The translations under genes were made by a program, and so were the position numbers. A DNA stretch of 64,000 nt from Streptomyces sp. NRRL WC-3742 (GTDB lineage: Bacteria; Actinomycetota; Actinomycetes; Streptomycetales; Streptomycetaceae): the NCBI RefSeq assembly GCF_000720635.1, contig NZ_JOCF01000046.1:1-64000 (forward strand), in the 5' to 3' direction. Every line of letters begins with the position of its first letter. Position 1 is the first letter of the stretch. The notes under the pieces were generated by a model. It saw nothing but the letters and a program-made list of their open reading frames with translations, did no database searches and had not been told where the DNA came from. Below are positions 1-64,000 of this stretch, piece after piece.

Positions 1-12
1 TGGGGGGCGCGG

Positions 13-31
13 AGATGTGTATAAGAGACAG
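13..31. other. Nextera/Tn5 mosaic-end adapter remnant
   Basis: Bases 13-31 match exactly the 19-base Tn5 mosaic end used in Nextera library preparation (AGATGTGTATAAGAGACAG). It is AT-richer than everything around it and sits at the extreme left edge. Bases 1-31 are therefore probably not genomic, and the assembled contig really starts near base 32. Confidence 0.95.
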
Positions 32-733
32 GTTGGGGGAGGCGTAGGCGAGGTGGGCGGTGGGGACGGGGGTGGTGTCGAGGTGGACTTCGCCCTGGTC
101 GACGAGGAGGGCGTGTTCGTAGGTGGGGTCGACGTCGAGGGTGACGGTGGCGTGGGGGGCGAGGGTGAGTTCGGCGCCGAGGAGGGGGGTGAAGGTGGGG
201 ACGGGGGAGGTGTCGCCGGCGAGGGTGCCGAGGAAGACGCGGGCTTCGCTGCCGCCGTCGAGGGGGACGGGGCGGGGGGTGTGGTGGTGGAAGTCCCGGG
301 CGGTGTCGCGGTGTTGCTCGGGGAGGGCGACCCAGAGCTGGACGCCGTGCAGTTGGGTGGTGGCCGGGGTGGAGACCTCGGAGTGGCAGATGCCGTGGCC
401 GGCGGTCATCAGGTTGATCTCGCCGGGGCGGACGTAGGCGTGGACTCCGAGGCTGTCGCGGTGCTCGATCTCGCCGCTGAAGAGCCAGCTGACGGTCTGC
501 AGGCCGATGTGCGGGTGCGGGGCGACGTCCATGCCGCCGCTGAGGGTGACGTCGTCGGGGCCGTAGTGGTCGACGAAGCACCAGGCGCCGATCAGGCTGC
601 GGTTGCGCTGGGGGAGGGTGCGGCGGACGGTCATGGCGCGGGGGCCGCCGAGCGGGACGTCCCGGGGTGTGAGGATCTCGATGGCCTCGATGGCCTCGGT
701 GGGCTCTATGGTGAGGTCGCCGGGGGTGCTCAT
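32..733 (-). CDS. Pirin family protein, 3' end missing
   Basis: This is a bicupin pirin-like protein, an iron-binding family whose members include quercetinases and redox regulators. The reading frame starts at ATG 733 and stays open to the contig edge, giving about 234 codons, so only the C-terminal tail is lost. The N-terminal cupin carries the usual metal set: HPHIG, then EIEHRDS, then TAGHGICHSE. A pirin metal site is three histidines and one glutamate, and all are present here. The frame runs on through the adapter, which shows the truncation is technical. It is divergent from an AhpD-like gene, a frequent pairing of redox-related genes; joint redox control is an inference. Confidence 0.9.
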
Positions 734-840
734 CGCCGGTGTGTCCTTCCGCCTGCAGATCGTTCGATTTTCAACTATTATGCACGGGCATGCTGATCAG
801 CGGAAGTGATCCAAGCGATCATGTCGAGGAGGAGCGGTTC
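734..840. promoter_or_regulatory. Divergent promoter region, pirin / AhpD-like
   Basis: This 107-base gap separates two divergent genes and is AT-richer than its flanks. It holds a perfect 10-base palindrome, GCTGATCAGC, at 792-801. No clear -35/-10 pair stands out. The regulator is unknown. Confidence 0.45.
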
Positions 841-1329
841 GTGGACGAGGTGACGGTGGTCCCGGCGAAGTGGCGGGTGTTCATCGACAAGCAGACCCCG
901 GGAGCCTACAAGGCTCTGGTGGCCGCTGCCGAGGCGGCGCGGACGGCGGCGGCCGAGGCCGGGCTGGACCGGGTGCTCGTCGAACTCGTCAACCTGCGGG
1001 TGTCGCAGATCAACGGCTGCGCCTTCTGCCTGGACGTCCACACCCGCGCCGCGCTGCGGGCCGGGGAGACCACCCAGCGGCTCGGGGTGCTCGCGGCCTG
1101 GCGGGACACCGAGGTGTTCACCGCGCGCGAGCGGGCGGCGCTGGAGCTGGCGGAGGCGACCACCTCGCCCGCCGACGCGGCGCTGCAGGAGTCCGCGTAC
1201 GCCGTGGCGCGCGAGGTGCTGACGGAGGACGAGCTGTCGGCGGCGATCTGGGTGGCGATCACGATCAACTCGTTCAACCGGGTGTCGATCATGAGCAAGC
1301 ATCCGGTGAGGCGCCCGGCTTCGCACTGA
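841..1329 (+). CDS. Carboxymuconolactone decarboxylase / AhpD-like protein
   Basis: This belongs to the AhpD-like alkylhydroperoxidase branch of the carboxymuconolactone decarboxylase family, small all-helical proteins that reduce peroxides through a CxxC pair. The core motif is present: INGCAFCLDVH contains CxxC followed by the conserved histidine. The length of 162 residues is normal for the single-domain form. GTG at 841 is chosen because AGGAGGAG lies at 828-834, about six bases upstream; ATG 790 in the same frame has no comparable ribosome site. Pairing with a divergent pirin suggests an oxidative-stress or redox role. The true substrate is not visible from sequence. Confidence 0.88.
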   Translation: MDEVTVVPAKWRVFIDKQTPGAYKALVAAAEAARTAAAEAGLDRVLVELVNLRVSQINGCAFCLDVHTRAALRAGETTQRLGVLAAWRDTEVFTARERAALELAEATTSPADAALQESAYAVAREVLTEDELSAAIWVAITINSFNRVSIMSKHPVRRPASH

Positions 1330-1399
1330 TCGCCCAGGAGGCGGAGACGGTGGGTGCCCGGCAGTCGGGGGTGGGGCCCCGGCTGCCGGGCGGTCGCGG

Positions 1400-1789
1400 T
1401 CAGTTGATCGGACCGCAGTCCCGGCTCAGAAGGACGGTGTTGTACCAGCGCTCGGCGCACGCCTGCATGTGGTGCGTGGGACCGTCCGGCCACCAGCCGG
1501 ACCCGGCGCCGGAGGAGCGCCAGACCTCCCCGCCGTTGTCGATCAGGGTGAAGAGGCACCGGTACGGGTCCGTCGCCGATGCCTGGGTCGGGTTGTTCTC
1601 CATGATGTCGTGCCAGCCGCCGTCGACCCACGTGGGCTGGATCTCCTCGTAGCCCGCGCAGGAACCGCTGCCGATCGGGTACTGGACGTAGCCCTGGACG
1701 GCGGAGGCCGGGCTGGCGCCCAGCGCGAGGACGGCGGCGGTGCCGATCGTGGCGACCAGGCCGACCCTGGTCTTCCTGCCGATGCGCAT
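1400..1789 (-). CDS. Small secreted protein of unknown function
   Basis: This 129-residue protein has a textbook Sec signal: basic RIGRKTR, a hydrophobic stretch, then a likely signal-peptidase-I site after ASPASA. The mature part is about 100 residues, rich in Trp, Gly and Tyr, and has four cysteines, which suggests two disulfides. I do not recognise a domain. A strong GGGGAG ribosome site precedes ATG 1789. It stands alone, convergent with the AhpD-like gene and divergent from the regulator at 1907. It is probably an exported extracellular protein; no enzymatic motif is seen. Confidence 0.7.
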   Translation of the reverse strand: MRIGRKTRVGLVATIGTAAVLALGASPASAVQGYVQYPIGSGSCAGYEEIQPTWVDGGWHDIMENNPTQASATDPYRCLFTLIDNGGEVWRSSGAGSGWWPDGPTHHMQACAERWYNTVLLSRDCGPIN

Positions 1790-1868
1790 GCTTTCTCCCC
1801 TTCGGAAGTTCTGACAGTAGCGGCGTCTGGGGTAGATGCTGGTCGCCTTGTCCGAGGACGGACAGCTT

Positions 1869-1885
1869 TTAAGGTCTGGCCTTAA
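1869..1885. promoter_or_regulatory. Inverted repeat upstream of ArsR-type regulator
   Basis: TTAAGG and CCTTAA face each other across five bases at 1869-1885, 21 bases before the start of the regulator at 1907. Position and symmetry fit an autoregulatory winged-helix operator, which is an inference. Confidence 0.45.
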
Positions 1886-1906
1886 GCGAACCGGGGGAGC
1901 GGCGGC

Positions 1907-2890
1907 ATGAGGGTGGCTTTGGCGTTTGCGGCAAGGGACTTGGCCGACGTGCGGTTCGCGGTCTCACCGGTCCAGCACCTGCTGATCGGGCTCCAGCAGG
2001 ACAGCGGGGCCCCGCTTCCCGCGCGGCGGTGGTGGCGCGCGGTCCGGTCCCGGGTGCCTGCCCGGGCGCGGCCGCTGATCGACCTGGTCATGGCCAACCC
2101 GCTCTACCTCCCGGACTTCCTGACCCCGCCGATGCCGATGGACGCCGCCGGTATCTCGATCGCCGACGAACTCGACGTCATCGGTGCGGTCGGCGCCGAC
2201 CAGTTGCAGGGAGAACTGGCCCGGTACGCGGAACTGGGGCCGGTGCCGAAGCCCGTCGCGCAGCTGCTGGACGGCGGCGCCGCGCAGCTGAGGCGCCTGT
2301 TACGCGGGCTCCACGCCCTGTACGGCGCCTGCCTGGCCGAGGACTGGCCCGACATGGTGAAGCTGCTCAACGCCGACGTCTGCATGCGCCGCGGCGTCGT
2401 GGGCGAGCAGGGGACAGGCCGGATGCTGGTCGGCATCCACCGGGCTTTCAGCGATCCGACGCGCTTCGAACTCACCCTGGCGGGCCTCGCCCCGGAGGTT
2501 CCGGAAGGCATGGAACGGACGGCGGAGGCCGGGTTCGTCCTGTCCCCGAACCTGTTCCTCGGGGGGATGCTCTCCCCGGCCATCGCCAGCCCCTGGCAGC
2601 AGCCGCTCTTCGTGTACACGGCTTCGGAGGCCGTCCGGCCGCCGCCCGCTCGCGTGGACGGCCTGACGGCGCTCGTCGGCAAGGGCAAGGCCGCCGCCCT
2701 GCGCGCGATCGGCACGGGCTGCACCACCACCGAACTCGCCGTCCGGCTGGGGGTGAGCGCCCCCGCGGCCTCCCAGCACGCGGCCACCCTGCGCGCCGGC
2801 GGGATGATCACCTCCGTCCGGGACGGCCAGCGGGTCGTCCACTCCCTCACGCCCCTCGGGGTCGGGCTGCTCGCGGCCAACCCGTTGTGA
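1907..2890 (+). CDS. ArsR-type winged-helix regulator (DUF5937-like), contains TTA codon
   Basis: This 327-residue protein has a long N-terminal region (about 1-240) without a familiar enzyme motif and a C-terminal winged helix-turn-helix. The segment TTELAVRLGVSAPAASQHAATL is the DNA-reading part, followed by a wing, VRDGQRVVHSL. The arrangement matches the Streptomyces regulators annotated as DUF5937 with an ArsR-like C-terminus. The start at ATG 1907 follows GGGGGAG. Codon 132, at 2300-2302, is TTA, the rare leucine codon read by the bldA tRNA, so full expression probably waits for late growth. Its target is unknown; the convergent SDR at 2897-3853 is a neighbour, not a proven target. Confidence 0.82.
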   Translation: MRVALAFAARDLADVRFAVSPVQHLLIGLQQDSGAPLPARRWWRAVRSRVPARARPLIDLVMANPLYLPDFLTPPMPMDAAGISIADELDVIGAVGADQLQGELARYAELGPVPKPVAQLLDGGAAQLRRLLRGLHALYGACLAEDWPDMVKLLNADVCMRRGVVGEQGTGRMLVGIHRAFSDPTRFELTLAGLAPEVPEGMERTAEAGFVLSPNLFLGGMLSPAIASPWQQPLFVYTASEAVRPPPARVDGLTALVGKGKAAALRAIGTGCTTTELAVRLGVSAPAASQHAATLRAGGMITSVRDGQRVVHSLTPLGVGLLAANPL

Positions 2891-2896
2891 CCCCCG

Positions 2897-3853
2897 CTAC
2901 GTGAGCAGGGCGGCCAGCGGATCGGCGCCGGTGAGGCGGCAACTGGCGTCCCAGAGGTGAGCGGCGACCACGGGGTCGGCGAGGTGGGCCCACACCGGCT
3001 CGCGCCTGGGCCGGCCGCGCAGGCCGAAGACGCGCGGCGCCCACAGGTCTCCTCCCCGTACGGCCGGGTCGAGGACCGCCCGGACGGCGGGCCAGGCGCC
3101 CGCGTCCTTGCCCTGGACGAGGACGCCGGCGGGCGCCGCGCGGAGGTGGGCGCCCGGTGTGCGGGTGTGCACGGGCGGACGCGAGGGGGTGAGGCCGTCC
3201 AGGGCGCCGCCGGGATGGACCACGATGCTCGCGACCGTGCTGTCGGCGGCTCGGAGGCGGCGGTCGAGTTCGAACCCGAAGTGCATCTGGGCCAGCTTGG
3301 ACCGGCCGTAGGTGCGCTTGGGGCGGTAGTCGTCCCGGGACTGCAGGTCGTTCAGGTCCAGGCGTTCGGACTTCGCGGCGAAGCTGCCCATGGTGACGAC
3401 GCGACCTGCCGGGGCGGCTTCGAGGAGGGGCATCAGCCACCGGGTCAGCGCGAAGTGGCCGAGGTGGTTCGTGCCGAACATCAACTCGTGGCCGTCGGCG
3501 GTTTCCTGGCGCGGCGGGTCGTCCAGTGCGACCCCGGCATTGAGGACGACGGCGTCGAGGGACGTCGTGCCCAGGGACTCGGCGACGGTCGCGAGCGAGG
3601 ACAGGTCGGCGAGGTCCAGCCGCACGGCGCGTAGGCGGGCCTGGGGCACGCGGGCGCGGACGGAGGCGATGGCGGCCTCCGCCTTGGCGAGGCTCCGGCT
3701 GCCCAGGACGACGGTCGCTCCGGTGGTGGAGAGCTGCTCGGCGACGAAGTAGCCGATCCCCGCGTTGCCGCCGGTGACGAGGAAGGTGCTGCCGTCCGCA
3801 CGCGGCAGGCGGTGGTGGTTCCAGGGTGTGGTGGGCGATGCGACGGACGGCAC
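2897..3853 (-). CDS. Short-chain dehydrogenase/reductase
   Basis: This is an NAD(P)-dependent SDR of 318 residues, longer than a classical SDR and resembling retinol-dehydrogenase/WWOX-type or protochlorophyllide-reductase-like members. Seen motifs are TGGNAGIG (dinucleotide binding), LNAG, NHLGHF and YGRSK, a YxxxK catalytic pair. GTG 3853 is chosen because AGAGGAG sits eight bases upstream; longer starts run into the hairpin. The ribosome site is part of a 20-base inverted repeat at 3864-3907, and four 11-base repeats lie just beyond, so expression is likely controlled there. The substrate cannot be told from sequence. Confidence 0.85.
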   Translation of the reverse strand: MPSVASPTTPWNHHRLPRADGSTFLVTGGNAGIGYFVAEQLSTTGATVVLGSRSLAKAEAAIASVRARVPQARLRAVRLDLADLSSLATVAESLGTTSLDAVVLNAGVALDDPPRQETADGHELMFGTNHLGHFALTRWLMPLLEAAPAGRVVTMGSFAAKSERLDLNDLQSRDDYRPKRTYGRSKLAQMHFGFELDRRLRAADSTVASIVVHPGGALDGLTPSRPPVHTRTPGAHLRAAPAGVLVQGKDAGAWPAVRAVLDPAVRGGDLWAPRVFGLRGRPRREPVWAHLADPVVAAHLWDASCRLTGADPLAALLT

Positions 3854-3863
3854 GGCGGCGACT

Positions 3864-3907
3864 CCTCTGTTGCAGGCCGCTCGCGGTCGAGCGGCCTGCA
3901 ACAGAGG
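3864..3907. promoter_or_regulatory. 20-bp perfect inverted repeat covering SDR ribosome site
   Basis: Arms 3864-3883 and 3888-3907 are perfect complements over 20 bases with a four-base loop. In the SDR mRNA (minus strand) the 3' arm ends with AGAGG, the first part of the Shine-Dalgarno sequence of the gene starting at 3853. The structure could be a repressor operator, a translation-blocking hairpin or the terminator of the upstream ABM gene. A run of T residues, expected for a terminator, is absent. Confidence 0.75.
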
Positions 3908-3926
3908 CTCGCAGGGGCTGCCGTCG

Positions 3927-3970
3927 GATCACCCACAGATCACCCGCAGATGACCCGCAGATCACTGACA
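3927..3970. repeat. Four tandem 11-bp direct repeats
   Basis: Units start at 3927, 3938, 3949 and 3960: GATCACCCACA, GATCACCCGCA, GATGACCCGCA and GATCACTGACA. One unit per DNA turn places each on the same helix face. They lie upstream of the SDR gene. SARP-type activators bind repeats with 11-bp period, which is family knowledge; that a SARP binds here is speculation. Confidence 0.8.
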
Positions 3971-3990
3971 GCACGGTCTCACGCTGTCAG
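3965..3990. terminator. Short inverted repeat at end of ABM gene
   Basis: CTGACAGC at 3965-3972 and GCTGTCAG at 3983-3990 flank ten bases and straddle the stop codon of the ABM gene at 3979. It may be a weak terminator or part of the SDR control region. Confidence 0.4.
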
Positions 3991-4284
3991 CAGCGGTTCC
4001 CCGTAGTGTTCGACCGTGGGGAACGGCGCGTAGAAGTGGTGCAGCAAGGCCCGCCACTGCTCGTACTCGGCGGAGCGGCGGAAGCCCTCGGTGTGGTCGG
4101 CCAGTGTTTCCCACTCCACCTGCAGCAGGAAGCGCGAACCGCTCCCCTCATCCAGACACCGCCGCAGCTCCAGCGACCGGAAGCCCTTCTGGACCGAGAT
4201 CAACGGCCGGGCCTGCGCGAAGGCGGCGAGGAACTCCTCCTCCCGCCCGGGCCGGACGTCGAGCAGTGCGCTTTCAAGGATCAT
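3979..4284 (-). CDS. Antibiotic biosynthesis monooxygenase (ABM) domain protein
   Basis: This is a 101-residue ABM-fold protein, a ferredoxin-like dimeric alpha/beta barrel seen in cofactor-free quinone-forming monooxygenases and many small stress proteins. Matching features are the opening MILESALLDVRPGREEEF, the central KGFRSLELRR strand, then LLQVEWETLADHTEGFR and EYEQWRALLHHFY, the usual W-x-S/T-xxxH pattern before the final helix. ATG 4284 is preferred; ATG 4293 in frame would add three residues. The frame stays open further upstream, but that extension is proline/arginine-rich and not part of the family. Substrate unknown. Confidence 0.8.
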   Translation of the reverse strand: MILESALLDVRPGREEEFLAAFAQARPLISVQKGFRSLELRRCLDEGSGSRFLLQVEWETLADHTEGFRRSAEYEQWRALLHHFYAPFPTVEHYGEPLLTA

Positions 4285-4767
4285 GGAACGCATCCTAGAG
4301 GGGCCAGTCGGCCTGCCTGGCCGGGCCCGGTCAGGGCTGTAGGTGTCCGTCCTACGCTCTCGGGCCAGCTCGGAGCGGAAGCGTTTCGTCAGGTACCGGC
4401 GCAGATGACGGACGTACGCGTCCGGGCTGCGGCGCAGCTCCAGGAAGCGGACCCGGGGCAGGAGGGGAAGGTGAGCAGCGGCAGCAGCACGCGGGCCCGT
4501 CGCAGGCCCCAGGGCGTCCCGGCGGCGGGCAGCGGGCCGGACGGGTCGACCGGGCCGGATGGGTCGGATGGGTCGGGTATGCCGGGCTGTTCCGGGGGCG
4601 GGATGAGGCGGATGAAGCGCAACGGCCCCTGCGTCGACCGGCTCTTCGCCCAGTCCATGGCTGTCGGCATCAGATCCTCGTCCCCCCGGCTGTGTCGCGT
4701 CCGGATCAGCTCCGCTCACTCGACGCCAACCGTGCTGTTTCCCGGTCGGGTTCCGGCGCTTCTTGGG
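4285..4767. other. Gene-poor 480-bp gap, no supported gene
   Basis: Between the ABM gene and the large helical protein I see no convincing gene. On the minus strand a proline/glycine-rich frame (4389-4670) and an overlapping frame containing a plausible helical segment near 4330-4440 are open, but no start, ribosome site or domain supports either. A decayed gene broken by a frameshift is possible. Confidence 0.4.
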
Positions 4768-7512
4768 TCAGGAGGTGAGGATGCGGGCCAGCCGGGCGGC
4801 CTCCGTTCGGACGCGGCGGGGTGCGGTCGGGGCCGTGAGGGCGTCGAGGGCGGGGAGGGTGGTGCGGATGCCGGTGGCCGCCGCGCACTCGGCGGCCAGG
4901 ACGAGGGCGTCGGGCAGACCCCGGAGGGCGGGGTGGGCGGCGAGCTCGGTGATCAGGGCGGCGAGCACCTCCCAGACCGGCCGGGCCGCACCTCCGCGTG
5001 CGGCGTCGGCCAGGACGGGGAGGAAGCGGTTCGGCTTGGCGGCGGTCAGGCGCCAGAGCTCGGCCGTCCACCGGCCGAGCAGCTCGGGGCGCAGCCTGTC
5101 GCGTGCGTTGAGCGTCAGCAGGGCGTCCAGTGCGGCGGTGCGGCTCTCCGCCCGGGTGGCCGCCAGGCCGTAGGCGAGCGCCAGGTGGGTCACGGGCCCG
5201 GGCTCGCCCGCGACCTCTGCGAGAAGGGGGAACAGGGGGTTGAGGGTGTGACCTTCCCTGGAGGTGATCGTCTGGAACACCAGGGAGGGGAGGCCGTGGG
5301 CGGCCACGGTCTCCGGGTGCCAGGGGGCGGTCCAGGGCAGCTGGGCGAGCTGGACGCCGTTCGGCGTCTGCAAACCGTTGAAGTGACCGGTGTCGGCCGG
5401 GTCGGGGAGCAGGTGGAGCAGGCCCGTCACGCCGTCGACGCCGGGCCCCGGGGCGTGGACGTACGGTGCGATGCGCGGGAGCGTCGCGGGAGCCCAGCCG
5501 TACGGGGCGACCTGCTCGGGCTGGCCTGGGGACTGGGTGTGGAACGCGTCCGGTGCGGGCGGCGGGGTGTCGGGCGGCAGTGCGCAGCCGAGTTCGGCGG
5601 CTGCGGCGCGGGCGGCGGTCACGGCGGACGGGGGCAGGCGGAGCAGGGCCTGAGCCAGGTCGGCGGGCCAGGGCAGTGCTCCGGCGGCCCGGTACGCCGT
5701 GAGGCGGTCGGTGAACACCGCCGGATCGACGGAGCCGTCGGCGGCGGTCGGGGTGGCGAGCAGGACCGGCACGGGTGATTCGGCGAACAAGGTGGCGACT
5801 TCCAGCGCGCGCAAGGCGGCAATGGCCGCCGGCGTTCGCAGGTGGGCCGGGTGGTCGAGCAGCTCGGCCGCGAGCGGCGCGGATCGGTAGCTTCGGCCGG
5901 TCAGGGCGTGGAGGAGGCTGAGGAGCGCTCCGTCGACGCTCCTGACCTGCACGACCCATCGCGGTGCATCGCGGTGATGGTGGCTGGGGAGCGGCTCGAG
6001 AGCGCGCCGGAGGGCCTTGGCGTCGCGATGGTGCTCGAGGACGAGGGCGGCCAGCACCACCTCGAACTCGCCGGGGTCGGGAACGGGGTCGGACAGGAGC
6101 GCCGCCAGCCGCTCGGCGAGTTCGGTCGGGCCGGAGGGGGCGGCGGGAAGCGCGCTCTTGCCGGGGTGAGGGGCGAGGCTTTGCGGTTCGGTGGTGGGAG
6201 CCTCGGTGGCCAGCAGGTGGTGGGCGTCTGGCTGGAGGGCGGGGCTGAGGGTCGTGGCGGCGGCGCGCACGGCCTCGGCGGTGGCCGGGGCGACGGTGGG
6301 CAGGTGCCGGGCGGCCAGGCGCAGGGCGCGTTCCTGGACGGCCGGGGCCGGGTGGGCGAAGGCCACGCAGACGGCGGGCAGCAGGACCTCGGCCGTGGCG
6401 GGGGCGCGGCGCAGAGTGGCCTCGACGCGGCTCAGTTGGGTGGTGGCGAGGCCCTTCTCCGGGCGGGCCAGGACGGCGGCCGTCAGCTCGGTGAACACGT
6501 CGAGGGGGAGGCGGTCGTCCGCGGACAGCAGCGCGGCCTGGGCCGCCTTGGCGGCGGTCGGCGAGCCGTCGGCGGCCAGCCGGACGTGGTCGCGGGCCCG
6601 GGCGAGGACCTCCTCGTCGTCGAGGGCCAGGGCTGCGTACAACTGGAGGAATCCGCGCAGGTTTCCGGGCCGGTCGCCGCGCAGTAGTCGGCCGAGGCAG
6701 AGGTCGATCAGTTCGGTGCGGTTGAGCAGGCCCTCGCGGGTGAGGGCGGTGAGTGCCTTGGGCCAGGCATTGTCCGGCTCGAACTCGGCGTCGGAGAAAT
6801 AGGTGAACTCGGTGCCGACGTCCGGGACTTCGAACAGGCGGCGGACGAAGTCGCCCAGCCGGGGCTGGGCGCGCAGCCAGGAGAGCAGGGTGCTGTGGTG
6901 CGGCACCGGCTCGCGCAGGCCCCGCTCGGCGAACCACTCGCCGATCCCGCCGTGGAAGCCGGAGCGCATGTAGTGGCCCTCGCGCACCCAGCCGATCACG
7001 TACCCGTCGGTGGCCGGTACCTCGGCGCCCGACCAGACGGCCAGGCCGTGGGTGATCAGCCAGCGGTCGCGGTCTCCGCGGGCAGGCAGCCACTCGGCGA
7101 GCCGGACCGCGAGTTCCCGGTGGAACGCCTGGTCGCGGTGCGGCGCGATCAGGGCCAGCAGTAGCGCGCGGCAGTCCGGGTTGGTGGAGCCGCCGCCGGG
7201 CAGGGGCCAGGTGACGTCGAGCAGGCGGCGGTTCGTCAGCCAGTCCAGGGCCTGGACCGGGGTGGCGGCGGAGAAGACCCCGGCGAACTGCAGCGCGGCG
7301 AGCTGGTCGTAGGCGGCGGAGTACCGGTTCATGTCTTCCTGGGAGAGCTCGCGCGAAAGTTTCGTGCGGAGCTTTCGCAGCGGGGCGCGGACATGGCTCA
7401 GCTCGGCGGCGGGCACGTCGGAGAGCCGCTCGATCACCCCCTGGGGCACCCGTGCGGCGATGAGCGCGCGCAGCTCCTCCCAGCTGATCGCCTCGGTCCT
7501 GAGATCCGTCAC
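4768..7512 (-). CDS. Large helical-repeat protein, DUF6493-like
   Basis: This 914-residue protein is almost wholly alpha-helical, rich in Ala/Leu with recurring helix pairs, as in HEAT-like solenoids. It resembles the large Streptomyces proteins grouped as DUF6493; that family name comes from memory and could not be searched. It starts at GTG 7512 after GAGGGGG. No transmembrane segment, signal or catalytic motif is evident. Relatives often sit beside SWIM zinc-finger, MoxR ATPase and von Willebrand genes, but none of these is adjacent here, so this copy is an orphan. It is probably a cytoplasmic scaffold; the role is unknown. Confidence 0.65.
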   Translation of the reverse strand: MTDLRTEAISWEELRALIAARVPQGVIERLSDVPAAELSHVRAPLRKLRTKLSRELSQEDMNRYSAAYDQLAALQFAGVFSAATPVQALDWLTNRRLLDVTWPLPGGGSTNPDCRALLLALIAPHRDQAFHRELAVRLAEWLPARGDRDRWLITHGLAVWSGAEVPATDGYVIGWVREGHYMRSGFHGGIGEWFAERGLREPVPHHSTLLSWLRAQPRLGDFVRRLFEVPDVGTEFTYFSDAEFEPDNAWPKALTALTREGLLNRTELIDLCLGRLLRGDRPGNLRGFLQLYAALALDDEEVLARARDHVRLAADGSPTAAKAAQAALLSADDRLPLDVFTELTAAVLARPEKGLATTQLSRVEATLRRAPATAEVLLPAVCVAFAHPAPAVQERALRLAARHLPTVAPATAEAVRAAATTLSPALQPDAHHLLATEAPTTEPQSLAPHPGKSALPAAPSGPTELAERLAALLSDPVPDPGEFEVVLAALVLEHHRDAKALRRALEPLPSHHHRDAPRWVVQVRSVDGALLSLLHALTGRSYRSAPLAAELLDHPAHLRTPAAIAALRALEVATLFAESPVPVLLATPTAADGSVDPAVFTDRLTAYRAAGALPWPADLAQALLRLPPSAVTAARAAAAELGCALPPDTPPPAPDAFHTQSPGQPEQVAPYGWAPATLPRIAPYVHAPGPGVDGVTGLLHLLPDPADTGHFNGLQTPNGVQLAQLPWTAPWHPETVAAHGLPSLVFQTITSREGHTLNPLFPLLAEVAGEPGPVTHLALAYGLAATRAESRTAALDALLTLNARDRLRPELLGRWTAELWRLTAAKPNRFLPVLADAARGGAARPVWEVLAALITELAAHPALRGLPDALVLAAECAAATGIRTTLPALDALTAPTAPRRVRTEAARLARILTS

Positions 7513-7775
7513 TGCGCCCCCTCATCCGGTCCGACTGACGTTCGTGAACATAGCGCCCCGCACTGACAGTCGGACGGGCAGGTGTCCGGGCCGTGGTTGA
7601 TCAACTGACCGTCAGGGGGGTTTGGAGGCCGGCGTCTCGTCCGAGCGGCGTAGGCGGTGCTCGGCTGCAGGGCGGAGAACAGCCTCCTCCCGGCGACCGA
7701 TGACCGCCGGGGAGGCAGCGGAGAGGCTGGGCGAGGACGGCAGGCGGGGAGCCTGCCGCAGTGATGGGGGGATTC

Positions 7776-9122
7776 ATGGCGCGTCGTAGGGTGTCCGTGC
7801 TGGTGGCGGCGATCTGTGTGGCGCTGGCGGCGCCCGTCGCCTCGGCGTCGGCGGCTCCGGTGCCGACACCCGGGCCGGTGCAGGCTCCGCCGAAGCTGAT
7901 CGTCTCCGGGCAGGACGCCCTGATCGGTCTGGACGGGTACAGCCAGGGAGCCGACAGCCTGGCGGCCGACAGCCAGGGCAGCAACGACCAGGGCGACCTC
8001 GGGGCCCGGCTGCGGGCGGGCCTGCGGAAGGTGACGGCGGCCGGGGCGGCCGCCTCCTTCGGCGAGGTGGTCGACGAGGACGGGGTGCGGCGGGCCGGCT
8101 CCGGCGTCTCCGACCTCAGGACCGGCGCGCCGGTGCGGCCGGACGGCCGGTACCGGGTCGGCAGCATCACCAAGGTGTTCACCTCGACGACCGTGCTGCA
8201 GCTCGTCGGCGAGCACCGCATCGGCCTGGACGACCCGGTGGAGAGCTACCTGCCCGGGCTCGTCCCCAACGGCGCGCACATCACCATCCGCCAGCTGCTC
8301 AACCACAGCTCCGGCGTCTGGGACCCGACCAACGAGCCCGACGGCGGCGTCTTCCCGACGTTCACCAACGTCGCCGACGCCCGAAAGTGGATCGAGGGCG
8401 GCGGCTTCAAGGACAGCGTCCCGCGCGACAAGGTGGTGGCCGCCGCGACGGCGCACGCGCCGTACTTCGCGCCCGGCACCTCCTTCCACTACTCCAACAC
8501 CAACTTCATCCTGCTCGGCATGGTCATCGAGAAGGTCACCGGGAACGCCTACACCCGCGAGATCGAGGCCCGCATCCTGCGCCCGCTCGGCCTGACCAGG
8601 ACGTACTTCCCGGGCGCCTCGACCGACATCCGCGGCCCGCACGCCCACGGCTACGTCACGCTGGTCGACGGCACCGGGCCGACCGCGCCGCGCACCGACT
8701 ACGACATCAGCGAGCAGAGCGTCACCTGGGCGACCTCCGCCGGTGAGCTGATCTCCACCACCGACGACCTGATCCGCTTCGAGAAGGCCCTGCTGGCCGG
8801 GCGGCTGCTGAAGCAGGAGCAGATGGCGGCGATGAGGACCACCATCCCGATGACCCCGGACGGCTCGCCGAGCACCGCCAACTACGGGCTGGGGCTGGCC
8901 CGGGTCGACCTCAGCTGCGGGCCGGTGTACGGGCACGACGGCTCGATGCCCGGGTACCTGTCGCAGATGTGGTCCTCGGGCAACCGCTGGCTGGCCGTGT
9001 CGACGACGCCGAAGGGCGACCCGCAGCAGGTCTACGCGCAGATGGGCGCGCAGTTCGGGCTGCTGGAGGACGTGTTCTGCGGCAAGGGCGGCGAGGGTAA
9101 GGGCGGCGGGGCCAAGGGCTGA
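7776..9122 (+). CDS. Secreted serine hydrolase, class C beta-lactamase / DD-peptidase family
   Basis: This 448-residue exported protein has a signal peptide ending near ASASA and the serine beta-lactamase/penicillin-binding fold. The three active-site elements are present: SITK with nucleophile Ser130 and Lys133, YSN at about Tyr239, and HDG at about His387 in place of KTG. This set is typical of D-alanyl-D-alanine carboxypeptidases and esterases of class C fold; HDG rather than KTG is common among Streptomyces R61-like enzymes. ATG 7776 is chosen because of GGGGGA just upstream; GTG 7761 and ATG 7764 are also in frame. The C-terminus ends in a Gly/Lys-rich tail. It probably acts on peptidoglycan peptides or small esters outside the cell. 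Confidence 0.88.
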   Translation: MARRRVSVLVAAICVALAAPVASASAAPVPTPGPVQAPPKLIVSGQDALIGLDGYSQGADSLAADSQGSNDQGDLGARLRAGLRKVTAAGAAASFGEVVDEDGVRRAGSGVSDLRTGAPVRPDGRYRVGSITKVFTSTTVLQLVGEHRIGLDDPVESYLPGLVPNGAHITIRQLLNHSSGVWDPTNEPDGGVFPTFTNVADARKWIEGGGFKDSVPRDKVVAAATAHAPYFAPGTSFHYSNTNFILLGMVIEKVTGNAYTREIEARILRPLGLTRTYFPGASTDIRGPHAHGYVTLVDGTGPTAPRTDYDISEQSVTWATSAGELISTTDDLIRFEKALLAGRLLKQEQMAAMRTTIPMTPDGSPSTANYGLGLARVDLSCGPVYGHDGSMPGYLSQMWSSGNRWLAVSTTPKGDPQQVYAQMGAQFGLLEDVFCGKGGEGKGGGAKG

Positions 9123-9129
9123 TGACGGT

Positions 9130-9159
9130 GCCGCCGCGCCCCCGGTCGGGCGCGGCGGC
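9130..9159. terminator. Bidirectional terminator hairpin
   Basis: Twelve-base perfect GC arms (9130-9141 and 9148-9159) with a six-base loop lie between two convergent genes. Just after it a 13-base unit, CTCCCGCTCAGCC, is repeated in tandem; the second copy contains the stop codon of the hydrolase. Confidence 0.75.
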
Positions 9160-9179
9160 CTCCCGCTCAGCCCTCCCGC

Positions 9180-9959
9180 TCAGCCCTCGCCGTCGTCCTC
9201 GCCAAGGAACTCCTCGATGGCGCTGATGAGTTGCAGCGGCGACTCCTCCATCGGGTAGTGCCCGGTGGCGGGCAGGTCGACGGCGGTGGCGTTCGGGTAG
9301 TGGCGCAGCCACGTCCCGCGGAGGAACTCGCCCGTGAGCGCCTGGTCCAGCTCGCAGACGAACACCCGTACCGGCAGCGGGAGTCCGGCGATCTCCTCGT
9401 GGAAGTCCTCGAGCGCCCAGGAGTCCAGCCAGGCGCGGAACGCCTTGACGTCGCTGCGCCCCAGCGACTGGGCGAGCATCCGCGCCACCCAGGCGCGCGG
9501 CCGCACACCGCTCGTGGTGATGTCGATGATGGCCGCCCGGTTCTCCGGCAGGTCGGCGGCGCCCGCGAACAGCTCCCACTGCTCGGGCGGCATCGGGACG
9601 CCGGAGGCCGGAACCGGGGCGATGCCGACCAGGCGCCGTACGCGCTCGGGTGCGAGGGTGAGGACGCGCTGCACGATGCATCCGCCCATCGAGTGCCCGA
9701 TGAGGGAGAAGCGGTCCCAGCCGAGGGCGTCCGCCGTCGCCAGCAGGTCCGCGCCGCCCTCCGTGGTGGTGTGGCGGCCGGGCAGGTCGCGGGCCTCGCC
9801 GTAGCCGCGCAGGTCGACGAAGGCGTAGGTGAAGGCGTCGAGGTCGAGGTCGGGCAGCATGCGCTCGTAGGCGCCGCGGTCGGCGAACCAGCCGTGCACG
9901 GCGATCACGTGGTGAGGGCCGTGGCCGATGAGGGTGTGCGGCAGGGGGACGGCGGTCAA
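9180..9959 (-). CDS. Alpha/beta hydrolase
   Basis: This 259-residue protein is a single-domain alpha/beta hydrolase. Seen are the oxyanion strand HGWFADRG, the nucleophile elbow GHSMGG, an acid region near FVCELD and the late catalytic histidine in ATGHYPM. TTG 9959 is chosen because GAGGAGAG lies six bases upstream; the longer in-frame version adds a basic stretch with no support. The closest broad class is the esterase/haloperoxidase-like hydrolases. It is divergent from the leucine-rich-repeat gene, and a 12-base palindrome lies between them. Confidence 0.88.
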   Translation of the reverse strand: MTAVPLPHTLIGHGPHHVIAVHGWFADRGAYERMLPDLDLDAFTYAFVDLRGYGEARDLPGRHTTTEGGADLLATADALGWDRFSLIGHSMGGCIVQRVLTLAPERVRRLVGIAPVPASGVPMPPEQWELFAGAADLPENRAAIIDITTSGVRPRAWVARMLAQSLGRSDVKAFRAWLDSWALEDFHEEIAGLPLPVRVFVCELDQALTGEFLRGTWLRHYPNATAVDLPATGHYPMEESPLQLISAIEEFLGEDDGEG

Positions 9960-10048
9960 GGTCGGCTCTCCTCGGTCGGGTTGTCGGGCACGGCGGTGGT
10001 TCTGCCTCGCCGGGCCGGGCGCCAAACGCGACACACCGGACCTCACCC

Positions 10049-10060
10049 GAACGATCGTTC
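10049..10060. promoter_or_regulatory. 12-bp perfect palindrome, possible operator
   Basis: GAACGATCGTTC is fully palindromic and lies between the divergent hydrolase and LRR genes. Its core ACGATCGT resembles the core of the site at 14670-14687. It may be a TetR-type operator. Confidence 0.45.
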
Positions 10061-10114
10061 CGTACAGTGGGCGCAGCCGCCGACCGGCGGGGCGAGGCCG
10101 AGGCGAGGACGACG

Positions 10115-10855
10115 ATGAACGACGGCGCGGACGTGGTGCTCAACCTGTGGCGGCAGCCGCTCGAGGCCGTGCCCGCCGAGGTGTGGGACCGCACGGACCT
10201 GACCGTCCTCATCCTCGCCGACACCGGGATCGAGCAACTGCCCTCCGAAATCGGCCGGTTGAAGAACCTTCGCCTGCTCGACCTCGGGCACAACCGGCTC
10301 ACCCGGCTGCCCGAGGAGCTGGGCGACCTGACCGGGCTGCGTGACTTCCTCTTCGTCCACGACAATGCGCTGACCTCCCTGCCCGACAGCCTGGGACGGC
10401 TCACCGCCCTGCGCTACCTCAACGTCGGCGACAACCCGCTCACCGAACTGCCGGACGCCATCGGCGAGATGACCGCACTGATCGAGCTGCGCGCCCAGGA
10501 CAACGGGCTCACCGAGCTGCCCGAGTCGATCGGCCGCCTGCGCGCCCTGCGCGAACTGTGGCTGCGCGGCAACGAGTTGACCGCCCTGCCGGAGTCCGTG
10601 GCGGGTCTGACCGAACTGCGGGAGCTGGAGCTGCGGGACAACGCCCTCACGGAACTCCCGGACGCGCTCGCCGGGTTGCCGCTGCTGCGCCGTATCGACC
10701 TTCGGTCCAACCGGATCACCGCACTGCCGGACTGGCTGGCGGAGCCGGGGGCACTGCCCGCGCTGGAGAAGCTGGATCTTCGGTGGAACGACGTCCGGTT
10801 GCCGGCCGCGCTGCTCGACGTGCTGGCGGCGCGCGGGTGTGTGGTCCTCTACTGA
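10115..10855 (+). CDS. Leucine-rich-repeat protein
   Basis: This 246-residue protein is built almost entirely of about nine leucine-rich repeats of 23 residues, with the consensus LxxLxxLxLxxNxLxxLPxxL, as in the Ras-associated/bacterial LRR class. No signal peptide or membrane segment is visible, so it is probably a cytoplasmic protein-binding solenoid. The start at ATG 10115 has GAGGA upstream. The repeats are near identical in spacing, which suggests internal duplication. Partners are unknown. It precedes the threonyl-tRNA synthetase leader but is separated by that gene's own promoter-like element. Confidence 0.85.
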   Translation: MNDGADVVLNLWRQPLEAVPAEVWDRTDLTVLILADTGIEQLPSEIGRLKNLRLLDLGHNRLTRLPEELGDLTGLRDFLFVHDNALTSLPDSLGRLTALRYLNVGDNPLTELPDAIGEMTALIELRAQDNGLTELPESIGRLRALRELWLRGNELTALPESVAGLTELRELELRDNALTELPDALAGLPLLRRIDLRSNRITALPDWLAEPGALPALEKLDLRWNDVRLPAALLDVLAARGCVVLY

Positions 10856-10903
10856 CCCGAACCGACCTGCGGGAAAAGATCGCCGAGCGGGCGCGCGGCC
10901 TGC

Positions 10904-10909
10904 TAGCGT
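10904..10909 (+). promoter_or_regulatory. -10 box of threonine leader transcript
   Basis: TAGCGT fits the TANNNT -10 pattern and lies seven bases before the leader peptide ATG at 10917, so the transcript is probably leaderless or nearly so, common in actinomycetes. A clear -35 is not seen. Confidence 0.45.
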
Positions 10910-10916
10910 GGACGCC

Positions 10917-10970
10917 ATGAAGCGCGCTGCACTCGTCACGACGACGCCGGAGAGAGTCCCGGTGCGCTGA
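10917..10970 (+). CDS. Threonine-rich leader peptide of threonyl-tRNA synthetase
   Basis: ATG at 10917 opens a 17-residue peptide, MKRAALVTTTPERVPVR, ending at TGA 10968-10970. Three consecutive threonine codons (all ACG) lie in the middle. It is followed after 15 bases by a strong hairpin and then by the threonyl-tRNA synthetase gene. This is the arrangement of ribosome-mediated attenuation: when charged tRNA-Thr is short, the ribosome stalls on the ACG run and the hairpin cannot act. The bases CGTCGT after the hairpin can pair with the ACG run, a possible alternative fold. The peptide itself probably has no other function. Confidence 0.8.
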   Translation: MKRAALVTTTPERVPVR

Positions 10971-10985
10971 CTGCTGACCTAGTCC

Positions 10986-11016
10986 GAAGCCCCGGGGCCG
11001 AGTGCCCCGGGGCTTC
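10986..11016 (+). terminator. Attenuator hairpin before threonyl-tRNA synthetase
   Basis: Arms GAAGCCCCGGGG (10986-10997) and CCCCGGGGCTTC (11005-11016) pair perfectly over 12 bases around a seven-base loop. It lies between the Thr leader peptide and the synthetase start at 11070. The T-run after it is poor, as is usual in high-GC actinomycetes. Confidence 0.8.
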
Positions 11017-11069
11017 GTCGTTCCCGGCTCCACTCGCCCCCGCGGTCACACCTGAGTGGAGACCACACG

Positions 11070-12326
11070 ATGAACCCCGCGAACGCCCAGGCCGCCCACG
11101 ACCACCGCAAGCTCGGCCGCGAGCTGGACCTGTTCGACACCGACCCCCTGATGGGCTCCGGCCTGCCGTACTGGCTGCCCGACGGCGCCGCGATCCGGCA
11201 CGCGCTGGAGGAGTTCATCCGCGAGCGCGAACGCCTGGCCGGCTACCGGCACGTCTACTCCCCGGTGCTCGGCAAGCGCGACCTCTACGAGATCTCCGGC
11301 CACTGGGAGCACTACCGCGAGGACATGTTCCCGCCCATGCGGCTCGGCGTGGAGGAGATGGTGCTGCGGCCGAGCCTGTGCCCGCACCACGCCCTCATCT
11401 ACCGCTCCCGCTCGCACAGCTACCGCGAACTGCCGCTGCGCATGGCGGAGTTGGGCGGCATGTACCGCTCCGAACTGTCCGGGGTGCTGGGCGGGCTGAC
11501 CAGGGTCCGGGCGATCCAGCTGAACGACGCGCACGTCTTCTGCACCCCGGAGCAGGCGGCCGACGAGGCCGTGGCCGCACTGGAGTTGATCCGCGAGGCG
11601 CACCGGGCGCTGGGCGTGGTGCCCGTGCGCTACCGGCTCTCGCTGCCCGGCGAGGGCGGCAAGTACGTGGCCGATCCGGCGCTGTGGGAGCGGGCGGTCG
11701 CGCTGCTGACCGAGGTGCTGGAGCGCTCCGGGGTGCCGTTCGAGGCGGCGGAGGGAGAGGCGGCGTTCTACGGGCCCAAGATCGACGTGCAGATCGCCGA
11801 CGGCGCCGGGCGGGAGTTCACCCTCTCCACCGTCCAGATCGACTTCCACCAGCCGGAGCGGTTCGGCCTGCACTACATCGGCCCGGACGGCCTCAAGCAC
11901 CGGCCGGTGATGGTGCACCGCAGCGTGATCGGCAGCGTGGAGCGGGTCGTCGCGCACCTCATCGAGCTGTACGGCGGTGCGTTCCCGGCCTGGCTGGCGC
12001 CCGTCCAGGTCGTCCTGGTGCCGATCTCCGAGGCGGAGGTGGAGCAGGCCGAGCGGCTGCGGCGGCGCTGTCTGGAGCTCGGGCTGCGGGCCGAGGTGGC
12101 CGGGCCCGAGTACGGGAGCCTGGGCGCGCGGATCCGGGCGGCCAGGCTGGTGCCGTACCAGGCGGTCATCGGGGCGAAGGAGGCGGTGGACGGGCGGGTC
12201 GCCCTGCGGCTGCGGGACGGCCGGCGGCTCGACCCGATGCCCGCCGAGGAGGCCCTGGCGCGGATCGGCGCCCTGGTGGAGCAGTGCGCGCCGCAGCTGT
12301 GGGAGGGGGACGGCGCCGGTCAGTAG
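11070..12326 (+). CDS. thrS: Threonyl-tRNA synthetase, short form without TGS and editing domains
   Basis: This class II synthetase charges tRNA-Thr. It has only the catalytic and anticodon-binding domains: 418 residues against about 640-660 for the usual bacterial enzyme. The zinc ligands are all present: Cys104 (SLCPHH), His155 (NDAHVFC) and His283 (VMVHRS). The anticodon-binding domain begins near PAWLAPVQVVLVP. The N-terminal TGS and N2 editing domains are absent, so it cannot clear Ser-tRNA-Thr in cis. ATG 11070 has GGAG nine bases upstream. Its own leader peptide and attenuator indicate induction by threonine or tRNA-charging shortage. It is probably a second, inducible or inhibitor-tolerant synthetase beside a full-length housekeeping copy elsewhere. 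Confidence 0.9.
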   Translation: MNPANAQAAHDHRKLGRELDLFDTDPLMGSGLPYWLPDGAAIRHALEEFIRERERLAGYRHVYSPVLGKRDLYEISGHWEHYREDMFPPMRLGVEEMVLRPSLCPHHALIYRSRSHSYRELPLRMAELGGMYRSELSGVLGGLTRVRAIQLNDAHVFCTPEQAADEAVAALELIREAHRALGVVPVRYRLSLPGEGGKYVADPALWERAVALLTEVLERSGVPFEAAEGEAAFYGPKIDVQIADGAGREFTLSTVQIDFHQPERFGLHYIGPDGLKHRPVMVHRSVIGSVERVVAHLIELYGGAFPAWLAPVQVVLVPISEAEVEQAERLRRRCLELGLRAEVAGPEYGSLGARIRAARLVPYQAVIGAKEAVDGRVALRLRDGRRLDPMPAEEALARIGALVEQCAPQLWEGDGAGQ

Positions 12327-12733
12327 GACTGGAGCTCGATCAGGTGGCCCTCCGGGTCCCGCAGGTGGGCGCTGCGCAGGTTGGGGCCCCACTGCGGTCG
12401 GTCGGTCGCCGGGGCGACGAGGGCGCCGCCGCTGCGAAGGCACAGGTCGAGCGCGGCGTCCACGTCGCCGACGCGCAGGACGAGCATCGCGGCGTCCTGC
12501 GCGTCGGCGGCCGGCCGGGTGGGCAGATGGGCGGTGCCGAGGTCGGCGGCCATGGCGGCGCGGTCGTACAGCACCAGGACGGCCTGGTCGTCGACGTCCT
12601 CCCAGTTGGCGTACGGGCCCTCGGGGGCGCCCTTGACGAGCGCGGCGCCGGTGAGGGCGGGCAGGACGGCGCGGTAGAAGGCGAAGCACTCGGCGAAGCG
12701 GGTGACGAGCAGGCGGGGGTAGAGGGCGTCCAC
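12320..12733 (-). CDS. VOC (glyoxalase/dioxygenase) family protein
   Basis: This 137-residue protein has two beta-alpha-beta-beta-beta units of the vicinal-oxygen-chelate fold. Typical marks are the opening YPRLLVTRFAECFAFYRAVL and the closing LRDPEGHLIELQSY. The start at GTG 12733 has AGGAG seven bases upstream. Its end overlaps the end of the synthetase by seven bases, tail to tail. It is divergent from a MarR regulator across a 93-base gap with a strong dyad, which suggests it is that regulator's target. Such proteins are often resistance or detoxification enzymes; the ligand is not predictable. Confidence 0.85.
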   Translation of the reverse strand: MDALYPRLLVTRFAECFAFYRAVLPALTGAALVKGAPEGPYANWEDVDDQAVLVLYDRAAMAADLGTAHLPTRPAADAQDAAMLVLRVGDVDAALDLCLRSGGALVAPATDRPQWGPNLRSAHLRDPEGHLIELQSY

Positions 12734-12781
12734 GGGCGAACTCCTGGGTCGGGCGGGGCGGTTGCGGCCGCCGGGGCGAAT

Positions 12782-12801
12782 TAGTGGGTTGGCACCCACT
12801 A
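12782..12801. promoter_or_regulatory. Probable MarR operator between VOC and MarR genes
   Basis: TAGTGGGT and ACCCACTA face each other over four bases, a 20-bp dyad of typical MarR-operator size. A second smaller dyad, TAGGG/CCCTA, lies at 12802-12816. Both are in the divergent promoter gap. TATAGG within the overlap could serve as a -10 box. Confidence 0.65.
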
Positions 12802-12826
12802 TAGGGGTGGACCCTAGACTGTCGCC

Positions 12827-13321
12827 ATGGTTTCCGACGCCCCGCCTCCGGGTCACCCCCTGCCTCCGAGCGACGCCCTGCCGCCGACGCTGCTCGACCT
12901 CAGCACGTACCTGCTCTCGAAGGTCGGCAAGGCCGCGCGTGCCAGGCTCACCGAGCGGCTGGCCGAACGCGGGCTGCGGCTCTGGGACATGGCAGTGCTG
13001 GCCGCGCTGGCCGACTTCGGGCCGCAGGCGCAGCGGGACCTGGTCGGGCGGCTGGGCATCGACCCGAGCGACCTGGCGAAGGTGGCGGACCAGCTCGCCG
13101 CCGCCGGGTACGTCGAGCGGGCGCGGGACGCGGCGGACCGGCGGCGGGTGTCGGTGTCCGTCACCGGGGCGGGGCGGGCACTGCTCGCGGAGCTGGAGGA
13201 GCAGGCGCGGGAGGTGCAGGACGAGGTGCTGGCGCCCCTGGACGCGGGGGAGCGGGAGGTGCTGCAGTCCCTGCTGCTGCGGGTGCACGTGGGGCTGGGG
13301 GAGCGGCGCGGGGCGGTGTAG
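12827..13321 (+). CDS. MarR family transcriptional regulator
   Basis: This 164-residue winged-helix protein has the MarR plan: N-terminal dimer helices (STYLLSKVGKAARARL), a helix-turn-helix around QRDLVGRLGIDPSDLAKVADQL, and the wing signature DAADRRRVSVSVT, where D-x-R-R is the family mark. ATG 12827 follows the dyads at 12782-12816, so autoregulation and control of the divergent VOC gene are likely. The ligand is unknown. The gene ends 19 bases before the end of the convergent NlpC/P60 gene. Confidence 0.9.
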   Translation: MVSDAPPPGHPLPPSDALPPTLLDLSTYLLSKVGKAARARLTERLAERGLRLWDMAVLAALADFGPQAQRDLVGRLGIDPSDLAKVADQLAAAGYVERARDAADRRRVSVSVTGAGRALLAELEEQAREVQDEVLAPLDAGEREVLQSLLLRVHVGLGERRGAV

Positions 13322-13339
13322 GGGCGCTGCAGGGGCCGT

Positions 13340-14008
13340 TCAGGCGGGCGGGGCGGGGCGTCGTGCTCCGGCGAACTCGCCCGCCCAGCGCGGTACGTCG
13401 AGGACGTGCTCGACCCGGGCGACCAGGGTGCCGGTGCGCTCGGCGTGGATCATCGCGCCCTCGCCCGCGTAGATGCCGACATGGTGCAGCGGGGCGTCCG
13501 GGCGGGAGAAGAACAGCAGGTCGCCCGGGGCGAGGTCGGGGCGCTCCACCGGGGCGCTGCGGTGGAACTGGGCGACGGTGTAGTGGCCCAGCTCGACGGT
13601 GCCGTGGCTGGCGCGGTACCAGCAGTAGAGGGAGAGGCCGCTGCAGTCGAAGCCGACGGTGCTCTCGCCGAGGCAGACGCCGTCGAGGTAGCCGTTCTCC
13701 TCGTCGCAGAAGCCGAGGCTCGCGCCCAGGCGGTCGCCGCCGCCCCAGGCGTACGGGACGCCGAGCTGCGAGGCGGCCACGGCGGCGACGCGGCGGCCCA
13801 GGGCGGCGGCGGGCGTGGTGTCCTCGGCGCGGGCGCCGGCGTCGGCAGGCCGGGTGGGTTGGGCCGGTTCGGCCTGGGCGGGGGCGGCGGCGAGGGCCGG
13901 GGCGAGCCCGGCGCCGAGGGCGAGGCCCAGCATGCGGCGGCGGTCGACGCCGGGGGATCGGTCGTCGCCGGGCTGCCGGGATTCCATCGGTGACTCCATC
14001 GGCTCCAT
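13340..14008 (-). CDS. NlpC/P60 family cell-wall hydrolase
   Basis: This 222-residue exported protein has a C-terminal NlpC/P60 cysteine-peptidase domain that cuts D-Glu/diaminopimelate or related bonds in peptidoglycan. The catalytic set is visible: Cys122 (FDCSGLS), His176 (LHHVGIY) and a third polar position at His188. The N-terminus carries RRRMLG before a hydrophobic stretch ending APAQA; the arginines suggest possible Tat export, though the motif is not perfect. No cell-wall anchor is seen. The domain has an insert with extra cysteines near residues 101 and 112 between the first helix and the catalytic Cys. Confidence 0.87.
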   Translation of the reverse strand: MEPMESPMESRQPGDDRSPGVDRRRMLGLALGAGLAPALAAAPAQAEPAQPTRPADAGARAEDTTPAAALGRRVAAVAASQLGVPYAWGGGDRLGASLGFCDEENGYLDGVCLGESTVGFDCSGLSLYCWYRASHGTVELGHYTVAQFHRSAPVERPDLAPGDLLFFSRPDAPLHHVGIYAGEGAMIHAERTGTLVARVEHVLDVPRWAGEFAGARRPAPPA

Positions 14009-14185
14009 CGCTCGACTCCCCGGGGGTGCGGTGCGGAAGGGACCAGGATTCCGGGTCGGCGGGCCCGGCCGCCATCACCCGTGCAGGTGAATCGCTGGCG
14101 CAGCGGCCCTACGGGGAACGGGAGTTCGTGCGAAAACCGATTGACCGTCGGCCAGGTCAGGCCAACCATGGGCGCGAACGTTCGG

Positions 14186-14209
14186 TCCTGTCGTCCTGTC
14201 GTCCTGTCG
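14186..14209. repeat. Three tandem 8-bp repeats
   Basis: TCCTGTCG occurs three times in a row, 23 bases before the Rid gene start. The tract could vary in copy number by slippage and change promoter or leader spacing. Confidence 0.7.
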
Positions 14210-14231
14210 TTCCTCGAGTATCGGAGGCCCC

Positions 14232-14636
14232 ATGAGCTCGCATGTGAAGCTGATCCGCAATTCCCGGCTGACTCCCGCCGTCGACTACGCCTATGCGGCG
14301 CTGGTCGAGGCTCCGGTCCGCACGCTCTGGCTGGCCGGCGCCTGTCCGCTGGACGAGGAGGGGAGGACGGTGGCGGTCGGCGATTTCGAGGCCCAGGCCC
14401 ACCAGGTGATGCGCAATCTGATAACCGTGCTGGAGGGTGCCGGTGCAGGGCTCACCGACATCGCCAGGACCACCGTGTACGTGGCCTCCTCGAACCAGGC
14501 CGACCTGGTGAAGGTGTGGAACGTGTATCGCGCGTACATGGGCGAGCACGACGCGCCGAGCACCCTGCTCGGGGTGGCCGTGCTCGGCTACCACGACCAG
14601 TTGGTGGAGGTGGAGGCCATGGCGGTTCTGGGCTGA
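14232..14636 (+). CDS. Rid family (YjgF/YER057c/UK114) protein
   Basis: This 134-residue protein has the Rid fold (chorismate-mutase-like trimer), a group that includes RidA deaminases of reactive enamines. Family marks are LWLAGACPLDEEG, the helix VMRNLITVLEGAGAGLTDIART and the final VEVEAMAVLG. In RidA the catalytic arginine falls in PAR-S; here the matching stretch reads DAPST, so the arginine appears replaced. It may thus belong to the non-RidA branches with other activities. It stands alone before the butyrolactone-receptor-like gene. Confidence 0.85.
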   Translation: MSSHVKLIRNSRLTPAVDYAYAALVEAPVRTLWLAGACPLDEEGRTVAVGDFEAQAHQVMRNLITVLEGAGAGLTDIARTTVYVASSNQADLVKVWNVYRAYMGEHDAPSTLLGVAVLGYHDQLVEVEAMAVLG

Positions 14637-14935
14637 GAAGCAGGTGGGGCGGCCTGAATCCGAGAAATGAAACCGATCGTTCGGTTTTATGGTCGGATCC
14701 ATAAGGTTGGCCGGGGGGTGCGCGCCCGTCGCCGAACGGTGCGCCCCTCGATTTCCCCACAGGTTGGCGGCTGTGAGGTTCCTGAGAACCCTGTGAGAAA
14801 GGGGCTGGTGGGGGCAGAGATACGGATGTGGCGATCGAGCAGGTTGATCGTGTCGCCTTCGGGCGGCCCGTCGCTAAGATACGGGGTGGTTGGTTTGGTT
14901 TTGTTTGAGGGACGGCTCAGGGCGGGGTGGTTGCG
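14637..14935. promoter_or_regulatory. 299-bp control region upstream of butyrolactone-receptor homologue
   Basis: This gap contains no gene. It holds the nested dyad at 14658-14698, a -10-like TAAGAT at 14875-14880 and a T/G-rich stretch at 14885-14910 that may be a further imperfect operator over the start point. The 5' part may also terminate the Rid gene. Confidence 0.55.
14658..14698. promoter_or_regulatory. ARE-like dyad (AAACCGA-TCGT-TCGGTTT) with outer arms
   Basis: The inner dyad AAACCGA/TCGGTTT spans 14670-14687 with four bases between arms. Outer arms ATCCGA (14658-14663) and TCGGAT (14693-14698) add a second layer. The inner site resembles autoregulatory elements of gamma-butyrolactone receptors and matches 15 of 18 bases with the site at 15628-15645. 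Confidence 0.65.
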
Positions 14936-15592
14936 GTGGTGCGGCAGGAGCGGGCGGTTCGTACGCGTCGGCTGATCCTGGAGGCCGCGGCGTCGGTCTT
15001 CGACGAGCACGGGTACGAGGGCGCCACCATCGGCGAGGTGGTCGCCCGGGCCGGCGTGACGCGGGGTGCGGTGTACTTCCATTTCGCCTCCAAGCGGGAT
15101 CTCGCCCAGGGTGTGGTGGAGGAGCAGTTCACCCAGGACGGCGTGCCCGAACGGACCTGCAAGCTTCAGGAGTTCGTGGACACCGGTATGGTGGTGGCCC
15201 ACCTGATGCCGCGCGACCCGCTGCTCAGTGCGGGGGCCCGGCTCTCGCTCGGTCAGGACGTGCTGGACGACCTCGGCGGCGCGATCCCCGGCTGGATCGG
15301 GCGGATGGAGGAACTGCTGGTCGCGGCCGGCGAGCGCGGCGAGCTGCTGCCGCACGTCGTCGCGGCGGACACGGCCTGGCTGATGATCGCGGCCTGGACG
15401 GGCGTGCAGATCCAGTCGCAGAAGCTGTCCGCCCGGGCGGACCTGGAGGAGCGGGTGTCGGGGCTCTATCGGCACCTGATGCCCAGCATCGCGGTGCCGG
15501 GCGTGCTCGCCTCCCTGCGGATGGGGCCGGAGCGCGGCGCCCAGGTGGTGGCCGAGGTGGAGGCTTCCCGCGAGGCCGCCCCGGGTATCTGA
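14936..15592 (+). CDS. Gamma-butyrolactone-receptor-like TetR repressor
   Basis: This 218-residue protein matches the ArpA/ScbR branch of TetR repressors. The N-terminal helix-turn-helix reads RTRRLILEAAASVFDEHGYEG... GVTRGAVYFHFASKRDLA, nearly the family consensus. The ligand domain keeps LLSAGARLSLGQDV and the WTGVQ segment with the tryptophan near the ligand pocket. Start at GTG 14936 is preferred (GGCGGGG upstream); GTG 14927 is also in frame. Receptors of this type are released from DNA by butyrolactone-type hormones, while pseudo-receptors bind antibiotics. No hormone-synthase (afsA-like) gene is nearby, so either class is possible. ARE-like sites lie upstream and before the SARP gene, its likely target. 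Confidence 0.85.
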   Translation: MVRQERAVRTRRLILEAAASVFDEHGYEGATIGEVVARAGVTRGAVYFHFASKRDLAQGVVEEQFTQDGVPERTCKLQEFVDTGMVVAHLMPRDPLLSAGARLSLGQDVLDDLGGAIPGWIGRMEELLVAAGERGELLPHVVAADTAWLMIAAWTGVQIQSQKLSARADLEERVSGLYRHLMPSIAVPGVLASLRMGPERGAQVVAEVEASREAAPGI

Positions 15593-15627
15593 CCGCATCC
15601 GACCGCTTCTGATCCTCCCTCAAAAAC

Positions 15628-18785
<3,158 letters not shown>

Positions 18786-18789
18786 GGGG

Positions 18790-19426
18790 TCAAGCTTCGA
18801 CCTGTGTCCAGCTGTCGCCGACGCGGAGCCAGAGGACACCGTCGCGGCCCTGGGCGCAGCACATGACTACCTGGTCCGGTAGTCGCAGCTTCTCCTGGGT
18901 GCTGACCACCCAGGCGTCGTCGATGAGCTCCGCGCGGCTCAGCTCGAGGACGGGACGGTTGTGGAACTGGTGGGTGAGGAGCATCCGGGTGCCGCGTACG
19001 GCGATGCCGTCGATGCGTCTCAGCGGGTTGCGGTAGCTGGTGATGTCGCCGCTGGCGGGATCGACTCGGGACAGGAAAGCACCCTTGTGGCTGTACCAGG
19101 CGAGCCAGGCCGCGGCCTCCTCGGTGGCGCCCGCGCTGCCGCCGAGGGGCCACACGGGCAGCCGTCCACGCTGGGATACCGGTCACGGGGGCGCGGTGTT
19201 CCGTTCCGCCCGAGATCACGACCAGTACGCCGTCGCACGGAGCCGCCACGCGCCATCCGGCCCATCCCTTGACGTGCGGGGAACAGCTCAGATTCCGTTC
19301 CTGGATCAGCATCACCGCGAGTTCATCGCTCGGTCCGACGCTCCACCACAAGGCCCGCCATCCGGCTCGGGCGTCCTCAGGAGGCAGGCTCCACACGACA
19401 GGCAGTTCGCCAAGTGTCATCGGCAT
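18790..19426 (-). pseudogene. Frameshifted gene, unknown beta-rich protein
   Basis: Two adjoining frames look like parts of one protein. The N-terminal part, from ATG 19426, reads MPMTLGELPVVWSLPPEDAR and runs to about 19165. The C-terminal part, in another frame, starts near 19190-19155 (RLPVWPLGGS) and ends at 18790 (WTQVEA). Both are rich in Trp and beta strands and read like a beta-propeller or carbohydrate-type fragment of about 210 residues. A single indel near 19155-19195 would join them. It may be a true decayed gene or an assembly error. No function is recognised. Confidence 0.6.
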
Positions 19427-19571
19427 TCACCATTTTGGACTCCAGGCCCTGACGGCGCCCGAAGGGATGAAGGCTAGCGGGTGGCGGCTCCAGTGTTTCG
19501 ATCAGCCCCCTGTCCGAAGCGGGGCGTGGTGGTGCCGGCCCGCCCAAGCGCCGTCCTGGCAGGATGGCGGT

Positions 19572-19925
19572 ATGGAACGTGTGCTGGGGATCGGTGGGTA
19601 CTTCCTGCGGGCGGCCGACCCGGAGGGTCTGAACGCCTGGTACCGCGAGTGTCTGGGACTTGACGCCGATGAGTACGGTTTGTGGCGTCAGGCGGCCGGG
19701 CCGACGGTGTTCGCGACGTTCGAGTCCGGGACGGACTACTTCGGGTCCCGCTCCCAGCAGACGATGCTCAACTTCCGGGTCCGTGACCTGGACGCGATGC
19801 TGGCCCAGCTCCGAGCCGGGGGAGCCGAAGTGTCCGAGGAGATCCAGGAGATGGAGGGCGTCGGTCGCTTCGGCTGGGTCACGGATCCCGAGGGAAACCG
19901 GATCGAGCTGTGGCAGTCGGTCTGA
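19572..19925 (+). CDS. VOC family protein
   Basis: This 117-residue protein is a typical glyoxalase/bleomycin-resistance-type VOC protein. It opens with GGYFLRAADPEGLNAWYREC and closes with GWVTDPEGNRIELWQS, where the last glutamate is a usual metal ligand. ATG 19572 is the start. It stands alone between the broken gene and the convergent SDR. The substrate is not predictable; such single genes are often detoxification enzymes. Confidence 0.87.
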   Translation: MERVLGIGGYFLRAADPEGLNAWYRECLGLDADEYGLWRQAAGPTVFATFESGTDYFGSRSQQTMLNFRVRDLDAMLAQLRAGGAEVSEEIQEMEGVGRFGWVTDPEGNRIELWQSV

Positions 19926-19949
19926 CGGCCTCCTCGCACGTGTAGTCGT

Positions 19950-20795
19950 TCAGCGGACCCAGGTGTGGGTGAGGGCTTGGACGGCGGAGCCGTCGAGGTC
20001 GGTGAGCTTGGTTCCGGTGAACTCCCGGGCCCACTGGGAGGTCTGGATCCGGAAGGCCGGACGCTCGTCGGTGAGGGCCGTGACGATCGGGGCGGCGGCC
20101 TCGGCCGGGGACTGGCCGTTGGCGAAGGAGGTCTGGGTGCGGGAGAGGTACGCCTGGAGGGCCGGGGCGTAGGGCCCGGCCTCGCTGAGCAGAGCGGGGA
20201 TGTCCAGGCCGAGGTTGGCGACAAACTCGCTCGCCACCGCGCCCGGCTCGACCACGGTCACGTCGACGCCCACGGTGGCGGCGACGGGGGCGAGGGACTC
20301 CATGAAGCCTTCGACGGCGAACTTGGCGGCGCAGTACGCCTCGTTGAAGGGCTGGCCGACGACGCCGCCGACGCTGGTCACGGTGATGACCCGGCCTCCG
20401 GAGGCCCGCAGGTGGGGGAGGGCGGCCCGCGTGGTGGTCACCACGCCGAAGAAGTTGACCTCCATGACGGCGCGGACGTCGTCCACGCTGCTCTGCTCGA
20501 TGGTTCCGACCCCGGCGGCGCCGGCGTTGTTGACCAGGGCGTCGAGGTGGCCGTGCTCGGCGATCACCTCGTCCAGGCAGGCGGCGACGCTCTCGGGGTC
20601 GACCACGTCCAGGCGCTTGACCTGGACGCGATCGGCGACGCCGCTCTCGTCGGCGGCCTTGAGCAGGGCCTCGGCCTTGCCGGTGTCCCGCATGGTGGCG
20701 ATGACGGTCCAGCCTGCGCGGGCGGCGCCGACCGCGGCGGCCAGGCCGATACCGGAGGACGTGCCGGTGATCAGGACGGTCTTCTCGCTGGTCAT
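19950..20795 (-). CDS. Classical short-chain dehydrogenase/reductase
   Basis: This 281-residue oxidoreductase has the classical SDR signature set: TGTSSGIG for the dinucleotide, NNAG, catalytic Ser in VTSVGG and YCAAK. ATG 20795 is chosen with GGGAGA seven bases upstream; TTG 20798 adjoins it. The gene is divergent from a TetR repressor, and the 168-base gap holds five 11-base repeats and two competing inverted repeats. The pair therefore looks like a substrate-inducible oxidoreductase with its own repressor. The substrate is unknown. Confidence 0.9.
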   Translation of the reverse strand: MTSEKTVLITGTSSGIGLAAAVGAARAGWTVIATMRDTGKAEALLKAADESGVADRVQVKRLDVVDPESVAACLDEVIAEHGHLDALVNNAGAAGVGTIEQSSVDDVRAVMEVNFFGVVTTTRAALPHLRASGGRVITVTSVGGVVGQPFNEAYCAAKFAVEGFMESLAPVAATVGVDVTVVEPGAVASEFVANLGLDIPALLSEAGPYAPALQAYLSRTQTSFANGQSPAEAAAPIVTALTDERPAFRIQTSQWAREFTGTKLTDLDGSAVQALTHTWVR

Positions 20796-20821
20796 CAAGG
20801 GTTCTCCCTCAGACGTAGTCG

Positions 20822-20876
20822 TCGTAGCTGAGTCGTAGCTGAGCCGTAGCTGAGCCGTAGCTGAGCCGTAGCTAAC
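20822..20876. repeat. Five tandem 11-bp repeats upstream of SDR
   Basis: Units at 20822, 20833, 20844, 20855 and 20866 read (T/C)CGTAGCTGAG, the last ending CTAAC. They sit between the SDR start and the inverted repeats. One repeat per helical turn suggests repeated binding on one DNA face, or a slippage product. Confidence 0.85.
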
Positions 20877-20918
20877 CGGAGAGTTCCCCGGTTAGCTACG
20901 ACGGTAACCGGGGAACTC
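20867..20918. promoter_or_regulatory. Two overlapping, mutually exclusive inverted repeats in SDR/TetR gap
   Basis: Dyad A pairs 20867-20879 with 20888-20900 (13 perfect bases, loop 8). Dyad B pairs 20881-20894 with 20905-20918 (14 perfect bases, loop 10). The right arm of A shares bases with the left arm of B, so only one can form as a hairpin. Likely TetR operators for the divergent pair. TAGACT at 20933-20938 is a possible -10 for the TetR gene. Confidence 0.8.
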
Positions 20919-20963
20919 CCCGTTTGTCCAAGTAGACTGGTGACCCGACGAAAGGAGCAGCCA

Positions 20964-21539
20964 GTGACGAGCAGCCCGGGTCCGCTGCGAGCCGACGCCC
21001 GCCGCAATCGGGAGCGCATCCTCGAAACGGCCGTCCGCGCCTTCGCCGAGCAGGGACCGGACGTTCCGTTCGATGCGATAGCCAAGGCCGCGGGCGTCGG
21101 CTCGGCCACCCTCTACCGCCACTTCCCGACACGTGGCGCACTCGTCGAGGCGGCCTATCGCAACGAACTGGCCCGCGTCTGCGACGGCGCCGCGGAACTC
21201 CTGGCCGAACTGCCTCCGGACCGGGCGATGCGGCTGTGGATGGACAGGTTCTTCGACTATCTCGCTGCCAAGCAGGGCATGGCGGACGCCCTGCGCGCCG
21301 CGGTCGCGTCCGGCGCGAACCCCTTCGCCGAGACCCTCGAGAAGCTCGGCACCGCGATCGACTCCCTGCTGCGCGCCGGCGCCGAAGCCGGCCTCCTGCG
21401 CTCGGACATCGACCCTTTCGACGTCGGCCTCAGCCTCACCGGTATCGTACAGGTCACCAGCACCCCGGACCAGCGGGACAGGGCCGGCCGGCTCCTCGAC
21501 CTGCTCCTCGACGGACTCCGCTACGGGACGGGCCGGTAG
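20964..21539 (+). CDS. TetR/AcrR family repressor
   Basis: This 191-residue protein has a TetR N-terminal domain: ADARRNRERILETAVRAFAEQG, then IAKAAGVGSATLYRHFPTR as the recognition part. The C-terminal part is an all-helical ligand domain of the SCO/YxaF-like type with AVASGANPFAETLEKL. GTG 20964 is chosen since AAAGGAG lies about seven bases upstream; the longer frame from 20940 is not supported. It probably represses itself and the divergent SDR through the repeats at 20822-20918. Confidence 0.9.
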   Translation: MTSSPGPLRADARRNRERILETAVRAFAEQGPDVPFDAIAKAAGVGSATLYRHFPTRGALVEAAYRNELARVCDGAAELLAELPPDRAMRLWMDRFFDYLAAKQGMADALRAAVASGANPFAETLEKLGTAIDSLLRAGAEAGLLRSDIDPFDVGLSLTGIVQVTSTPDQRDRAGRLLDLLLDGLRYGTGR

Positions 21540-21593
21540 CGTCCGGCGGCACGGTCGACCGTAGCGGTGGCCCAGGCGGCTCGCGCGAAAGGC

Positions 21594-21636
21594 TTGATCA
21601 TCGGCGCCGGACATGCGGTAGGGTGTCCGGCGCCGA
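21594..21636 (+). promoter_or_regulatory. Promoter-like element with 12-bp hairpin
   Basis: Perfect arms lie at 21601-21612 and 21625-21636 with a 12-base loop. TTGATC (21594-21599) and TAGGGT (21619-21624), 19 bases apart, could be -35 and -10 with the dyad between and after them. It may be an operator or the terminator of the TetR gene. Confidence 0.5.
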
Positions 21637-21657
21637 GTACGACCGCGACCTAGGGAG

Positions 21658-21729
21658 GTGAGCCCCATCAACGGAACGTCCGAGCGGGTGCTCCCGGAGC
21701 GCAGCCGTGTGGGCGACGTACGCGCCTAG
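21658..21729 (+). CDS. Possible leader ORF, 23 codons
   Basis: GTG 21658 opens MSPINGTSERVLPERSRVGDVRA, ending at TAG 21727. A perfect AGGGAGGTGA ribosome-binding sequence overlaps this GTG; the codon at ideal spacing from it would be ATC at 21667, in the same frame. The peptide is 87 bases upstream of the PrmC-like gene. It may be a regulatory leader. There is no homology evidence, so this is tentative. Confidence 0.35.
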   Translation: MSPINGTSERVLPERSRVGDVRA

Positions 21730-21816
21730 CGTGCACGCGCCGACGCGTCGACGGCCCTGACGGGAGCCCTGGCGGATTCCACATCGCCTCCTCCCGATCT
21801 CCCCAAGGGGTCCTCT

Positions 21817-22611
21817 GTGCCGGTCTTCTCCTCCTCCGCCCTCCGATCCTCCGTGGTCGCCCGCCTGCGCGCCGCCGGCTGCGTCTTCGCCGAGGACGAG
21901 GCGCGCATCCTGCTCTCCTGCGCCGCCACACCCGCCGAACTGGCCGCCATGGTCCGCGCCCGCGCCGAAGGGCGGCCGCTCGAGCACGTCGTCGGCTGGG
22001 CCGAGTTCGCCGGGCTGCGGATCGCCGTCGACCCGGGCGTCTTCGTACCGCGCCGCCGCAGCGAGTTCCTGGCCGCCACCGCCACGGCGCTCACCACCCC
22101 GGGCGCCGTCGTCGTCGACCTGTGCTGCGGCACCGGCGCCCTCGGTGCCGCCGTCGCCCACGGCGCGGCGCACCCCGTGCGGCTCTACGCGGCCGACGTG
22201 GACCCGGCCGCCGTGCGCTGTGCCCGCCGCAACCTCGGCCCGGCCGGAGCCCGGGCGTACGAGGGCGACCTGTTCGACGCCCTGCCCGCCGCCGAACTGC
22301 GCGGGCACGTCGACGTGCTGCTCGCCAACGTTCCGTACGTCCCGACCGGGGACATCGAGCTGCTGCCGCCCGAGGCCCGGCTCTACGAGGCCCGGCCCGC
22401 ACTGGACGGCGGGGCGGACGGGCTGGACGTGCTGCGCCGGGTGGCGGCAGCCGCTCCGCAGTGGCTCGCGCCGGGTGGGGCGCTGCTGTTCGAGACCAGC
22501 GAGCGGCAGTTGCCGAGCGCGCTGGCGGTGGCCCGCGAGGCCGGGCTGACGGCGGAGGCCGTGCAGGAGGAGGAGCTGGACGCCACGGTGGTCCTCGCCC
22601 GGAAGCCGTGA
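21817..22611 (+). CDS. PrmC-related N5-glutamine methyltransferase-like protein
   Basis: This 264-residue protein is a class I SAM-dependent methyltransferase of the PrmC/HemK-related group. It has VVVDLCCGTGALG for SAM binding, the acidic loop YAADVDPAAV, and ANVPYVPTG where PrmC has NPPY. The change of NPPY to NVPY is typical of the PrmC-related family rather than of the release-factor enzyme. Start is GTG 21817 after AAGGGG. A true PrmC usually lies beside prfA, which is absent here. The target protein is unknown. Confidence 0.8.
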   Translation: MPVFSSSALRSSVVARLRAAGCVFAEDEARILLSCAATPAELAAMVRARAEGRPLEHVVGWAEFAGLRIAVDPGVFVPRRRSEFLAATATALTTPGAVVVDLCCGTGALGAAVAHGAAHPVRLYAADVDPAAVRCARRNLGPAGARAYEGDLFDALPAAELRGHVDVLLANVPYVPTGDIELLPPEARLYEARPALDGGADGLDVLRRVAAAAPQWLAPGGALLFETSERQLPSALAVAREAGLTAEAVQEEELDATVVLARKP

Positions 22612-22737
22612 GCCCGGGGGCGGGCGGGGTGGATGTTTGACAGGCTCAACCTTTGAGCCCTAGCGTCGCAGGTGCTTCACGTGATGAAACTTCCATGCGT
22701 GCAAGCGCACGCCACGCCCGCCCAGGAGCACCCGCAC

Positions 22738-23490
22738 ATGAACCAGAACGATCACGTCGCCGCCGTGCAGGCCGAAACCGCCCGGTTCGTCGCCGCCGTG
22801 CGGTCCGCCGATCCGGCGACCCCGGTCCCCACCTGCCCCGACTGGACCCTCGTCGACCTCGTCCGCCACGCGGGCAGCGTCCAGCGCTGGTTCACCTCCC
22901 TGCTGCTCCAGCGCATCCAGCAGCCGCCCACCGAACGCCGCGTCGACCTCAAGCTCCCCGAGCGGGCCGAGGACTACCCGGCATGGCTCGCCGAGGCCGC
23001 GGCGGAGGCCGACACGGCGTTCGCCTCGATCGACCTCGACGCGCCGATGTGGGCCTGGGGCATCGACCAGCACGCCCGCTTCTGGGTGCGCCGGATGCTC
23101 TTCGAAACCCTCGTCCACCGCGTCGACGCCGAACTCGCGCTCGGCCTGGCCGCCGACATCGACCCCGTCCTCGCGGCGGACGGCGTCGACGAGTTCCTGA
23201 CGAACCTGCCGAACGCGTCCTTCTTCGCCCCGCGCACGGCCGAACTGCGCGCCGAGCACCGGGCGATCCGCTTCACCCGCACCGACGGGGCGGGCGACTG
23301 GCTGGTCCGCCTCCGCCCGGACGGCTTCGGCCTCGAGGCCGGTGACGCGGCCGCCGACGCTACGGTCTCGGGCTCGGCCGCCGACCTGCTGCTCCTCCTC
23401 TACGGCCGCCTCGACCGCTCGGCGCCGGGCGTCACCGTGGCCGGTGACGGGGAACTGCTGGACCTCTGGTTCGCCAACTCCGCGTTCTAA
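22738..23490 (+). CDS. Maleylpyruvate isomerase family, mycothiol-dependent-type protein
   Basis: This 250-residue DinB/MDMPI-fold protein opens VAAVQAETARFVAAVRSADPATPVPTCPDW, the usual start of the mycothiol-dependent maleylpyruvate isomerase family, and keeps LVRHAG and the late histidine FETLVHRVDAEL, consistent with a three-histidine metal site. ATG 22738 has AGGAG upstream. Most actinobacterial members do not isomerise maleylpyruvate and are of unknown role, perhaps thiol transferases or metal-dependent detoxifiers. A strong terminator follows at 23505. Confidence 0.85.
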   Translation: MNQNDHVAAVQAETARFVAAVRSADPATPVPTCPDWTLVDLVRHAGSVQRWFTSLLLQRIQQPPTERRVDLKLPERAEDYPAWLAEAAAEADTAFASIDLDAPMWAWGIDQHARFWVRRMLFETLVHRVDAELALGLAADIDPVLAADGVDEFLTNLPNASFFAPRTAELRAEHRAIRFTRTDGAGDWLVRLRPDGFGLEAGDAAADATVSGSAADLLLLLYGRLDRSAPGVTVAGDGELLDLWFANSAF

Positions 23491-23504
23491 TGCCGCATCA
23501 GCCA

Positions 23505-23539
23505 ACGTTTGCCCCGTCCCGCAGGGTTGGGGCAAACGT
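23505..23539 (+). terminator. Terminator after MDMPI-family gene
   Basis: ACGTTTGCCCC (23505-23515) and GGGGCAAACGT (23529-23539) pair perfectly over 11 bases, 14 bases after the stop codon at 23490. Confidence 0.7.
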
Positions 23540-23704
23540 GTGGGTGCCACTGCGTAGTGCGTGGTCTCACGACATGCATTCACATCGCCGCTTCGAGAAT
23601 CCTCCCGCCCTGCCGTACGACGTGGTCGTCGAAACGTTGGAGCGGGCGCTCAGGGACCGGGTGTATGAGCCCGAGGCGCGAATGTGTTGGTCGGGACCGC
23701 GCCG
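23540..23704. other. Intergenic region without recognised gene
   Basis: No supported gene is seen here. A short plus-strand frame from about 23573 (MHSHRRFENPPALPYDVVVETL) is open and has a plausible protein look, running into the 3' end of the DUF4328-like gene. It lacks a domain or clear ribosome site and could be a gene remnant. Confidence 0.3.
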
Positions 23705-24289
23705 TCACTCGTGGGACGTGAGCAGGGTCCGTTGGGCCTTTGTGATTCGGCCGATCACCAGGAGGGCGAGGGTGGCCGTGCCGGTGTTGGCGAGGGCGAG
23801 CCAGGGGGTTGCGGAGCCGCGGTAGTCGGCGAGGGCGAAGGTGATGGCGAGGACCGGGACGCCCAGGAGTTTGGTCAGCCAGGCGGTCCACCAGGCGTTG
23901 ATCAGGCGGGTGCGGTGGATGCCGGTCGCCTGGGCGAGGTCGAGGCTGGCCCGGCGCGGCTGCCACAGGCCGAGGAACGGGATGAACCAGGTCGCGACTG
24001 CCATCCCCGGGGTGAACGTGAGCCGTTCCGGGGCGAAGGCGTGGGCGTTGGCCTGGCAGCGCCGGAACCAGACCAGGAAGGTGACGCCGGCCGCGAGCAG
24101 GGCGGGCATCTGCAGCCGGGCGACGGGGAAGAGCAGCGGGCCGCCGGTCTGGAGAGTGACGGCGAAGGCGAGCTTGAGGGCGGCCTCGAGCGCGATCAGG
24201 ATCTGAGTGGCCACGGCGAGGCCCTGCGGGTCGGTCAGCTGTCCGCGATGGTGGGCCAGGCGCAGGCGCTGCTGCAGGACGGTGTCCAT
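23705..24289 (-). CDS. DUF4328-like membrane protein
   Basis: This 194-residue protein has four to five hydrophobic segments with short loops and the arrangement WFRRCQANAHAF ... WFIPFLGLWQPRRA, characteristic of actinobacterial DUF4328 membrane proteins. Start at ATG 24289. It is divergent from the unknown protein at 24435. It lies in the cytoplasmic membrane; function is not known. Confidence 0.75.
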   Translation of the reverse strand: MDTVLQQRLRLAHHRGQLTDPQGLAVATQILIALEAALKLAFAVTLQTGGPLLFPVARLQMPALLAAGVTFLVWFRRCQANAHAFAPERLTFTPGMAVATWFIPFLGLWQPRRASLDLAQATGIHRTRLINAWWTAWLTKLLGVPVLAITFALADYRGSATPWLALANTGTATLALLVIGRITKAQRTLLTSHE

Positions 24290-24434
24290 GGGTGGTGCTT
24301 CCCCTCGGTCGAACAGGTGATCGCGGAAAGACCAGGGGGTGGCGCTCGGGGCGCCTCGCGCGGCGTGGTTGGCGGGCCGCAAGGTGGGGACGGGATTCCC
24401 TGGGCCCGCAGGTGGTGCGAGGAGGGGAACAGCC

Positions 24435-25757
24435 GTGCAGAATCCGGGACTTCGGCGACTTCTGGGTGGGGACTACGGTCCTGGGACGTTCGATGCTGCA
24501 CGCCGGGAGTCGGCGCGTGCTGCGGCCTCCTATCAGGAGGCGTACGCGCGGACCGTTCTCGAGGCCGTCGCGGCCCTGCCGGGCGTTCCGGGTGTGCCGG
24601 CGATCCGCCGGAGCGTGTTGGAGCGCAAGGGGATCTGGTTCGGGTACAACCGTCCGCTGGACGGGTGGAGTGCGCCGGGGGAGAGCGGCGTCGAGCCGAT
24701 GCTCGGCGTCGTGATGGGTGGCAGGACCCTCGAACTCGACTACGACGTCCACCTGCCGGCGTCCTGGGTGGGGCGCAGTCCGCTGCTGCGGACCTCGCGG
24801 ATCTTCTGGTTCGGCGACCACATCTTCATGGCCGCCACGCTCCCCGTCACGCTCCCGCACTGGAGGGACCTCACCTGGGTGATGGGTTCGGCGTACCAGC
24901 CCGGGGTGACGCTGGAGTACTGGGAGAAGCTGAGGTTCGGCCAGGACGTCATCGACCGGGCCTGGCGGGACGCGCAGGACAGTGTGGCCGTTGCCGGGCG
25001 GGTCGGTCGGTTGGACCTGTTCTCGCACTGCCTCCTCGACGGCCTGTTGTCCTATCCCAACCACTGCGGCGACTTCGAGAGCGGCAGCATCCTCGAGCTG
25101 CGTACCTACGAGGTGGGCGGCTACCCGTTCGGTCGGGCGATTCGGGCGGACCATGAGGCGGCCATGCTGTTGGGGCTGGTGATCGGTCTGGGCCATGACC
25201 TGCTGGAGTCGGGGACGGACATCGCCAACCGGGAGGAACACAACCTCTGGGTGTCCCTGACGGACGGTTGCTGCTGCCCGGCGTGCCTGGGGGCCCTGGA
25301 GGAGTGGCTCCTGACGTGGCTGGACGCCGCGCCGGACTCCGCCGGGTACCTGACGGCCTGGAGCTTCCTGGGCTACTTCGCCGGTACCTGGCTGAACGAA
25401 CGGCACGGTGTCGCCGAGGCCGGCCCTCCCGAAGGACTGGTCGGCGGGCGCTGCCGGAACGCCTCCGTGCTGCGGCAGTTGCTCTCGAGGGTGGACGAGG
25501 TCGCCGCGCAGCGCGTCGACATCGTCGGGCGGCCCGGCTGCGGCATGCACGTGGAGGGGGCGCTGCCCGTGACGGCCGAGGAGCGGCGGGCGGTGCACGA
25601 CCGGTTCACCCGCCGCATGTTCGGGCGGGACGGGGTCTACTGCGGCTGCTTGCACCGCACGATCGAGGGGCAGCTGCGGACGAGTGGGCTCCGGTCGGTC
25701 CTGGGGCCCTGGATCCGTACGGTCGTCCCCTCGGCGGGGCGGAACCGGGATCGGTAG
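24435..25757 (+). CDS. Unrecognised 440-residue protein with cysteine cluster
   Basis: I do not recognise this protein. GTG 24435 is chosen for GGAGGGG upstream. It appears globular, mixed helical, with no signal or membrane segment. Conserved-looking elements are many Trp/Phe/His positions (FWFGDHIFMAATLPV, SYPNHCGDFESG), an acidic helix GHDLLESGTDIANREEHN at about 252-270, and cysteines in CCCPAC (279-284), PGCGMH and YCGC. The acidic helix recalls the NDxxSxxxE metal motif of terpene synthases, but no DDxxD motif is present and spacing is off. A metal-dependent enzyme is possible. It is divergent from the DUF4328-like gene. Confidence 0.6.
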   Translation: MQNPGLRRLLGGDYGPGTFDAARRESARAAASYQEAYARTVLEAVAALPGVPGVPAIRRSVLERKGIWFGYNRPLDGWSAPGESGVEPMLGVVMGGRTLELDYDVHLPASWVGRSPLLRTSRIFWFGDHIFMAATLPVTLPHWRDLTWVMGSAYQPGVTLEYWEKLRFGQDVIDRAWRDAQDSVAVAGRVGRLDLFSHCLLDGLLSYPNHCGDFESGSILELRTYEVGGYPFGRAIRADHEAAMLLGLVIGLGHDLLESGTDIANREEHNLWVSLTDGCCCPACLGALEEWLLTWLDAAPDSAGYLTAWSFLGYFAGTWLNERHGVAEAGPPEGLVGGRCRNASVLRQLLSRVDEVAAQRVDIVGRPGCGMHVEGALPVTAEERRAVHDRFTRRMFGRDGVYCGCLHRTIEGQLRTSGLRSVLGPWIRTVVPSAGRNRDR

Positions 25758-25767
25758 CGCCTGGCCG

Positions 25768-27036
25768 TCAGTTGGCCGGGGCGGGTCGGCGGCGGGGGAG
25801 TTCGGCGCGGCGCAGGGTGGGGGAGCCGAGGAGGACGAGGAGGGCGAGGGTGGTGGAGGCGCCGCAGGTGGCGAAGACGGGGGCGACGCCCCAGGTGGCG
25901 ATGGCGGCGCCGACGAGGGGGTAGGCGAGGGGGGAGAGGCCGAGCATGGTCACCATGACGACGGAGGTGACGCGGCCGAGGTAGGCGGGGTCGGAGGCGG
26001 TCTGGATGAGGGTGTTGTCCAGGCTGCCGAAGACGCCTGCGGAGAGGCCAGCCAGGGCGGCGAGGGCGACGGCTTCCCAGAGGTCCGGGACGAGGCCGAG
26101 GCCGACGGCGGCCGCGCTGGTGACCAGGAGGGAGCCGGAGAGCATCAGTCCGGCGCGGGGGAGCCAGCCGGCTATGGCGAGCAGGGCGGCGCTCGCGGCG
26201 GCGCCGGCGCCGAAGGCGGAGACGATCCAGCCGTAGCCGGACGCGCCCCAGCCGCGTTCGGCGTTGAGCAGCACCATGCCGACGTTGAGGACGCTGTTGA
26301 GGCAGAGTTCGGCGACGGCTCCGGCGAGGACGAGCGGGCCGATGAGGCGGTGGCGGCGGATGTAGCGGAGCCCGTCGAGGAGGTCCTCGCGGGGTGTGCG
26401 CCTGGCGGGAGCGTCCTCGGTGGGGGCGGGGAGCGGGCGTACCCGGACGGTCAGGAGGAGGGGCAGGGAGAGGGCGAAGAGGACGCCCGCCGTGGTGAAG
26501 GCGGCGGCGGGGCCGCCGAGGGCCATGGCGAGGCCGCCGAGGGGTGGGCCGGCGATCTGGCCGACGCGCATGGCGAGGGAGCGCAGGCCCGTGACACGGG
26601 CGAGTTGGTCGGGGCCGGTGATGCGGGGCGGCAGGGCGCCGACGGCCGGGACGAACAGGGCGTCGACGGCGCCGAAGACCAGGGCGACGGTGACGAGGAG
26701 CCAGATCGCGGGGGTGGTCAGGGCGACGGCGGCGGCCACGGAGAGGATCAGCAGGCAGCGCAGGGCGTCGCTGCCGAGGATGACGCGGCGCGGGTCGAGG
26801 CGGTCGGCGAGGACGCCGCCGCCGAGCATGAGGACGGCCCGGGGGACGCCTCCGGCGGCCATGACCAGGCCGACCTCGGTGGGGCCGGCGGCGCGTTGGG
26901 CGGACCAGCCGAGGGCGAGGAAGTAGACGCTGTCGCCGACGAGGGAGGCGGTGTAGGCGCCGAGCCAGCGCAGGACGTTGCCGTCGCGGTGGGCGGGCGG
27001 GGTGAGGGGTGCTGGGATCTCTATGGTCGTGGGCAT
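25768..27036 (-). CDS. MFS transporter
   Basis: This 422-residue membrane protein has about twelve hydrophobic segments and the MFS loop GGVLADRLDPRRV between helices 2 and 3. It resembles the MFS_3/enterobactin-exporter-like DHA subfamily common in actinomycetes. It starts at ATG 27036, about 100 bases after the end of an ArsR-type regulator on the same strand, so the two probably form a unit in which the regulator controls efflux. The substrate is unknown, perhaps a drug or peptide. Confidence 0.87.
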   Translation of the reverse strand: MPTTIEIPAPLTPPAHRDGNVLRWLGAYTASLVGDSVYFLALGWSAQRAAGPTEVGLVMAAGGVPRAVLMLGGGVLADRLDPRRVILGSDALRCLLILSVAAAVALTTPAIWLLVTVALVFGAVDALFVPAVGALPPRITGPDQLARVTGLRSLAMRVGQIAGPPLGGLAMALGGPAAAFTTAGVLFALSLPLLLTVRVRPLPAPTEDAPARRTPREDLLDGLRYIRRHRLIGPLVLAGAVAELCLNSVLNVGMVLLNAERGWGASGYGWIVSAFGAGAAASAALLAIAGWLPRAGLMLSGSLLVTSAAAVGLGLVPDLWEAVALAALAGLSAGVFGSLDNTLIQTASDPAYLGRVTSVVMVTMLGLSPLAYPLVGAAIATWGVAPVFATCGASTTLALLVLLGSPTLRRAELPRRRPAPAN

Positions 27037-27133
27037 GACAGGCTCCAGTATGTGGTGGAGTGGAGGGGGTGCGCGGGCGCGGGCGGGAGTGCGCCCCGGC
27101 GGGGCTTGAGGGGTTTCTACGGGGCGGGGTCGG

Positions 27134-27775
27134 TCAGGGGCGGAACGGGAAGCCGTACAGGTAGGCGGACACGTGCGCGCGGTCCTCGGTGTCCCCGGCG
27201 GCCTTGGCGGCCAGGCCGTGCTCGCGCCAGCGGCGGGCGACCTCGTTCAACTCGTCGTTCATTTCGGCGAGTTCGGACGGAGTGAGGTCGAGAATCCACT
27301 CCGCCGCGAACGCCGCGTCCGTCCAGGCGGTGCCCCAGGCGGACGCCTGGGTGAGGTACTTGCGGTACTGGGCGACCCGGGCCTCGAGCAGGCCCCGGCC
27401 GACCGCCTCGATGGTGGCGGCGCCTTCGGGGGTGTCCGCGAAGTCCGACTCGCGGAAGCTCCAGCCGCCCTCGGAGGGCAGCTCCCACCAGCGTTCCCGG
27501 CCGTCGCCGCTGCGGCCCGTCGCCTCGACGACGAAGCCGAGCTCGGCGAGTTTGCGCAGGTGGTAGCTGACCAGTGAGGGCGCCAGTTCGGCCTGTTCGG
27601 CGAGCTGGGAGGCGGTCGCGGACCCGGCGGCGAAGAGCAGTCGGTAGAGCTGGACGCGCAGCGGGTTGGTGAACGCCTTCAGCTGGGAGAGCTCGGTGAT
27701 CCGGTCGGCGTGCGGCTGGGGCTGCGGCTGCGGCTCGGGCTGGGGCTGCGACTGGGGCTTCGGCTCGGCGGGCAT
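27134..27775 (-). CDS. ArsR/HTH_20-type regulator with proline-glutamine tail
   Basis: This 213-residue winged-helix protein has the helix-turn-helix LKAFTNPLRVQLYRLL ... ATASQLAEQAELAPSLVSYHLRKL, followed by a helical C-terminal domain. The N-terminus is a low-complexity QP-repeat stretch of about 17 residues, coded by a near-repetitive GGCTG/C tract prone to slippage. It lies upstream of the MFS gene on the same strand and probably represses it. An 8-base palindrome TTGCGCAA in the promoter (near 27804-27811) could be its operator. Confidence 0.87.
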   Translation of the reverse strand: MPAEPKPQSQPQPEPQPQPQPHADRITELSQLKAFTNPLRVQLYRLLFAAGSATASQLAEQAELAPSLVSYHLRKLAELGFVVEATGRSGDGRERWWELPSEGGWSFRESDFADTPEGAATIEAVGRGLLEARVAQYRKYLTQASAWGTAWTDAAFAAEWILDLTPSELAEMNDELNEVARRWREHGLAAKAAGDTEDRAHVSAYLYGFPFRP

Positions 27776-27838
27776 GGAACCACCGTAGGTCCGAAGGAAA
27801 AGTTGCGCAAGATAATTTTCAGAGTTTCGGGACCGGGC

Positions 27839-30631
27839 TCAGCTCAGGGTGGGCACCGACCCTCCGGGGGTGTGGGTGACCTCGACCCCCGGTAGGCCGC
27901 GCGACCATGCGGCCGTGATCGGCGCGAGCTGCGCCGCCGTGAGCGGCTCGGACCCGAGGCCGATGGCGAAGCGCGTCCGCCCGCCCGAGTGGAACGGCCT
28001 TGGCCAGGCGTGCAGTTGGCGCCCGCCCGCCTCCTCCAGCGCGGTGAGCAGGGCGCGCAGCCGGCCCCGGGCGAGGCCCACCGACTCCGGCTCGGCGGTC
28101 ACCACGGCCCAGGCCGCATGGCGCCGGTGCAGCGGCGGCGGGGTGAGCAACTCGGGCCACGGGTCGCGGAGTTCGGTGGCCAGCTGCCAGGCCCGGAAGA
28201 GTTCCTCGGCGAGCAGCTCCTGCATGTCGGCGCCGACCTGGGCGGTGCAGCTGCGGACCGGCGCCGAAGGGGTGAGGACGGTCAGGCCGTGGGAGGTGTC
28301 CGCCGCCTCGCCCTCCAGGCTCACCGCGCGGCGCCAGTCGTACGCGGCCCAGGTCCCGGCGAAGCTCGCGAACAGGTCGCCCTCGGGGGAGTCCGCGTCC
28401 AACACCGTCCGCGCCGCCAGCACCGACCAGGCCAGCGAGGGGAGTTGGCCGAACGGCGCCGAGTCCAGTCCGCGTGCCCGCCCCCACGCCTTCACCTGGC
28501 GGGCCAGCCGGACGAAGGCCGCGTGCCGCTCGCCGACCGCCGTCAGGATCGCCTCCGCGTCCGTGACGGCGCTCAGCGCGACGGCCGCCGCCTCGCCCAG
28601 CTCCGCCCTCCGTTCGACGGCGGTGGCGGGGTCGAGCGCGCCGGTGGGGACCACCGCGAGGTCCACCGTCAGGCCGTCCGCCTCCAGCCGCAGCCCCGGC
28701 ACCCGCGCGCCGCGCACCTCGTGCAGCCCCCGGGCCTGCGGCAGCGCCGCCGCGACCCGGGCGCGGACGGCGGGCAGGTCGGCCGCGCCGGGCAGAGCGG
28801 CGACCAGGTCGAGGTCGCCGTCGTCCAGCTGGCAGCCCATCCGGCGCGAGCCGACCGTACGGACCGCGCCATCCGGCAGCGCCGCCGCGATCAGCGAGGC
28901 CAACTCATGGGCAGCCAGCGATTGTTGGGGAGCCTCCCGCCGCAGCGAGACGGCGGGTGCGTCCGGTACGGCCGGGACCTCGCCCGTGCCCAGGGAGATC
29001 ACGGCGCGCGGACGCATCGGCTCCTCACCCCGGCGCGAGAGCACCACCAGCTCGCCCACCCGGGCGGTCACGCCCGTGAGCGCGGCCGCGCACTCGGCGG
29101 CCGTGCGCTGAGGGTCGGCGCTGCGGCCGAGGGTCAGGTGCGGCGTGAAGCCCTCGGCGCGGCCCCGGCAGCGGGGGAAGCGCCGCTCCAGGGCGTGCCG
29201 CAGCGCCGCCCACGGCGCGGCCTCGGAGGCGGCCGGGTCCAGCCAGAGCGTGGCGTCCTCGCGGTGGCCGAAAGTGTGTACCCCCTCCAGCCGGGTGGTG
29301 AACGGGGCGACCTCGGCGGCGGCCCGGGCGAGCAGCGGCAGGGCGCGCTCGAACTCCGACTCGGGGACGAAGCCGAACAGCAGGTTCACGTGCGGCGGCC
29401 AGCGGCGCACCTGGGGGTCGTGGGCCTCGCGCAGGCGCTGGATCGGCGGCCACAGCTCCTCCGGCGGCAGCCAGGCCACGGCGGTCCGCGCGGTGGGTGC
29501 GAGGTCGAGCACCTCGGCGTCCGAACCGCCGGCGAGGTCGAGGTCCACGACGAGACCGTAGTGGTCGGAGGGGTACAGCCCGTCCGCCGCCGGGCGCTCG
29601 CCGAGCAGCCCGGCCGAGGTGACCAGGGCGTCCCGGTGCAGCACCCGGTCCAGGCGGCCGGGGCGCCCGCTGAGGGAGGAGACGGCGGCCAGCGGATTGC
29701 GCGTCGGGTCGAAGGTGGGGGTGTCGTCCGAGGGGCCGTGCGCCTGCGTCCAGGCGTCGCGCAGGCCGAGGGCGGCGGCGGGGCCCTGCGGGCCGGAGCG
29801 GCCGTCGTTGAAGTCCCCGAGCAGGACGAGTTCGCACTCCACGCCCGCGAACCCCTCGGCGAGGCGGGCGAGTTCGTCCTGCCGCCGGGCCGCGCCGTCC
29901 GGCGAGTGGTCGCTGCTGAGGTGGACGGCGGCGACGGTCAGCGGCGCCGACCCGGCCTGGACGGTGACGGCGGCCACCGCCTTGTACGGGCCCAGCGCGT
30001 GCTGTCCGGCGGCCAGGACGGGCAGGCGGCTGAGCAGCAGCAGCCCGTACCGGTCGAGGTCCGGCGCCAGCGGGTCGAGGTGGAGGGTGTAGCGCTCCCG
30101 CACCCAGGGCGCGGCCGACAGTGCGGCGGCCAGCGCCGGTTCGACCTCCTGGAGGGCGATCACCTCGGCGTCGGCCGCCTCCAGCGCGGCGATCAGCAGC
30201 GGACGGCGGCGGCCGGTGGCGATCAGCTCGGCGTCGTAGCGGTCCCACAGGGTGTTCCAGGTGACCACCCGCAGCCGCTGCGCGGGAGAAGCCCCACCCG
30301 TGGAGGCGACCGGGCGCCAGCCGGAACCGGCCCGCCAGCCGTGCGGGACGGTTGCGGAGAAGAAGGGCGTGGGCAGCAGGCTCGGGTCGGTACGGCGCCC
30401 GGCCTCGGTGCGGTCGAGCACGTCCAGGCCCGTGTCGCGGTCCCACACCGGCACGCCGTCCGCCTCGACGAAGCGCACCCGGTGCCAGGGGACGTCCCCG
30501 GCGGCGGTGAACGCCTCCAGCGGGACGCGCTTGACGCGGTCGTCGCGCTGGCGCACGCCGAGGGTGAAGCGCGCCGGGTCGAAGCGGGCGTCCCAGCGGA
30601 TGCGCTGGCAGATCTGCTCGATGGGACGCAT
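27839..30631 (-). CDS. RNA-repair fusion: MJ1316 domain - EEP - 2H phosphoesterase - nucleotidyltransferase/poly(A) polymerase
   Basis: This 930-residue protein joins four RNA-end enzymes. Residues 1-75 match the MJ1316/DUF504 RNA-end-recognition domain. Residues 119-366 are an endonuclease/exonuclease/phosphatase domain: TWN (N126), QEVE (E162), GDFND (D273, N275) and SDH (D356, H357). Residues 385-555 are a 2H phosphoesterase with HVNLLFG (H414) and HLTLG (H498), the class that opens 2',3'-cyclic phosphates. From about 570 a polymerase-beta-type nucleotidyltransferase begins, with GSRR ... DGDLD (G594, S595, D606, D608), followed by a helical domain and C-terminal region as in eukaryotic poly(A) polymerase. 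It starts six bases after the RNA ligase-kinase gene ends. Likely role: trimming damaged RNA ends and rebuilding them before ligation. Confidence 0.85.
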
Positions 30632-30637
30632 CGGTCC

Positions 30638-32365
30638 TCAGTCCTCCTCGAGGTCGAGTGAGCCCGCCCTGTCCTCCACGGTGCCACGCGCGCCGACGTA
30701 CCAGGTGCGGTGGGCCTCCCCGGGGTACGGCGGCTGGTAGCGGTGCAGCTGCGCGGTGAGCACCTGCGCGGGCACCGGGTGGGGGCGGGTGGCGTTGCGG
30801 CGCTGGAGCTCGGCCTCGTCGACGATCATGACGGCCTGGGTGACCAGGGCGTCCCGGCGCTGCGCGACGCCCTGCACCAGGGAGCGCTGGTGGCGGTTGA
30901 GCGAGGTGGCGTCCCAGACGACGGTGGCGCCGGGGACGAGGGCGGCGGAGAGGCGGTCCAGGCCCTCGCGCAGCACGTCGGCGTTGTCGCGCTGGTCGGC
31001 GCGGGAGCCTCGGGCGGTGCGCAGGCCGTCCAGGGAGACCACCGTGTCGACGGCCCCGAGCGTGCCGGTGAAGGTGCTCTTGCCGCTGCCGGCGGGGCCG
31101 GTGAGCTGGATCAGCCGGGGGAATTCGCCGTCGCGCCAGCGCCAGGTGGCGGCCACGGCCTCGTCGGTGCGCTCGAGGCGGCCGAGCGCGTACGCCTCGC
31201 GGGCCTGGGCGTAGCAGCGGTCGGCGGCCTCGCGGCCGAGGTCGGCGAGGCTCTCGCGCAGGCCCTTGCGCAGCCCGTCCAGCGGGTCCGGGTCGAGGAG
31301 GGCGCCGGCGTCGGCGTGCAGCTCGGACCAGGCGACCTGTTGCTCCTCCTCCGGGCCGGGGGCGGTCAGGGCGGCGAGGGCGTGCAGGACCTCGAGGTCG
31401 GCGGCCTCGGACATCCGCACCAGCCCGGCGTACCGGTCCTCGTCGGGGTGGGGGCGGTGCAGCCGGGGGTGCAGGCCGACGAGGTCGGCGACCCTGCGGG
31501 CCAGCGGCAGGCCGAGGGTGCCGACCAGCCGGGGCGCCAGCTCCTCCCGGCGGGTGGCGCGCAGCACGGTGGCCAGGACGCCGGTCAGTCGGCGGTCCCC
31601 GGTGCGGCCGAGGGCGTCGAGGCGGTCCGAGATCTCGGCCAACTCGTGTTCAGGGCCGGGGAGTTCGTCGAGGCCCAGTGCTGTGGCCAGGGCGCCGGGG
31701 GCTGGGCGGGCGCCGCAGCGCACCGCCCACAGCGCGGCGGAGGGGCCGAGCCCGTTGGGCACCACGGCGGCGTGCATCCAGTGGGTGTCGGTGCGCACGT
31801 GCCGGGGGCGCACCCACTTGGCGATCCGCTCGCCGAACTCGGCCCGGGGGAAGCCCTGGACGGTGCGGAGGACGTACCCCTCCTGCCGGTCCAGGTCGAG
31901 GCTCGACGCGAGGGACCGCAGCGCGCGTTCGTCGTACCGGCCGCGCCAGAGCACCCGGGGTGTCGGGAGGCCCGCGCGGCGCAGGAAGCGGACGGTGGTG
32001 TCCCAGTCCAGGCAGGCGTCCCGCTCGTTCCAGACCGAGAAACCGTAGAACCAGCTCTCCAGATCGTCGTACGGGATCGAGTGCCGGGCGTACATGTTCT
32101 CCCCGCTGACGCGCCAGCCGGGCGGGATCAGGCGGCCGATGCGGCCGTGCAGCTCCTTCACCCAGGCGCGGGAGGGGTGGTGGGCGGAGTCGAGGGAGCG
32201 GGCGTGCAGGCCCTCGCGGTAGAGGGTGGTGTTCTCGCCGTCGAGCTTCTCGGTGACGACGACCTCGGCCCCGGCGAGTCCGGAGAGGTCCCCGGTCCGT
32301 ACGTCGTCCGCCGTGGCGCCCGGCGACCAGGGCAGGTGCGGCGTCCTCGGGTACTGCACGCGCAT
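30638..32365 (-). CDS. RNA ligase - polynucleotide kinase fusion
   Basis: This 575-residue protein has an Rnl2-like RNA ligase domain at 1-210: Lys40 in EKLDGEN is the AMP-accepting lysine, SGENMYARHSI is motif III, EGYVLR (162-167) motif IV and AKWVR (182-186) motif V. A helical linker (210-410) follows. Residues 413-575 are a P-loop kinase with GPAGSGKS (423-430), SLDGLR and WDATSLNR, as in T4-type polynucleotide 5'-kinases. Kinase and ligase in one chain allow phosphorylation of a 5'-OH and sealing to a 3'-OH. It is the first gene of a two-gene operon with the end-processing fusion. Start ATG 32365. No toxin or sensor gene adjoins it. Confidence 0.88.
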   Translation of the reverse strand: MRVQYPRTPHLPWSPGATADDVRTGDLSGLAGAEVVVTEKLDGENTTLYREGLHARSLDSAHHPSRAWVKELHGRIGRLIPPGWRVSGENMYARHSIPYDDLESWFYGFSVWNERDACLDWDTTVRFLRRAGLPTPRVLWRGRYDERALRSLASSLDLDRQEGYVLRTVQGFPRAEFGERIAKWVRPRHVRTDTHWMHAAVVPNGLGPSAALWAVRCGARPAPGALATALGLDELPGPEHELAEISDRLDALGRTGDRRLTGVLATVLRATRREELAPRLVGTLGLPLARRVADLVGLHPRLHRPHPDEDRYAGLVRMSEAADLEVLHALAALTAPGPEEEQQVAWSELHADAGALLDPDPLDGLRKGLRESLADLGREAADRCYAQAREAYALGRLERTDEAVAATWRWRDGEFPRLIQLTGPAGSGKSTFTGTLGAVDTVVSLDGLRTARGSRADQRDNADVLREGLDRLSAALVPGATVVWDATSLNRHQRSLVQGVAQRRDALVTQAVMIVDEAELQRRNATRPHPVPAQVLTAQLHRYQPPYPGEAHRTWYVGARGTVEDRAGSLDLEED

Positions 32366-32439
32366 CTGTCGCCCCCCGTGTCGGTCCTTGATCCGCCGAC
32401 ACTGTAGGAGCTGCCCGACCCGTCCGACCAGCGAATTAA

Positions 32440-32473
32440 CCGGGACGGGGCCCCGGGCGAGGCCCCGTCCCGG
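32440..32473 (-). terminator. Terminator after GH31 gene
   Basis: Perfect 13-base arms (32440-32452, 32461-32473) around eight bases lie seven bases after the GH31 stop, followed on the minus strand by TTAATT. It separates the sugar operon from the RNA-repair operon. Confidence 0.8.
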
Positions 32474-32479
32474 GAGGGG

Positions 32480-35158
32480 TCAGTCGTCTCCGTGGATCAG
32501 GCGGAGGGAGAAGCCCTGGTCGGTGGACACCTTCGCGGTCTTGACCTCGGTGAGGCCCGTGGCCTCGTCGTAGTACCAGCCGGACTCGGCGGTATCGAGC
32601 TCGGCCGCCGAGTCGAGCTGCGGCAGCGGGCCGCCGGAGGTGGCGACGAGGCTGGGAGCGGCCTGGCCGTGGACCGTGAACCGGTAGCCGCGCGCCTCCG
32701 GCTTGCCCGTGTAACTTCCTTCGCTGGCACCGACCTTGACGGTGGTGACGGCCGGGTTCGCGTCGACGTCGACGCGCTGGGTGGCCGAGGCTCCGCCCGT
32801 GTGCTGCCGGGTGACGCCGTCGTCCTCGTACAGGGTGTAGGTGGCGGAGCCCTGCTCCGACGGGTAGAGGTCGTAGTCGAGTTCGCCCCGGTCCCGGCTC
32901 TCCCAGGACAGCGTGCCCTTGGGCCACATCGGCACGATCGCGCCGCCCCGGACGAACAGCGGGAGGGTGTCGAGCGGCGCCGCGTAGTCGTTGATCGTGG
33001 TCGGGCCCTGGTAGGTGCGCCCCGTCCAGTAGTCCGTCCAGGTGCCGGCCGGGACGTAGATGCCGTTGCGCACCGAGGTGTCGGAGTAGACCGGCGCGAC
33101 CAGGAAGTCCGGCCCGGCCAGGAACTCGTACTTCGCGTCCGGGCCGAGCGCCGCCGGGTCGTCCGGGTACTCCAGGGCGAGCGGGCGCACCGCGCCGATG
33201 CCCGTACGGGTGGCCTCCGCCGAGAGGGTGTACATGTACGGCAGCAGCCGCTCCTTGAGCTGGAGGTACTTGCGGTTGATCGACGTGTACGGCTCGCCGT
33301 CCAGCCAGGGCTGCTGGTCGCGCTGCTGGGTGCCGGTCGTGTCCCGGGCCCAGCCGTCCATGGTCATGATGGCGGGCAGGAACGCCTTCCACTGGAGGTC
33401 GCGGGTGTACATCTTCGGGTCGCGGCGGTAGATCGAGCCCACGTCGCCGGTGTTGTAGGCGATGCCGGACATCGTGGCGCCCGCGTAGGTGGGGATCTGC
33501 CAGCGGATGTAGTCCCAGGACAGGCTCTGGTCGCCGCTCCACAGCACGCCGCAGCGCTGGGCACCGGCCCAGGAGACGGGCAGCCAGACGAAGCCGCGGG
33601 CGTCGCTGTTGTCCTCGATACCGGCCTTGGCCTGGTCGCAGGCGTTGAGCGCGAAGTCGTAGCCGTTGCCGACCCAGGCCACGTCGAGCTTGCGCACCCG
33701 CACGCCGGCCTTGACCTCCTTGGCCTGGTTGGGCAGGCCGTTCTGCGTCCACAGGCCGAGCTGGGCGTGGTCCTTCCTCAGGCCCGTGCCGGTCTGGGGG
33801 AGGTTCTCGTAGCCGCAGCCGTAGCCGTCGTTGACGAGCATCCAGCCGAGCGGCATCTGCTGCTGCACGTACCCGTCGGCGATCTTGACGGCGTCGAGGG
33901 TGTGGCGCTCGCCGCGGTTGGCGTTGTGGAGGTAGCAGTCGGAGTCGCCGGGCTCCAGGCCGTAGACGGGCGGCATGAACGGCTTGCCGACCAGGGAGGT
34001 GTACTGGCCGATGACCTTCTTGACGTCGCCGGTGAAGTAGTAGGCGTCCAGGCGCTGTTCCTGCTGGCCGGTGCGCACAGGCGAGCCGAAGTCGTAGAGG
34101 CCCGGGGCGAAGGTGTTGCGGAAGACGCCGTAGCCGGCGGTGGAGACGTAGAAGGGCTGGGAGTTGTTGTAGCCGCCCTCGTCCCAGTCGAAGCTGTTGG
34201 AGACGTGGACGGCGTGGTCGCGGTGCGAGAAGGAGCCGTTCTGCTCGCCGCCGCCGAAGAACTGCTCCTCGGCGCCGCGCTGGAGGCTCTGGCGCATGCC
34301 GCTGGTGCTCCAGCGCAGCGGGGCGTCCTCCTGCCAGATCGCGGTGCGGTCGTCGGCGCGGTAGAGGCCGAAGCGCAGCGGGTGCTTGTAGACGCGCAGC
34401 ACCAGGTCGTGGGCGTGGACGGCGTAGTACGCGCCGGTGTCCACCGACCAGGTGTCGGACCGGAGTTCGGGCTGCTTGCGGATGATGGTGCTGCCGGCCG
34501 GGTCGGTGAACACACCGTCCGGGGCGGCGCGCAGGCGGAGCTGGTCGTCGGCGAGGAAGTCGACCTTGGCCTTGAGGGAGCCCGCGCCGATGTCGTAGCT
34601 GCCCTGGCCGCCGGAGAAGGAGGTGAGGTCCCCGGCGTCGGCGGTCACCGGGAGGTGGGCGCGGCCGGTGAAGGAGCCGCCGCGCACGTCGTACGGGACG
34701 ACGAGGACGTGGTAGGTGCCGGACGCCTTGGGGATGACGGTGGCCTCCGGGTCGGCGGTGCCCGCGCTGGAGGCGACCTGCTTGCCGGCGGAGTCGAAGA
34801 CGTAGAGGTCGAAGTCCTCGGCGGGGTTCTGCCACTGGACGGAGAGCGGGACTCCGCCCTCCGGGTTGTCGTTCCAGTAGCCCGCGGGGACGTTCACGGT
34901 CAGGTCGAAGCGGGCGCAGACCGCGCCGTCCGCGTCCTGGGGGGCGGGCGGGCAGGAGTTGGCGCCGCCGAGGGTGCCCTTGGCGTACTGCGGGCTCTGC
35001 CAGGTGACGCTCCGGTGGTCCTGGTCGAGGACGGCGGCGGGGGTGCCGGCGGCCCGGGCCGGGAGGACGGGACCGGCGAGGGCGGTGATGCTGCTCAGGG
35101 CCGCGACGAGAGCGGCCCGGCGCAGGCGGGGGCGGGGGCGGGGGCGGGGTAAACGCAC
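32480..35158 (-). CDS. Secreted glycoside hydrolase family 31 enzyme
   Basis: This 892-residue exported enzyme has a signal peptide ending ARA, a beta-rich N-terminal pre-peptidase-like domain (about 75-165), the GH31 galactose-mutarotase-like N domain, the catalytic barrel and a C-terminal beta region. The nucleophile Asp lies in KLDVAWVGNGY near residue 490 rather than in the usual WxDMNE, and SGDQS supplies the probable acid/base. This variant motif points to the branch with isomaltosyl- or alternan-related transferases and dextran-acting enzymes rather than ordinary alpha-glucosidases. It is downstream of a binding protein and two permeases, so it probably frees or builds the sugar those proteins import. 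Confidence 0.87.
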   Translation of the reverse strand: MRLPRPRPRPRLRRAALVAALSSITALAGPVLPARAAGTPAAVLDQDHRSVTWQSPQYAKGTLGGANSCPPAPQDADGAVCARFDLTVNVPAGYWNDNPEGGVPLSVQWQNPAEDFDLYVFDSAGKQVASSAGTADPEATVIPKASGTYHVLVVPYDVRGGSFTGRAHLPVTADAGDLTSFSGGQGSYDIGAGSLKAKVDFLADDQLRLRAAPDGVFTDPAGSTIIRKQPELRSDTWSVDTGAYYAVHAHDLVLRVYKHPLRFGLYRADDRTAIWQEDAPLRWSTSGMRQSLQRGAEEQFFGGGEQNGSFSHRDHAVHVSNSFDWDEGGYNNSQPFYVSTAGYGVFRNTFAPGLYDFGSPVRTGQQEQRLDAYYFTGDVKKVIGQYTSLVGKPFMPPVYGLEPGDSDCYLHNANRGERHTLDAVKIADGYVQQQMPLGWMLVNDGYGCGYENLPQTGTGLRKDHAQLGLWTQNGLPNQAKEVKAGVRVRKLDVAWVGNGYDFALNACDQAKAGIEDNSDARGFVWLPVSWAGAQRCGVLWSGDQSLSWDYIRWQIPTYAGATMSGIAYNTGDVGSIYRRDPKMYTRDLQWKAFLPAIMTMDGWARDTTGTQQRDQQPWLDGEPYTSINRKYLQLKERLLPYMYTLSAEATRTGIGAVRPLALEYPDDPAALGPDAKYEFLAGPDFLVAPVYSDTSVRNGIYVPAGTWTDYWTGRTYQGPTTINDYAAPLDTLPLFVRGGAIVPMWPKGTLSWESRDRGELDYDLYPSEQGSATYTLYEDDGVTRQHTGGASATQRVDVDANPAVTTVKVGASEGSYTGKPEARGYRFTVHGQAAPSLVATSGGPLPQLDSAAELDTAESGWYYDEATGLTEVKTAKVSTDQGFSLRLIHGDD

Positions 35159-35321
35159 GGTGGTGTCTCCTGTTCTCCTGTCAACGCGGGGCTGGTGGTG
35201 GTGAGGAGGCCGGCGGAGGCAGCGGCCGCGCGACTTGGGCGGCCACGGCGTCCCCGGGCGGGGGAGAGGAGGCGGTGGGTGGAGATGCCTTGAGCGGGAG
35301 CGAACTGGCGTGACGGGGCAG

Positions 35322-36149
35322 CTACTTGACGGACCCGGCGGTGAGTCCGGAGACCACCTGCCGCTCGATCAGGGCGAACAGCACCACCACCGGCAGGATG
35401 GCGACGACCGATCCGGCGAACAGGTAGTTCCACTGCACCGTGTAGTCGCCGATGAAGCTGTTGAGGCCCACGGTGAGCGGCTGGCTCTGCGGGGCGGTCG
35501 ACAGGGTCAGGCCCATCACGAACTCGTTCCAGGCGGCGATGAAGGTGAAGATCAGCGCGGTCACCACGCCCGGCATCGCCAGTGGGAGCACGACCCGGCG
35601 CAGAACCCCGATCCGTCCGAGGCCGTCGATCATGGCGGCCTCCTCCAGTTCCACGGGGATCGAGCCGATGTAGGCGGTGAGGATCCAGACGGCGAAGGCC
35701 AGGTTGAAGGCGGCGTTGCAGAGGATCAGCGTCCAGACCGAGTTGAGCATGTCCAGCTGGTAGAACTCGCGGTAGAGGCCCACCAGCAGTGAGGTCGGCT
35801 GGAACATCTGGGTGACGAGGACGAGGAGCAGGAAGAGCCGCCGCCCCCGGTAGCGGATGCGGGCGGTGTGGTAGGCGGCGGGCAGGGCGACCAGCAGCGC
35901 GAGCAGGGTGGAGCCGCCGGCGACCAGCAGGCTGACGCGCAGGTTGGCGCCGAGGGTGGAGTCGCGCCAGACCTCGACGAAGTTGGACCAGGCGAACTGC
36001 CGTGGCAGGTAGGTTGCGTCGCGCAGCTCGTCGGCGGGGCGCAGCGCGGTGACGACCATCTCCAGGTAGGGGAGCAGGAAGACGACGGCCAGCAGCCAGG
36101 CCGTGGCGGCGAGCAGCAGGGTGCGAGGGCGTATCCGACGGGTCGTCAA
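35322..36149 (-). CDS. Carbohydrate ABC transporter permease (MalG type)
   Basis: This 275-residue inner-membrane permease has six hydrophobic segments and the EAA loop VELEEAAMIDGLGRIGVLRRVVLPLAMPG that docks the ATPase. TTG 36149 overlaps the stop of the preceding permease by four bases (TTGA), with GGAGG just upstream, so translation is coupled. It pairs with the MalF-type permease at 36146-37051. No ATPase gene is in the operon; sugar importers in streptomycetes often share MsiK. Confidence 0.9.
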   Translation of the reverse strand: MTTRRIRPRTLLLAATAWLLAVVFLLPYLEMVVTALRPADELRDATYLPRQFAWSNFVEVWRDSTLGANLRVSLLVAGGSTLLALLVALPAAYHTARIRYRGRRLFLLLVLVTQMFQPTSLLVGLYREFYQLDMLNSVWTLILCNAAFNLAFAVWILTAYIGSIPVELEEAAMIDGLGRIGVLRRVVLPLAMPGVVTALIFTFIAAWNEFVMGLTLSTAPQSQPLTVGLNSFIGDYTVQWNYLFAGSVVAILPVVVLFALIERQVVSGLTAGSVK

Positions 36150-37051
36150 CTCTCCTCCCCGGTATCCCGGTTCCAGCGGCTCACTTTCAGGAAAGCCAGC
36201 ACCATCAGCACCACGAGCGCAAAGTTGACCACCGACATGGCCGCGGACTCCCCGAGGTCGGTGCTCTTCAGCTGGTACATGAACACCGTGGTGGTGGCCG
36301 TGTCGCTGCTCGGGCCGCCCTGGGTCATGCCCCAGATGACGGGGAAGGAGTTGAAGACGTTGATCAGGTTGATCACCAGACCGACCAGGAAGGCCGGGCG
36401 CAGCAGCGGCAGCGTGATCCGCCGGTACGACTGCCACAGGGAGGCACCGTCCACCCGGGCCGCCTCGTAGATCTCGGCGGGGACCGTCTGGAGGCCGGCC
36501 AGCAGGGTGTAGGTGGTGAACGGCAGGGAGACGAAGACGGCGACGGCCACCATCCACGGCCAGGCGGTGGCGGGATCGCCCAGCCAGTCGCGCGGCCCGT
36601 CGACCAGGCCGAGGTCGGTCATCGCCGTGTTGAGCACCCCGGCGGTGCGGTCGAGCATCCAGCGGAAGCCGATGGAGGTCATCAGCACGGAGGCGGCCCA
36701 GGGGGCGATCAGCGCCCAGCGAGCGAACCTGCGGCCGGGGAAGCGCTGGTCGAACAGCTGGGCCAGGCCGAGGGAGAGCAGCATGGTGAGGCCGACCACG
36801 GCGAGGGTCCAGACCACCGTGGAGAGCAGCACATGGCCGAGGTCGGCCTCGCCGAAGAGCTTGCGGTACTTGTCCGGCCCGGCGGAGCCGCGGACGAAGC
36901 CGCTGGTGCTGATGCGCAGGAAGGACGTGCGCACCATCTCGTACACGGGCCAGAGGACGACGAGGAGGATCAGCAGGACGGCCGGGCCGATCCACGGCAG
37001 CGGGCCCAGTCTGCGGTGAAGCCCTCGACGGGCGGCGGAGTCGACGGACAA
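36146..37051 (-). CDS. Carbohydrate ABC transporter permease (MalF type)
   Basis: This 301-residue permease has six membrane segments and the EAA loop AEIYEAARVDGASLWQSYRRITLPLLRP. TTG 37051 follows AAAGG. It comes 40 bases after the binding-protein gene and overlaps the next permease by four bases. With the lipoprotein and MalG partner it forms a sugar importer for a product of the GH31 enzyme; the sugar is probably an alpha-gluco-oligosaccharide (inference). Confidence 0.9.
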   Translation of the reverse strand: MSVDSAARRGLHRRLGPLPWIGPAVLLILLVVLWPVYEMVRTSFLRISTSGFVRGSAGPDKYRKLFGEADLGHVLLSTVVWTLAVVGLTMLLSLGLAQLFDQRFPGRRFARWALIAPWAASVLMTSIGFRWMLDRTAGVLNTAMTDLGLVDGPRDWLGDPATAWPWMVAVAVFVSLPFTTYTLLAGLQTVPAEIYEAARVDGASLWQSYRRITLPLLRPAFLVGLVINLINVFNSFPVIWGMTQGGPSSDTATTTVFMYQLKSTDLGESAAMSVVNFALVVLMVLAFLKVSRWNRDTGEES

Positions 37052-37091
37052 CGGGGTGCCTTTCGCGGGGCGCGGGCCGGCTGCGTGTTCG

Positions 37092-38372
37092 CTACTTGTC
37101 GGCGACGGCGTTCTGGGCCTTCTTCTGCAGCTCGCCGAGCACCTTGGCCGGGTCGGAGGAGACCGCGCCGCCGATGGACTTCTTCATCTCGGCGGAGACC
37201 GCGTCCCAACTGGTGTCGCCCAGCGGGTAGAAGGAGGCGTTCGGCAGGAGGGCGAAGAACGGTTCGAGGTCCTTGTGCTTGCCGCTGGAGGTCATCTCGC
37301 GCAGCGTGTCCTGGGTGACCGGCATCAGGTTGTAGGTCTCGTCGAAGGTGAGCGTGTTGTCCTTCGTGTAGACGAAGTCGAGGAACTTCCTGATCTGGTC
37401 GCGGTGGCCGTTCTTCTTGAAGGCCATCGTCCAGTCGGCCACGCCGAGCGTGGACTTGAGCGGGCCCGACTTGCCGGGGATCGGCGCGACGCCGTAGTCG
37501 ACCTTGCCGTCCTTGGCCATCTGGATCAGCGAGGGATGGCCGTTGAGCATCCCCGCCTTCCCTGCGGCGAAGTCGGCGAAGGCGGTCTTGCGGTCGGTGG
37601 TGGCGGGGTTGGCGTAGGTGAGGCCGGGGTCGACGAGGTTCGCCCTGAGCCAGGTGAAGGTGTCGATGTCGGCCTGGCTGTTGATGGCGTACGTGCCGTC
37701 CTTGGCGGTGGGCCCGCCGCCGTTGCCCAGCTCCCAGATCATGCTCTCGCCCTGCGCCTCCTCCGGGCCGAGCGGCAGAGCGTACGGGGTGGCGCCGGGC
37801 GCCTTCGCCTTGAGCAGTTCGGCGTCCTTGCGGACCTCCTCCCAGGTGGTGGGCGGCTGGGGGATGCCGGCCTGCTGGAAGAGGGTTCTGTTGTAGAAGA
37901 AGGCGCGGGCGGAGGAGACGAACGGGATGCCGTACTGGACGCCCTTGACCTTCCCGGCCTCGGTGAAGCTGTCGAGGAAGTTGGCCCTCGTGCCGCTGGA
38001 GAGCACGTCCTCGGCCTTGTAGAGCAGGTCGTCGGCGACCTTGTCGGCGTAGCCGCCGGTCTGGAGGACGTCCGGCACGTTGCCGCTCTGGATCATCGTG
38101 CGGACCTGCTTGTCGATGTCGTTCCAGTTCACCACCTGGACGTCGACCTTGATGCCGGGGTTGGCGGCGGTGAATGCCGTGGCCAGGGAGTTCCAGTACG
38201 CCTTGGAGCTGTTGGACTCCTTGTCGCCGTAGTCGGCGGCGACCAGCTTGAGCGTCACCTTGCCGTCCGCGTCGGTTCCGCCGCCGCCGTCGCTGCCGCT
38301 GCTGCCGCAGGCGGTGAGGGTGAGTGCGCCGAGCGCGCAGGCCGCCGAGAGGGCAAGGACACGATTCTTCAC
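37092..38372 (-). CDS. Sugar-binding lipoprotein of ABC importer
   Basis: This 426-residue extracellular binding protein has a lipoprotein signal with lipobox LTACG (Cys22) and a family-1 solute-binding fold. Marks include FTAANPGIKVDVQVVNWNDIDKQVRTMIQSGNVPDVLQ and the late hinge region TFDETYNLMPVTQDTL. The gene is the first of the transport set and is preceded by a control region with three TTCGA cores, beyond which lies the DeoR-type regulator. Confidence 0.9.
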   Translation of the reverse strand: MKNRVLALSAACALGALTLTACGSSGSDGGGGTDADGKVTLKLVAADYGDKESNSSKAYWNSLATAFTAANPGIKVDVQVVNWNDIDKQVRTMIQSGNVPDVLQTGGYADKVADDLLYKAEDVLSSGTRANFLDSFTEAGKVKGVQYGIPFVSSARAFFYNRTLFQQAGIPQPPTTWEEVRKDAELLKAKAPGATPYALPLGPEEAQGESMIWELGNGGGPTAKDGTYAINSQADIDTFTWLRANLVDPGLTYANPATTDRKTAFADFAAGKAGMLNGHPSLIQMAKDGKVDYGVAPIPGKSGPLKSTLGVADWTMAFKKNGHRDQIRKFLDFVYTKDNTLTFDETYNLMPVTQDTLREMTSSGKHKDLEPFFALLPNASFYPLGDTSWDAVSAEMKKSIGGAVSSDPAKVLGELQKKAQNAVADK

Positions 38373-38401
38373 CGCAGTTACCGCCTTCGCACGCCGCGTG
38401 G

Positions 38402-38452
38402 TTCGATCCTGAGTCGAGTTGCTTGAAGGGTGCAGGTTTCGAACAGTTTCGA
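38402..38452. promoter_or_regulatory. Possible DeoR operators before sugar operon
   Basis: Three TTCGA cores begin at 38402, 38438 and 38448 in similar settings (GGTTCGATC, GGTTTCGAAC, AGTTTCGATC). They lie 30-80 bases before the binding-protein start and follow the DeoR-type gene. DeoR proteins bind such short repeats; binding is inferred. Confidence 0.45.
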
Positions 38453-38549
38453 TCGAGCTTGCTGTGCCCGGCAGTTCATGTCAACGGTGCGTACGGCGAA
38501 AGGCCCGGCCGGAGGAGTCCGGCCGGGCGCAGTGGTGCGTGACGCGCGT

Positions 38550-39311
38550 TCAGGCGCGCAGGACCCGCACCCCGCACTCGGCGATCGCCTTCTCCTGCGC
38601 CGCGTCGGCCTCCTCGTCGGTGACCAGGTCGTCGACCTCGGAGAGCGGGCAGATCTTCGCGAAGGTGACCCGGCCGATCTTCGTACTGTCGGCCAGCACC
38701 ACCGAGCGCGCGCTGCTGCGCAGGAAGGCCAGGTCGGTCTGGGCCTCCATCTCGTCGTGCGTGGTGCAGCCCTCCTGAGCGGTCAGGCCGTCCACGCCGA
38801 TGAAGGCGACGTCGAGGTGGTACTGCGCGAGCATCCGGTCGGCGGCCGGTCCCACCAGCTCGTAGCTCGTCGTACGGGCGATCCCGCCCACCACCACCAG
38901 CCGGATGTCCGGCCGCACGATGAGGTCGGCCGCGATGTTGACCGCGTTGGTGACGATGGTGATCCCTGCGCCGCGTTCGGCCAGCACCCGCGCCAGCTCG
39001 CTCGTGGTCGTCCCGCCCGTCAGCCCGACCACCGCGCCGTCGGGCACCAACCGGTCGGCCGCCAGCGCGATCCGCCGCTTCTCCGCCTGGCGTCGGCCCC
39101 GCTTGTGCCGCAACGGCAGCTCCAGGTTGACGGCCCCGGTGACGGCCCCGCCCCGGGTGCGGTGCAACCTCCCCTGGTCGTGCAGCTCCTGCAGGTCCCG
39201 CCGGACGGTGGCCGGCGACACCCCCAGGAGATCGGCCAGCTCGTGCACATCGGCGCTGCCGGCCTCGGCGATGTGCGTCAGGATGCGGGCGGTACGGTCG
39301 GCTTTGAGCAT
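38550..39311 (-). CDS. DeoR/GlpR family sugar-operon regulator
   Basis: This 253-residue protein has the DeoR helix-turn-helix ([36 protein letters not shown]) and the C-terminal DeoRC sensor domain ([34 protein letters not shown]), which senses a phosphorylated sugar. ATG 39311 is chosen where family similarity begins; the frame is open further upstream without support. It lies upstream of the sugar importer on the same strand and is divergent from the Ebo-like operon, so it could control one or both. Confidence 0.9.
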
Positions 39312-39746
39312 GTCGGAAGTGTAGTGCGGCCGACCCTGGTCACTCCTCGTCACCGTCGGGTTCCCGGGCGCGCTGCCGGTCGCGTCGCAGGGCCGTCGCC
39401 CGATCGGTGCGCGATCCCCACCGGTGGCCGCCGGCCGCCTGCCGAGGGTCTGTTGCCGAGCCGTTATCAAGCTCGGCCCCTTGGCGGATTGCCCTTCGGC
39501 CCGGAAATAATTAAATTCCATTACGAGGTGGGGGCAGGCGTCGGGGACATGCCGTTTGCCGCCTCAGGGCGCCTGCCGCCGCTGTTGAGGGGCGGCGGCA
39601 GGCGTCGTTCTCGCGATGTCCGCCGTCACGAACGCCGGTGCCGGGCAGGGGAACCCGTCCACCGGGCACCCGGCGCTCCTTCCTCACCCCCGGAGGGCGC
39701 CGAGTCCACCCCCCACGCTCCTCCGACACAACAGAAGTGGAACCCG
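39312..39746. promoter_or_regulatory. 435-bp divergent control region with AT island and hairpin
   Basis: This gap has no gene. An AT-rich imperfect dyad, GGAAATAATTAAATTCC, lies at 39503-39519 and stands out in the GC-rich setting; it may mark a promoter or operator. A strong hairpin follows at 39570-39604. GGCAGGCGTCG occurs at 39534 and again at 39598. The leader between the AT island and the isomerase start is about 220 bases. Confidence 0.5.
39570..39604 (+). terminator. Strong hairpin in Ebo-like operon leader
   Basis: Arms 39570-39582 and 39592-39604 pair perfectly over 13 GC bases with a nine-base loop. It lies within the presumed 5' leader, about 140 bases before ATG 39747. It may be an attenuator or leader terminator, or a transcript-stabilising stem. 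Confidence 0.6.
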
Positions 39747-40772
39747 ATGACACGTCCTGTCACCCTTTTCACCGGACAGTGGACGGACCTTCCGTTCGAG
39801 GAGGTCTGCGAGCTGGCCTCCGGTTGGGGCTACGACGGCCTCGAAATCGCGTGCGGGGGTGACCACTTGGAGGTTGACCGCGCACTGGCCGACCCCGGCT
39901 ACGTGCGTGGCAGGCGCGAGATCCTGGAACGGAACGGCCTCCAGGTCTGGGCGATCTCCAACCACCTCGTCGGCCAGGCCGTCTGCGACCACCCGATCGA
40001 CGAGCGGCACCGGGCGATCCTGCCCGCGCGGCTGTGGGACCCGGACCCGGAGAAGGTCCGTCGGATGGCCGCGCGGGAGATGGAGGACACCGCCAGGGCC
40101 GCCAGGCTGCTCGGTGTCGACACGGTCGTCGGCTTCACCGGCTCCCCGATCTGGCACACCGTCGCGATGTTCCCGCCAGCCCCGCCCGCCCTGATCGACG
40201 CCGGGTACCGGGAGTTCGCGGACCGCTGGAACCCCGTCCTCGACGTGTTCGAGGAGGAGGACGTCAGGTTCGCGCTGGAGGTCCACCCGAGCGAGATCGC
40301 CTACGACTACTGGACGACCCGCCGCACGTTGGAGGCCATCGGGCACCGGCCCTCGTTCGGCCTGAACTGGGACCCTTCCCACATGGTCTGGCAGGACCTC
40401 GACCCCGCCGGCTTCCTCCTGGAGTTCGCCGAGCGCATCTACCACGTCGACTGCAAGGACACCCGGGTCCGTGTCGGCGACGGCCGCCGGGGCCGGCTCT
40501 CCTCCCACCTGCCCTGGGGCGACCCGCGCCGTGGCTGGGACTTCGTCTCCACCGGGCACGGCGACGTTCCCTGGGAGGACTGCTTCCGCGCGCTGAACGA
40601 CATCGGCTACCAGGGGCCGATCTCCATCGAGTGGGAGGACGCGGGCATGGACCGTCTGGACGGCGCGGCCGAAGCCGTCACCTTCGTCCGCCGGCTCAAC
40701 GCGATCACGCCTCCGGCCGCGGCCTTCGACTCGGTGTTCGGATCCGTGGCCGAGAAGGAGGGCGAGCGATGA
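39747..40772 (+). CDS. Sugar-phosphate isomerase/epimerase-like TIM barrel
   Basis: This 341-residue protein has the xylose-isomerase-like TIM-barrel fold (AP endonuclease 2 family). Metal-site elements are visible: [38 protein letters not shown] and ISIEWED. Starting at ATG 39747, it is the first gene of a plus-strand operon and overlaps the next gene by four bases (ATGA). In Ebo-type clusters of actinomycetes such isomerases accompany an inositol-phosphate-synthase-like enzyme, which is the case here. It probably interconverts a keto/aldo sugar or inositol derivative; the substrate is unknown. Confidence 0.88.
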
Positions 40773-41956
40773 GCGGCGCGGCCGTACAGGACGCCGGACG
40801 GGTCGGGGTCTGGTTCGTCGGGGCGAGGGGATCGGTCGCCACCACCGCTGTCGTCGGCGCCGCCGCGATCGGCCAGGGCATGGTGTCGCCGACCGGCATG
40901 GTGAGTGAACTGCCCGAGTTCGCCGACGTCGGCCTGCCCGCGATCACCAGACTGGTCTTCGGCGGGCACGACGTGATCGCCACCTCACTGCCGAAGCGGG
41001 CCGAACAGCTCGCGGGAGGGGGAGTGTTCCCCGAGGCGATGCTGCCCGCCGTCAGCCGGGCCCTCCTCGCCGCCGACCAGGAGATCCGCACCGGGGCCGC
41101 CCGGGGCGCGAGCAAGCAGCCCCAGGCCATCGCGGCCGCCGCCCTCGCCGAGGACATCACCTCCTTCCGGGAACGCCACCGGCTCAGCCAGGTCGTCGTG
41201 ATCAACGTGTCCTCGACCGAATCGCCCGGCCCGGAGCGCCGTGCGTACCAGAGCCTCGACGCACTCGAAGTGGCTCTCGGGGCCAGGCCCGACGTCCTGC
41301 CGCCGAGTTCGCTGTACGCCTACGCGGCGCTGAAGGCCGGCTGCGGCTACGTGGACTTCACCCCGTCGGTCGGCATCCGGCTGCGGGCACTTCGTCAACT
41401 GGCCCACCGGAAACGGCTGCCGTACGCGGGCAGCGACGGCAAGACCGGGGAGACGCTGGTGCGGGCCGCGCTCGGCCCGCTGTTCGCCCACCGGGCGCTG
41501 CGGGTGCGCTCCTGGTCGGGCACGAACCTGCTGGGCGGAGGGGACGGAGCCACCCTGGCGGACCCGGAAGCGGCCGCCAGCAAGAACGCCTCCAAACGCA
41601 GTGGGCTGGAGGCCATGCTCGGCCCCCGACTCGAGGGCGACACCCACATCGACTACGTGGCCAGCATGGGCGAGCGGAAGACGGCCTGGGACCACATCGC
41701 CTTCGAAGGGTTCCTCGGCGCCCCGATGACGATGCAGTTCACCTGGCAGGGCGTCGACTCCGCGCTGGCCGCACCGCTGGTCCTGGACCTGGCCCGCCTC
41801 CTCGCCCGCGCCCGGCAACTGGGCTCCACCGGGCCGCAGGAACAGCTCGCCTTCTTCTTCAAGGACCCGATCCGGGCCGAGGATTCGAGTAGCGAACACC
41901 GCCTGGTCGCCCAGTTCGAAACGCTGCGCGCGTGGTACCGGCGAGGCGTGCGATGA
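40769..41956 (+). CDS. Myo-inositol-1-phosphate-synthase-like protein
   Basis: This 395-residue protein resembles inositol-3-phosphate synthases: an N-terminal Rossmann segment ([14 protein letters not shown]), [20 protein letters not shown], then [11 protein letters not shown] and the core SDGKTGETL, typical of the catalytic part. Actinobacterial housekeeping Ino1 is a different, shorter lineage, so this is a specialised paralogue. It overlaps the isomerase gene (ATGA) and lies within the Ebo-like operon. It may cyclise a hexose phosphate into an inositol-type phosphate used to build or attach to a secondary metabolite; this is an inference from family. Confidence 0.85.
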
Positions 41957-42017
41957 CCGGTCCGCTGTCGGCCGCCTGCCCGCCGGCCAGGGGCCTTGCC
42001 CGAAAGGTGTCCCCGAC

Positions 42018-43436
42018 ATGACCGCACTGCGATTCGGCTACGGCACCAACGGCCTGAGCGACCACCGCCTCGACGACGCGCTGGAGCTGGTCGCGGGCCT
42101 GGGGTACACGGGCGTCGCCCTCACCCTGGACCACGGCCACCTCGACCCGTACGCACCCGACCTCGCCCGGCGACTTCCCAGGCTCCGGCGCAGGCTGGAG
42201 GCGCTGGGCCTGGGCGTGGTGGTGGAGACCGGCGCGCGCTACCTGCTCGACCCCTGGCGCAAGCACTCCCCGACCCTGCTCGACGTCCATCCGGCCGGGC
42301 GGGCCAGGAGGCTGGACCTGCTGCGGCGGGGCCTGGGCATCGCGGCCGAACTGGAAGCCGAGGCGCTCTCCTTCTGGAGCGGCACCCCGCAGCCCGGCGT
42401 CAGCCACGAGCACGCGTACCAGTACCTCCTCGACGGCTGCGCCACGCTCGTCGGGGACGCACGGGAGGCGGGAGTGCGGCTGGGATTCGAGCCCGAGCCC
42501 GGCATGCTGGTGCCCGACCTGGCCGGCTACGAGCGCCTGCGCTGCGCACTGGGCGGCCCCGAGGAGTTCGGCCTCACCCTCGACATCGGGCACTGCCAGT
42601 GCCTGGAGCCCCTCACCCCGGCCGAGTGCGTGCGACGCGCGGCGCCGTGGCTGGTCAACGTCCAGATCGAGGACATGCGCCAGGGCGTCCACGAACACCT
42701 GGAGTTCGGCGACGGCGAGATCGACTTCCCGCCCGTCCTGGCGGCCCTGTCCGAGGTCCGCTACCGGGGGCTCGTCGCCGTCGAGCTGCCCCGGCACGGC
42801 CACAGCGGCGCGCAGACGGCCCTGCGCTCCCTGACCGCCCTGCGCGCCGCGTCCGCCGACCCCTGGACCGCCGACGCGATCCGCCGGGTGGAGTCCGACC
42901 CCGCCACGCTGACCGCACTGTTCCCCGTCGCCGCACGCAGCAGCGGCCCCGAGCAGGGCGAGGCCGCCCGCAGCCGGCTGGTGCTGGCACTCCCGGCGCA
43001 GGGCGCCGAACTGGCCAAGATCCTCGACGGGTTGTACCGGGACGGGGACCCGGCCGAGCGCCTCGCGGTCCTGCGCACCCTCCCGCTGCTCGACCAGTCC
43101 GGGCGCCTCGGCCCCGAGGCGCTCCCGCTGGTCGCCGACGCCCTGCGCACCAACGACGCCAGGCTCGTCACGGCGGCCATGGGCCCGTACGCCGCCCGGT
43201 ACCTCGGCCAGAGCGCCTGGCGCCAGGGCGTGCTGAAGTGCCTCTTCATGGGCGTCTCCCTCGACACCGTGGCGGGCCTGGCCCGCCGCACCGACTCCGA
43301 ACTGCTCCGGATGTTCCGGGCCTTCGCCGCCGAACGCACCGCCGCCGGCAGACCCGTCCCCCTGGACCTGCGAATCCAGCTCGACGACGGCGATGCGCTG
43401 TCCGCCGGCAACTCCGTGCGCCGGGACGGCAGCTGA
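42018..43436 (+). CDS. TIM-barrel isomerase fused to EboA domain
   Basis: This 472-residue protein has a xylose-isomerase-like barrel at about 1-285 (GYGTNGLSDHRLDDALELV, LGFEPEPGMLV, LTLDIGHCQC, VAVELPRHGH) joined to a helical EboA domain at about 290-450, marked by ARYLGQSAWRQGVLKCLFMGVSL. EboA is one of the conserved proteins of the ebo operon, which helps move secondary-metabolite precursors toward the periplasm in cyanobacteria and other bacteria. AAAGGTG lies upstream of ATG 42018. The stop overlaps the start of EboE by one base. Fusion links a sugar-type enzyme to the Ebo system. Confidence 0.87.
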   Translation: MTALRFGYGTNGLSDHRLDDALELVAGLGYTGVALTLDHGHLDPYAPDLARRLPRLRRRLEALGLGVVVETGARYLLDPWRKHSPTLLDVHPAGRARRLDLLRRGLGIAAELEAEALSFWSGTPQPGVSHEHAYQYLLDGCATLVGDAREAGVRLGFEPEPGMLVPDLAGYERLRCALGGPEEFGLTLDIGHCQCLEPLTPAECVRRAAPWLVNVQIEDMRQGVHEHLEFGDGEIDFPPVLAALSEVRYRGLVAVELPRHGHSGAQTALRSLTALRAASADPWTADAIRRVESDPATLTALFPVAARSSGPEQGEAARSRLVLALPAQGAELAKILDGLYRDGDPAERLAVLRTLPLLDQSGRLGPEALPLVADALRTNDARLVTAAMGPYAARYLGQSAWRQGVLKCLFMGVSLDTVAGLARRTDSELLRMFRAFAAERTAAGRPVPLDLRIQLDDGDALSAGNSVRRDGS

Positions 43437-44623
43437 TGCGATTACGACACCGGAACGGCGAGGAGATCCACCTCGGCTACTGCACCAACGTGCACGCGGC
43501 CGAGGACCTGGACGGCATCCTCCGCCAGCTCGACACCTACGCCGTGCCCGTACGCGAGCGCCTGGGGGAGTCCACGCTCGGCATCGGCCTGTGGCTGGCC
43601 CGTCGCGCGGCCGCCGAGCTCGCCTCCGACCCGCCCGCCCCCAGACGGCTGCGCGCCGAACTCGCCGCCCGGGGGCTGGAGGTCGTCACCCTCAACGGCT
43701 TCCCCTACCAGGGATTCCACCACCCGGTCGTCAAGCACGCGGTGTACTGGCCCGACTGGGCGTCACCGCAACGCCTGCACTACACCTGGGACCTGGTGTG
43801 GGTGCTGGCGGGGCTCCTGCCGGACGACGTGGCCGAGGGCAGCATCTCGACGCTGCCGTTCGGCTGGGCGAGCGGATGGAGCGGGGACCAGCACGACCGG
43901 GCGTGTCGCCACCTCGACATGCTGAAGGCGGAACTGGCCGACACCTATCAGCGGACCGGGCACACCATCAGGATCGCCTTCGAGCCGGAGCCGGGCTGCC
44001 TGATCGAGACGACCGGACAGGCCGTCCACTACCTCTCCCACCTGGACCCGGAGCACTTCGGCCTCTGCCTCGACATCTGCCACCTGGCCGTCGCGTTCGA
44101 GGACCCGGAGGCGGCCGTGGCCGAGCTGGACCGGGCGGGCATCAGCGTGTTCAAGGCCCAGGTCTCCTGCGCCCTCCACGCGGCGTCCCCGGCGGACCCC
44201 GCCACGCGCGGCGCGCTGGCGGAGTTCGACGAGCCGATGTTCCTCCACCAGACCCGACAGGCGGGCCGGCCTCCGGTCGGCACGGACGACCTCGGGGACG
44301 CGCTCGCCGGGCCCAGGGCCCTGAGCGGCGAGAACCCCTGGCGCACGCACTTCCACATCCCCGTCCACGCCGACCCGGCACCTCCGTTGGCCAGCACCCG
44401 ACCGGTGCTCCAACGGGCGCTCGCCGCCCTGCTCACCGCCGACCGGCCGCGCACCCGGCACCTGGAGGTCGAGACCTACACCTGGGCCGTCCTCCCGGAG
44501 GCCCCACGCGGGAGCGCCGATCTCGTGAACGGGATCGCCGCCGAACTCGACTGGACGCGCCGGGAGTTGGCCAGGCTCGGCCTGACGGAGCCGCCGCCCG
44601 CACTGAGGGGGATCGTCGGATGA
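43436..44623 (+). CDS. eboE: EboE-like TIM-barrel protein, TTA at codon 3
   Basis: This 395-residue protein matches the EboE (metabolite traffic) family: opening GYCTNVHAAEDLDGILRQLDTYAVPVR, then VVTLNGFPYQGFH ... VKHAVYWPDW, ISTLPFGW, FEPEPGCLIE, GLCLDICHLAV and a final HFHIPVH ... HLEVETYTW. It is a TIM barrel with probable metal-binding residues. ATG 43436 shares its A with the previous stop, so translation is coupled. Codon 3 (43442-43444) is TTA, suggesting dependence on the bldA tRNA. EboB (TatD-like), EboC (UbiA prenyltransferase), EboD and EboF are not in this window. Confidence 0.87.
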   Translation: MRLRHRNGEEIHLGYCTNVHAAEDLDGILRQLDTYAVPVRERLGESTLGIGLWLARRAAAELASDPPAPRRLRAELAARGLEVVTLNGFPYQGFHHPVVKHAVYWPDWASPQRLHYTWDLVWVLAGLLPDDVAEGSISTLPFGWASGWSGDQHDRACRHLDMLKAELADTYQRTGHTIRIAFEPEPGCLIETTGQAVHYLSHLDPEHFGLCLDICHLAVAFEDPEAAVAELDRAGISVFKAQVSCALHAASPADPATRGALAEFDEPMFLHQTRQAGRPPVGTDDLGDALAGPRALSGENPWRTHFHIPVHADPAPPLASTRPVLQRALAALLTADRPRTRHLEVETYTWAVLPEAPRGSADLVNGIAAELDWTRRELARLGLTEPPPALRGIVG

Positions 44624-44634
44624 GTGCAAGGGTT

Positions 44635-45075
44635 TCAGTCGGCGGAGGCGAGGCGGTCCATCAGCTCGGCGGCAAGGAGCAGGACCTGGCGCTCGGTGTG
44701 GTTGAGGCCGCCCAGCGCCGACCCCAGCCAGGCGTCCCGCTGGGCCATGTCCTCGGCAAGGGCGCGGTGGCCTTCCGCGGTGATCGCGAGTAGCACCTGG
44801 CGGCGGTCGGCGGTACTGCGGGTCCGGGACACCAGACCCGCGTGCTCGAGGTCGGCGAAGACCCGGGTGAGGGACTGCGGCTGCTGGCGTTCGGCCGCCG
44901 CGAGCTCGCCCGGTGTGCTCGGGCCGTGGTGCATCAGGTGGGCCAGCACACCGGTCTTGTTGGTACTCAGGGCCCACTCGGGCCGCTCGGCCCGCAGCCG
45001 CCGGGCCAGTCGCACCACTCCGCGCCGGATCGCCGCCGCTTCCTTCTCGTCCTCCATGGTTTTCTCGTCCTCCAT
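44635..45075 (-). CDS. MarR family transcriptional regulator
   Basis: This 146-residue MarR protein has TNKTGVLAHLMHHGPSTPGELAAAERQQPQSLTRVFADLEHAGLVSRTRSTADRRQVLL, with the D-R-R wing. The first 18 bases are an in-frame near-perfect duplication coding MEDEKT-MEDEKE, so ATG 45075 and ATG 45057 both carry good starts; 45057 has GGAGG upstream inside the first copy. It is divergent from a FUSC exporter across 76 bases that hold a split dyad. It probably represses that exporter and itself. Confidence 0.88.
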   Translation of the reverse strand: MEDEKTMEDEKEAAAIRRGVVRLARRLRAERPEWALSTNKTGVLAHLMHHGPSTPGELAAAERQQPQSLTRVFADLEHAGLVSRTRSTADRRQVLLAITAEGHRALAEDMAQRDAWLGSALGGLNHTERQVLLLAAELMDRLASAD

Positions 45076-45077
45076 GG

Positions 45078-45162
45078 TTCTAAGCTATCACTGACCAATG
45101 AGCGGGGCAGGTATCGAAAAAGACGGCTGGAGACCCGGCAAGTGATACGCAATGCTTAGGAA
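45078..45162. promoter_or_regulatory. Split inverted repeat in MarR/FUSC gap
   Basis: TTCTAAGC-TATCACT at 45078-45092 is mirrored by AGTGATA (45141-45147) and GCTTAGGAA (45154-45162), the latter covering the FUSC start codon at 45152. The half-sites sit at both ends of the divergent promoter, fitting a regulator that loops or covers both promoters. Confidence 0.5.
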
Positions 45163-46531
45163 TCAGCAGATCCGCAGCGCCGTGGTCACCAGTGCCGCGA
45201 TGCTGGTCGCCTTCCTGCCGGCCTGGCTGCTGGAGACGCTGGCAGGGCTGACCCTGGACGTGGTCGTCCTGACCGTCGTCCTCGCGCTGAGCCTGGGGCG
45301 GGCGCTGCGCCCGGGGCGCGGGCCCGGTCAGGGCGCCGTGCCGCTGGTGCTCGCCGTGGTCGCCGTCTGCGCGGGCGGCGTCGACCGGCTGCTCCAGGAC
45401 CACCCGAACACCGGCGATGCGGTCTTCACGCTCGCCCTGGGCCTGTCGGTGTGGGTCCGCCGCTTCGGGCCGCAGGCGACGAGGCTCGGGACACTGATCG
45501 CGCTCCCGTTCATCGGGCTCCTGGTGGCCCCGATGCCGCTGCCGCCCGGAGCGGCGCAGCCGCTGTGGGGAGCCGTGGCGGCGGTCATCGCCTACGCATC
45601 GGTGGTGCTGGTGCGAGCCGTCGCCGACCGGACCGGGTTCACCACCCCGGCGCCGTCCGTGGAACCGGCCCGGCCGCTCCCGCAGCCACGCGAGGCGGCC
45701 CGTGGCCGCCGGATGGCGGTCAGCACGCGGATGGCACTCCAGATGACGGCCGCCGTGGGCGCGAGCTTCGTCCTCGGGCGCTGGGCCTACCCGGACCACT
45801 GGCAGTGGCTGGTGCTCACGGCCTTCATCGTCTGCAGCGGCAACCGAGGCCGGGGCGACGTGTTCCACAAGGCCGGCCTGCGCGTGGTCGGGGCCGGCCT
45901 GGGCACGCTCGCGGCGACCCCGCTGGCCGGCCTCTTCGGGCCGGGCGACCAGCGCTCGATCGTGGTCATCCTGGCCGTGCTGGCGGTCGCTAACGGCCTA
46001 CGGGCCGTCAACTACGCCTACTGGGCCGGATCGGTCACCGCGGCGCTCTCCCTGCTGTACGGCTACTTCGGGCAGACGGGCCAGGCACTGCTGGTGCAGC
46101 GGCTGGCGGCCATCGTCCTCGGTGCGGCGCTGGCCGTCGCCGCCAGCTGGCTGCTGCTGCCGGTGCGCAGCGGGCAGGTGCTGCGCGCCCGCGCGGCCGC
46201 GCTCCTCGCCGTACTCGGCGACCTGGCCGAGGCGGCGCGCCGCCGACCGGAGCTCCTGCGAGACCATCAGGCCCGCTTCCGGGACGCGCTGCACCGCGTC
46301 GAGGAGGTCGCCCGCCCGCCGCAGCTGCACCAGCTGCTCATGCGGCGCCGACGGCCGGTGGCTCACCCGGCCGACACCCTGGAACCGGCCCGGCGCTGCG
46401 CACCCCTGGTCGCCCGCCTCGGCGACACCGCCGATGGCGCAGCCGACGCCGAGGTGTTGGCGGAACTGAACTCGGCGCGCGCGGAGTTGGGCCGAATCCT
46501 CCGGGCGACCCGACCGGCGGCCGGCTCGTGA
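45152..46531 (+). CDS. FUSC family membrane protein (aromatic-acid exporter type)
   Basis: This 459-residue protein is of the FUSC family, relatives of AaeB, fusaric-acid and plant aluminium-activated-malate-type exporters. It has two blocks of membrane helices: about residues 10-155, then after a polar linker a FUSC_2 block from about 190 to 345 (QMTAAVGASFVLGRWAYPDHWQWLVLTAFIV), and a soluble C-terminal helical part. ATG 45152 has weak ribosome site. The divergent MarR gene suggests induction by aromatic acids or related compounds. Confidence 0.83.
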   Translation: MLRNQQIRSAVVTSAAMLVAFLPAWLLETLAGLTLDVVVLTVVLALSLGRALRPGRGPGQGAVPLVLAVVAVCAGGVDRLLQDHPNTGDAVFTLALGLSVWVRRFGPQATRLGTLIALPFIGLLVAPMPLPPGAAQPLWGAVAAVIAYASVVLVRAVADRTGFTTPAPSVEPARPLPQPREAARGRRMAVSTRMALQMTAAVGASFVLGRWAYPDHWQWLVLTAFIVCSGNRGRGDVFHKAGLRVVGAGLGTLAATPLAGLFGPGDQRSIVVILAVLAVANGLRAVNYAYWAGSVTAALSLLYGYFGQTGQALLVQRLAAIVLGAALAVAASWLLLPVRSGQVLRARAAALLAVLGDLAEAARRRPELLRDHQARFRDALHRVEEVARPPQLHQLLMRRRRPVAHPADTLEPARRCAPLVARLGDTADGAADAEVLAELNSARAELGRILRATRPAAGS

Positions 46532-46801
46532 AGCCCGTACCCCGCCGCAGGTGAGCCAGGACGGGCCGCCGGGGTGGGGCGATCGAGGGAGCCGTGAGGC
46601 GGTCCGCCTTCGATGCCCGGGGGGATGCCGGAGGCAGACCGCCTGCCGGCCTGTCCGGACGGTCGCCTACGGTCGCGAACAGGAAGCGTCGACGGCAAGC
46701 CCTCCCGTCCGCGGGGGCGGGGAGGCCGCCGTCGACACCGGTGATCATGTCAGTCGCAACCTGAGGATTCGGTGAGGTGCGCCCGGCCGACGAGGGCGGT
46801 C
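46532..46801. other. 270-bp gap without recognised gene
   Basis: I see no gene, ribosome site or strong hairpin here. It separates the convergent FUSC and lactonase genes. Confidence 0.4.
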
Positions 46802-47914
46802 TCACCCGGCGGGCCGGTCCCACCCGGCGCCGGACGCACCGCCGATCGGCAGCACGGAGGTCGGCGCCGTGAGCGAGAGGGGCTGCCCGGCCGGGGTCAG
46901 GTGCCCGGAGGACGGGTCGCGGTGGAAGGCCGCCAGGGCGTCCGATCGCTGGTTGGCGCAGAAGAGCAGGCGCTGATCGGGGGAGAGGGCGAGGTCGCGA
47001 GGCCAACTGCCGCCACTGGCAACGGTGGTGAGCAGTGCGAGAGAGGCCCCGTGGTCGTGGACGGCGTGCACGGCGATGGTGTCGTCGCCGCGGTTGCTCG
47101 TGTAGAGGAACCGGCCGTCCGCGGAGATCCGGACGGCGGCCGGGTAGTTGGCGCCCGGCGCGCTCGGGTCCGGCCGCGTCGAGAGCTCGGCGACGGGCTC
47201 GAGGTGGCCGGTGGACGCGTCCCAGGTGCAGACGGTGAGGGTGGAGGAGAGCTCGTTGACGACGTGGACGTACCGGCCCGAGGGGTGGAAGACGAGGTGC
47301 CGGGGGCCGCGGCCGGGCGGCAGCGGGACGCTCCGGTGCTCGGTGAGTCGGCCGGTGAGGGGGTCGAAGCCGTACACGTGGACGCGGTCGGTCCCGAGGG
47401 TGGTGCACAGGACGAAGCGGCCGTCCGGCGAGGGCGCGGCCATGTGGGCGTGGGCCGGCGTGAGCCGGCCGTCGAGGGGGGCAGGGCCGGGGTGGCGGAC
47501 GGTCTGCACCGGTTCGGTGACGGCGATGGTGCCGTCGGCGGCGGTCCGGAAGACCGACAGGACGCCGTCGCCGTAGTGGGCCGCGAAGACGTGCGACCCG
47601 CTGGGGTGGACGGAGAGGTGGCAGGGCAGCGCGCCGCCGCTGGTGGCGACGGCGCGGGGCGTGCGGAGCCCGGTACGCGGGTGGAACCGGAAGGAGACGA
47701 CCCGCCCGGCGTCCCGTTCGAGGACGGCGTGCAGGACCCCGCGGACCGGGTCCGAGGCCGTGTAGGAAGGGTGGTCGAGCGGCCGTACGCCGCGCAGGCT
47801 CAGGGCGCCGGTGGCGTCGTAACGGACGATGCTCAGGCCGGCGCCGGGTTCGCACACCGGGGCGGAGCTGCCGACGGCGAGCAGACCGCCGGGCTCGGTG
47901 GTCATCGCGGTCAC
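46802..47914 (-). CDS. Lactonase, 6-phosphogluconolactonase-like beta-propeller
   Basis: This 370-residue protein is a seven-bladed beta-propeller of the lactonase (Pgl) family. Repeating blades carry the pattern SPDGRFVLCTTLGTDRVHVY and HPSGRYVHVVNELSSTLTV, and conserved histidine/arginine positions are kept. GTG 47914 overlaps the dehydratase stop by three bases (GTGA); ATG 47905 is also possible. Placed directly after galactonate dehydratase, it probably opens a galactonolactone to galactonate, feeding that enzyme. Confidence 0.87.
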   Translation of the reverse strand: MTAMTTEPGGLLAVGSSAPVCEPGAGLSIVRYDATGALSLRGVRPLDHPSYTASDPVRGVLHAVLERDAGRVVSFRFHPRTGLRTPRAVATSGGALPCHLSVHPSGSHVFAAHYGDGVLSVFRTAADGTIAVTEPVQTVRHPGPAPLDGRLTPAHAHMAAPSPDGRFVLCTTLGTDRVHVYGFDPLTGRLTEHRSVPLPPGRGPRHLVFHPSGRYVHVVNELSSTLTVCTWDASTGHLEPVAELSTRPDPSAPGANYPAAVRISADGRFLYTSNRGDDTIAVHAVHDHGASLALLTTVASGGSWPRDLALSPDQRLLFCANQRSDALAAFHRDPSSGHLTPAGQPLSLTAPTSVLPIGGASGAGWDRPAG

Positions 47915-49059
47915 CACTCGGCGAACGAGCCGTCGCGGTGGCGCCACAGCGGGTTGCGCCAGCGGTGTCCGACCTCGGCCGCCGCGCGGACCACCGCCTC
48001 GTCGACCTCGATGCCGAGGCCGGGCGCGGTGGGGCGTTCGACGAAGCCGTCGCGCAGGGTGAAGACGGCAGGGTCCACGAGGTAGGCGAGCGGGCCCGCG
48101 TCGGCCGTGGTGTAGCCGATGCCGAGGTTCTGTTCCTGGATCAGGAAGTTGGGGGTGGCGAAGTCGATCTGGAGGCAGGCCGCCAGCGCGATCGGGCCGA
48201 GCGGGCAGTGCGGGGCGATCACGGCGTCGTGCGCCTCGGCCGCGGCGGCGATGCGGCGGACCTCGGAGATGCCGCCGGCGTGGCTGAGGTCGGGCTGCGC
48301 GACGGCGATGCCGGCGGCCAGTACCTCGCGGAAGTCCCAGCGGGAGTACAGGCGTTCCCCGAGCGCGACGGGTATCGAGGTGCCGGCGACCACGGCGCCG
48401 ATCTCGCGGCTGAACTCCGGCAGCACCGGTTCCTCGACGAAGAGCGGGTCGTACTCCTCCAGGGCCGGCAGCATCCGGCGCGCCATCGCGGTGGAGGCGC
48501 GGCCGTGGAAGTCGACGGCCAGGTCGGCCTCGTCGCCGATCGCCTCGCGGACCGCGGCTGTGCGCCGGGCGAGGCGCTTGACAGCGGCGGGGGTGTCCAG
48601 GGGGAGCAGCCGGTCGGAGCCGTTGAACTTCACGGCGGTCATGCCGCCCTCCACGGCCCGGCGGGCGGAATCGGCCAGTTCCTCGGGCTCGTCGCCGTGG
48701 ATCCAGGTGTACATCCGGACCCGGTCACGCACCGGCCCGCCGAGCAGTTGGTGGACGGGGACGCCCAGGGCTTTGCCCTTGATGTCCCACAGGGCCTGGT
48801 CGATTCCGGCGACGGCGCTGCTGAGGACAGGGCCGCCGCGGTAGAAGCCGCCCTTGGTGAGGGTCTGCCAGATGTCCTCGATGCGTCTGGCGTCCACGCC
48901 GATGATCAGGTCGGACAGTTCGTGGACGGCGGCGGCGACGGTCGCCGCCCGGCCTTCGACGACCGGCTCCCCCCAGCCGACATGGCCTTCGTCGGTCTCG
49001 ATCCGCAGGAACAGCCAGCGCGGCCGTACCAGGAAGGTCTCCACTGTGACGATGTTCAA
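47911..49059 (-). CDS. dgoD: D-galactonate dehydratase (enolase superfamily)
   Basis: This 382-residue enzyme dehydrates D-galactonate to 2-keto-3-deoxygalactonate. The length equals E. coli DgoD. Active-site residues of that family are visible: DxH in AVDFHGR (metal Asp and catalytic His), Glu in LFVEEP, Glu in GERLYSR and the second His in APHCPLGPIALAA, with IGYTTAD near the end. TTG 49059 follows GAGGAG. It lies between the ROK regulator (upstream, 44 bases) and the lactonase on the minus strand, with aldolase and kinase on the divergent arm, completing a De Ley-Doudoroff route. Confidence 0.9.
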   Translation of the reverse strand: MNIVTVETFLVRPRWLFLRIETDEGHVGWGEPVVEGRAATVAAAVHELSDLIIGVDARRIEDIWQTLTKGGFYRGGPVLSSAVAGIDQALWDIKGKALGVPVHQLLGGPVRDRVRMYTWIHGDEPEELADSARRAVEGGMTAVKFNGSDRLLPLDTPAAVKRLARRTAAVREAIGDEADLAVDFHGRASTAMARRMLPALEEYDPLFVEEPVLPEFSREIGAVVAGTSIPVALGERLYSRWDFREVLAAGIAVAQPDLSHAGGISEVRRIAAAAEAHDAVIAPHCPLGPIALAACLQIDFATPNFLIQEQNLGIGYTTADAGPLAYLVDPAVFTLRDGFVERPTAPGLGIEVDEAVVRAAAEVGHRWRNPLWRHRDGSFAEW

Positions 49060-49103
49060 CGGTCTCCTCGGAGGGACGGGGCTGCGCCGCCTCGCGCCCG
49101 GCG

Positions 49104-50309
49104 TCACCGGGCCAGGCGGCGCAGCACGGAGGCGAGGTGGGGTGCTTCCTGGAGGACGAGTGCGGCGCCGCCCCGGGCGCCCGCCTGGGTGGACTCCTCG
49201 AACTCGGCGCGGACGATCTCGGTGCTGGCGGCGACCGTGGCCATGGCGTGGCGTTCGATGCCCTGGCGGATCGCGTCGAGCACGATGTCGCCGGCGGTCG
49301 CGATCGGGCCGCCGACGACGATGCGGCCGGGATCGAGGAGGTTGCAGACGTTGGCGAGGGCCTGCCCGACGACCCGGGCGGCATCGGCCAGCACGCCCGC
49401 GCTGGCACGGTCGCCGGAGCGGGCGGCCGCGACGGCGTCGCCGATGGTCGCGCGCTCGCCGAGCAGCGGCCGCAGCTGGTCGAGGATGGCGGGGGCGGCC
49501 GCCTTCTGGATCAGGCAGCCCCGGTTGCCGCAGGGGCACGCGGGGCCGCTGTAGTCGACGGAGACGTGCCCGAGCTCGCCGGCGCCGCCCAGGGCGCCAC
49601 GGAACAGCGTTCCGTCGACGATCAGGGCGGCGCCGATGCCGCTGGTGAGGGTGACGTAGAGCATGGTGGGGGCCCTGCGGCCGGCCCCCCAGAGGTACTC
49701 GGCCATGGCCTCCAGGCGGGTGTTGTTGTCCACCAGTACCGGCTGTCCGAACCGCTCCTCGAACAGGGTCCGTACGTTGAGGCCCGCCCAGGGCTGGCCG
49801 GGCAGCGAGGGGCCGACCGCCCCGGTGGCGGTGGTGATCCGGCCCGGGACGCCGACGCCGAGGCCGACCAGGTCCTCGCGGACGAGTCGGTGGGCGGCCA
49901 GCGCGCCGTCCAGCAGTGCGGCGGCGGCCGTGATGCGGTCGTCGGCGCTCGCGTCCGCCGCGACCCCGACCGACTCGCTGATCAGTTCGCGGTGCTCCAG
50001 GTCGCTGAGGTGCACGGCGACGCGGTCCAGGGTGAAGTCGAGTCCGGCGGCGACGCCGACGGTCCGGCTGATCGCCACCTGCTCCCGCACCCGGCCGTCC
50101 ACACGGTCGGCCGCGGACACCTCGACCTGTACCAGGACGCCGCGTTCGATCATCTCGTTCACGATCGTGGAGACCGTGGCGCGCGAGACGTCGATCTGAC
50201 GGGCGATCTCGGCGCGGTGCATGGCACCTCTCCGCAGCAGGAGCCCCAGGACGCGTTCCTGGTTGGTCCGCCGGAGCGACTGAAGGGAACCACCGGTTTC
50301 GACTGACAC
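49104..50309 (-). CDS. ROK family transcriptional repressor
   Basis: This 401-residue protein has an N-terminal winged helix (RRTNQERVLGLLLRRGAMHRAEIARQIDVSRATVSTIV) and a ROK sugar-kinase-like domain. The zinc motif is present as GHVSVDYSGPACPCGNRGCL. Kinase-type residues (VGVPGRI, LVDNNT) are kept, so it probably binds a sugar as effector. GTG 50309 is the start. Two 23-base repeats at 50334-50397 in the divergent promoter are its likely operators. Confidence 0.9.
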   Translation of the reverse strand: MSVETGGSLQSLRRTNQERVLGLLLRRGAMHRAEIARQIDVSRATVSTIVNEMIERGVLVQVEVSAADRVDGRVREQVAISRTVGVAAGLDFTLDRVAVHLSDLEHRELISESVGVAADASADDRITAAAALLDGALAAHRLVREDLVGLGVGVPGRITTATGAVGPSLPGQPWAGLNVRTLFEERFGQPVLVDNNTRLEAMAEYLWGAGRRAPTMLYVTLTSGIGAALIVDGTLFRGALGGAGELGHVSVDYSGPACPCGNRGCLIQKAAAPAILDQLRPLLGERATIGDAVAAARSGDRASAGVLADAARVVGQALANVCNLLDPGRIVVGGPIATAGDIVLDAIRQGIERHAMATVAASTEIVRAEFEESTQAGARGGAALVLQEAPHLASVLRRLAR

Positions 50310-50333
50310 GGCCGCAGCGTGGCACGGTCGGGC

Positions 50334-50397
50334 GAAGTGCGTCAAGACTCCTGACAATCAGTCCGCCGGACTCCGAAGTGCGTTGAGACTCTTGACA
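50334..50397. promoter_or_regulatory. Two 23-bp direct repeats, probable ROK operators
   Basis: GAAGTGCGTCAAGACTCCTG... at 50334-50356 and GAAGTGCGTTGAGACTCTTG... at 50375-50397 agree at 20 of 23 bases, both ending TGACA. Starts are 41 bases apart, near four helical turns, so both lie on the same face. The first serves the ROK side, the second overlaps the -35 of the plus-strand promoter. Confidence 0.8.
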
Positions 50398-50421
50398 CTT
50401 ATCGCGTGGGGGGCCATAACT
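50392..50421 (+). promoter_or_regulatory. Consensus promoter of catabolic operon
   Basis: A perfect -35 TTGACA (50392-50397) is followed after 17 bases by CATAAC(T) at 50415-50421. It precedes the oxidoreductase start at 50472 by about 50 bases and is covered by the second ROK repeat. Confidence 0.7.
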
Positions 50422-50471
50422 GATGACACCTCCCGGGAGGTTCCCGGGCCGTTCACTAAGGTGGGTCGCGG

Positions 50472-51263
50472 ATGTGGCCTCGAAGCCCCGTGCTGCTGGT
50501 CACGGGCGGCGGTGGAGTCCTCGGATCGGTGCTCCGGCCGGCGCTGCGCGGGACGTACGCGCTGCGCGTGGCCGACCGGACCGCGCCGCGGCCGCCCGGG
50601 GCCGACGAGATCCTGGTCGGCGACCTGGCGGACCCGGGCTTCGCGGCCGAGGCGGTCGACGGAGTCCACGCGATCCTGCACCTGGCGGCGCACGCGAGCC
50701 CGCGCGCCGCCTGGTCGGAGGTGGCGCCGAACATCGCCATGACCGACAACCTCCTGACCGCCGCGGCCGACCGGGGCGTGCGGCAGATCGTCCTGGCCTC
50801 CTCCAACCACGCGGCCGGCCTGGACTTCCGCCTCGGCGCGCACCCCGTCGACCCGGGCGAAGCCGCCACGCCGTGCTGCCCGTACGGCGCCGCCAAACTC
50901 GCGGAGGAGGCCCTGGGGCGGCAGCACGCGCTGCGCCACGGCGCAGTCGTCGTCAGCCTGCGCTTCGGGCTGGTCGGCTGGCCGCTCTTGGAACGCGACT
51001 ACAACGCCATGTGGCTGTCCGACCACGATGCCCGCGCGCTCGTCCTCGCCGCCCTGCGCGCCACCCGGCCGGGCGTCCACTTCGGTGTCTCCCGCCACGC
51101 CGAGCGGTTCTGGAGCCTGGCCGGCGCCCGCGCCGACCTCGGCTTCGCCCCCGCCGACGACCTGCCGCCCGGCGCGGAGGACCTCCCCAGGGCCGCCGAC
51201 CCGCCCTGCCTGATGTTCGACCCCGATGTCCGACCGGGCCCACTGACCGACCGAACTCCCTGA
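50472..51263 (+). CDS. NAD-dependent sugar oxidoreductase, uronate-dehydrogenase-like
   Basis: This 263-residue extended SDR resembles uronate dehydrogenases (Udh). It has TGGGGVLG for NAD binding, LHLAAHASP, VLASSNHAAG and the catalytic YGAAK. In context with a lactonase and galactonate dehydratase, it probably oxidises galactose or a related aldose/uronate at C1 to a lactone. The exact sugar is uncertain, since Udh acts on galacturonate while the downstream enzymes act on galactonate. First gene of the ROK-controlled plus-strand operon. Confidence 0.85.
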   Translation: MWPRSPVLLVTGGGGVLGSVLRPALRGTYALRVADRTAPRPPGADEILVGDLADPGFAAEAVDGVHAILHLAAHASPRAAWSEVAPNIAMTDNLLTAAADRGVRQIVLASSNHAAGLDFRLGAHPVDPGEAATPCCPYGAAKLAEEALGRQHALRHGAVVVSLRFGLVGWPLLERDYNAMWLSDHDARALVLAALRATRPGVHFGVSRHAERFWSLAGARADLGFAPADDLPPGAEDLPRAADPPCLMFDPDVRPGPLTDRTP

Positions 51264-51279
51264 ACCGAAGGACGCCCCC

Positions 51280-52572
51280 ATGCGCAGCACCTCCTCGAAG
51301 CCGGCGAGAGCGGGCGCCCTCGCGGCAGCCCTGTTCGTGCTGGCGACCGCCTGCACGACGACCTCCAGCGGATCTTCCGGAGGTGACGGCAAGCACGTCA
51401 CGTACTGGTCGATGTGGACCCAGACAGAGCCGCAGGCGAAGGTCCTGCAGAAGGCGATCGACGCGTTCACCGCGAAGACCGGTATCCACGTCGACGTCCA
51501 GTGGCAGGGCCGCAAGGTCCTCGACAAGGTCGCCCCGGCGCTGCTCTCCGGCAACGCCCCCGACCTGGTCGACCAGGGCTTCGACCGCCTGCTTCCCGCT
51601 CTGGCCGCCAACGGCAAGGCCCAGGACCTGAGTTCGGTCCTGGCCATGGACACCGGCGAGGGCCGCAAGGTCGGCGAGGTGCTGCCGGCCAAGTTCCTGG
51701 ACGTCCTGCCGAAGGGCAAGGACGGAACGCCCTGGATGATCCCGTACGAGTCCGTCTCCGTCTCGCTGTTCTACAACGGCAAGGACCCGCTGGTCGCGCG
51801 GGCGCCGAAGACCTGGGACGACCTGCTGGCCGTCTGCAAGGCCGCCAAGGCCGCGGGCAAGGCATGCATCGGCACCGACGGCGACCAGGGCTGGGCCTCC
51901 CAGTACTGGTTCGACTACCTGCTCAACCGCAACGGCGGCTCCGTCGCGACGCTCGCCGCCGACAGGACCGGAGCCGCGTTCAAGGACCCCGCCGTCCTGA
52001 GGAGCGCCCAGCAGGTCGAGCAACTGGTCAAGGAGGGCTACCTGGCCAAGGGCTACGACGCCACCAAGTACCCCGAGCAGCAGAACCACTGGGCCCACGG
52101 CGAGTCCGTCTTCTTCCTGATGGGCAGTTGGCTGCCGAGCGAGACGGAGAAGTTCAGGGACGCGGGCTTCGAGGTCAGGTCGGTGGCCTTCCCGACCACC
52201 GGCGACGCCACCCGCAACGCCGCCGACTTCCTCCCCTTCGGCTTCACCATTCCCAAGGGCGCCAGGAACGCCGACTCGGCCGGGAGGTTCATCGCCTTCT
52301 TCCTCCAGAAGGACCAGCTGGCCGGCATCTCCACCGAGGCCAGGAACATCGCCCCGCGCACCGAGATCCCGGCCCCCGCCGAACTGGCCGACGTCGCCCA
52401 GCAGCTCAAGGACCGGCCCAGCCGGCTGCCCGACGACAACGCCGACGCCGACTGGCAGGACAAGGTCCTGGTCGCCCAGTACGACAAGCTCTGGCTCGGC
52501 AAGGCGGACGCGGCCGGCTTCGTCGACCAGGCGGCCAAGGCGAGCGCCGACTACTGGACGGCCAAGGGCTGA
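51280..52572 (+). CDS. Sugar-binding lipoprotein of ABC importer
   Basis: This 430-residue protein has a lipoprotein signal with Cys25 (LATACT) and a family-1 solute-binding fold: AFTAKTGIHVDVQWQGRKVLDKVAPALLSGNAPDLV, PYESVSVSLFYNGK, and a late GSWLPSE. It lies 16 bases after the oxidoreductase gene and before two permeases. It is expected to bind galactose- or galactonate-type sugars or oligomers outside the cell, an inference from the operon. Confidence 0.9.
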   Translation: MRSTSSKPARAGALAAALFVLATACTTTSSGSSGGDGKHVTYWSMWTQTEPQAKVLQKAIDAFTAKTGIHVDVQWQGRKVLDKVAPALLSGNAPDLVDQGFDRLLPALAANGKAQDLSSVLAMDTGEGRKVGEVLPAKFLDVLPKGKDGTPWMIPYESVSVSLFYNGKDPLVARAPKTWDDLLAVCKAAKAAGKACIGTDGDQGWASQYWFDYLLNRNGGSVATLAADRTGAAFKDPAVLRSAQQVEQLVKEGYLAKGYDATKYPEQQNHWAHGESVFFLMGSWLPSETEKFRDAGFEVRSVAFPTTGDATRNAADFLPFGFTIPKGARNADSAGRFIAFFLQKDQLAGISTEARNIAPRTEIPAPAELADVAQQLKDRPSRLPDDNADADWQDKVLVAQYDKLWLGKADAAGFVDQAAKASADYWTAKG

Positions 52573-52577
52573 GCGCC

Positions 52578-53528
52578 ATGACCACAGCCCTACCGGCCCG
52601 GAGCGGGCGCCGACGCGGCGACCGCCGCGCCCCCGGGAGCCCGATGGAACGGGCCCAGCGCCGGACGTTCTGGCCCTTCCTCGCCCCCGCCCTGGTCGTC
52701 TTCACGCTGTTCTTCGTGGCGCCCATCGGCTTCAGCGTCTGGCTGGGCTTCCAGAGCTGGGACGGCGTCGGGGAGGCGCGGGGTCGCGGCCTCAGGAACT
52801 ACACCAACCTCCTGCACGACCAGCTGTTCCTCACCTCGCTGAAGAACACCACGCTCATCCTGCTGGTCGGCGGCGCGGCCATCTTCGTGGTCAGCTTCGC
52901 CGTCACCGTCCTGCTGCGCGAGATGCGCGACCGCAACCTCGTCCGCTACGTGCTGTTCTTCCCGGTGCTGGTCAACCCGCTGGTGTTCGGCGTCATGGCC
53001 GGGCTGCTGTTCCGGCCCGACGGCATCGTCAACACCGCCATCGGCTGGCTCGGCGTCGACGACCCGCCCAAGTGGCTGGCCGAGCAGAACCTGATGACGA
53101 TGATCGTCGGCGTCACCGTGTGGGCGGGCACCGGCTACTACACCACCATTCTGATGTCCGGCGTCGAGCAGATCCCGACCACCTACTACGAGGCCGCCGA
53201 ACTCGACGGCGCCGGCCCGTGGGGCCGCTTCCGGCACGTCACCCTGCCACTGTCCTGGGACGTCGTCACCGTCTGCGCCCTGCTGTGGACCATCTCCACC
53301 GTCAAGGTCTTCGAACTCGTCCTGGTCTTCGGCGGCAGCACCGGCGGCATGCCTCCGAACAGCACCTACACCACCGCGCTGTACGTCTACGAGAGCGCCT
53401 TCTCGGCCCGCACGACCCGCGACTTCGGCGTCTCCTCCGCCGCCGCCCTCGTCAGCCTCGTCCTCATCGCCCTCGTCGCCGTCCTGCTCCGGCGGGTGAT
53501 GCGCCGGGATGCCATCCAGCTCTCCTAG
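52578..53528 (+). CDS. Carbohydrate ABC transporter permease (MalF type)
   Basis: This 316-residue permease has a basic N-terminus, six membrane segments and the EAA loop TTYYEAAELDGAGPWGRFRHVTLPL. ATG 52578 comes five bases after the binding-protein stop. It pairs with the MalG-type permease at 53569; no ATPase gene is in the operon. Confidence 0.9.
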   Translation: MTTALPARSGRRRGDRRAPGSPMERAQRRTFWPFLAPALVVFTLFFVAPIGFSVWLGFQSWDGVGEARGRGLRNYTNLLHDQLFLTSLKNTTLILLVGGAAIFVVSFAVTVLLREMRDRNLVRYVLFFPVLVNPLVFGVMAGLLFRPDGIVNTAIGWLGVDDPPKWLAEQNLMTMIVGVTVWAGTGYYTTILMSGVEQIPTTYYEAAELDGAGPWGRFRHVTLPLSWDVVTVCALLWTISTVKVFELVLVFGGSTGGMPPNSTYTTALYVYESAFSARTTRDFGVSSAAALVSLVLIALVAVLLRRVMRRDAIQLS

Positions 53529-53568
53529 CGGCGCAGACGTGGCCGCGCAGACGTCAAAGGACCCCGCA

Positions 53569-54483
53569 ATGACCGTCATCACCCGACCACCGGACGCCGA
53601 CCTCAGGGCCGGTCCCGCCCGGCCCGCCGCCCGACGCGGACGGCTGAGGCCGCGTCACCTCGGCGCCGCCGTGATCCGGGTGCTGTGCCTGGGGAACATC
53701 CTGCTGCTGATCTGGATGGTCGTCACCTCGCTGCGCGACACCAGGGACATCTTCGAGCACCCGGTCGGGCTGCCCGGCCACCTCGCATGGGGCAACTACA
53801 GTCGTGCCTGGGACACCGGCGGTTTCGGCCCGGCACTGGTCAACTCCCTGGTGGTGTCCGTCGGTTCGGCGGTGATCGCGGTGGCCCTCGCCGCGCCGGC
53901 GGCGTACGTCCTGGCCCGCACCAGGCGCCGGATCGGCAGCCCTCTCACCCTGCTGTTCGCCCTCGGGATCGGCGTCCCCACGCAGCTGATCGTCATCCCG
54001 GTGTACGTGGCCTTCGCCAAGGCCCAGAACGCCACCCAGCTCAAGCTCCTCGACAGCATGCAGGGCCTGATGACCGTCTACGTCGGCCTGGCCATGCCCT
54101 TCACCGTCTTCCTGCTCACCGGGTACTTCCGCAGCCTGCCGGTCGAGGTCGAGGAGGCCGCCTGCCTGGACGGCGCCGGGGCGGTACGTGGCTTCCTGCA
54201 GATCGTGCTGCCGATGGCCCGCAACGGCCTGATCACCGCCTTCACCCTCCAGGTGCTCAGCGCCTGGAACGAGACGCTGTTCTCACTGGTGCTGCTCACC
54301 AGCGACGGGAACAGGACGCTGCCCTCGGCGCTGCTGTCGTTCATCGACCAGCAGCAGTTCCAGGGCACCGACTGGGGCGGGATGTTCGCGGGAGTGGTCA
54401 TCGTCATGGCGCCGGTGCTGCTGCTGTTCGTCGTCCTCGGCCAGCGGCTGATCGCCGGCATGACCGCGGGGGTGGGCAAGTGA
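53569..54483 (+). CDS. Carbohydrate ABC transporter permease (MalG type)
   Basis: This 304-residue permease has six membrane segments and the EAA loop VEVEEAACLDGAGAVRGFLQIVLPM. ATG 53569 has AAAGGA upstream; the longer frame is not supported. Its stop overlaps the aldolase start by four bases (GTGA), so import and breakdown are translationally coupled. Confidence 0.9.
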   Translation: MTVITRPPDADLRAGPARPAARRGRLRPRHLGAAVIRVLCLGNILLLIWMVVTSLRDTRDIFEHPVGLPGHLAWGNYSRAWDTGGFGPALVNSLVVSVGSAVIAVALAAPAAYVLARTRRRIGSPLTLLFALGIGVPTQLIVIPVYVAFAKAQNATQLKLLDSMQGLMTVYVGLAMPFTVFLLTGYFRSLPVEVEEAACLDGAGAVRGFLQIVLPMARNGLITAFTLQVLSAWNETLFSLVLLTSDGNRTLPSALLSFIDQQQFQGTDWGGMFAGVVIVMAPVLLLFVVLGQRLIAGMTAGVGK

Positions 54484-55139
54484 CCGCCCTCGACGGCCAC
54501 GCCCGGCTGGCCGCCGCCCTGAGGCGGCACCGGCTGGTCGCCATCCTCCGAGCGACCACCGGAACGGACCTGACGGCGGCGATCGACGCGCTGGTCGAGG
54601 CCGGTGTCCGCTGCCTGGAGGTCACCCTGCCCACGCCGGGCAGCCTGACGGCCGTCGCCAGGACCCGAGCCCGGCTGGGGGAGGAGGTCACCATCGGTGT
54701 GGGCACCGTGCTGCGGGCCACGGACGTTCAGCGGGTGGCCGACGCGGGCGCCGACTTCATCGTCAGCCCCCATCTGAGCCTGCCCGTCGTGGAGACCGCC
54801 CGTGACCTCGGCCTCGGAACCCTGCCGGGCGTCCTCACCCCCACCGAGGCCGTCGACGCCATGGCGGCCGGCGCGACCGCCGCGAAGCTCTTCCCGGCCT
54901 CGGCGCTGGGGCCGTCGTTCGCCGCCGCGCTGCGGGCCCCGCTGCCGGACGTGCCTCTCGTCCCGACCGGGGGCATCGGCCTCGCCGACGTGCGTCCCTG
55001 GCTGGACGCCGGAGCGCTCGCCGTCGCCGTCGGCTCCCCGCTGCTCGGCGACGCCCTCACGGGCGGGAGTCTCGACGAACTGCGCACGCGGGCCGGCGAG
55101 TTCGTCGAGACCGCACGAGGAGGGGGCGGCCGTGCCTGA
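54480..55139 (+). CDS. KDPG/KDPGal-type aldolase
   Basis: This 219-residue class I aldolase is of the Eda/DgoA family. It has the catalytic-base region LEVTLPTPGSL, the Schiff-base lysine in ATAAKLFPAS and the phosphate site PTGGIGLADV. It splits 2-keto-3-deoxy-6-phospho-sugar acids to pyruvate and glyceraldehyde 3-phosphate. With DgoD and the next kinase it most likely works on the galactonate-derived intermediate. GTG 54480 overlaps the permease stop. Confidence 0.9.
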   Translation: MTALDGHARLAAALRRHRLVAILRATTGTDLTAAIDALVEAGVRCLEVTLPTPGSLTAVARTRARLGEEVTIGVGTVLRATDVQRVADAGADFIVSPHLSLPVVETARDLGLGTLPGVLTPTEAVDAMAAGATAAKLFPASALGPSFAAALRAPLPDVPLVPTGGIGLADVRPWLDAGALAVAVGSPLLGDALTGGSLDELRTRAGEFVETARGGGGRA

Positions 55140-56082
55140 CCTGGTGACGATCGGGGAGACCATGGCCGCGCTCGGCGCGGAGCGCGTCGGACCGCTGCGG
55201 CACGCCCGCACGCTGGACCTGTCCGTCGCCGGCGCCGAATCCACCGTGGCCATCGGCGCCCGGCGGCTCGGCCACACCGCCGGGTGGATCGGCCGGCTCG
55301 GCACGGACGAGTTCGGAGAGCTGGTCCGGACGACCCTGCGCGGCGAAGGCGTCGAGGTGCACGCCGCCGTCGACCCCGGCGCCCCGACCGGGCTGATGAT
55401 CAAGGAGCGGCGCACCGCCGACCTGCGACGGGTCCACTACTACCGGGCCCACTCGGCCGGCTCCCGGCTCCGCCCGGAGGACATCCCGGCCGAGGTCGTC
55501 GAGCGGGCGAGCGTCCTGCACACCAGCGCCATCACCCCGGCGCTGTCGGACAGCGCCGCAGAGGCCGTCCGCGAGGCCGTACGGCGAGCCCGGGCCGCGG
55601 CCGTCACGGTGTCCTTCGACGCCAACTACCGGGCGAAGCTCTGGCAGCCCGCCGCCTACCGGCAGGCCGTCACCGCCCTGCTGCCCCACGTGGACCTGCT
55701 CTTCGCCGGCCTGGACGAGGCCCGGGCCCTGCTCCACACCGACCGCACCGATCCCGCGGCGCTCGCCGGCCTGCTGCTGAAACTCGGCCCGCGCACCGTG
55801 ATCCTCACCCTCGGGGCGAGCGGCGCGCTCTCGACCGGCCCCTCCGGCGTCCTGCGCACCGAGGCGGTCCGGGTGACCGAGACCGACCCGGTCGGCGCCG
55901 GGGACTCCTTCGTCGCGGGCTACCTCTCCGCCCTCCTCTCCGGCCTGGACGAGCCGGCCCGGCTCGCGAAGGCGGCCCGGGTGGCCGCGTACTCCGTCTC
56001 GGCCCTGGGCGACTGGGAGGGACTGCCCACGGCCGCCGAACTCGCACACCTCCCAGCGGCCGGCACGGACGTCAGCCGCTGA
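55132..56082 (+). CDS. PfkB family sugar kinase, KDG/KDGal-kinase-like
   Basis: This 316-residue kinase has the ribokinase-fold marks: opening DLVTIGETMAALG, VAGAESTVAIGARRLG with the GG-like substrate region, SFDANYRAKLW typical of 2-keto-3-deoxygluconate kinases and the final DPVGAGDSFVAGY with the catalytic Asp. GTG 55132 follows GAGGAGGGGG and overlaps the aldolase stop by eight bases. It probably phosphorylates 2-keto-3-deoxygalactonate, the step before the aldolase. Confidence 0.9.
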   Translation: MPDLVTIGETMAALGAERVGPLRHARTLDLSVAGAESTVAIGARRLGHTAGWIGRLGTDEFGELVRTTLRGEGVEVHAAVDPGAPTGLMIKERRTADLRRVHYYRAHSAGSRLRPEDIPAEVVERASVLHTSAITPALSDSAAEAVREAVRRARAAAVTVSFDANYRAKLWQPAAYRQAVTALLPHVDLLFAGLDEARALLHTDRTDPAALAGLLLKLGPRTVILTLGASGALSTGPSGVLRTEAVRVTETDPVGAGDSFVAGYLSALLSGLDEPARLAKAARVAAYSVSALGDWEGLPTAAELAHLPAAGTDVSR

Positions 56083-56199
56083 CCCGGAACCCCGTCCTCG
56101 CGGCGCCCTCCGCCGACGGCGCCGCGAGGACGGACCCACCACCGATCGGCACTCCCTTCATCCTCAGCGGCATTCACCCCCAGTGGAACGAGGTCCCCC

Positions 56200-58416
56200 A
56201 TGCGCCCGATCAGACTCGTCCGACTCCTCCTACGCCCGACCGCCGCGCTGGCCACGGCCGCCTGCATCGCCGGGCTCACCCTGGCCGCCCCCACCGCGGA
56301 GGCGGCCACCGGCGCCGTGAGCCGGCAGCAGAAGGCGCCCGCCGCCGACGCGCCCGCGCCCACCGACCCGGGCACCCAGAGCTCCGTCGTCGGCGTCGCC
56401 ACCGGTCTGCTCCCGCAGGCCACCGGCGGCACCGCCCCGCTCAGCTGGTCGGCCACGGGCCTGCCGGCCGGGCTGAGCATCAACTACTCCACCGGCACCG
56501 TGGTCGGCACGCCCCACGGGACCGGCTCCGCCACCGTCACCCTCACCGCGACCGACAGCCGGGGCAACAGCGGCAGCACCACCTTCACCTGGACCGTCGA
56601 CGCGGCCACCACCGCCACGTCCTGGTACCTCGACTGCTCGGCCGCCGGCAACGGCTCCGGCACCCAGGACTCCCCGTGGAACAGCCTCGCCGCGGCGAAC
56701 GGCCACACCTTCCAACCCGGCGACTCCCTGCTCCTCAAGGCCGGCACCAGCTGCGACGGCCAGCTCGCCCCGACGGGCAACGGCAGCGCCACGGCGCCGA
56801 TCACCATCGGCGCCTACGGCAGCGGCGCCCGCCCGGTGGTCAACGGCGGCGGCCTCACCGGGACGACCGGGGCGGCGGTCCTGCTGCGCAACCAGTCGTA
56901 CTGGATTGTCCAGGGCCTGGAGGTCACCAACAACGCCGCCGCCGAAGGATGGCGCTCGGGGATCAACGTCCTCGTCGACGACCTCGCCGAGCACGACGGC
57001 ATCACGATCCGTGACAACGTGGTCCACGACGTCATGGGCCGGTCCGACCGCGGCGGCGACCACAAGGGCTTCTACCTCTCCCACGGCATCGGCGCCGACC
57101 TTCCGGTCAACGGCGGATTCGTCAAGGGCCTGACCATCGCCGACAACTACGTCCGCGACAGCCACGTCAACGGCATCGGCCTCTACGGCAACCAGGACAA
57201 CGGCGGCGACAACAACAACGCCGTCCACAACCGGTTCGTCCACATCACCGGCAACACCATCGAGCGCAACAGCAACGACGGCATCGTGATCTGCGTCTCC
57301 GACTCGCCGCTGATCGAGTACAACGTCTCCGACCTCGCCGGGACGAACGCCGTCAACCCGGAGAACATCGCGGCGATCTGGGGCTGGGCGGACGACAACC
57401 CCACCTTCCAGCACAACGAGGCGTCCAACCTCATCGCCCAGACCTTCGACAGCCAGGCGTGGGACTGCGACGGCTACATGACCGGCGCGTGCACCTACCA
57501 GGACAACTACGACCACGACAACTACGGCGGCATCCTGCTCAACTGCCTTGCCTGCGGCGGCTCCTACCACGCGTCCATCGTCTACCGGAACAACGTCTCG
57601 GTGGGCGACTGTCGGATCATCAGCAACGGCGCCAGCACCCCCGTCAGCTTCCTGTTCGCCAACAACACCATCGACTGCGCCGGTAAGAAGGCCACCGTCG
57701 AACTGCCGACGGAGACCACCGTCGCCAACAACATCCTCACCGGAGCTCCCACCGGCTCCACCCTGCCCGCCGGGCCGACCTACCGGAACAACACGTACGT
57801 CGGCTTCACCGCACCCGGCAGCGACCCGGCGCCCTCCACCGCCGACCCCGGGTTCACCGCGCCCGGCACCGCGGGCTACGGCCTCCACTCCCTCGGCGGC
57901 TACCAGCTCGCCTCGCCCTCACCCGCCCACCGGAGCGGCATCGCCCTCAGTGGCGCCGAGGCGACCGACTACTGGGGCAACCCCACCAGCGCCACCGCCC
58001 CCAACCGAGGCGCCTACGGCGGCCCGGCCCTCGGAGCCGCCGCCTGCACCGACGACGGCTCCGCCGCCATCACCTACTCCGCCGGCTGGAGCTCCACCGG
58101 CAGCACCGGCTGCGGCAGCGGCCTGGACCACTGGAGCGACTCCGCCGGAGCCACGGCCACGTTCAGCTTCTCCGGCACCGCGCTGACCTACTACGGATCC
58201 CAGAGCCCGGACAACGGCATCGCCGCCCTCAGCATCGACGGCGGCCCGGCCGTCGACGTTAACCTCTACGCCCCCGCCAAGCGCCTCGGGCTCCCGGTCT
58301 ACACCAGCCCCGTCCTGCCCGACGGCACCCACACCGTGACCGTCACGGTCAGCGGGCGCAAGGACCCGCGAGCGACGAACACCTACGTGAGCCTGGACGC
58401 CTTCGCCGTGAGGTGA
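56200..58416 (+). CDS. Secreted right-handed beta-helix protein with Ig-like domain
   Basis: This 738-residue exported protein has a signal peptide ending AEAA, a putative-Ig (He_PIG-like) domain at about 60-140 (LPAGLSINYSTGTVVGTPHGTG), a right-handed parallel beta-helix from about 145 to 620 (repeats such as ITIRDNVVHD, LTIADNYVRDSHVNGIGLYG, IERNSNDGIVI) and a C-terminal beta-sandwich that may bind carbohydrate. Beta-helices of this type are polysaccharide lyases or hydrolases, often on pectin, alginate or mucin-like polymers. The catalytic residues are not identifiable with confidence. It follows the galactonate operon and may supply its sugar. Confidence 0.83.
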   Translation: MRPIRLVRLLLRPTAALATAACIAGLTLAAPTAEAATGAVSRQQKAPAADAPAPTDPGTQSSVVGVATGLLPQATGGTAPLSWSATGLPAGLSINYSTGTVVGTPHGTGSATVTLTATDSRGNSGSTTFTWTVDAATTATSWYLDCSAAGNGSGTQDSPWNSLAAANGHTFQPGDSLLLKAGTSCDGQLAPTGNGSATAPITIGAYGSGARPVVNGGGLTGTTGAAVLLRNQSYWIVQGLEVTNNAAAEGWRSGINVLVDDLAEHDGITIRDNVVHDVMGRSDRGGDHKGFYLSHGIGADLPVNGGFVKGLTIADNYVRDSHVNGIGLYGNQDNGGDNNNAVHNRFVHITGNTIERNSNDGIVICVSDSPLIEYNVSDLAGTNAVNPENIAAIWGWADDNPTFQHNEASNLIAQTFDSQAWDCDGYMTGACTYQDNYDHDNYGGILLNCLACGGSYHASIVYRNNVSVGDCRIISNGASTPVSFLFANNTIDCAGKKATVELPTETTVANNILTGAPTGSTLPAGPTYRNNTYVGFTAPGSDPAPSTADPGFTAPGTAGYGLHSLGGYQLASPSPAHRSGIALSGAEATDYWGNPTSATAPNRGAYGGPALGAAACTDDGSAAITYSAGWSSTGSTGCGSGLDHWSDSAGATATFSFSGTALTYYGSQSPDNGIAALSIDGGPAVDVNLYAPAKRLGLPVYTSPVLPDGTHTVTVTVSGRKDPRATNTYVSLDAFAVR

Positions 58417-58435
58417 GCACCCGGGACGTCGTCCC

Positions 58436-58471
58436 GGCCGGGCCGCGGTGAACCACCGTTGCGGCCCGGCC
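58436..58471 (+). terminator. Terminator after beta-helix gene
   Basis: GGCCGGGCCGC (58436-58446) pairs perfectly with GCGGCCCGGCC (58461-58471) around a 14-base loop that can itself form a short stem. It lies 20 bases past the stop codon. Confidence 0.75.
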
Positions 58472-58547
58472 AGGGCTTTCAAACGCACTGCAGGAGATCC
58501 ACCCGCCCTCAGCGACCCCCCCACTCGTAGAAGAAAGGGCTCCAGTC

Positions 58548-61313
58548 ATGTCCTCGGAAGACGACGAATCCGCCGGGCGCGGACGGTCCGGGCCAGGCCC
58601 ACGGCTCAGGGCGGCTGCGCTGCTGGCCGCCGGCAGCCTGGTCGCCGCTCTGGCGACCTTCCCCGCCCCCACCGCGCTCGCCGCGGCCGGCACCACCGGC
58701 ACCACCGGCACCAGTACGGACGGTTGGGTGCTGAGCACCACCGACACCTCGGCCGGCTACGCCCCGGCCTTCATCGGCAACGGCTACTTCTCGACCCGCG
58801 TCCCGGCCGCCGGCGAAGGCTACAGCGGCGGGGCCGTCCCCATCGAGTCGGAACTGGCCGGCCTGTACGCCGCGCCGAACGGGCAGCCCGAACGGCGTGC
58901 CGCGCTACCGACGTGGACCACCCTCGGCTTCGGCCGCGAGGACGGCAACGGGGGAGTGTACGGAGTCCCGGCGGGCGCGCAGCCCCAGGTGCCCGCAGCC
59001 CCGCCCGCCGGGACCACGAGCAACTACCGGCAGTCGTTGGACCTGAGGACCGGCATGCTGACCACCAGCTTCGACTGGACCTCGCCCGGCGGCGACAGCA
59101 CCGGCTTCACCTACGAGGTGAACGCCAACCGCTCCAGCGCGCACCTGGGCACCGTGACCGTGCGCGCCGTGCCGCGCTGGAGCGGAACGGCCACCGCCTA
59201 CGACGAGTTCGACGGCCGTGGCCTCAGCAGCGCGTCCGCCGGCGGCGCGAAGGTCGACGGCGACGGCGCCACCCTCACCGAGGACGTGGTCACCGACGGA
59301 AAGCTGGTGACCGCCGCGCTCACCTCCGTGCTGCGCGTCGACGGCGCCACCGTGCCGACCACGGCCGTCGACGGCGCCGTCGGCCAGCGCGCGAGCTTCC
59401 CCGTCACGGCGGGCCGGACCTACGAGGTCACCAAGTTCGTGGGCGTCGCCTCCAGCGTCGACACCGACCGGCCGCTGACGGACGCCAGCCCGCAGCAGGC
59501 CGCCGGCGACGCCGCTTCCGCCGCCGCGGCGAGCGGCTACCAGCAGGCGCTCACCGCCAACCGCGACGCCTGGGCCGGCCTGTGGCAGTCGACCGTGTCC
59601 GTCCCCGGCGACACCGAGATGACCGCGACGATCCACGCGGCGATGTTCTACCTGCTCGCCAGCATGCGCTCCGACACCACCTGGAGCACCGGCCCCGGCG
59701 GGCTCTCCTCCAACGGCTACAACGGGCACGTCTTCTGGGACATGGAGACCTGGATGTACCCGGCCCTGCTCGCCCAGTACCCCGAGATCGCGCAGGCCGC
59801 GAACGCGTACCGGCAGAAACTGCTGCCGGCCGCCGAGGCCAACGCCGCCAAGCTGTCCACCCCGAGCCGCCCGCTCAAGGGGGCCAAGTACCCCTGGGAG
59901 AGCGCGCTGACCGGCAGCGACGCGACGCCGACCTGGTGGAACGGGATGCAGACCGAGATCCACATCAACTCCGACATCGCCCTCGCCCAGTGGCAGTACT
60001 ACCAGGCCACCGGCGACACCGACTGGCTGCGGGACAAGGCGTGGCCCGTCCTGAAGGACGTCGCCGACTACTGGGCCTCCCGGGCCTCGTCCGACGGCGC
60101 CGGCGGGTACGACATCACCGACGTGATGCCCCCGGACGAGTACGTGAACAACGTCAACACCAGCGCGTACACCAACGCGAGCGCGCAGGCGTCGCTGCGG
60201 ATCGCCGTCCAGGCCGCCGCTGTCGTCGGCCGGACTCCCGACCCCGCCTGGAGCACCGTCGCCGACGGTCTGGTCCTCCCGGTGGACACCACCAACAACA
60301 TCCACCCGGAGTACCGGGGCTACGACGGCCGGGTCGTCAAGCAGGCGGACGTGACGATGCTCCAGTACCCGTGGGCCGTGCCGATGCCGCGCTCCCTGGC
60401 GCAGAACGACCTCGACTACTACAGCCGGCGCACCGACCCCCAGGCCCCGGCGATGGCCGACGCGATCGCCACCATCGACGCCGCCGCCCTCGGCTCGCCC
60501 GGCTGCACCGCGTACAACCACCTGCGGGCCAGCGCCGATCCGTTCCTGGGCGCGCCGTTCCACCAGTTCCACGAGCAGCGCTCCGGCGGAACGTTCACCT
60601 TCACCACCGCCGAGGGCGGCTACCTCCAGCAGTTCCTGTACGGCTTCACGGGCCTGCGCTGGGGTACGGACGCCGTCACCCTCGACCCCTTCCTGCCCAC
60701 GCAACTGCCCGGGGACGACGTCACCGGCCTGAAGTGGCACGGCACCACCTTCGACGTCTCCGTCGGCCAGCAGGGCACCACCGTCACCGCCCGGTCCGGC
60801 CCCGCCCTCGCCGTGCGCGACGGCAGTGGCACCGTCCACCAGGTCGCGCCCGGCACCACGCTCACCCTGCCCACCCGGCACCCGGCCCCGACCGCAGGCC
60901 CGACCGACTGCGGTGGTCCGGCCCCGAGCGGGCCCATCACCGGCACGGCGAGCGCGCGGTGCGTCGACCTGCCGGGCGGTCTCACCGCCGACGGCACCCA
61001 GGTCCAGCTCTACGACTGCAACGGCACCGCCGCCCAGACCTGGACCCTGCCGGGCGACGGCACCGTGCGGGCCGCGGCCAAGTGCCTGGACGTGCGCGGC
61101 GGTTCCAGCGCGGACGGGGCAGCCGTCCAGCTCTACACCTGCAACGGAACACCGGCCCAGCAGTGGACCTACGACCCGGCAAGCAGCTCGCTCCGGGCCA
61201 TGGGCAAGTGCCTGGACGCCGCCGACGCCGGGACGGCGAACGGAACGAAGCTCCAACTCCGGTCGTGCTCGGGCGGCACCGGCCAGCAGTGGAGGATCCC
61301 CACCCTGAGTTAG
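58548..61313 (+). CDS. Secreted GH65 enzyme with C-terminal CBM13 domain
   Basis: This 921-residue exported protein has a signal-like N-terminus (RLRAAALLAAGSLVAALATF ... ALA), a GH65 core at about 50-775 and a ricin-B-type CBM13 at about 785-920. GH65 marks are the N-terminal beta region (GNGYFSTRVP), the helical barrel with HVFWDMETWMYPAL, and the catalytic acid in MPPDEYVNNVNTSAYTN. GH65 covers phosphorylases and hydrolases of trehalose, kojibiose, nigerose and related disaccharides; export makes a hydrolase such as acid trehalase more likely. The CBM13 shows QxW repeats (TAAQTWTL, PAQQWTYD, TGQQWRI). It is the last gene of the sugar island. Confidence 0.87.
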   Translation: MSSEDDESAGRGRSGPGPRLRAAALLAAGSLVAALATFPAPTALAAAGTTGTTGTSTDGWVLSTTDTSAGYAPAFIGNGYFSTRVPAAGEGYSGGAVPIESELAGLYAAPNGQPERRAALPTWTTLGFGREDGNGGVYGVPAGAQPQVPAAPPAGTTSNYRQSLDLRTGMLTTSFDWTSPGGDSTGFTYEVNANRSSAHLGTVTVRAVPRWSGTATAYDEFDGRGLSSASAGGAKVDGDGATLTEDVVTDGKLVTAALTSVLRVDGATVPTTAVDGAVGQRASFPVTAGRTYEVTKFVGVASSVDTDRPLTDASPQQAAGDAASAAAASGYQQALTANRDAWAGLWQSTVSVPGDTEMTATIHAAMFYLLASMRSDTTWSTGPGGLSSNGYNGHVFWDMETWMYPALLAQYPEIAQAANAYRQKLLPAAEANAAKLSTPSRPLKGAKYPWESALTGSDATPTWWNGMQTEIHINSDIALAQWQYYQATGDTDWLRDKAWPVLKDVADYWASRASSDGAGGYDITDVMPPDEYVNNVNTSAYTNASAQASLRIAVQAAAVVGRTPDPAWSTVADGLVLPVDTTNNIHPEYRGYDGRVVKQADVTMLQYPWAVPMPRSLAQNDLDYYSRRTDPQAPAMADAIATIDAAALGSPGCTAYNHLRASADPFLGAPFHQFHEQRSGGTFTFTTAEGGYLQQFLYGFTGLRWGTDAVTLDPFLPTQLPGDDVTGLKWHGTTFDVSVGQQGTTVTARSGPALAVRDGSGTVHQVAPGTTLTLPTRHPAPTAGPTDCGGPAPSGPITGTASARCVDLPGGLTADGTQVQLYDCNGTAAQTWTLPGDGTVRAAAKCLDVRGGSSADGAAVQLYTCNGTPAQQWTYDPASSSLRAMGKCLDAADAGTANGTKLQLRSCSGGTGQQWRIPTLS

Positions 61314-61392
61314 CCACGCCCTGGCCCCGGGGACGACCGCCGAGTCGACCCCGGGCCGGGTACCCCGTCACCGCCTACGCGTCGGGGCAGGG

Positions 61393-62082
61393 TCAGAACG
61401 CGAGGAACGGGACCGCAGACCTCAGCTCGCCCGGAGTGTGGCCGGTCACCGACCGTATCGCCCGCGTGAGCTGGGGTTGGTCGTAGTAGCCGCAGGCGGA
61501 GATCACCTCGGCGATCGATTCGCCCGCCGTGAGCAGCTGCGCGGCCTGCCGTGCCTGCTCGATGCTGAGGAGCTTGCGGCGCGACACCCCGACGGCCTGG
61601 CGGAAGCGGATCTGCGCCGTCCGTTCCGACATGGACCGTGGTCGTTGGCCGTGAAGGATCTCCTCGACGAGCGGATCGAGGAACAACAGACCCGCGCGCA
61701 CGAGCCTGTCGACGAAGACGTCGACGTTCTGCTCGGTCGGCATCTCCCAGTCCCGGTTGTCCAGCACGATCCGGTCGCCCGGCACGGTCGGCAGCACGGC
61801 GTCGTTCAGATCGGCCAGACCGGCCGGCGGGAACAGGGGAAGATACGCACCGACCCGCAGTTCGACGCCGAAGAACTCCCAGCCCTCCGGGCAGGTCAGC
61901 GCTGTGGCGCCGGTCTCCGGACCGCGCAGGTGCACCGTCCAGCTGCCGGCGTGACGCGCGAACGCGATCATGGAGGAGCCTTTGGCCACCGAGGTGAAAT
62001 CGGTGGTGGCGTCACAGCGCGCCGACCACACCCGCCGCACCAGCGGCAGTTCGCCCGCAACGGCGTCGAAGATCAACCCCAT
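61393..62082 (-). CDS. AraC family transcriptional regulator
   Basis: This 229-residue protein has an N-terminal cupin-like sensor region and a C-terminal AraC/XylS double helix-turn-helix (SRRKLLSIEQARQAAQLLTAGESIAEVISACGYYDQPQLTRAIRSVTGHTPGELR). The signature GYYDQPQLTRAIRSVTG is clear. It lies divergent from the dihydrofolate-reductase-like gene and probably controls it. Confidence 0.87.
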   Translation of the reverse strand: MGLIFDAVAGELPLVRRVWSARCDATTDFTSVAKGSSMIAFARHAGSWTVHLRGPETGATALTCPEGWEFFGVELRVGAYLPLFPPAGLADLNDAVLPTVPGDRIVLDNRDWEMPTEQNVDVFVDRLVRAGLLFLDPLVEEILHGQRPRSMSERTAQIRFRQAVGVSRRKLLSIEQARQAAQLLTAGESIAEVISACGYYDQPQLTRAIRSVTGHTPGELRSAVPFLAF

Positions 62083-62159
62083 GGCAGGAGTTTAGTCCTG
62101 CCCGTCGCTCTTCGGTTCGATACAAGACGGGCCGATCACGGCGGTGGTTGAGTACGGGC

Positions 62160-62696
62160 ATGAGAAAACTGGTCGAGTACAACCACCTCTCGCTTGACGG
62201 GATGTTCACCGGGGACGACTTCTGGGCCGCACAGATGAAGGTCGTGCCCAACGACAAGCACTTCGCGTACCAGCTTGGGATGTTGGAGGAGGCGGCCGGT
62301 CTCGTGCTGGGACGGGCGACCTACCAGGGCTTCGCGGCGACCTGGCCGACCATGACCGGCGCCCTCGCCGACCGGCTCAACGCCCTGCCGAAGTACGTCG
62401 CCTCCACCACCCTGACCGAGACCACCTGGAACGCCGAGGTGCTCGCGGGCGACGCCGTCGACGCCGTCGCCCGGCTCAAGGAGTCCGGCAGCGGAACCCT
62501 GGTGAAGTACGGCAACGGCCCGTTCAGCCGGGCACTCCTCGAGGCCGGGCTCATCGACGAGCTGCATCTGAGCATCTCCCCGTTCGTCGCGGGTTCCGGT
62601 CAGTCCCTGCTGGCGGGCATCGGCGCGACTGCCATGGACCTCACGGCGGTGACCGAGATCGGCAACGGCGCGGTGGTCCTGACCTACGAACTCTGA
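62160..62696 (+). CDS. Dihydrofolate-reductase-like (RibD C-terminal) protein
   Basis: This 178-residue protein has the RibD C-terminal/DHFR fold typical of actinobacterial dihydrofolate reductase family proteins: VEYNHLSLDGMF, LVLGRATYQGFAATWP, KYVASTTLTE and the nucleotide-binding KYGNGPFSRALLEAGLIDELHLS. ATG 62160 is preferred over TTG 62148. It is probably an NADPH-dependent reductase of unknown substrate, divergent from the AraC gene. Confidence 0.88.
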   Translation: MRKLVEYNHLSLDGMFTGDDFWAAQMKVVPNDKHFAYQLGMLEEAAGLVLGRATYQGFAATWPTMTGALADRLNALPKYVASTTLTETTWNAEVLAGDAVDAVARLKESGSGTLVKYGNGPFSRALLEAGLIDELHLSISPFVAGSGQSLLAGIGATAMDLTAVTEIGNGAVVLTYEL

Positions 62697-62724
62697 ACGG
62701 TCGCCCCTCGGCACCGTTGAAGGA

Positions 62725-63741
62725 CTAACGGCCGCCGTCCTCCGGCGGGAGCCAGAGGCTGGTGTCGGCCTTGCCGGGGGCCAGGCGGTTGACGACCTCG
62801 GCCAGCTCGACCGTGGCCTGTTCGATCCGCCGGTAGGTGTCACGCTGCTCGGCGACGACCGCGGCCAGCAGCAGGCTGGTGAGCGCCGCGCACCCGTTGA
62901 GGGCCTGCAGCATCACCATGGCGGCGACGAGCCCGTGCCCGGCGAACGGGCCCGCCCGGTTGGTCGCCGCCGTGATGGTGATCACCGAGACCAGCAGGAC
63001 GCAGGGCGCCGCCCCGAGCACCTGGAACCGCAGCGCCGCCCAGATCAGGAAGGGGAAGACCAGGAAGAGCACGCTGAGCCTGGTGGAGGTGGCCAGCACG
63101 GTCGCACCGGCGGTACCGGCCAGCAGCAGGACCGGCTCCACCAGGTCGAACGGGCGCCGGTCGGCGGGCAGCCGGGCCGTGCTCAGCGCCAGCAGCAGCG
63201 GGGTGATCACCAGCACCCCCATCGCGTCGCCCGTCCACCAGGCCGACCAGGTGGACCAGAACCCGTCGGCCGGCAGGTCCCCGTTCAGGACCAGGACGGC
63301 GGTGCCGATGCTGGAGCTGATCAGCATCCCGGCGAACGCCCCGAGGAAGACCAGCGCCATCCCGTCCCGCAACCGGCCCATCTCGATCCGGAACCCGGCC
63401 CGGCGCAGCATCAGGTACGCGGCGACCGGAGCCAGGGTGTTCCCGGCCACGATGCCGAGCGTGCCCCAGGTGGGCGGCCCGGAGGAGACGACGACCAGGA
63501 AGGCGCCCAGCGCCACGGCCGGCCAGACGCGGAGGCCGTACAGCAGCAGACAGGTGAGCGCGATCCCGGTCGGCGGCCAGAGCGGGGTGACCTTGGCCCC
63601 GCCGATCACCACCTGTTCCAGCAGGCCGATCCGCCCGGCCGCCAGGTAGACCGCGGTGACTGCGAGCAGGCGTACGGCGGCCGTTGCGAGGCGGCGCGGG
63701 TCGCGCGGGCTGGGCGTGGTGGTGGGCGGCACGGTAGCCAT
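62725..63741 (-). CDS. Free-standing MASE1-domain membrane protein
   Basis: This 338-residue protein is nearly all membrane helices (eight to ten) and matches the MASE1 sensor domain: GRIGLLEQVVIGGAKVTPLWPPTGIALTCLLLYG and WWTGDAMGVLVITPLLLAL. It ends in a short coiled-coil-like stretch (EQRDTYRRIEQATVELAEVVNRL). In other proteins MASE1 is joined to a histidine kinase, GGDEF or phosphatase; here no output domain follows. A PP2C/SpoIIE-type phosphatase gene lies just upstream on the same strand, so the pair may work as a split sensor. Confidence 0.85.
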   Translation of the reverse strand: MATVPPTTTPSPRDPRRLATAAVRLLAVTAVYLAAGRIGLLEQVVIGGAKVTPLWPPTGIALTCLLLYGLRVWPAVALGAFLVVVSSGPPTWGTLGIVAGNTLAPVAAYLMLRRAGFRIEMGRLRDGMALVFLGAFAGMLISSSIGTAVLVLNGDLPADGFWSTWSAWWTGDAMGVLVITPLLLALSTARLPADRRPFDLVEPVLLLAGTAGATVLATSTRLSVLFLVFPFLIWAALRFQVLGAAPCVLLVSVITITAATNRAGPFAGHGLVAAMVMLQALNGCAALTSLLLAAVVAEQRDTYRRIEQATVELAEVVNRLAPGKADTSLWLPPEDGGR

Positions 63742-63801
63742 CTGACTACGGACGGGCGGTGCTGTACGGGCGTGACACGCACGCGCCCGCCGCGGGAGTT
63801 C

Positions 63802-64000
63802 TCAGCCGTGGAGGTCGTCGTGGCGCAGCACCAGCACGGCGGCGTCGTCGGTGTGCCCGGTCAGGTCGGCGACCTCCAGCAGTTCGGCGGCCAGCGCGTC
63901 CGGCTCGTCCGCGACCCGTTCCCTCAGCACGGCCGCCACCCGCTCCAGCCCGGCCTCGATCGGGAACTCGGGCCCCTCGACCACCCCGTCCGTGACGAGG
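63802..64000 (-). CDS. PP2C/SpoIIE-type phosphatase, C-terminal fragment
   Basis: Only about 66 codons are in the window; the 5' part lies beyond base 64000. The fragment has LVTDGVVE, the TDGxxE metal motif, and TDDAAVLVLR, the final DDxxxLxxR motif of SpoIIE-type serine phosphatases. These enzymes dephosphorylate anti-sigma-antagonist proteins. The stop is 61 bases before the MASE1 start, so both are probably co-transcribed. Confidence 0.82.
   Translation of the reverse strand, partial: LVTDGVVEGPEFPIEAGLERVAAVLRERVADEPDALAAELLEVADLTGHTDDAAVLVLRHDDLHG

Follow-up and report, generated by a model that had tools for sequence, protein, structure and literature searches.

Two adjoining genes on the reverse strand of the window, the 64,000-nucleotide stretch of Streptomyces sp. 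NRRL WC-3742 DNA analysed here, encode the multidomain proteins A and B (Table 1). The preliminary description had placed both genes at these positions, which is confirmed, and had taken them for an operon devoted to RNA end healing and sealing, a reading that our sequence comparisons uphold as the predicted function. An operon is consistent with the arrangement in relatives, where the two genes overlap by one base in 47 of 76 pairs.

Table 1. Features of the A-B locus (positions in the window)
Feature	Positions	Strand	Evidence
Gene A, MJ1316 - EEP - 2H - poly(A)-polymerase-like, 930 aa	27839..30631	-	
MJ1316 domain, residues 1-65	30437..30631	-	Pfam 7.3e-19
EEP domain, residues 116-368, TDP2-like fold	29528..30286	-	
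2H phosphoesterase domain, residues 389-536, HVN...HLT	29024..29467	-	Pfam 2.6e-34
Canonical poly(A) polymerase module with RNA-binding domain, residues 559-928	27848..28957	-	
Gene B, RNA ligase - degenerate HD domain - 5'-OH polynucleotide kinase, 575 aa	30638..32365	-	
Ligase domain, residues 34-185, AMP lysine K40 in EKLDGEN	31811..32266	-	Pfam RNA_ligase 3.5e-33
Degenerate HD phosphohydrolase domain, residues ~202-406, helical in model	31148..31762	-	hhalign to HD-Pnk profile
5'-OH polynucleotide kinase domain, residues 415-568	30662..31123	-	
Promoter-like block TTAATT-CGC-TGGTCG-N18-TACAGT, kept ahead of gene B in relatives	32400..32439	-	

Domains and catalytic residues of the two proteins

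Pfam profile searches agree with the domains assigned earlier to both proteins, and the catalytic residues that were said to be kept are invariant or nearly so in alignments of relatives. The MJ1316 domain of protein A, the sole copy found in the genome, scores 68.7 bits against PF04457 (cut-off 26.3) over positions 1-75 of 75, and is cited as an RNA cyclic-end recognition domain (PMC6514570). The EEP domain reaches 70.5 bits (cut-off 24.5), and its motifs N, E, H, D/N and SDH are invariant across 39 rows. Its best fold match is TDP2, so that the trimming of ends, the role first proposed for it, becomes one option among others; an ANGEL2-type EEP is absent among the fold matches listed, which excludes nothing, and the same lists barely test MJ1316, 2H or the ligase. 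The 2H domain scores 118.9 bits (cut-off 27). Its residues H414 and H498 are invariant in 39 rows and both histidines are present in 79 of 79 relatives, the first motif reading HxN, not HxS/T, in 77 of the 79 and the second HxT/S in 78. In the poly(A) polymerase module, which includes a C-terminal RNA-binding domain, G594, S595, D606 and D657 are invariant across 39 rows and D608 is kept in 78 of 79 relatives. Since the window protein stays below the PAP_central cut-off (20.4 against 27.1 bits), this module is called only poly(A)-polymerase-like, but 38 of 38 rows match PAP_central at E 0.01 (best 2.7e-13), with no catalytic residue lost.

The ligase domain of protein B scores 115.6 bits against PF09414 (cut-off 27), and K40, D42, G43, E89, E162 and K183 are invariant in 43 of 43 rows. 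The kinase retains a P-loop, a phosphoacceptor Asp and a lid Arg. Residues 1-206 of B align with the Deinococcus ligase at 57 and 66% identity, the lower value (56.8%) being that for the DRB0100 protein; DraRnl (DRB0094), considered as the match, was set aside because alignment gives DRB0100 instead. A fold search returned the Naegleria nick-sealing ligase as a weak match. D. radiodurans DRB0100, the closest studied ligase, forms an AMP adduct and joined neither DNA nor RNA, and the combination of DRB0100, DRB0098 and DRB0099 likewise gave no observed DNA joining (PMC1997131). Strand sealing is a putative activity of B, given that its nearest studied relative self-adenylylates but joined nothing. 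Viral sequences carry the ligase part only, at two loci and in 30 phage records: among the 10 of 30 phage records listed, none covers 80% of B, and no viral contig was found with A.

Decay of the HD domain and distribution of the pair

Protein B had been described as a ligase-kinase fusion. Both of these domains are present, but the description overlooked a degenerate HD phosphohydrolase between them. Because the PDB fold matches listed for this part of B cover the kinase only, its kinship was judged by hhalign, which pairs residues 202-571 with HD-Pnk 7-384 (99.8%, E 3e-28); identity to Deinococcus HD-Pnk is 33-34% over residues 273 to 555 or 568. By homology, B unites in one chain a ligase of the Deinococcus DRB0100 type and an HD-Pnk, with whose HD and kinase regions it shares ancestry. 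All 65 fused copies compared have a degenerate 3'-phosphatase site in the HD domain: HxEGD...H is missing from every one, and the HD dipeptide is in place in six of them. Pfam HD matches none of 43 rows at E 0.1, whereas both Deinococcus HD-Pnks do match.

Split HD-Pnks allow a comparison between genomes with and without A. In genomes lacking A, the HD site is intact in 19 of 19 readable copies (20 were examined; one reading frame is broken), as opposed to kept in 10 and lost in 6 of 16 copies from genomes with A (Fisher 0.005, kinship ignored). The losses represent at least two events, two of them on supported tree branches; only two independent losses are seen there. The tested catalytic residues of A are intact in all six genomes with an HD-less split HD-Pnk. 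These patterns suggest that 3'-end healing was probably taken over by A from the HD domain, although A does not force the loss, as the 10 retained sites indicate.

The A-B pair is patchy among soil actinobacteria. With PF04457 as the marker of A, 62 of 200 Streptomycetaceae genomes are positive and 60 of these carry B, the other two having only a short MJ1316-2H form; one further genome has a ligase-like match alone and 137 have neither. Among 131 genomes of Catellatospora's family, 29 are positive, and 28 of the 29 encode a fused B (10), an HD-Pnk (16) or another DRB0100-like ligase (2), while the remaining positive genome has a PF04457 fragment only. HD-Pnk occurs in 19 of the 102 PF04457-negative genomes of that family. 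An exception is Streptomyces ISL-96, which has A in a genome with no B or ligase match and a weak kinase match only. For Calothrix A, no ligase is annotated within 6 kb (6 of 16 neighbours scanned).

The survey of neighbouring genes that had been proposed was run on 80 loci with a crude gene caller and found no third conserved gene beside the pair. Ribosomal genes are the commonest neighbours (15 of 80 loci).

A WblC/WhiB7-type promoter layout ahead of gene B in most relatives

The published WblC/WhiB7 promoter layout is GAAAWY-N3-TKGMNN-N16-19-TANNNT (PMC7157823). Requiring an exact -35, -10 and spacing together with at least three of six AT-motif letters, the layout was found upstream of B in 50 of 65 copies, which are related sequences, compared with 11 of 990 neighbour genes, a control set that includes genes within operons, and 4 of 1300 shuffles. 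Where -35, -10 and spacing are exact, all 50 B copies reach three AT letters, as do 11 of 25 controls. The B copy of the window departs from the layout by one -35 letter (TGGT) and belongs to the 15 of 65 that fail. Elsewhere the layout precedes three of 19 lone A genes and, in Catellatospora's family, two of six fused B genes; none of 36 split ligases has it.

Because the layout stands ahead of the pair in most relatives, A and B are possibly induced by translation stress, upon translation inhibition. Defence against toxins or phages, as first suggested, is possible, but no pointer to it was found: PADLOC-DB contains no family for A and matches only a P-loop stretch of B, weakly, to JetC (E 0.005). 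The promoter layout of the relatives instead appears to point to translation-inhibitor stress.

A proposed repair route and its alternatives

From the domains, residues, homology, HD decay, co-occurrence and promoter layout we infer the enzymatic steps, their order, the RNA substrate and the inducer of the following route. Ribonucleases or other damage would leave 2',3'-cyclic phosphate and 5'-OH ends. Protein A would handle the 3' side, with MJ1316 holding the cyclic end, 2H opening the cyclic phosphate to a monophosphate, EEP removing the phosphate that remains or a group that blocks the end, and the poly(A)-polymerase module able to restore lost nucleotides; protein B would then phosphorylate the 5'-OH and seal. 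B would derive from a ligase and HD-Pnk pair like Deinococcus DRB0100/DRB0098, whose HD 3'-phosphatase may have become dispensable, and decayed, once A was present, and in most relatives the pair would be induced from its WblC/WhiB7-layout promoter when translation is inhibited. We consider it reasonably probable that A and B form an RNA break-repair pair of this kind, with healing, sealing, HD decay after A and WblC-type induction. More tentatively, A may be an exchangeable, self-contained module for 3'-end healing and tailing that serves various Rnl/Pnk systems and renders HD dispensable, and the fused pair may belong to the WblC/WhiB7 response, in which case actinobacteria would mend broken tRNA or rRNA as one means of resisting translation-targeting antibiotics.

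The fungal and plant tRNA ligase Trl1 has a ligase-kinase-CPD architecture, and ligase, kinase and 2H cyclic phosphodiesterase follow the same order along the A-B operon, although Trl1 is a single chain and A-B consists of two, with MJ1316, EEP and poly(A) polymerase domains added. A route of that type, in which a 2'-phosphate left behind by 2H persists through sealing by B until a separate enzyme, KptA/Tpt1, removes it from the junction, while EEP and the polymerase serve other roles, would fit the presence of KptA in 62 of 62 PF04457-positive and 121 of 138 other genomes (p 0.002, kinship uncorrected). The link is weak because KptA is near universal in Streptomycetaceae (183 of 200), and the ligase resembles DRB0100, its weak match to the Naegleria enzyme coming from a comparison that did not include Trl1; the route seems unlikely. 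The polymerase could alternatively tail healed but unsalvageable fragments for degradation, B rescuing only some, given that a full canonical poly(A) polymerase with an RNA-binding domain appears to exceed the needs of single-nucleotide repair. The tight pairing with a ligase speaks for sealing as the chief result, and such triage is quite improbable. Mending of DNA breaks, suggested by the TDP2-like EEP domain and by the Deinococcus relatives in a radiation-induced operon, sits poorly with the MJ1316, 2H and poly(A) polymerase domains, which are known chiefly from RNA work. Irradiation strongly induces the DRB0098-0100 operon of Deinococcus, in which DRB0098 acts as a kinase on 5'-OH ends, yet DRB0100 joined no DNA (PMC1997131), and DNA repair is the most doubtful of the three alternatives.

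The favoured reading, RNA break repair by A and B, can be set against known systems. The DRB0100 ligase / DRB0099 macro / DRB0098 HD-Pnk operon has the same ligase (57% identity) and a related ligase-then-kinase order (PMC1997131), but consists of separate genes with an intact HD and a macro-like gene between, as opposed to a fused B with a degenerate HD and A as partner; no A-like gene is annotated within a 14.6 kb stretch around it. Bacterial Pnkp/Hen1 and T4 Pnkp-Rnl1 use a calcineurin or HAD phosphatase where A-B has 2H and EEP, and Pfam detects a methyltransferase domain in neither A nor B. The 2016 survey of bacterial RNA repair by Burroughs and Aravind reportedly describes systems built likewise from a ligase, enzymes that modify ends and a nucleotidyltransferase, with MJ1316 as the domain that recognises cyclic RNA ends; relative to its systems, HD decay and the promoter are added here.

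The preliminary description called the pair little studied, which may hold: a search of CC-licensed papers returned none on the pair or its promoter, nor on a Streptomyces poly(A) polymerase, although absence in print is not claimed. The domain set itself is common and already annotated in databases as RNA repair; what is added here is the origin of B from DRB0100 and HD-Pnk, the HD decay, the co-occurrence and the promoter layout. A list of domains is thereby turned into testable claims, such as which domain performs the 3'-phosphatase step, and questions arise as to why a eukaryotic-type poly(A) polymerase is found inside a bacterial repair protein and under which stress actinobacteria need to repair RNA. 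Should the WblC link prove true, RNA repair would stand alongside ribosome rescue and drug export in intrinsic resistance to translation inhibitors.

Bacteria also seal RNA ends by means of the Rtc operon (RtcB/RtcA), but neither A nor B contains an RtcB or RtcA domain. RtcB was dropped as a candidate substitute ligase in Catellatospora, being present in 198 of 200 Streptomycetaceae genomes, with or without A. In two loci (L028 and L074) a gene that looks RtcB-like on visual inspection is found at a distance of 1.4-3.4 kb from A.

The A and B genes and their setting

The two-gene feature is real and widespread. Both reading frames lie where the preliminary description placed them, on the minus strand with a gap of six bases, and Pfam supports its domains in B (RNA_ligase and AAA_33) and most of those in A, where MJ1316, Exo_endo_phos and 2_5_RNA_ligase2 matched and PAP_central fell below the Pfam cut-off. 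The source genome (8.74 Mb, 233 contigs) holds one copy of the MJ1316 marker PF04457, and the closest other protein to A, from Kitasatospora, is 90% identical. At E 0.001, A has 1310 relatives (7992 candidates scored), and MJ1316, EEP and 2H are present in all 120 of the matches listed. A scan of genome contigs gave 219 relatives, 80 of which were kept for locus comparison. B lies immediately upstream of A in 76 of the 80, with a one-base overlap in 47 of these pairs as judged from alignment ends, and was not found in the loci of the other four (three Catellatospora, one Streptomyces). The domain set was largely foreseen already; within what could be checked, the novelty lies in a history in which a fused ligase/HD-Pnk had its phosphatase decay beside A, and in the promoter.

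Features of the window and of two related loci
Feature	Location	Remarks
Gene A, MJ1316-EEP-2H-PAP/NTase	window 27839-30631	930 aa
Gene B, ligase-degenerate HD-kinase	window 30638-32365	575 aa
Promoter-like block	window 32400-32439	TGGT for TGGM
Glycoside-hydrolase-like gene	window 32480-35158	upstream neighbour; by eye
ArsR-like and MFS-like genes	window 25768-27775	downstream neighbours; by eye
DeoR/WYL-like regulator gene	L051:6337-7524	by eye
Short MJ1316-2H protein	L176:3749-4570	273 aa; read whole

The window's glycoside-hydrolase-, ArsR- and MFS-like neighbours are absent from the clusters common to most relatives. By eye, the operon adjoins S10-region ribosomal-protein genes on the opposite strand in 15 of the 80 loci, L046 among them, and ten of these carry a tuf-like gene on its other flank. 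In seven of the 80, L051 included, a DeoR/WYL-like regulator gene, likewise named by eye, lies upstream of B on the opposite strand.

Ancestry of B and loss of the HD site

By tblastn against plasmids, residues 1-206 of B correspond to a 210-aa protein encoded on the Deinococcus radiodurans plasmid MP1, and the B kinase corresponds to a gene two positions further along. The former is the ligase DRB0100, since its start and K40 agree with the primer and mutant described in PMC1997131; the latter is the HD-Pnk DRB0098, since its residues 81-82 are HD, as the same paper states. In another Deinococcus the ligase gene directly adjoins the HD-Pnk gene. Because hhalign pairs residues 202-571 of B with residues 7-384 of HD-Pnk (99.8%, E 3e-28), B corresponds to a ligase and HD-Pnk pair fused in a single chain, and the ligase of this fused lineage is of DRB0100 type. 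Pfam HD matches both Deinococcus HD-Pnks and, at E 0.1, none of 43 fused B proteins. The HxEGD...H motif is missing from all 65 fused B, the HD histidine is retained in 50 and the dipeptide is in place in six; the window's B has RA. The ancestral 3'-phosphatase site is thus degenerate.

Among 200 Streptomycetaceae genomes, PF04457 occurs in 62, B (at E 1e-20) in 61 and both in 60, the last counted by match, full length not being confirmed for each. The two with PF04457 and no B (G363, G437) encode MJ1316 and 2H only, with no EEP core or NTase. In G435 both genes carry internal deletions, and its locus (L178) is a decaying copy of the pair; in G431, B has one stop. A classical HD-Pnk occurs in one of the 200 (G304), which is PF04457-negative. 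Of 296 genomes sampled across the phylum, two have PF04457 and three have B, the third by a ligase-only match.

Catellatospora's family has PF04457 in 29 of 131 genomes: ten with fused B, none of which has HD-Pnk; 16 with a separate HD-Pnk operon; two with another DRB0100-like ligase (G519, G527); and one with a PF04457 fragment only (G554). HD-Pnk occurs in 19 of the 102 PF04457-negative genomes and a ligase match in 12, one of them shared, so that a ligase of this kind is present in 30 of the 102. The Fisher values calculated for such comparisons take no account of kinship.

The HD site of the split Pnk is intact in all 19 readable A-negative genomes of 20 examined (19 from Catellatospora's family plus G304; the frame of G509 is broken and unreadable). 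Among 16 A-positive genomes it is intact in ten and lost in six (G506, G585, G596, G604, G610, G613). A kinase-half tree of 35 rows, G509 excluded, requires two losses, also when restricted to starred branches. The 18 tested A residues are conserved in the six HD-lost genomes, with T500 replaced by S in two and the alignment stopping near residue 740 in four. With the fused lineage this makes three apparent HD decays, all in A-bearing genomes. The count of events is small, which weighs against the reading that A displaced the HD phosphatase, and since ten A-positive genomes keep HD, A would permit its loss and not force it.

A candidate promoter upstream of B

A conserved block, TTATTCGnTGGA-N17-CCTACAGTGAC, precedes B in 65 sequences, the window included, with a total information of 25.1 bits versus 8.3-8.7 in five shuffled controls. 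It resembles the WblC-activated promoter consensus given in PMC7157823 (GAAAWY, 3 bp, TKGMNN, 16-19 bp, TANNNT) and is a candidate promoter. A strict test (exact -35, -10 and spacing, at least 3/6 AT-motif letters, inside 150 nt) was passed by 50 of the 65 related, non-independent B genes, from 11 genera by record title, by 11 of 990 same-locus neighbour genes (operon-internal genes included, start calls rough) and by 4 of 1300 shuffles. At 4/6 letters the counts were 35, 5 and 1, and at 5/6 they were 16, 0 and 0. Given exact -35, -10 and spacing, 3/6 letters occur in 50/50 B versus 11/25 controls and 4/6 in 35/50 versus 5/25. The window's own block has TGGT in place of TGGM and therefore fails the strict test. 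Within 200 nt upstream plus 30 nt of gene, the layout was found in 3 of 19 lone A genes, in none of 36 split ligases (two had just 65 nt) and in two of six fetched fused B of Catellatospora's family; across these sets it tracks the fused pair and is mainly seen in other families.

Proposed mechanism and variant forms

Judged from residues and folds, the best-supported step would be 5' phosphorylation and adenylylation by B. Healing of 3' ends by A through 2H and EEP would come second (residues, HD decay), and nucleotide addition by its PAP module third (fold). EEP is, by exclusion, the candidate remover of linear phosphate, and ANGEL2 is a precedent for an EEP phosphatase. In phage RNA repair, as PMC7824862 has it, cyclic ends are handled by 2H, linear ends by phosphatases and lost bases by nucleotidyltransferases. 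Sealing is the weakest step, because DRB0100 joined neither DNA nor RNA in the experiments of PMC1997131, where the three Deinococcus operon proteins combined joined no DNA and a missing partner was suggested. In the two Deinococcus stretches read, the annotation shows no A-like gene next to DRB0100.

Short MJ1316-2H proteins with no EEP core or NTase occur at L176 (G363) and, as assessed from matches, at L177 (G437), L179 (G431) and in plasmid matches H35-H38; we take their layout to be LENG9-like. G379 has a second PF04457 copy, by frame length only. On the Calothrix conjugative plasmid AP018209 (L094), a dynamin-like GTPase gene neighbours the gene for a Pfam-confirmed A-like protein of four domains (29% identical); the annotation shows no ligase within 6 kb. 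Jumbo phage records H1-H10 carry DRB0100-like ligases, 47-52% identical over ~205 residues, the kinase half being unmatched. At L149 and L152-L157 such a ligase lies near a kinase of 298-401 aa, which at L149 has a HAD-like DIDGT motif at its C-terminal end.
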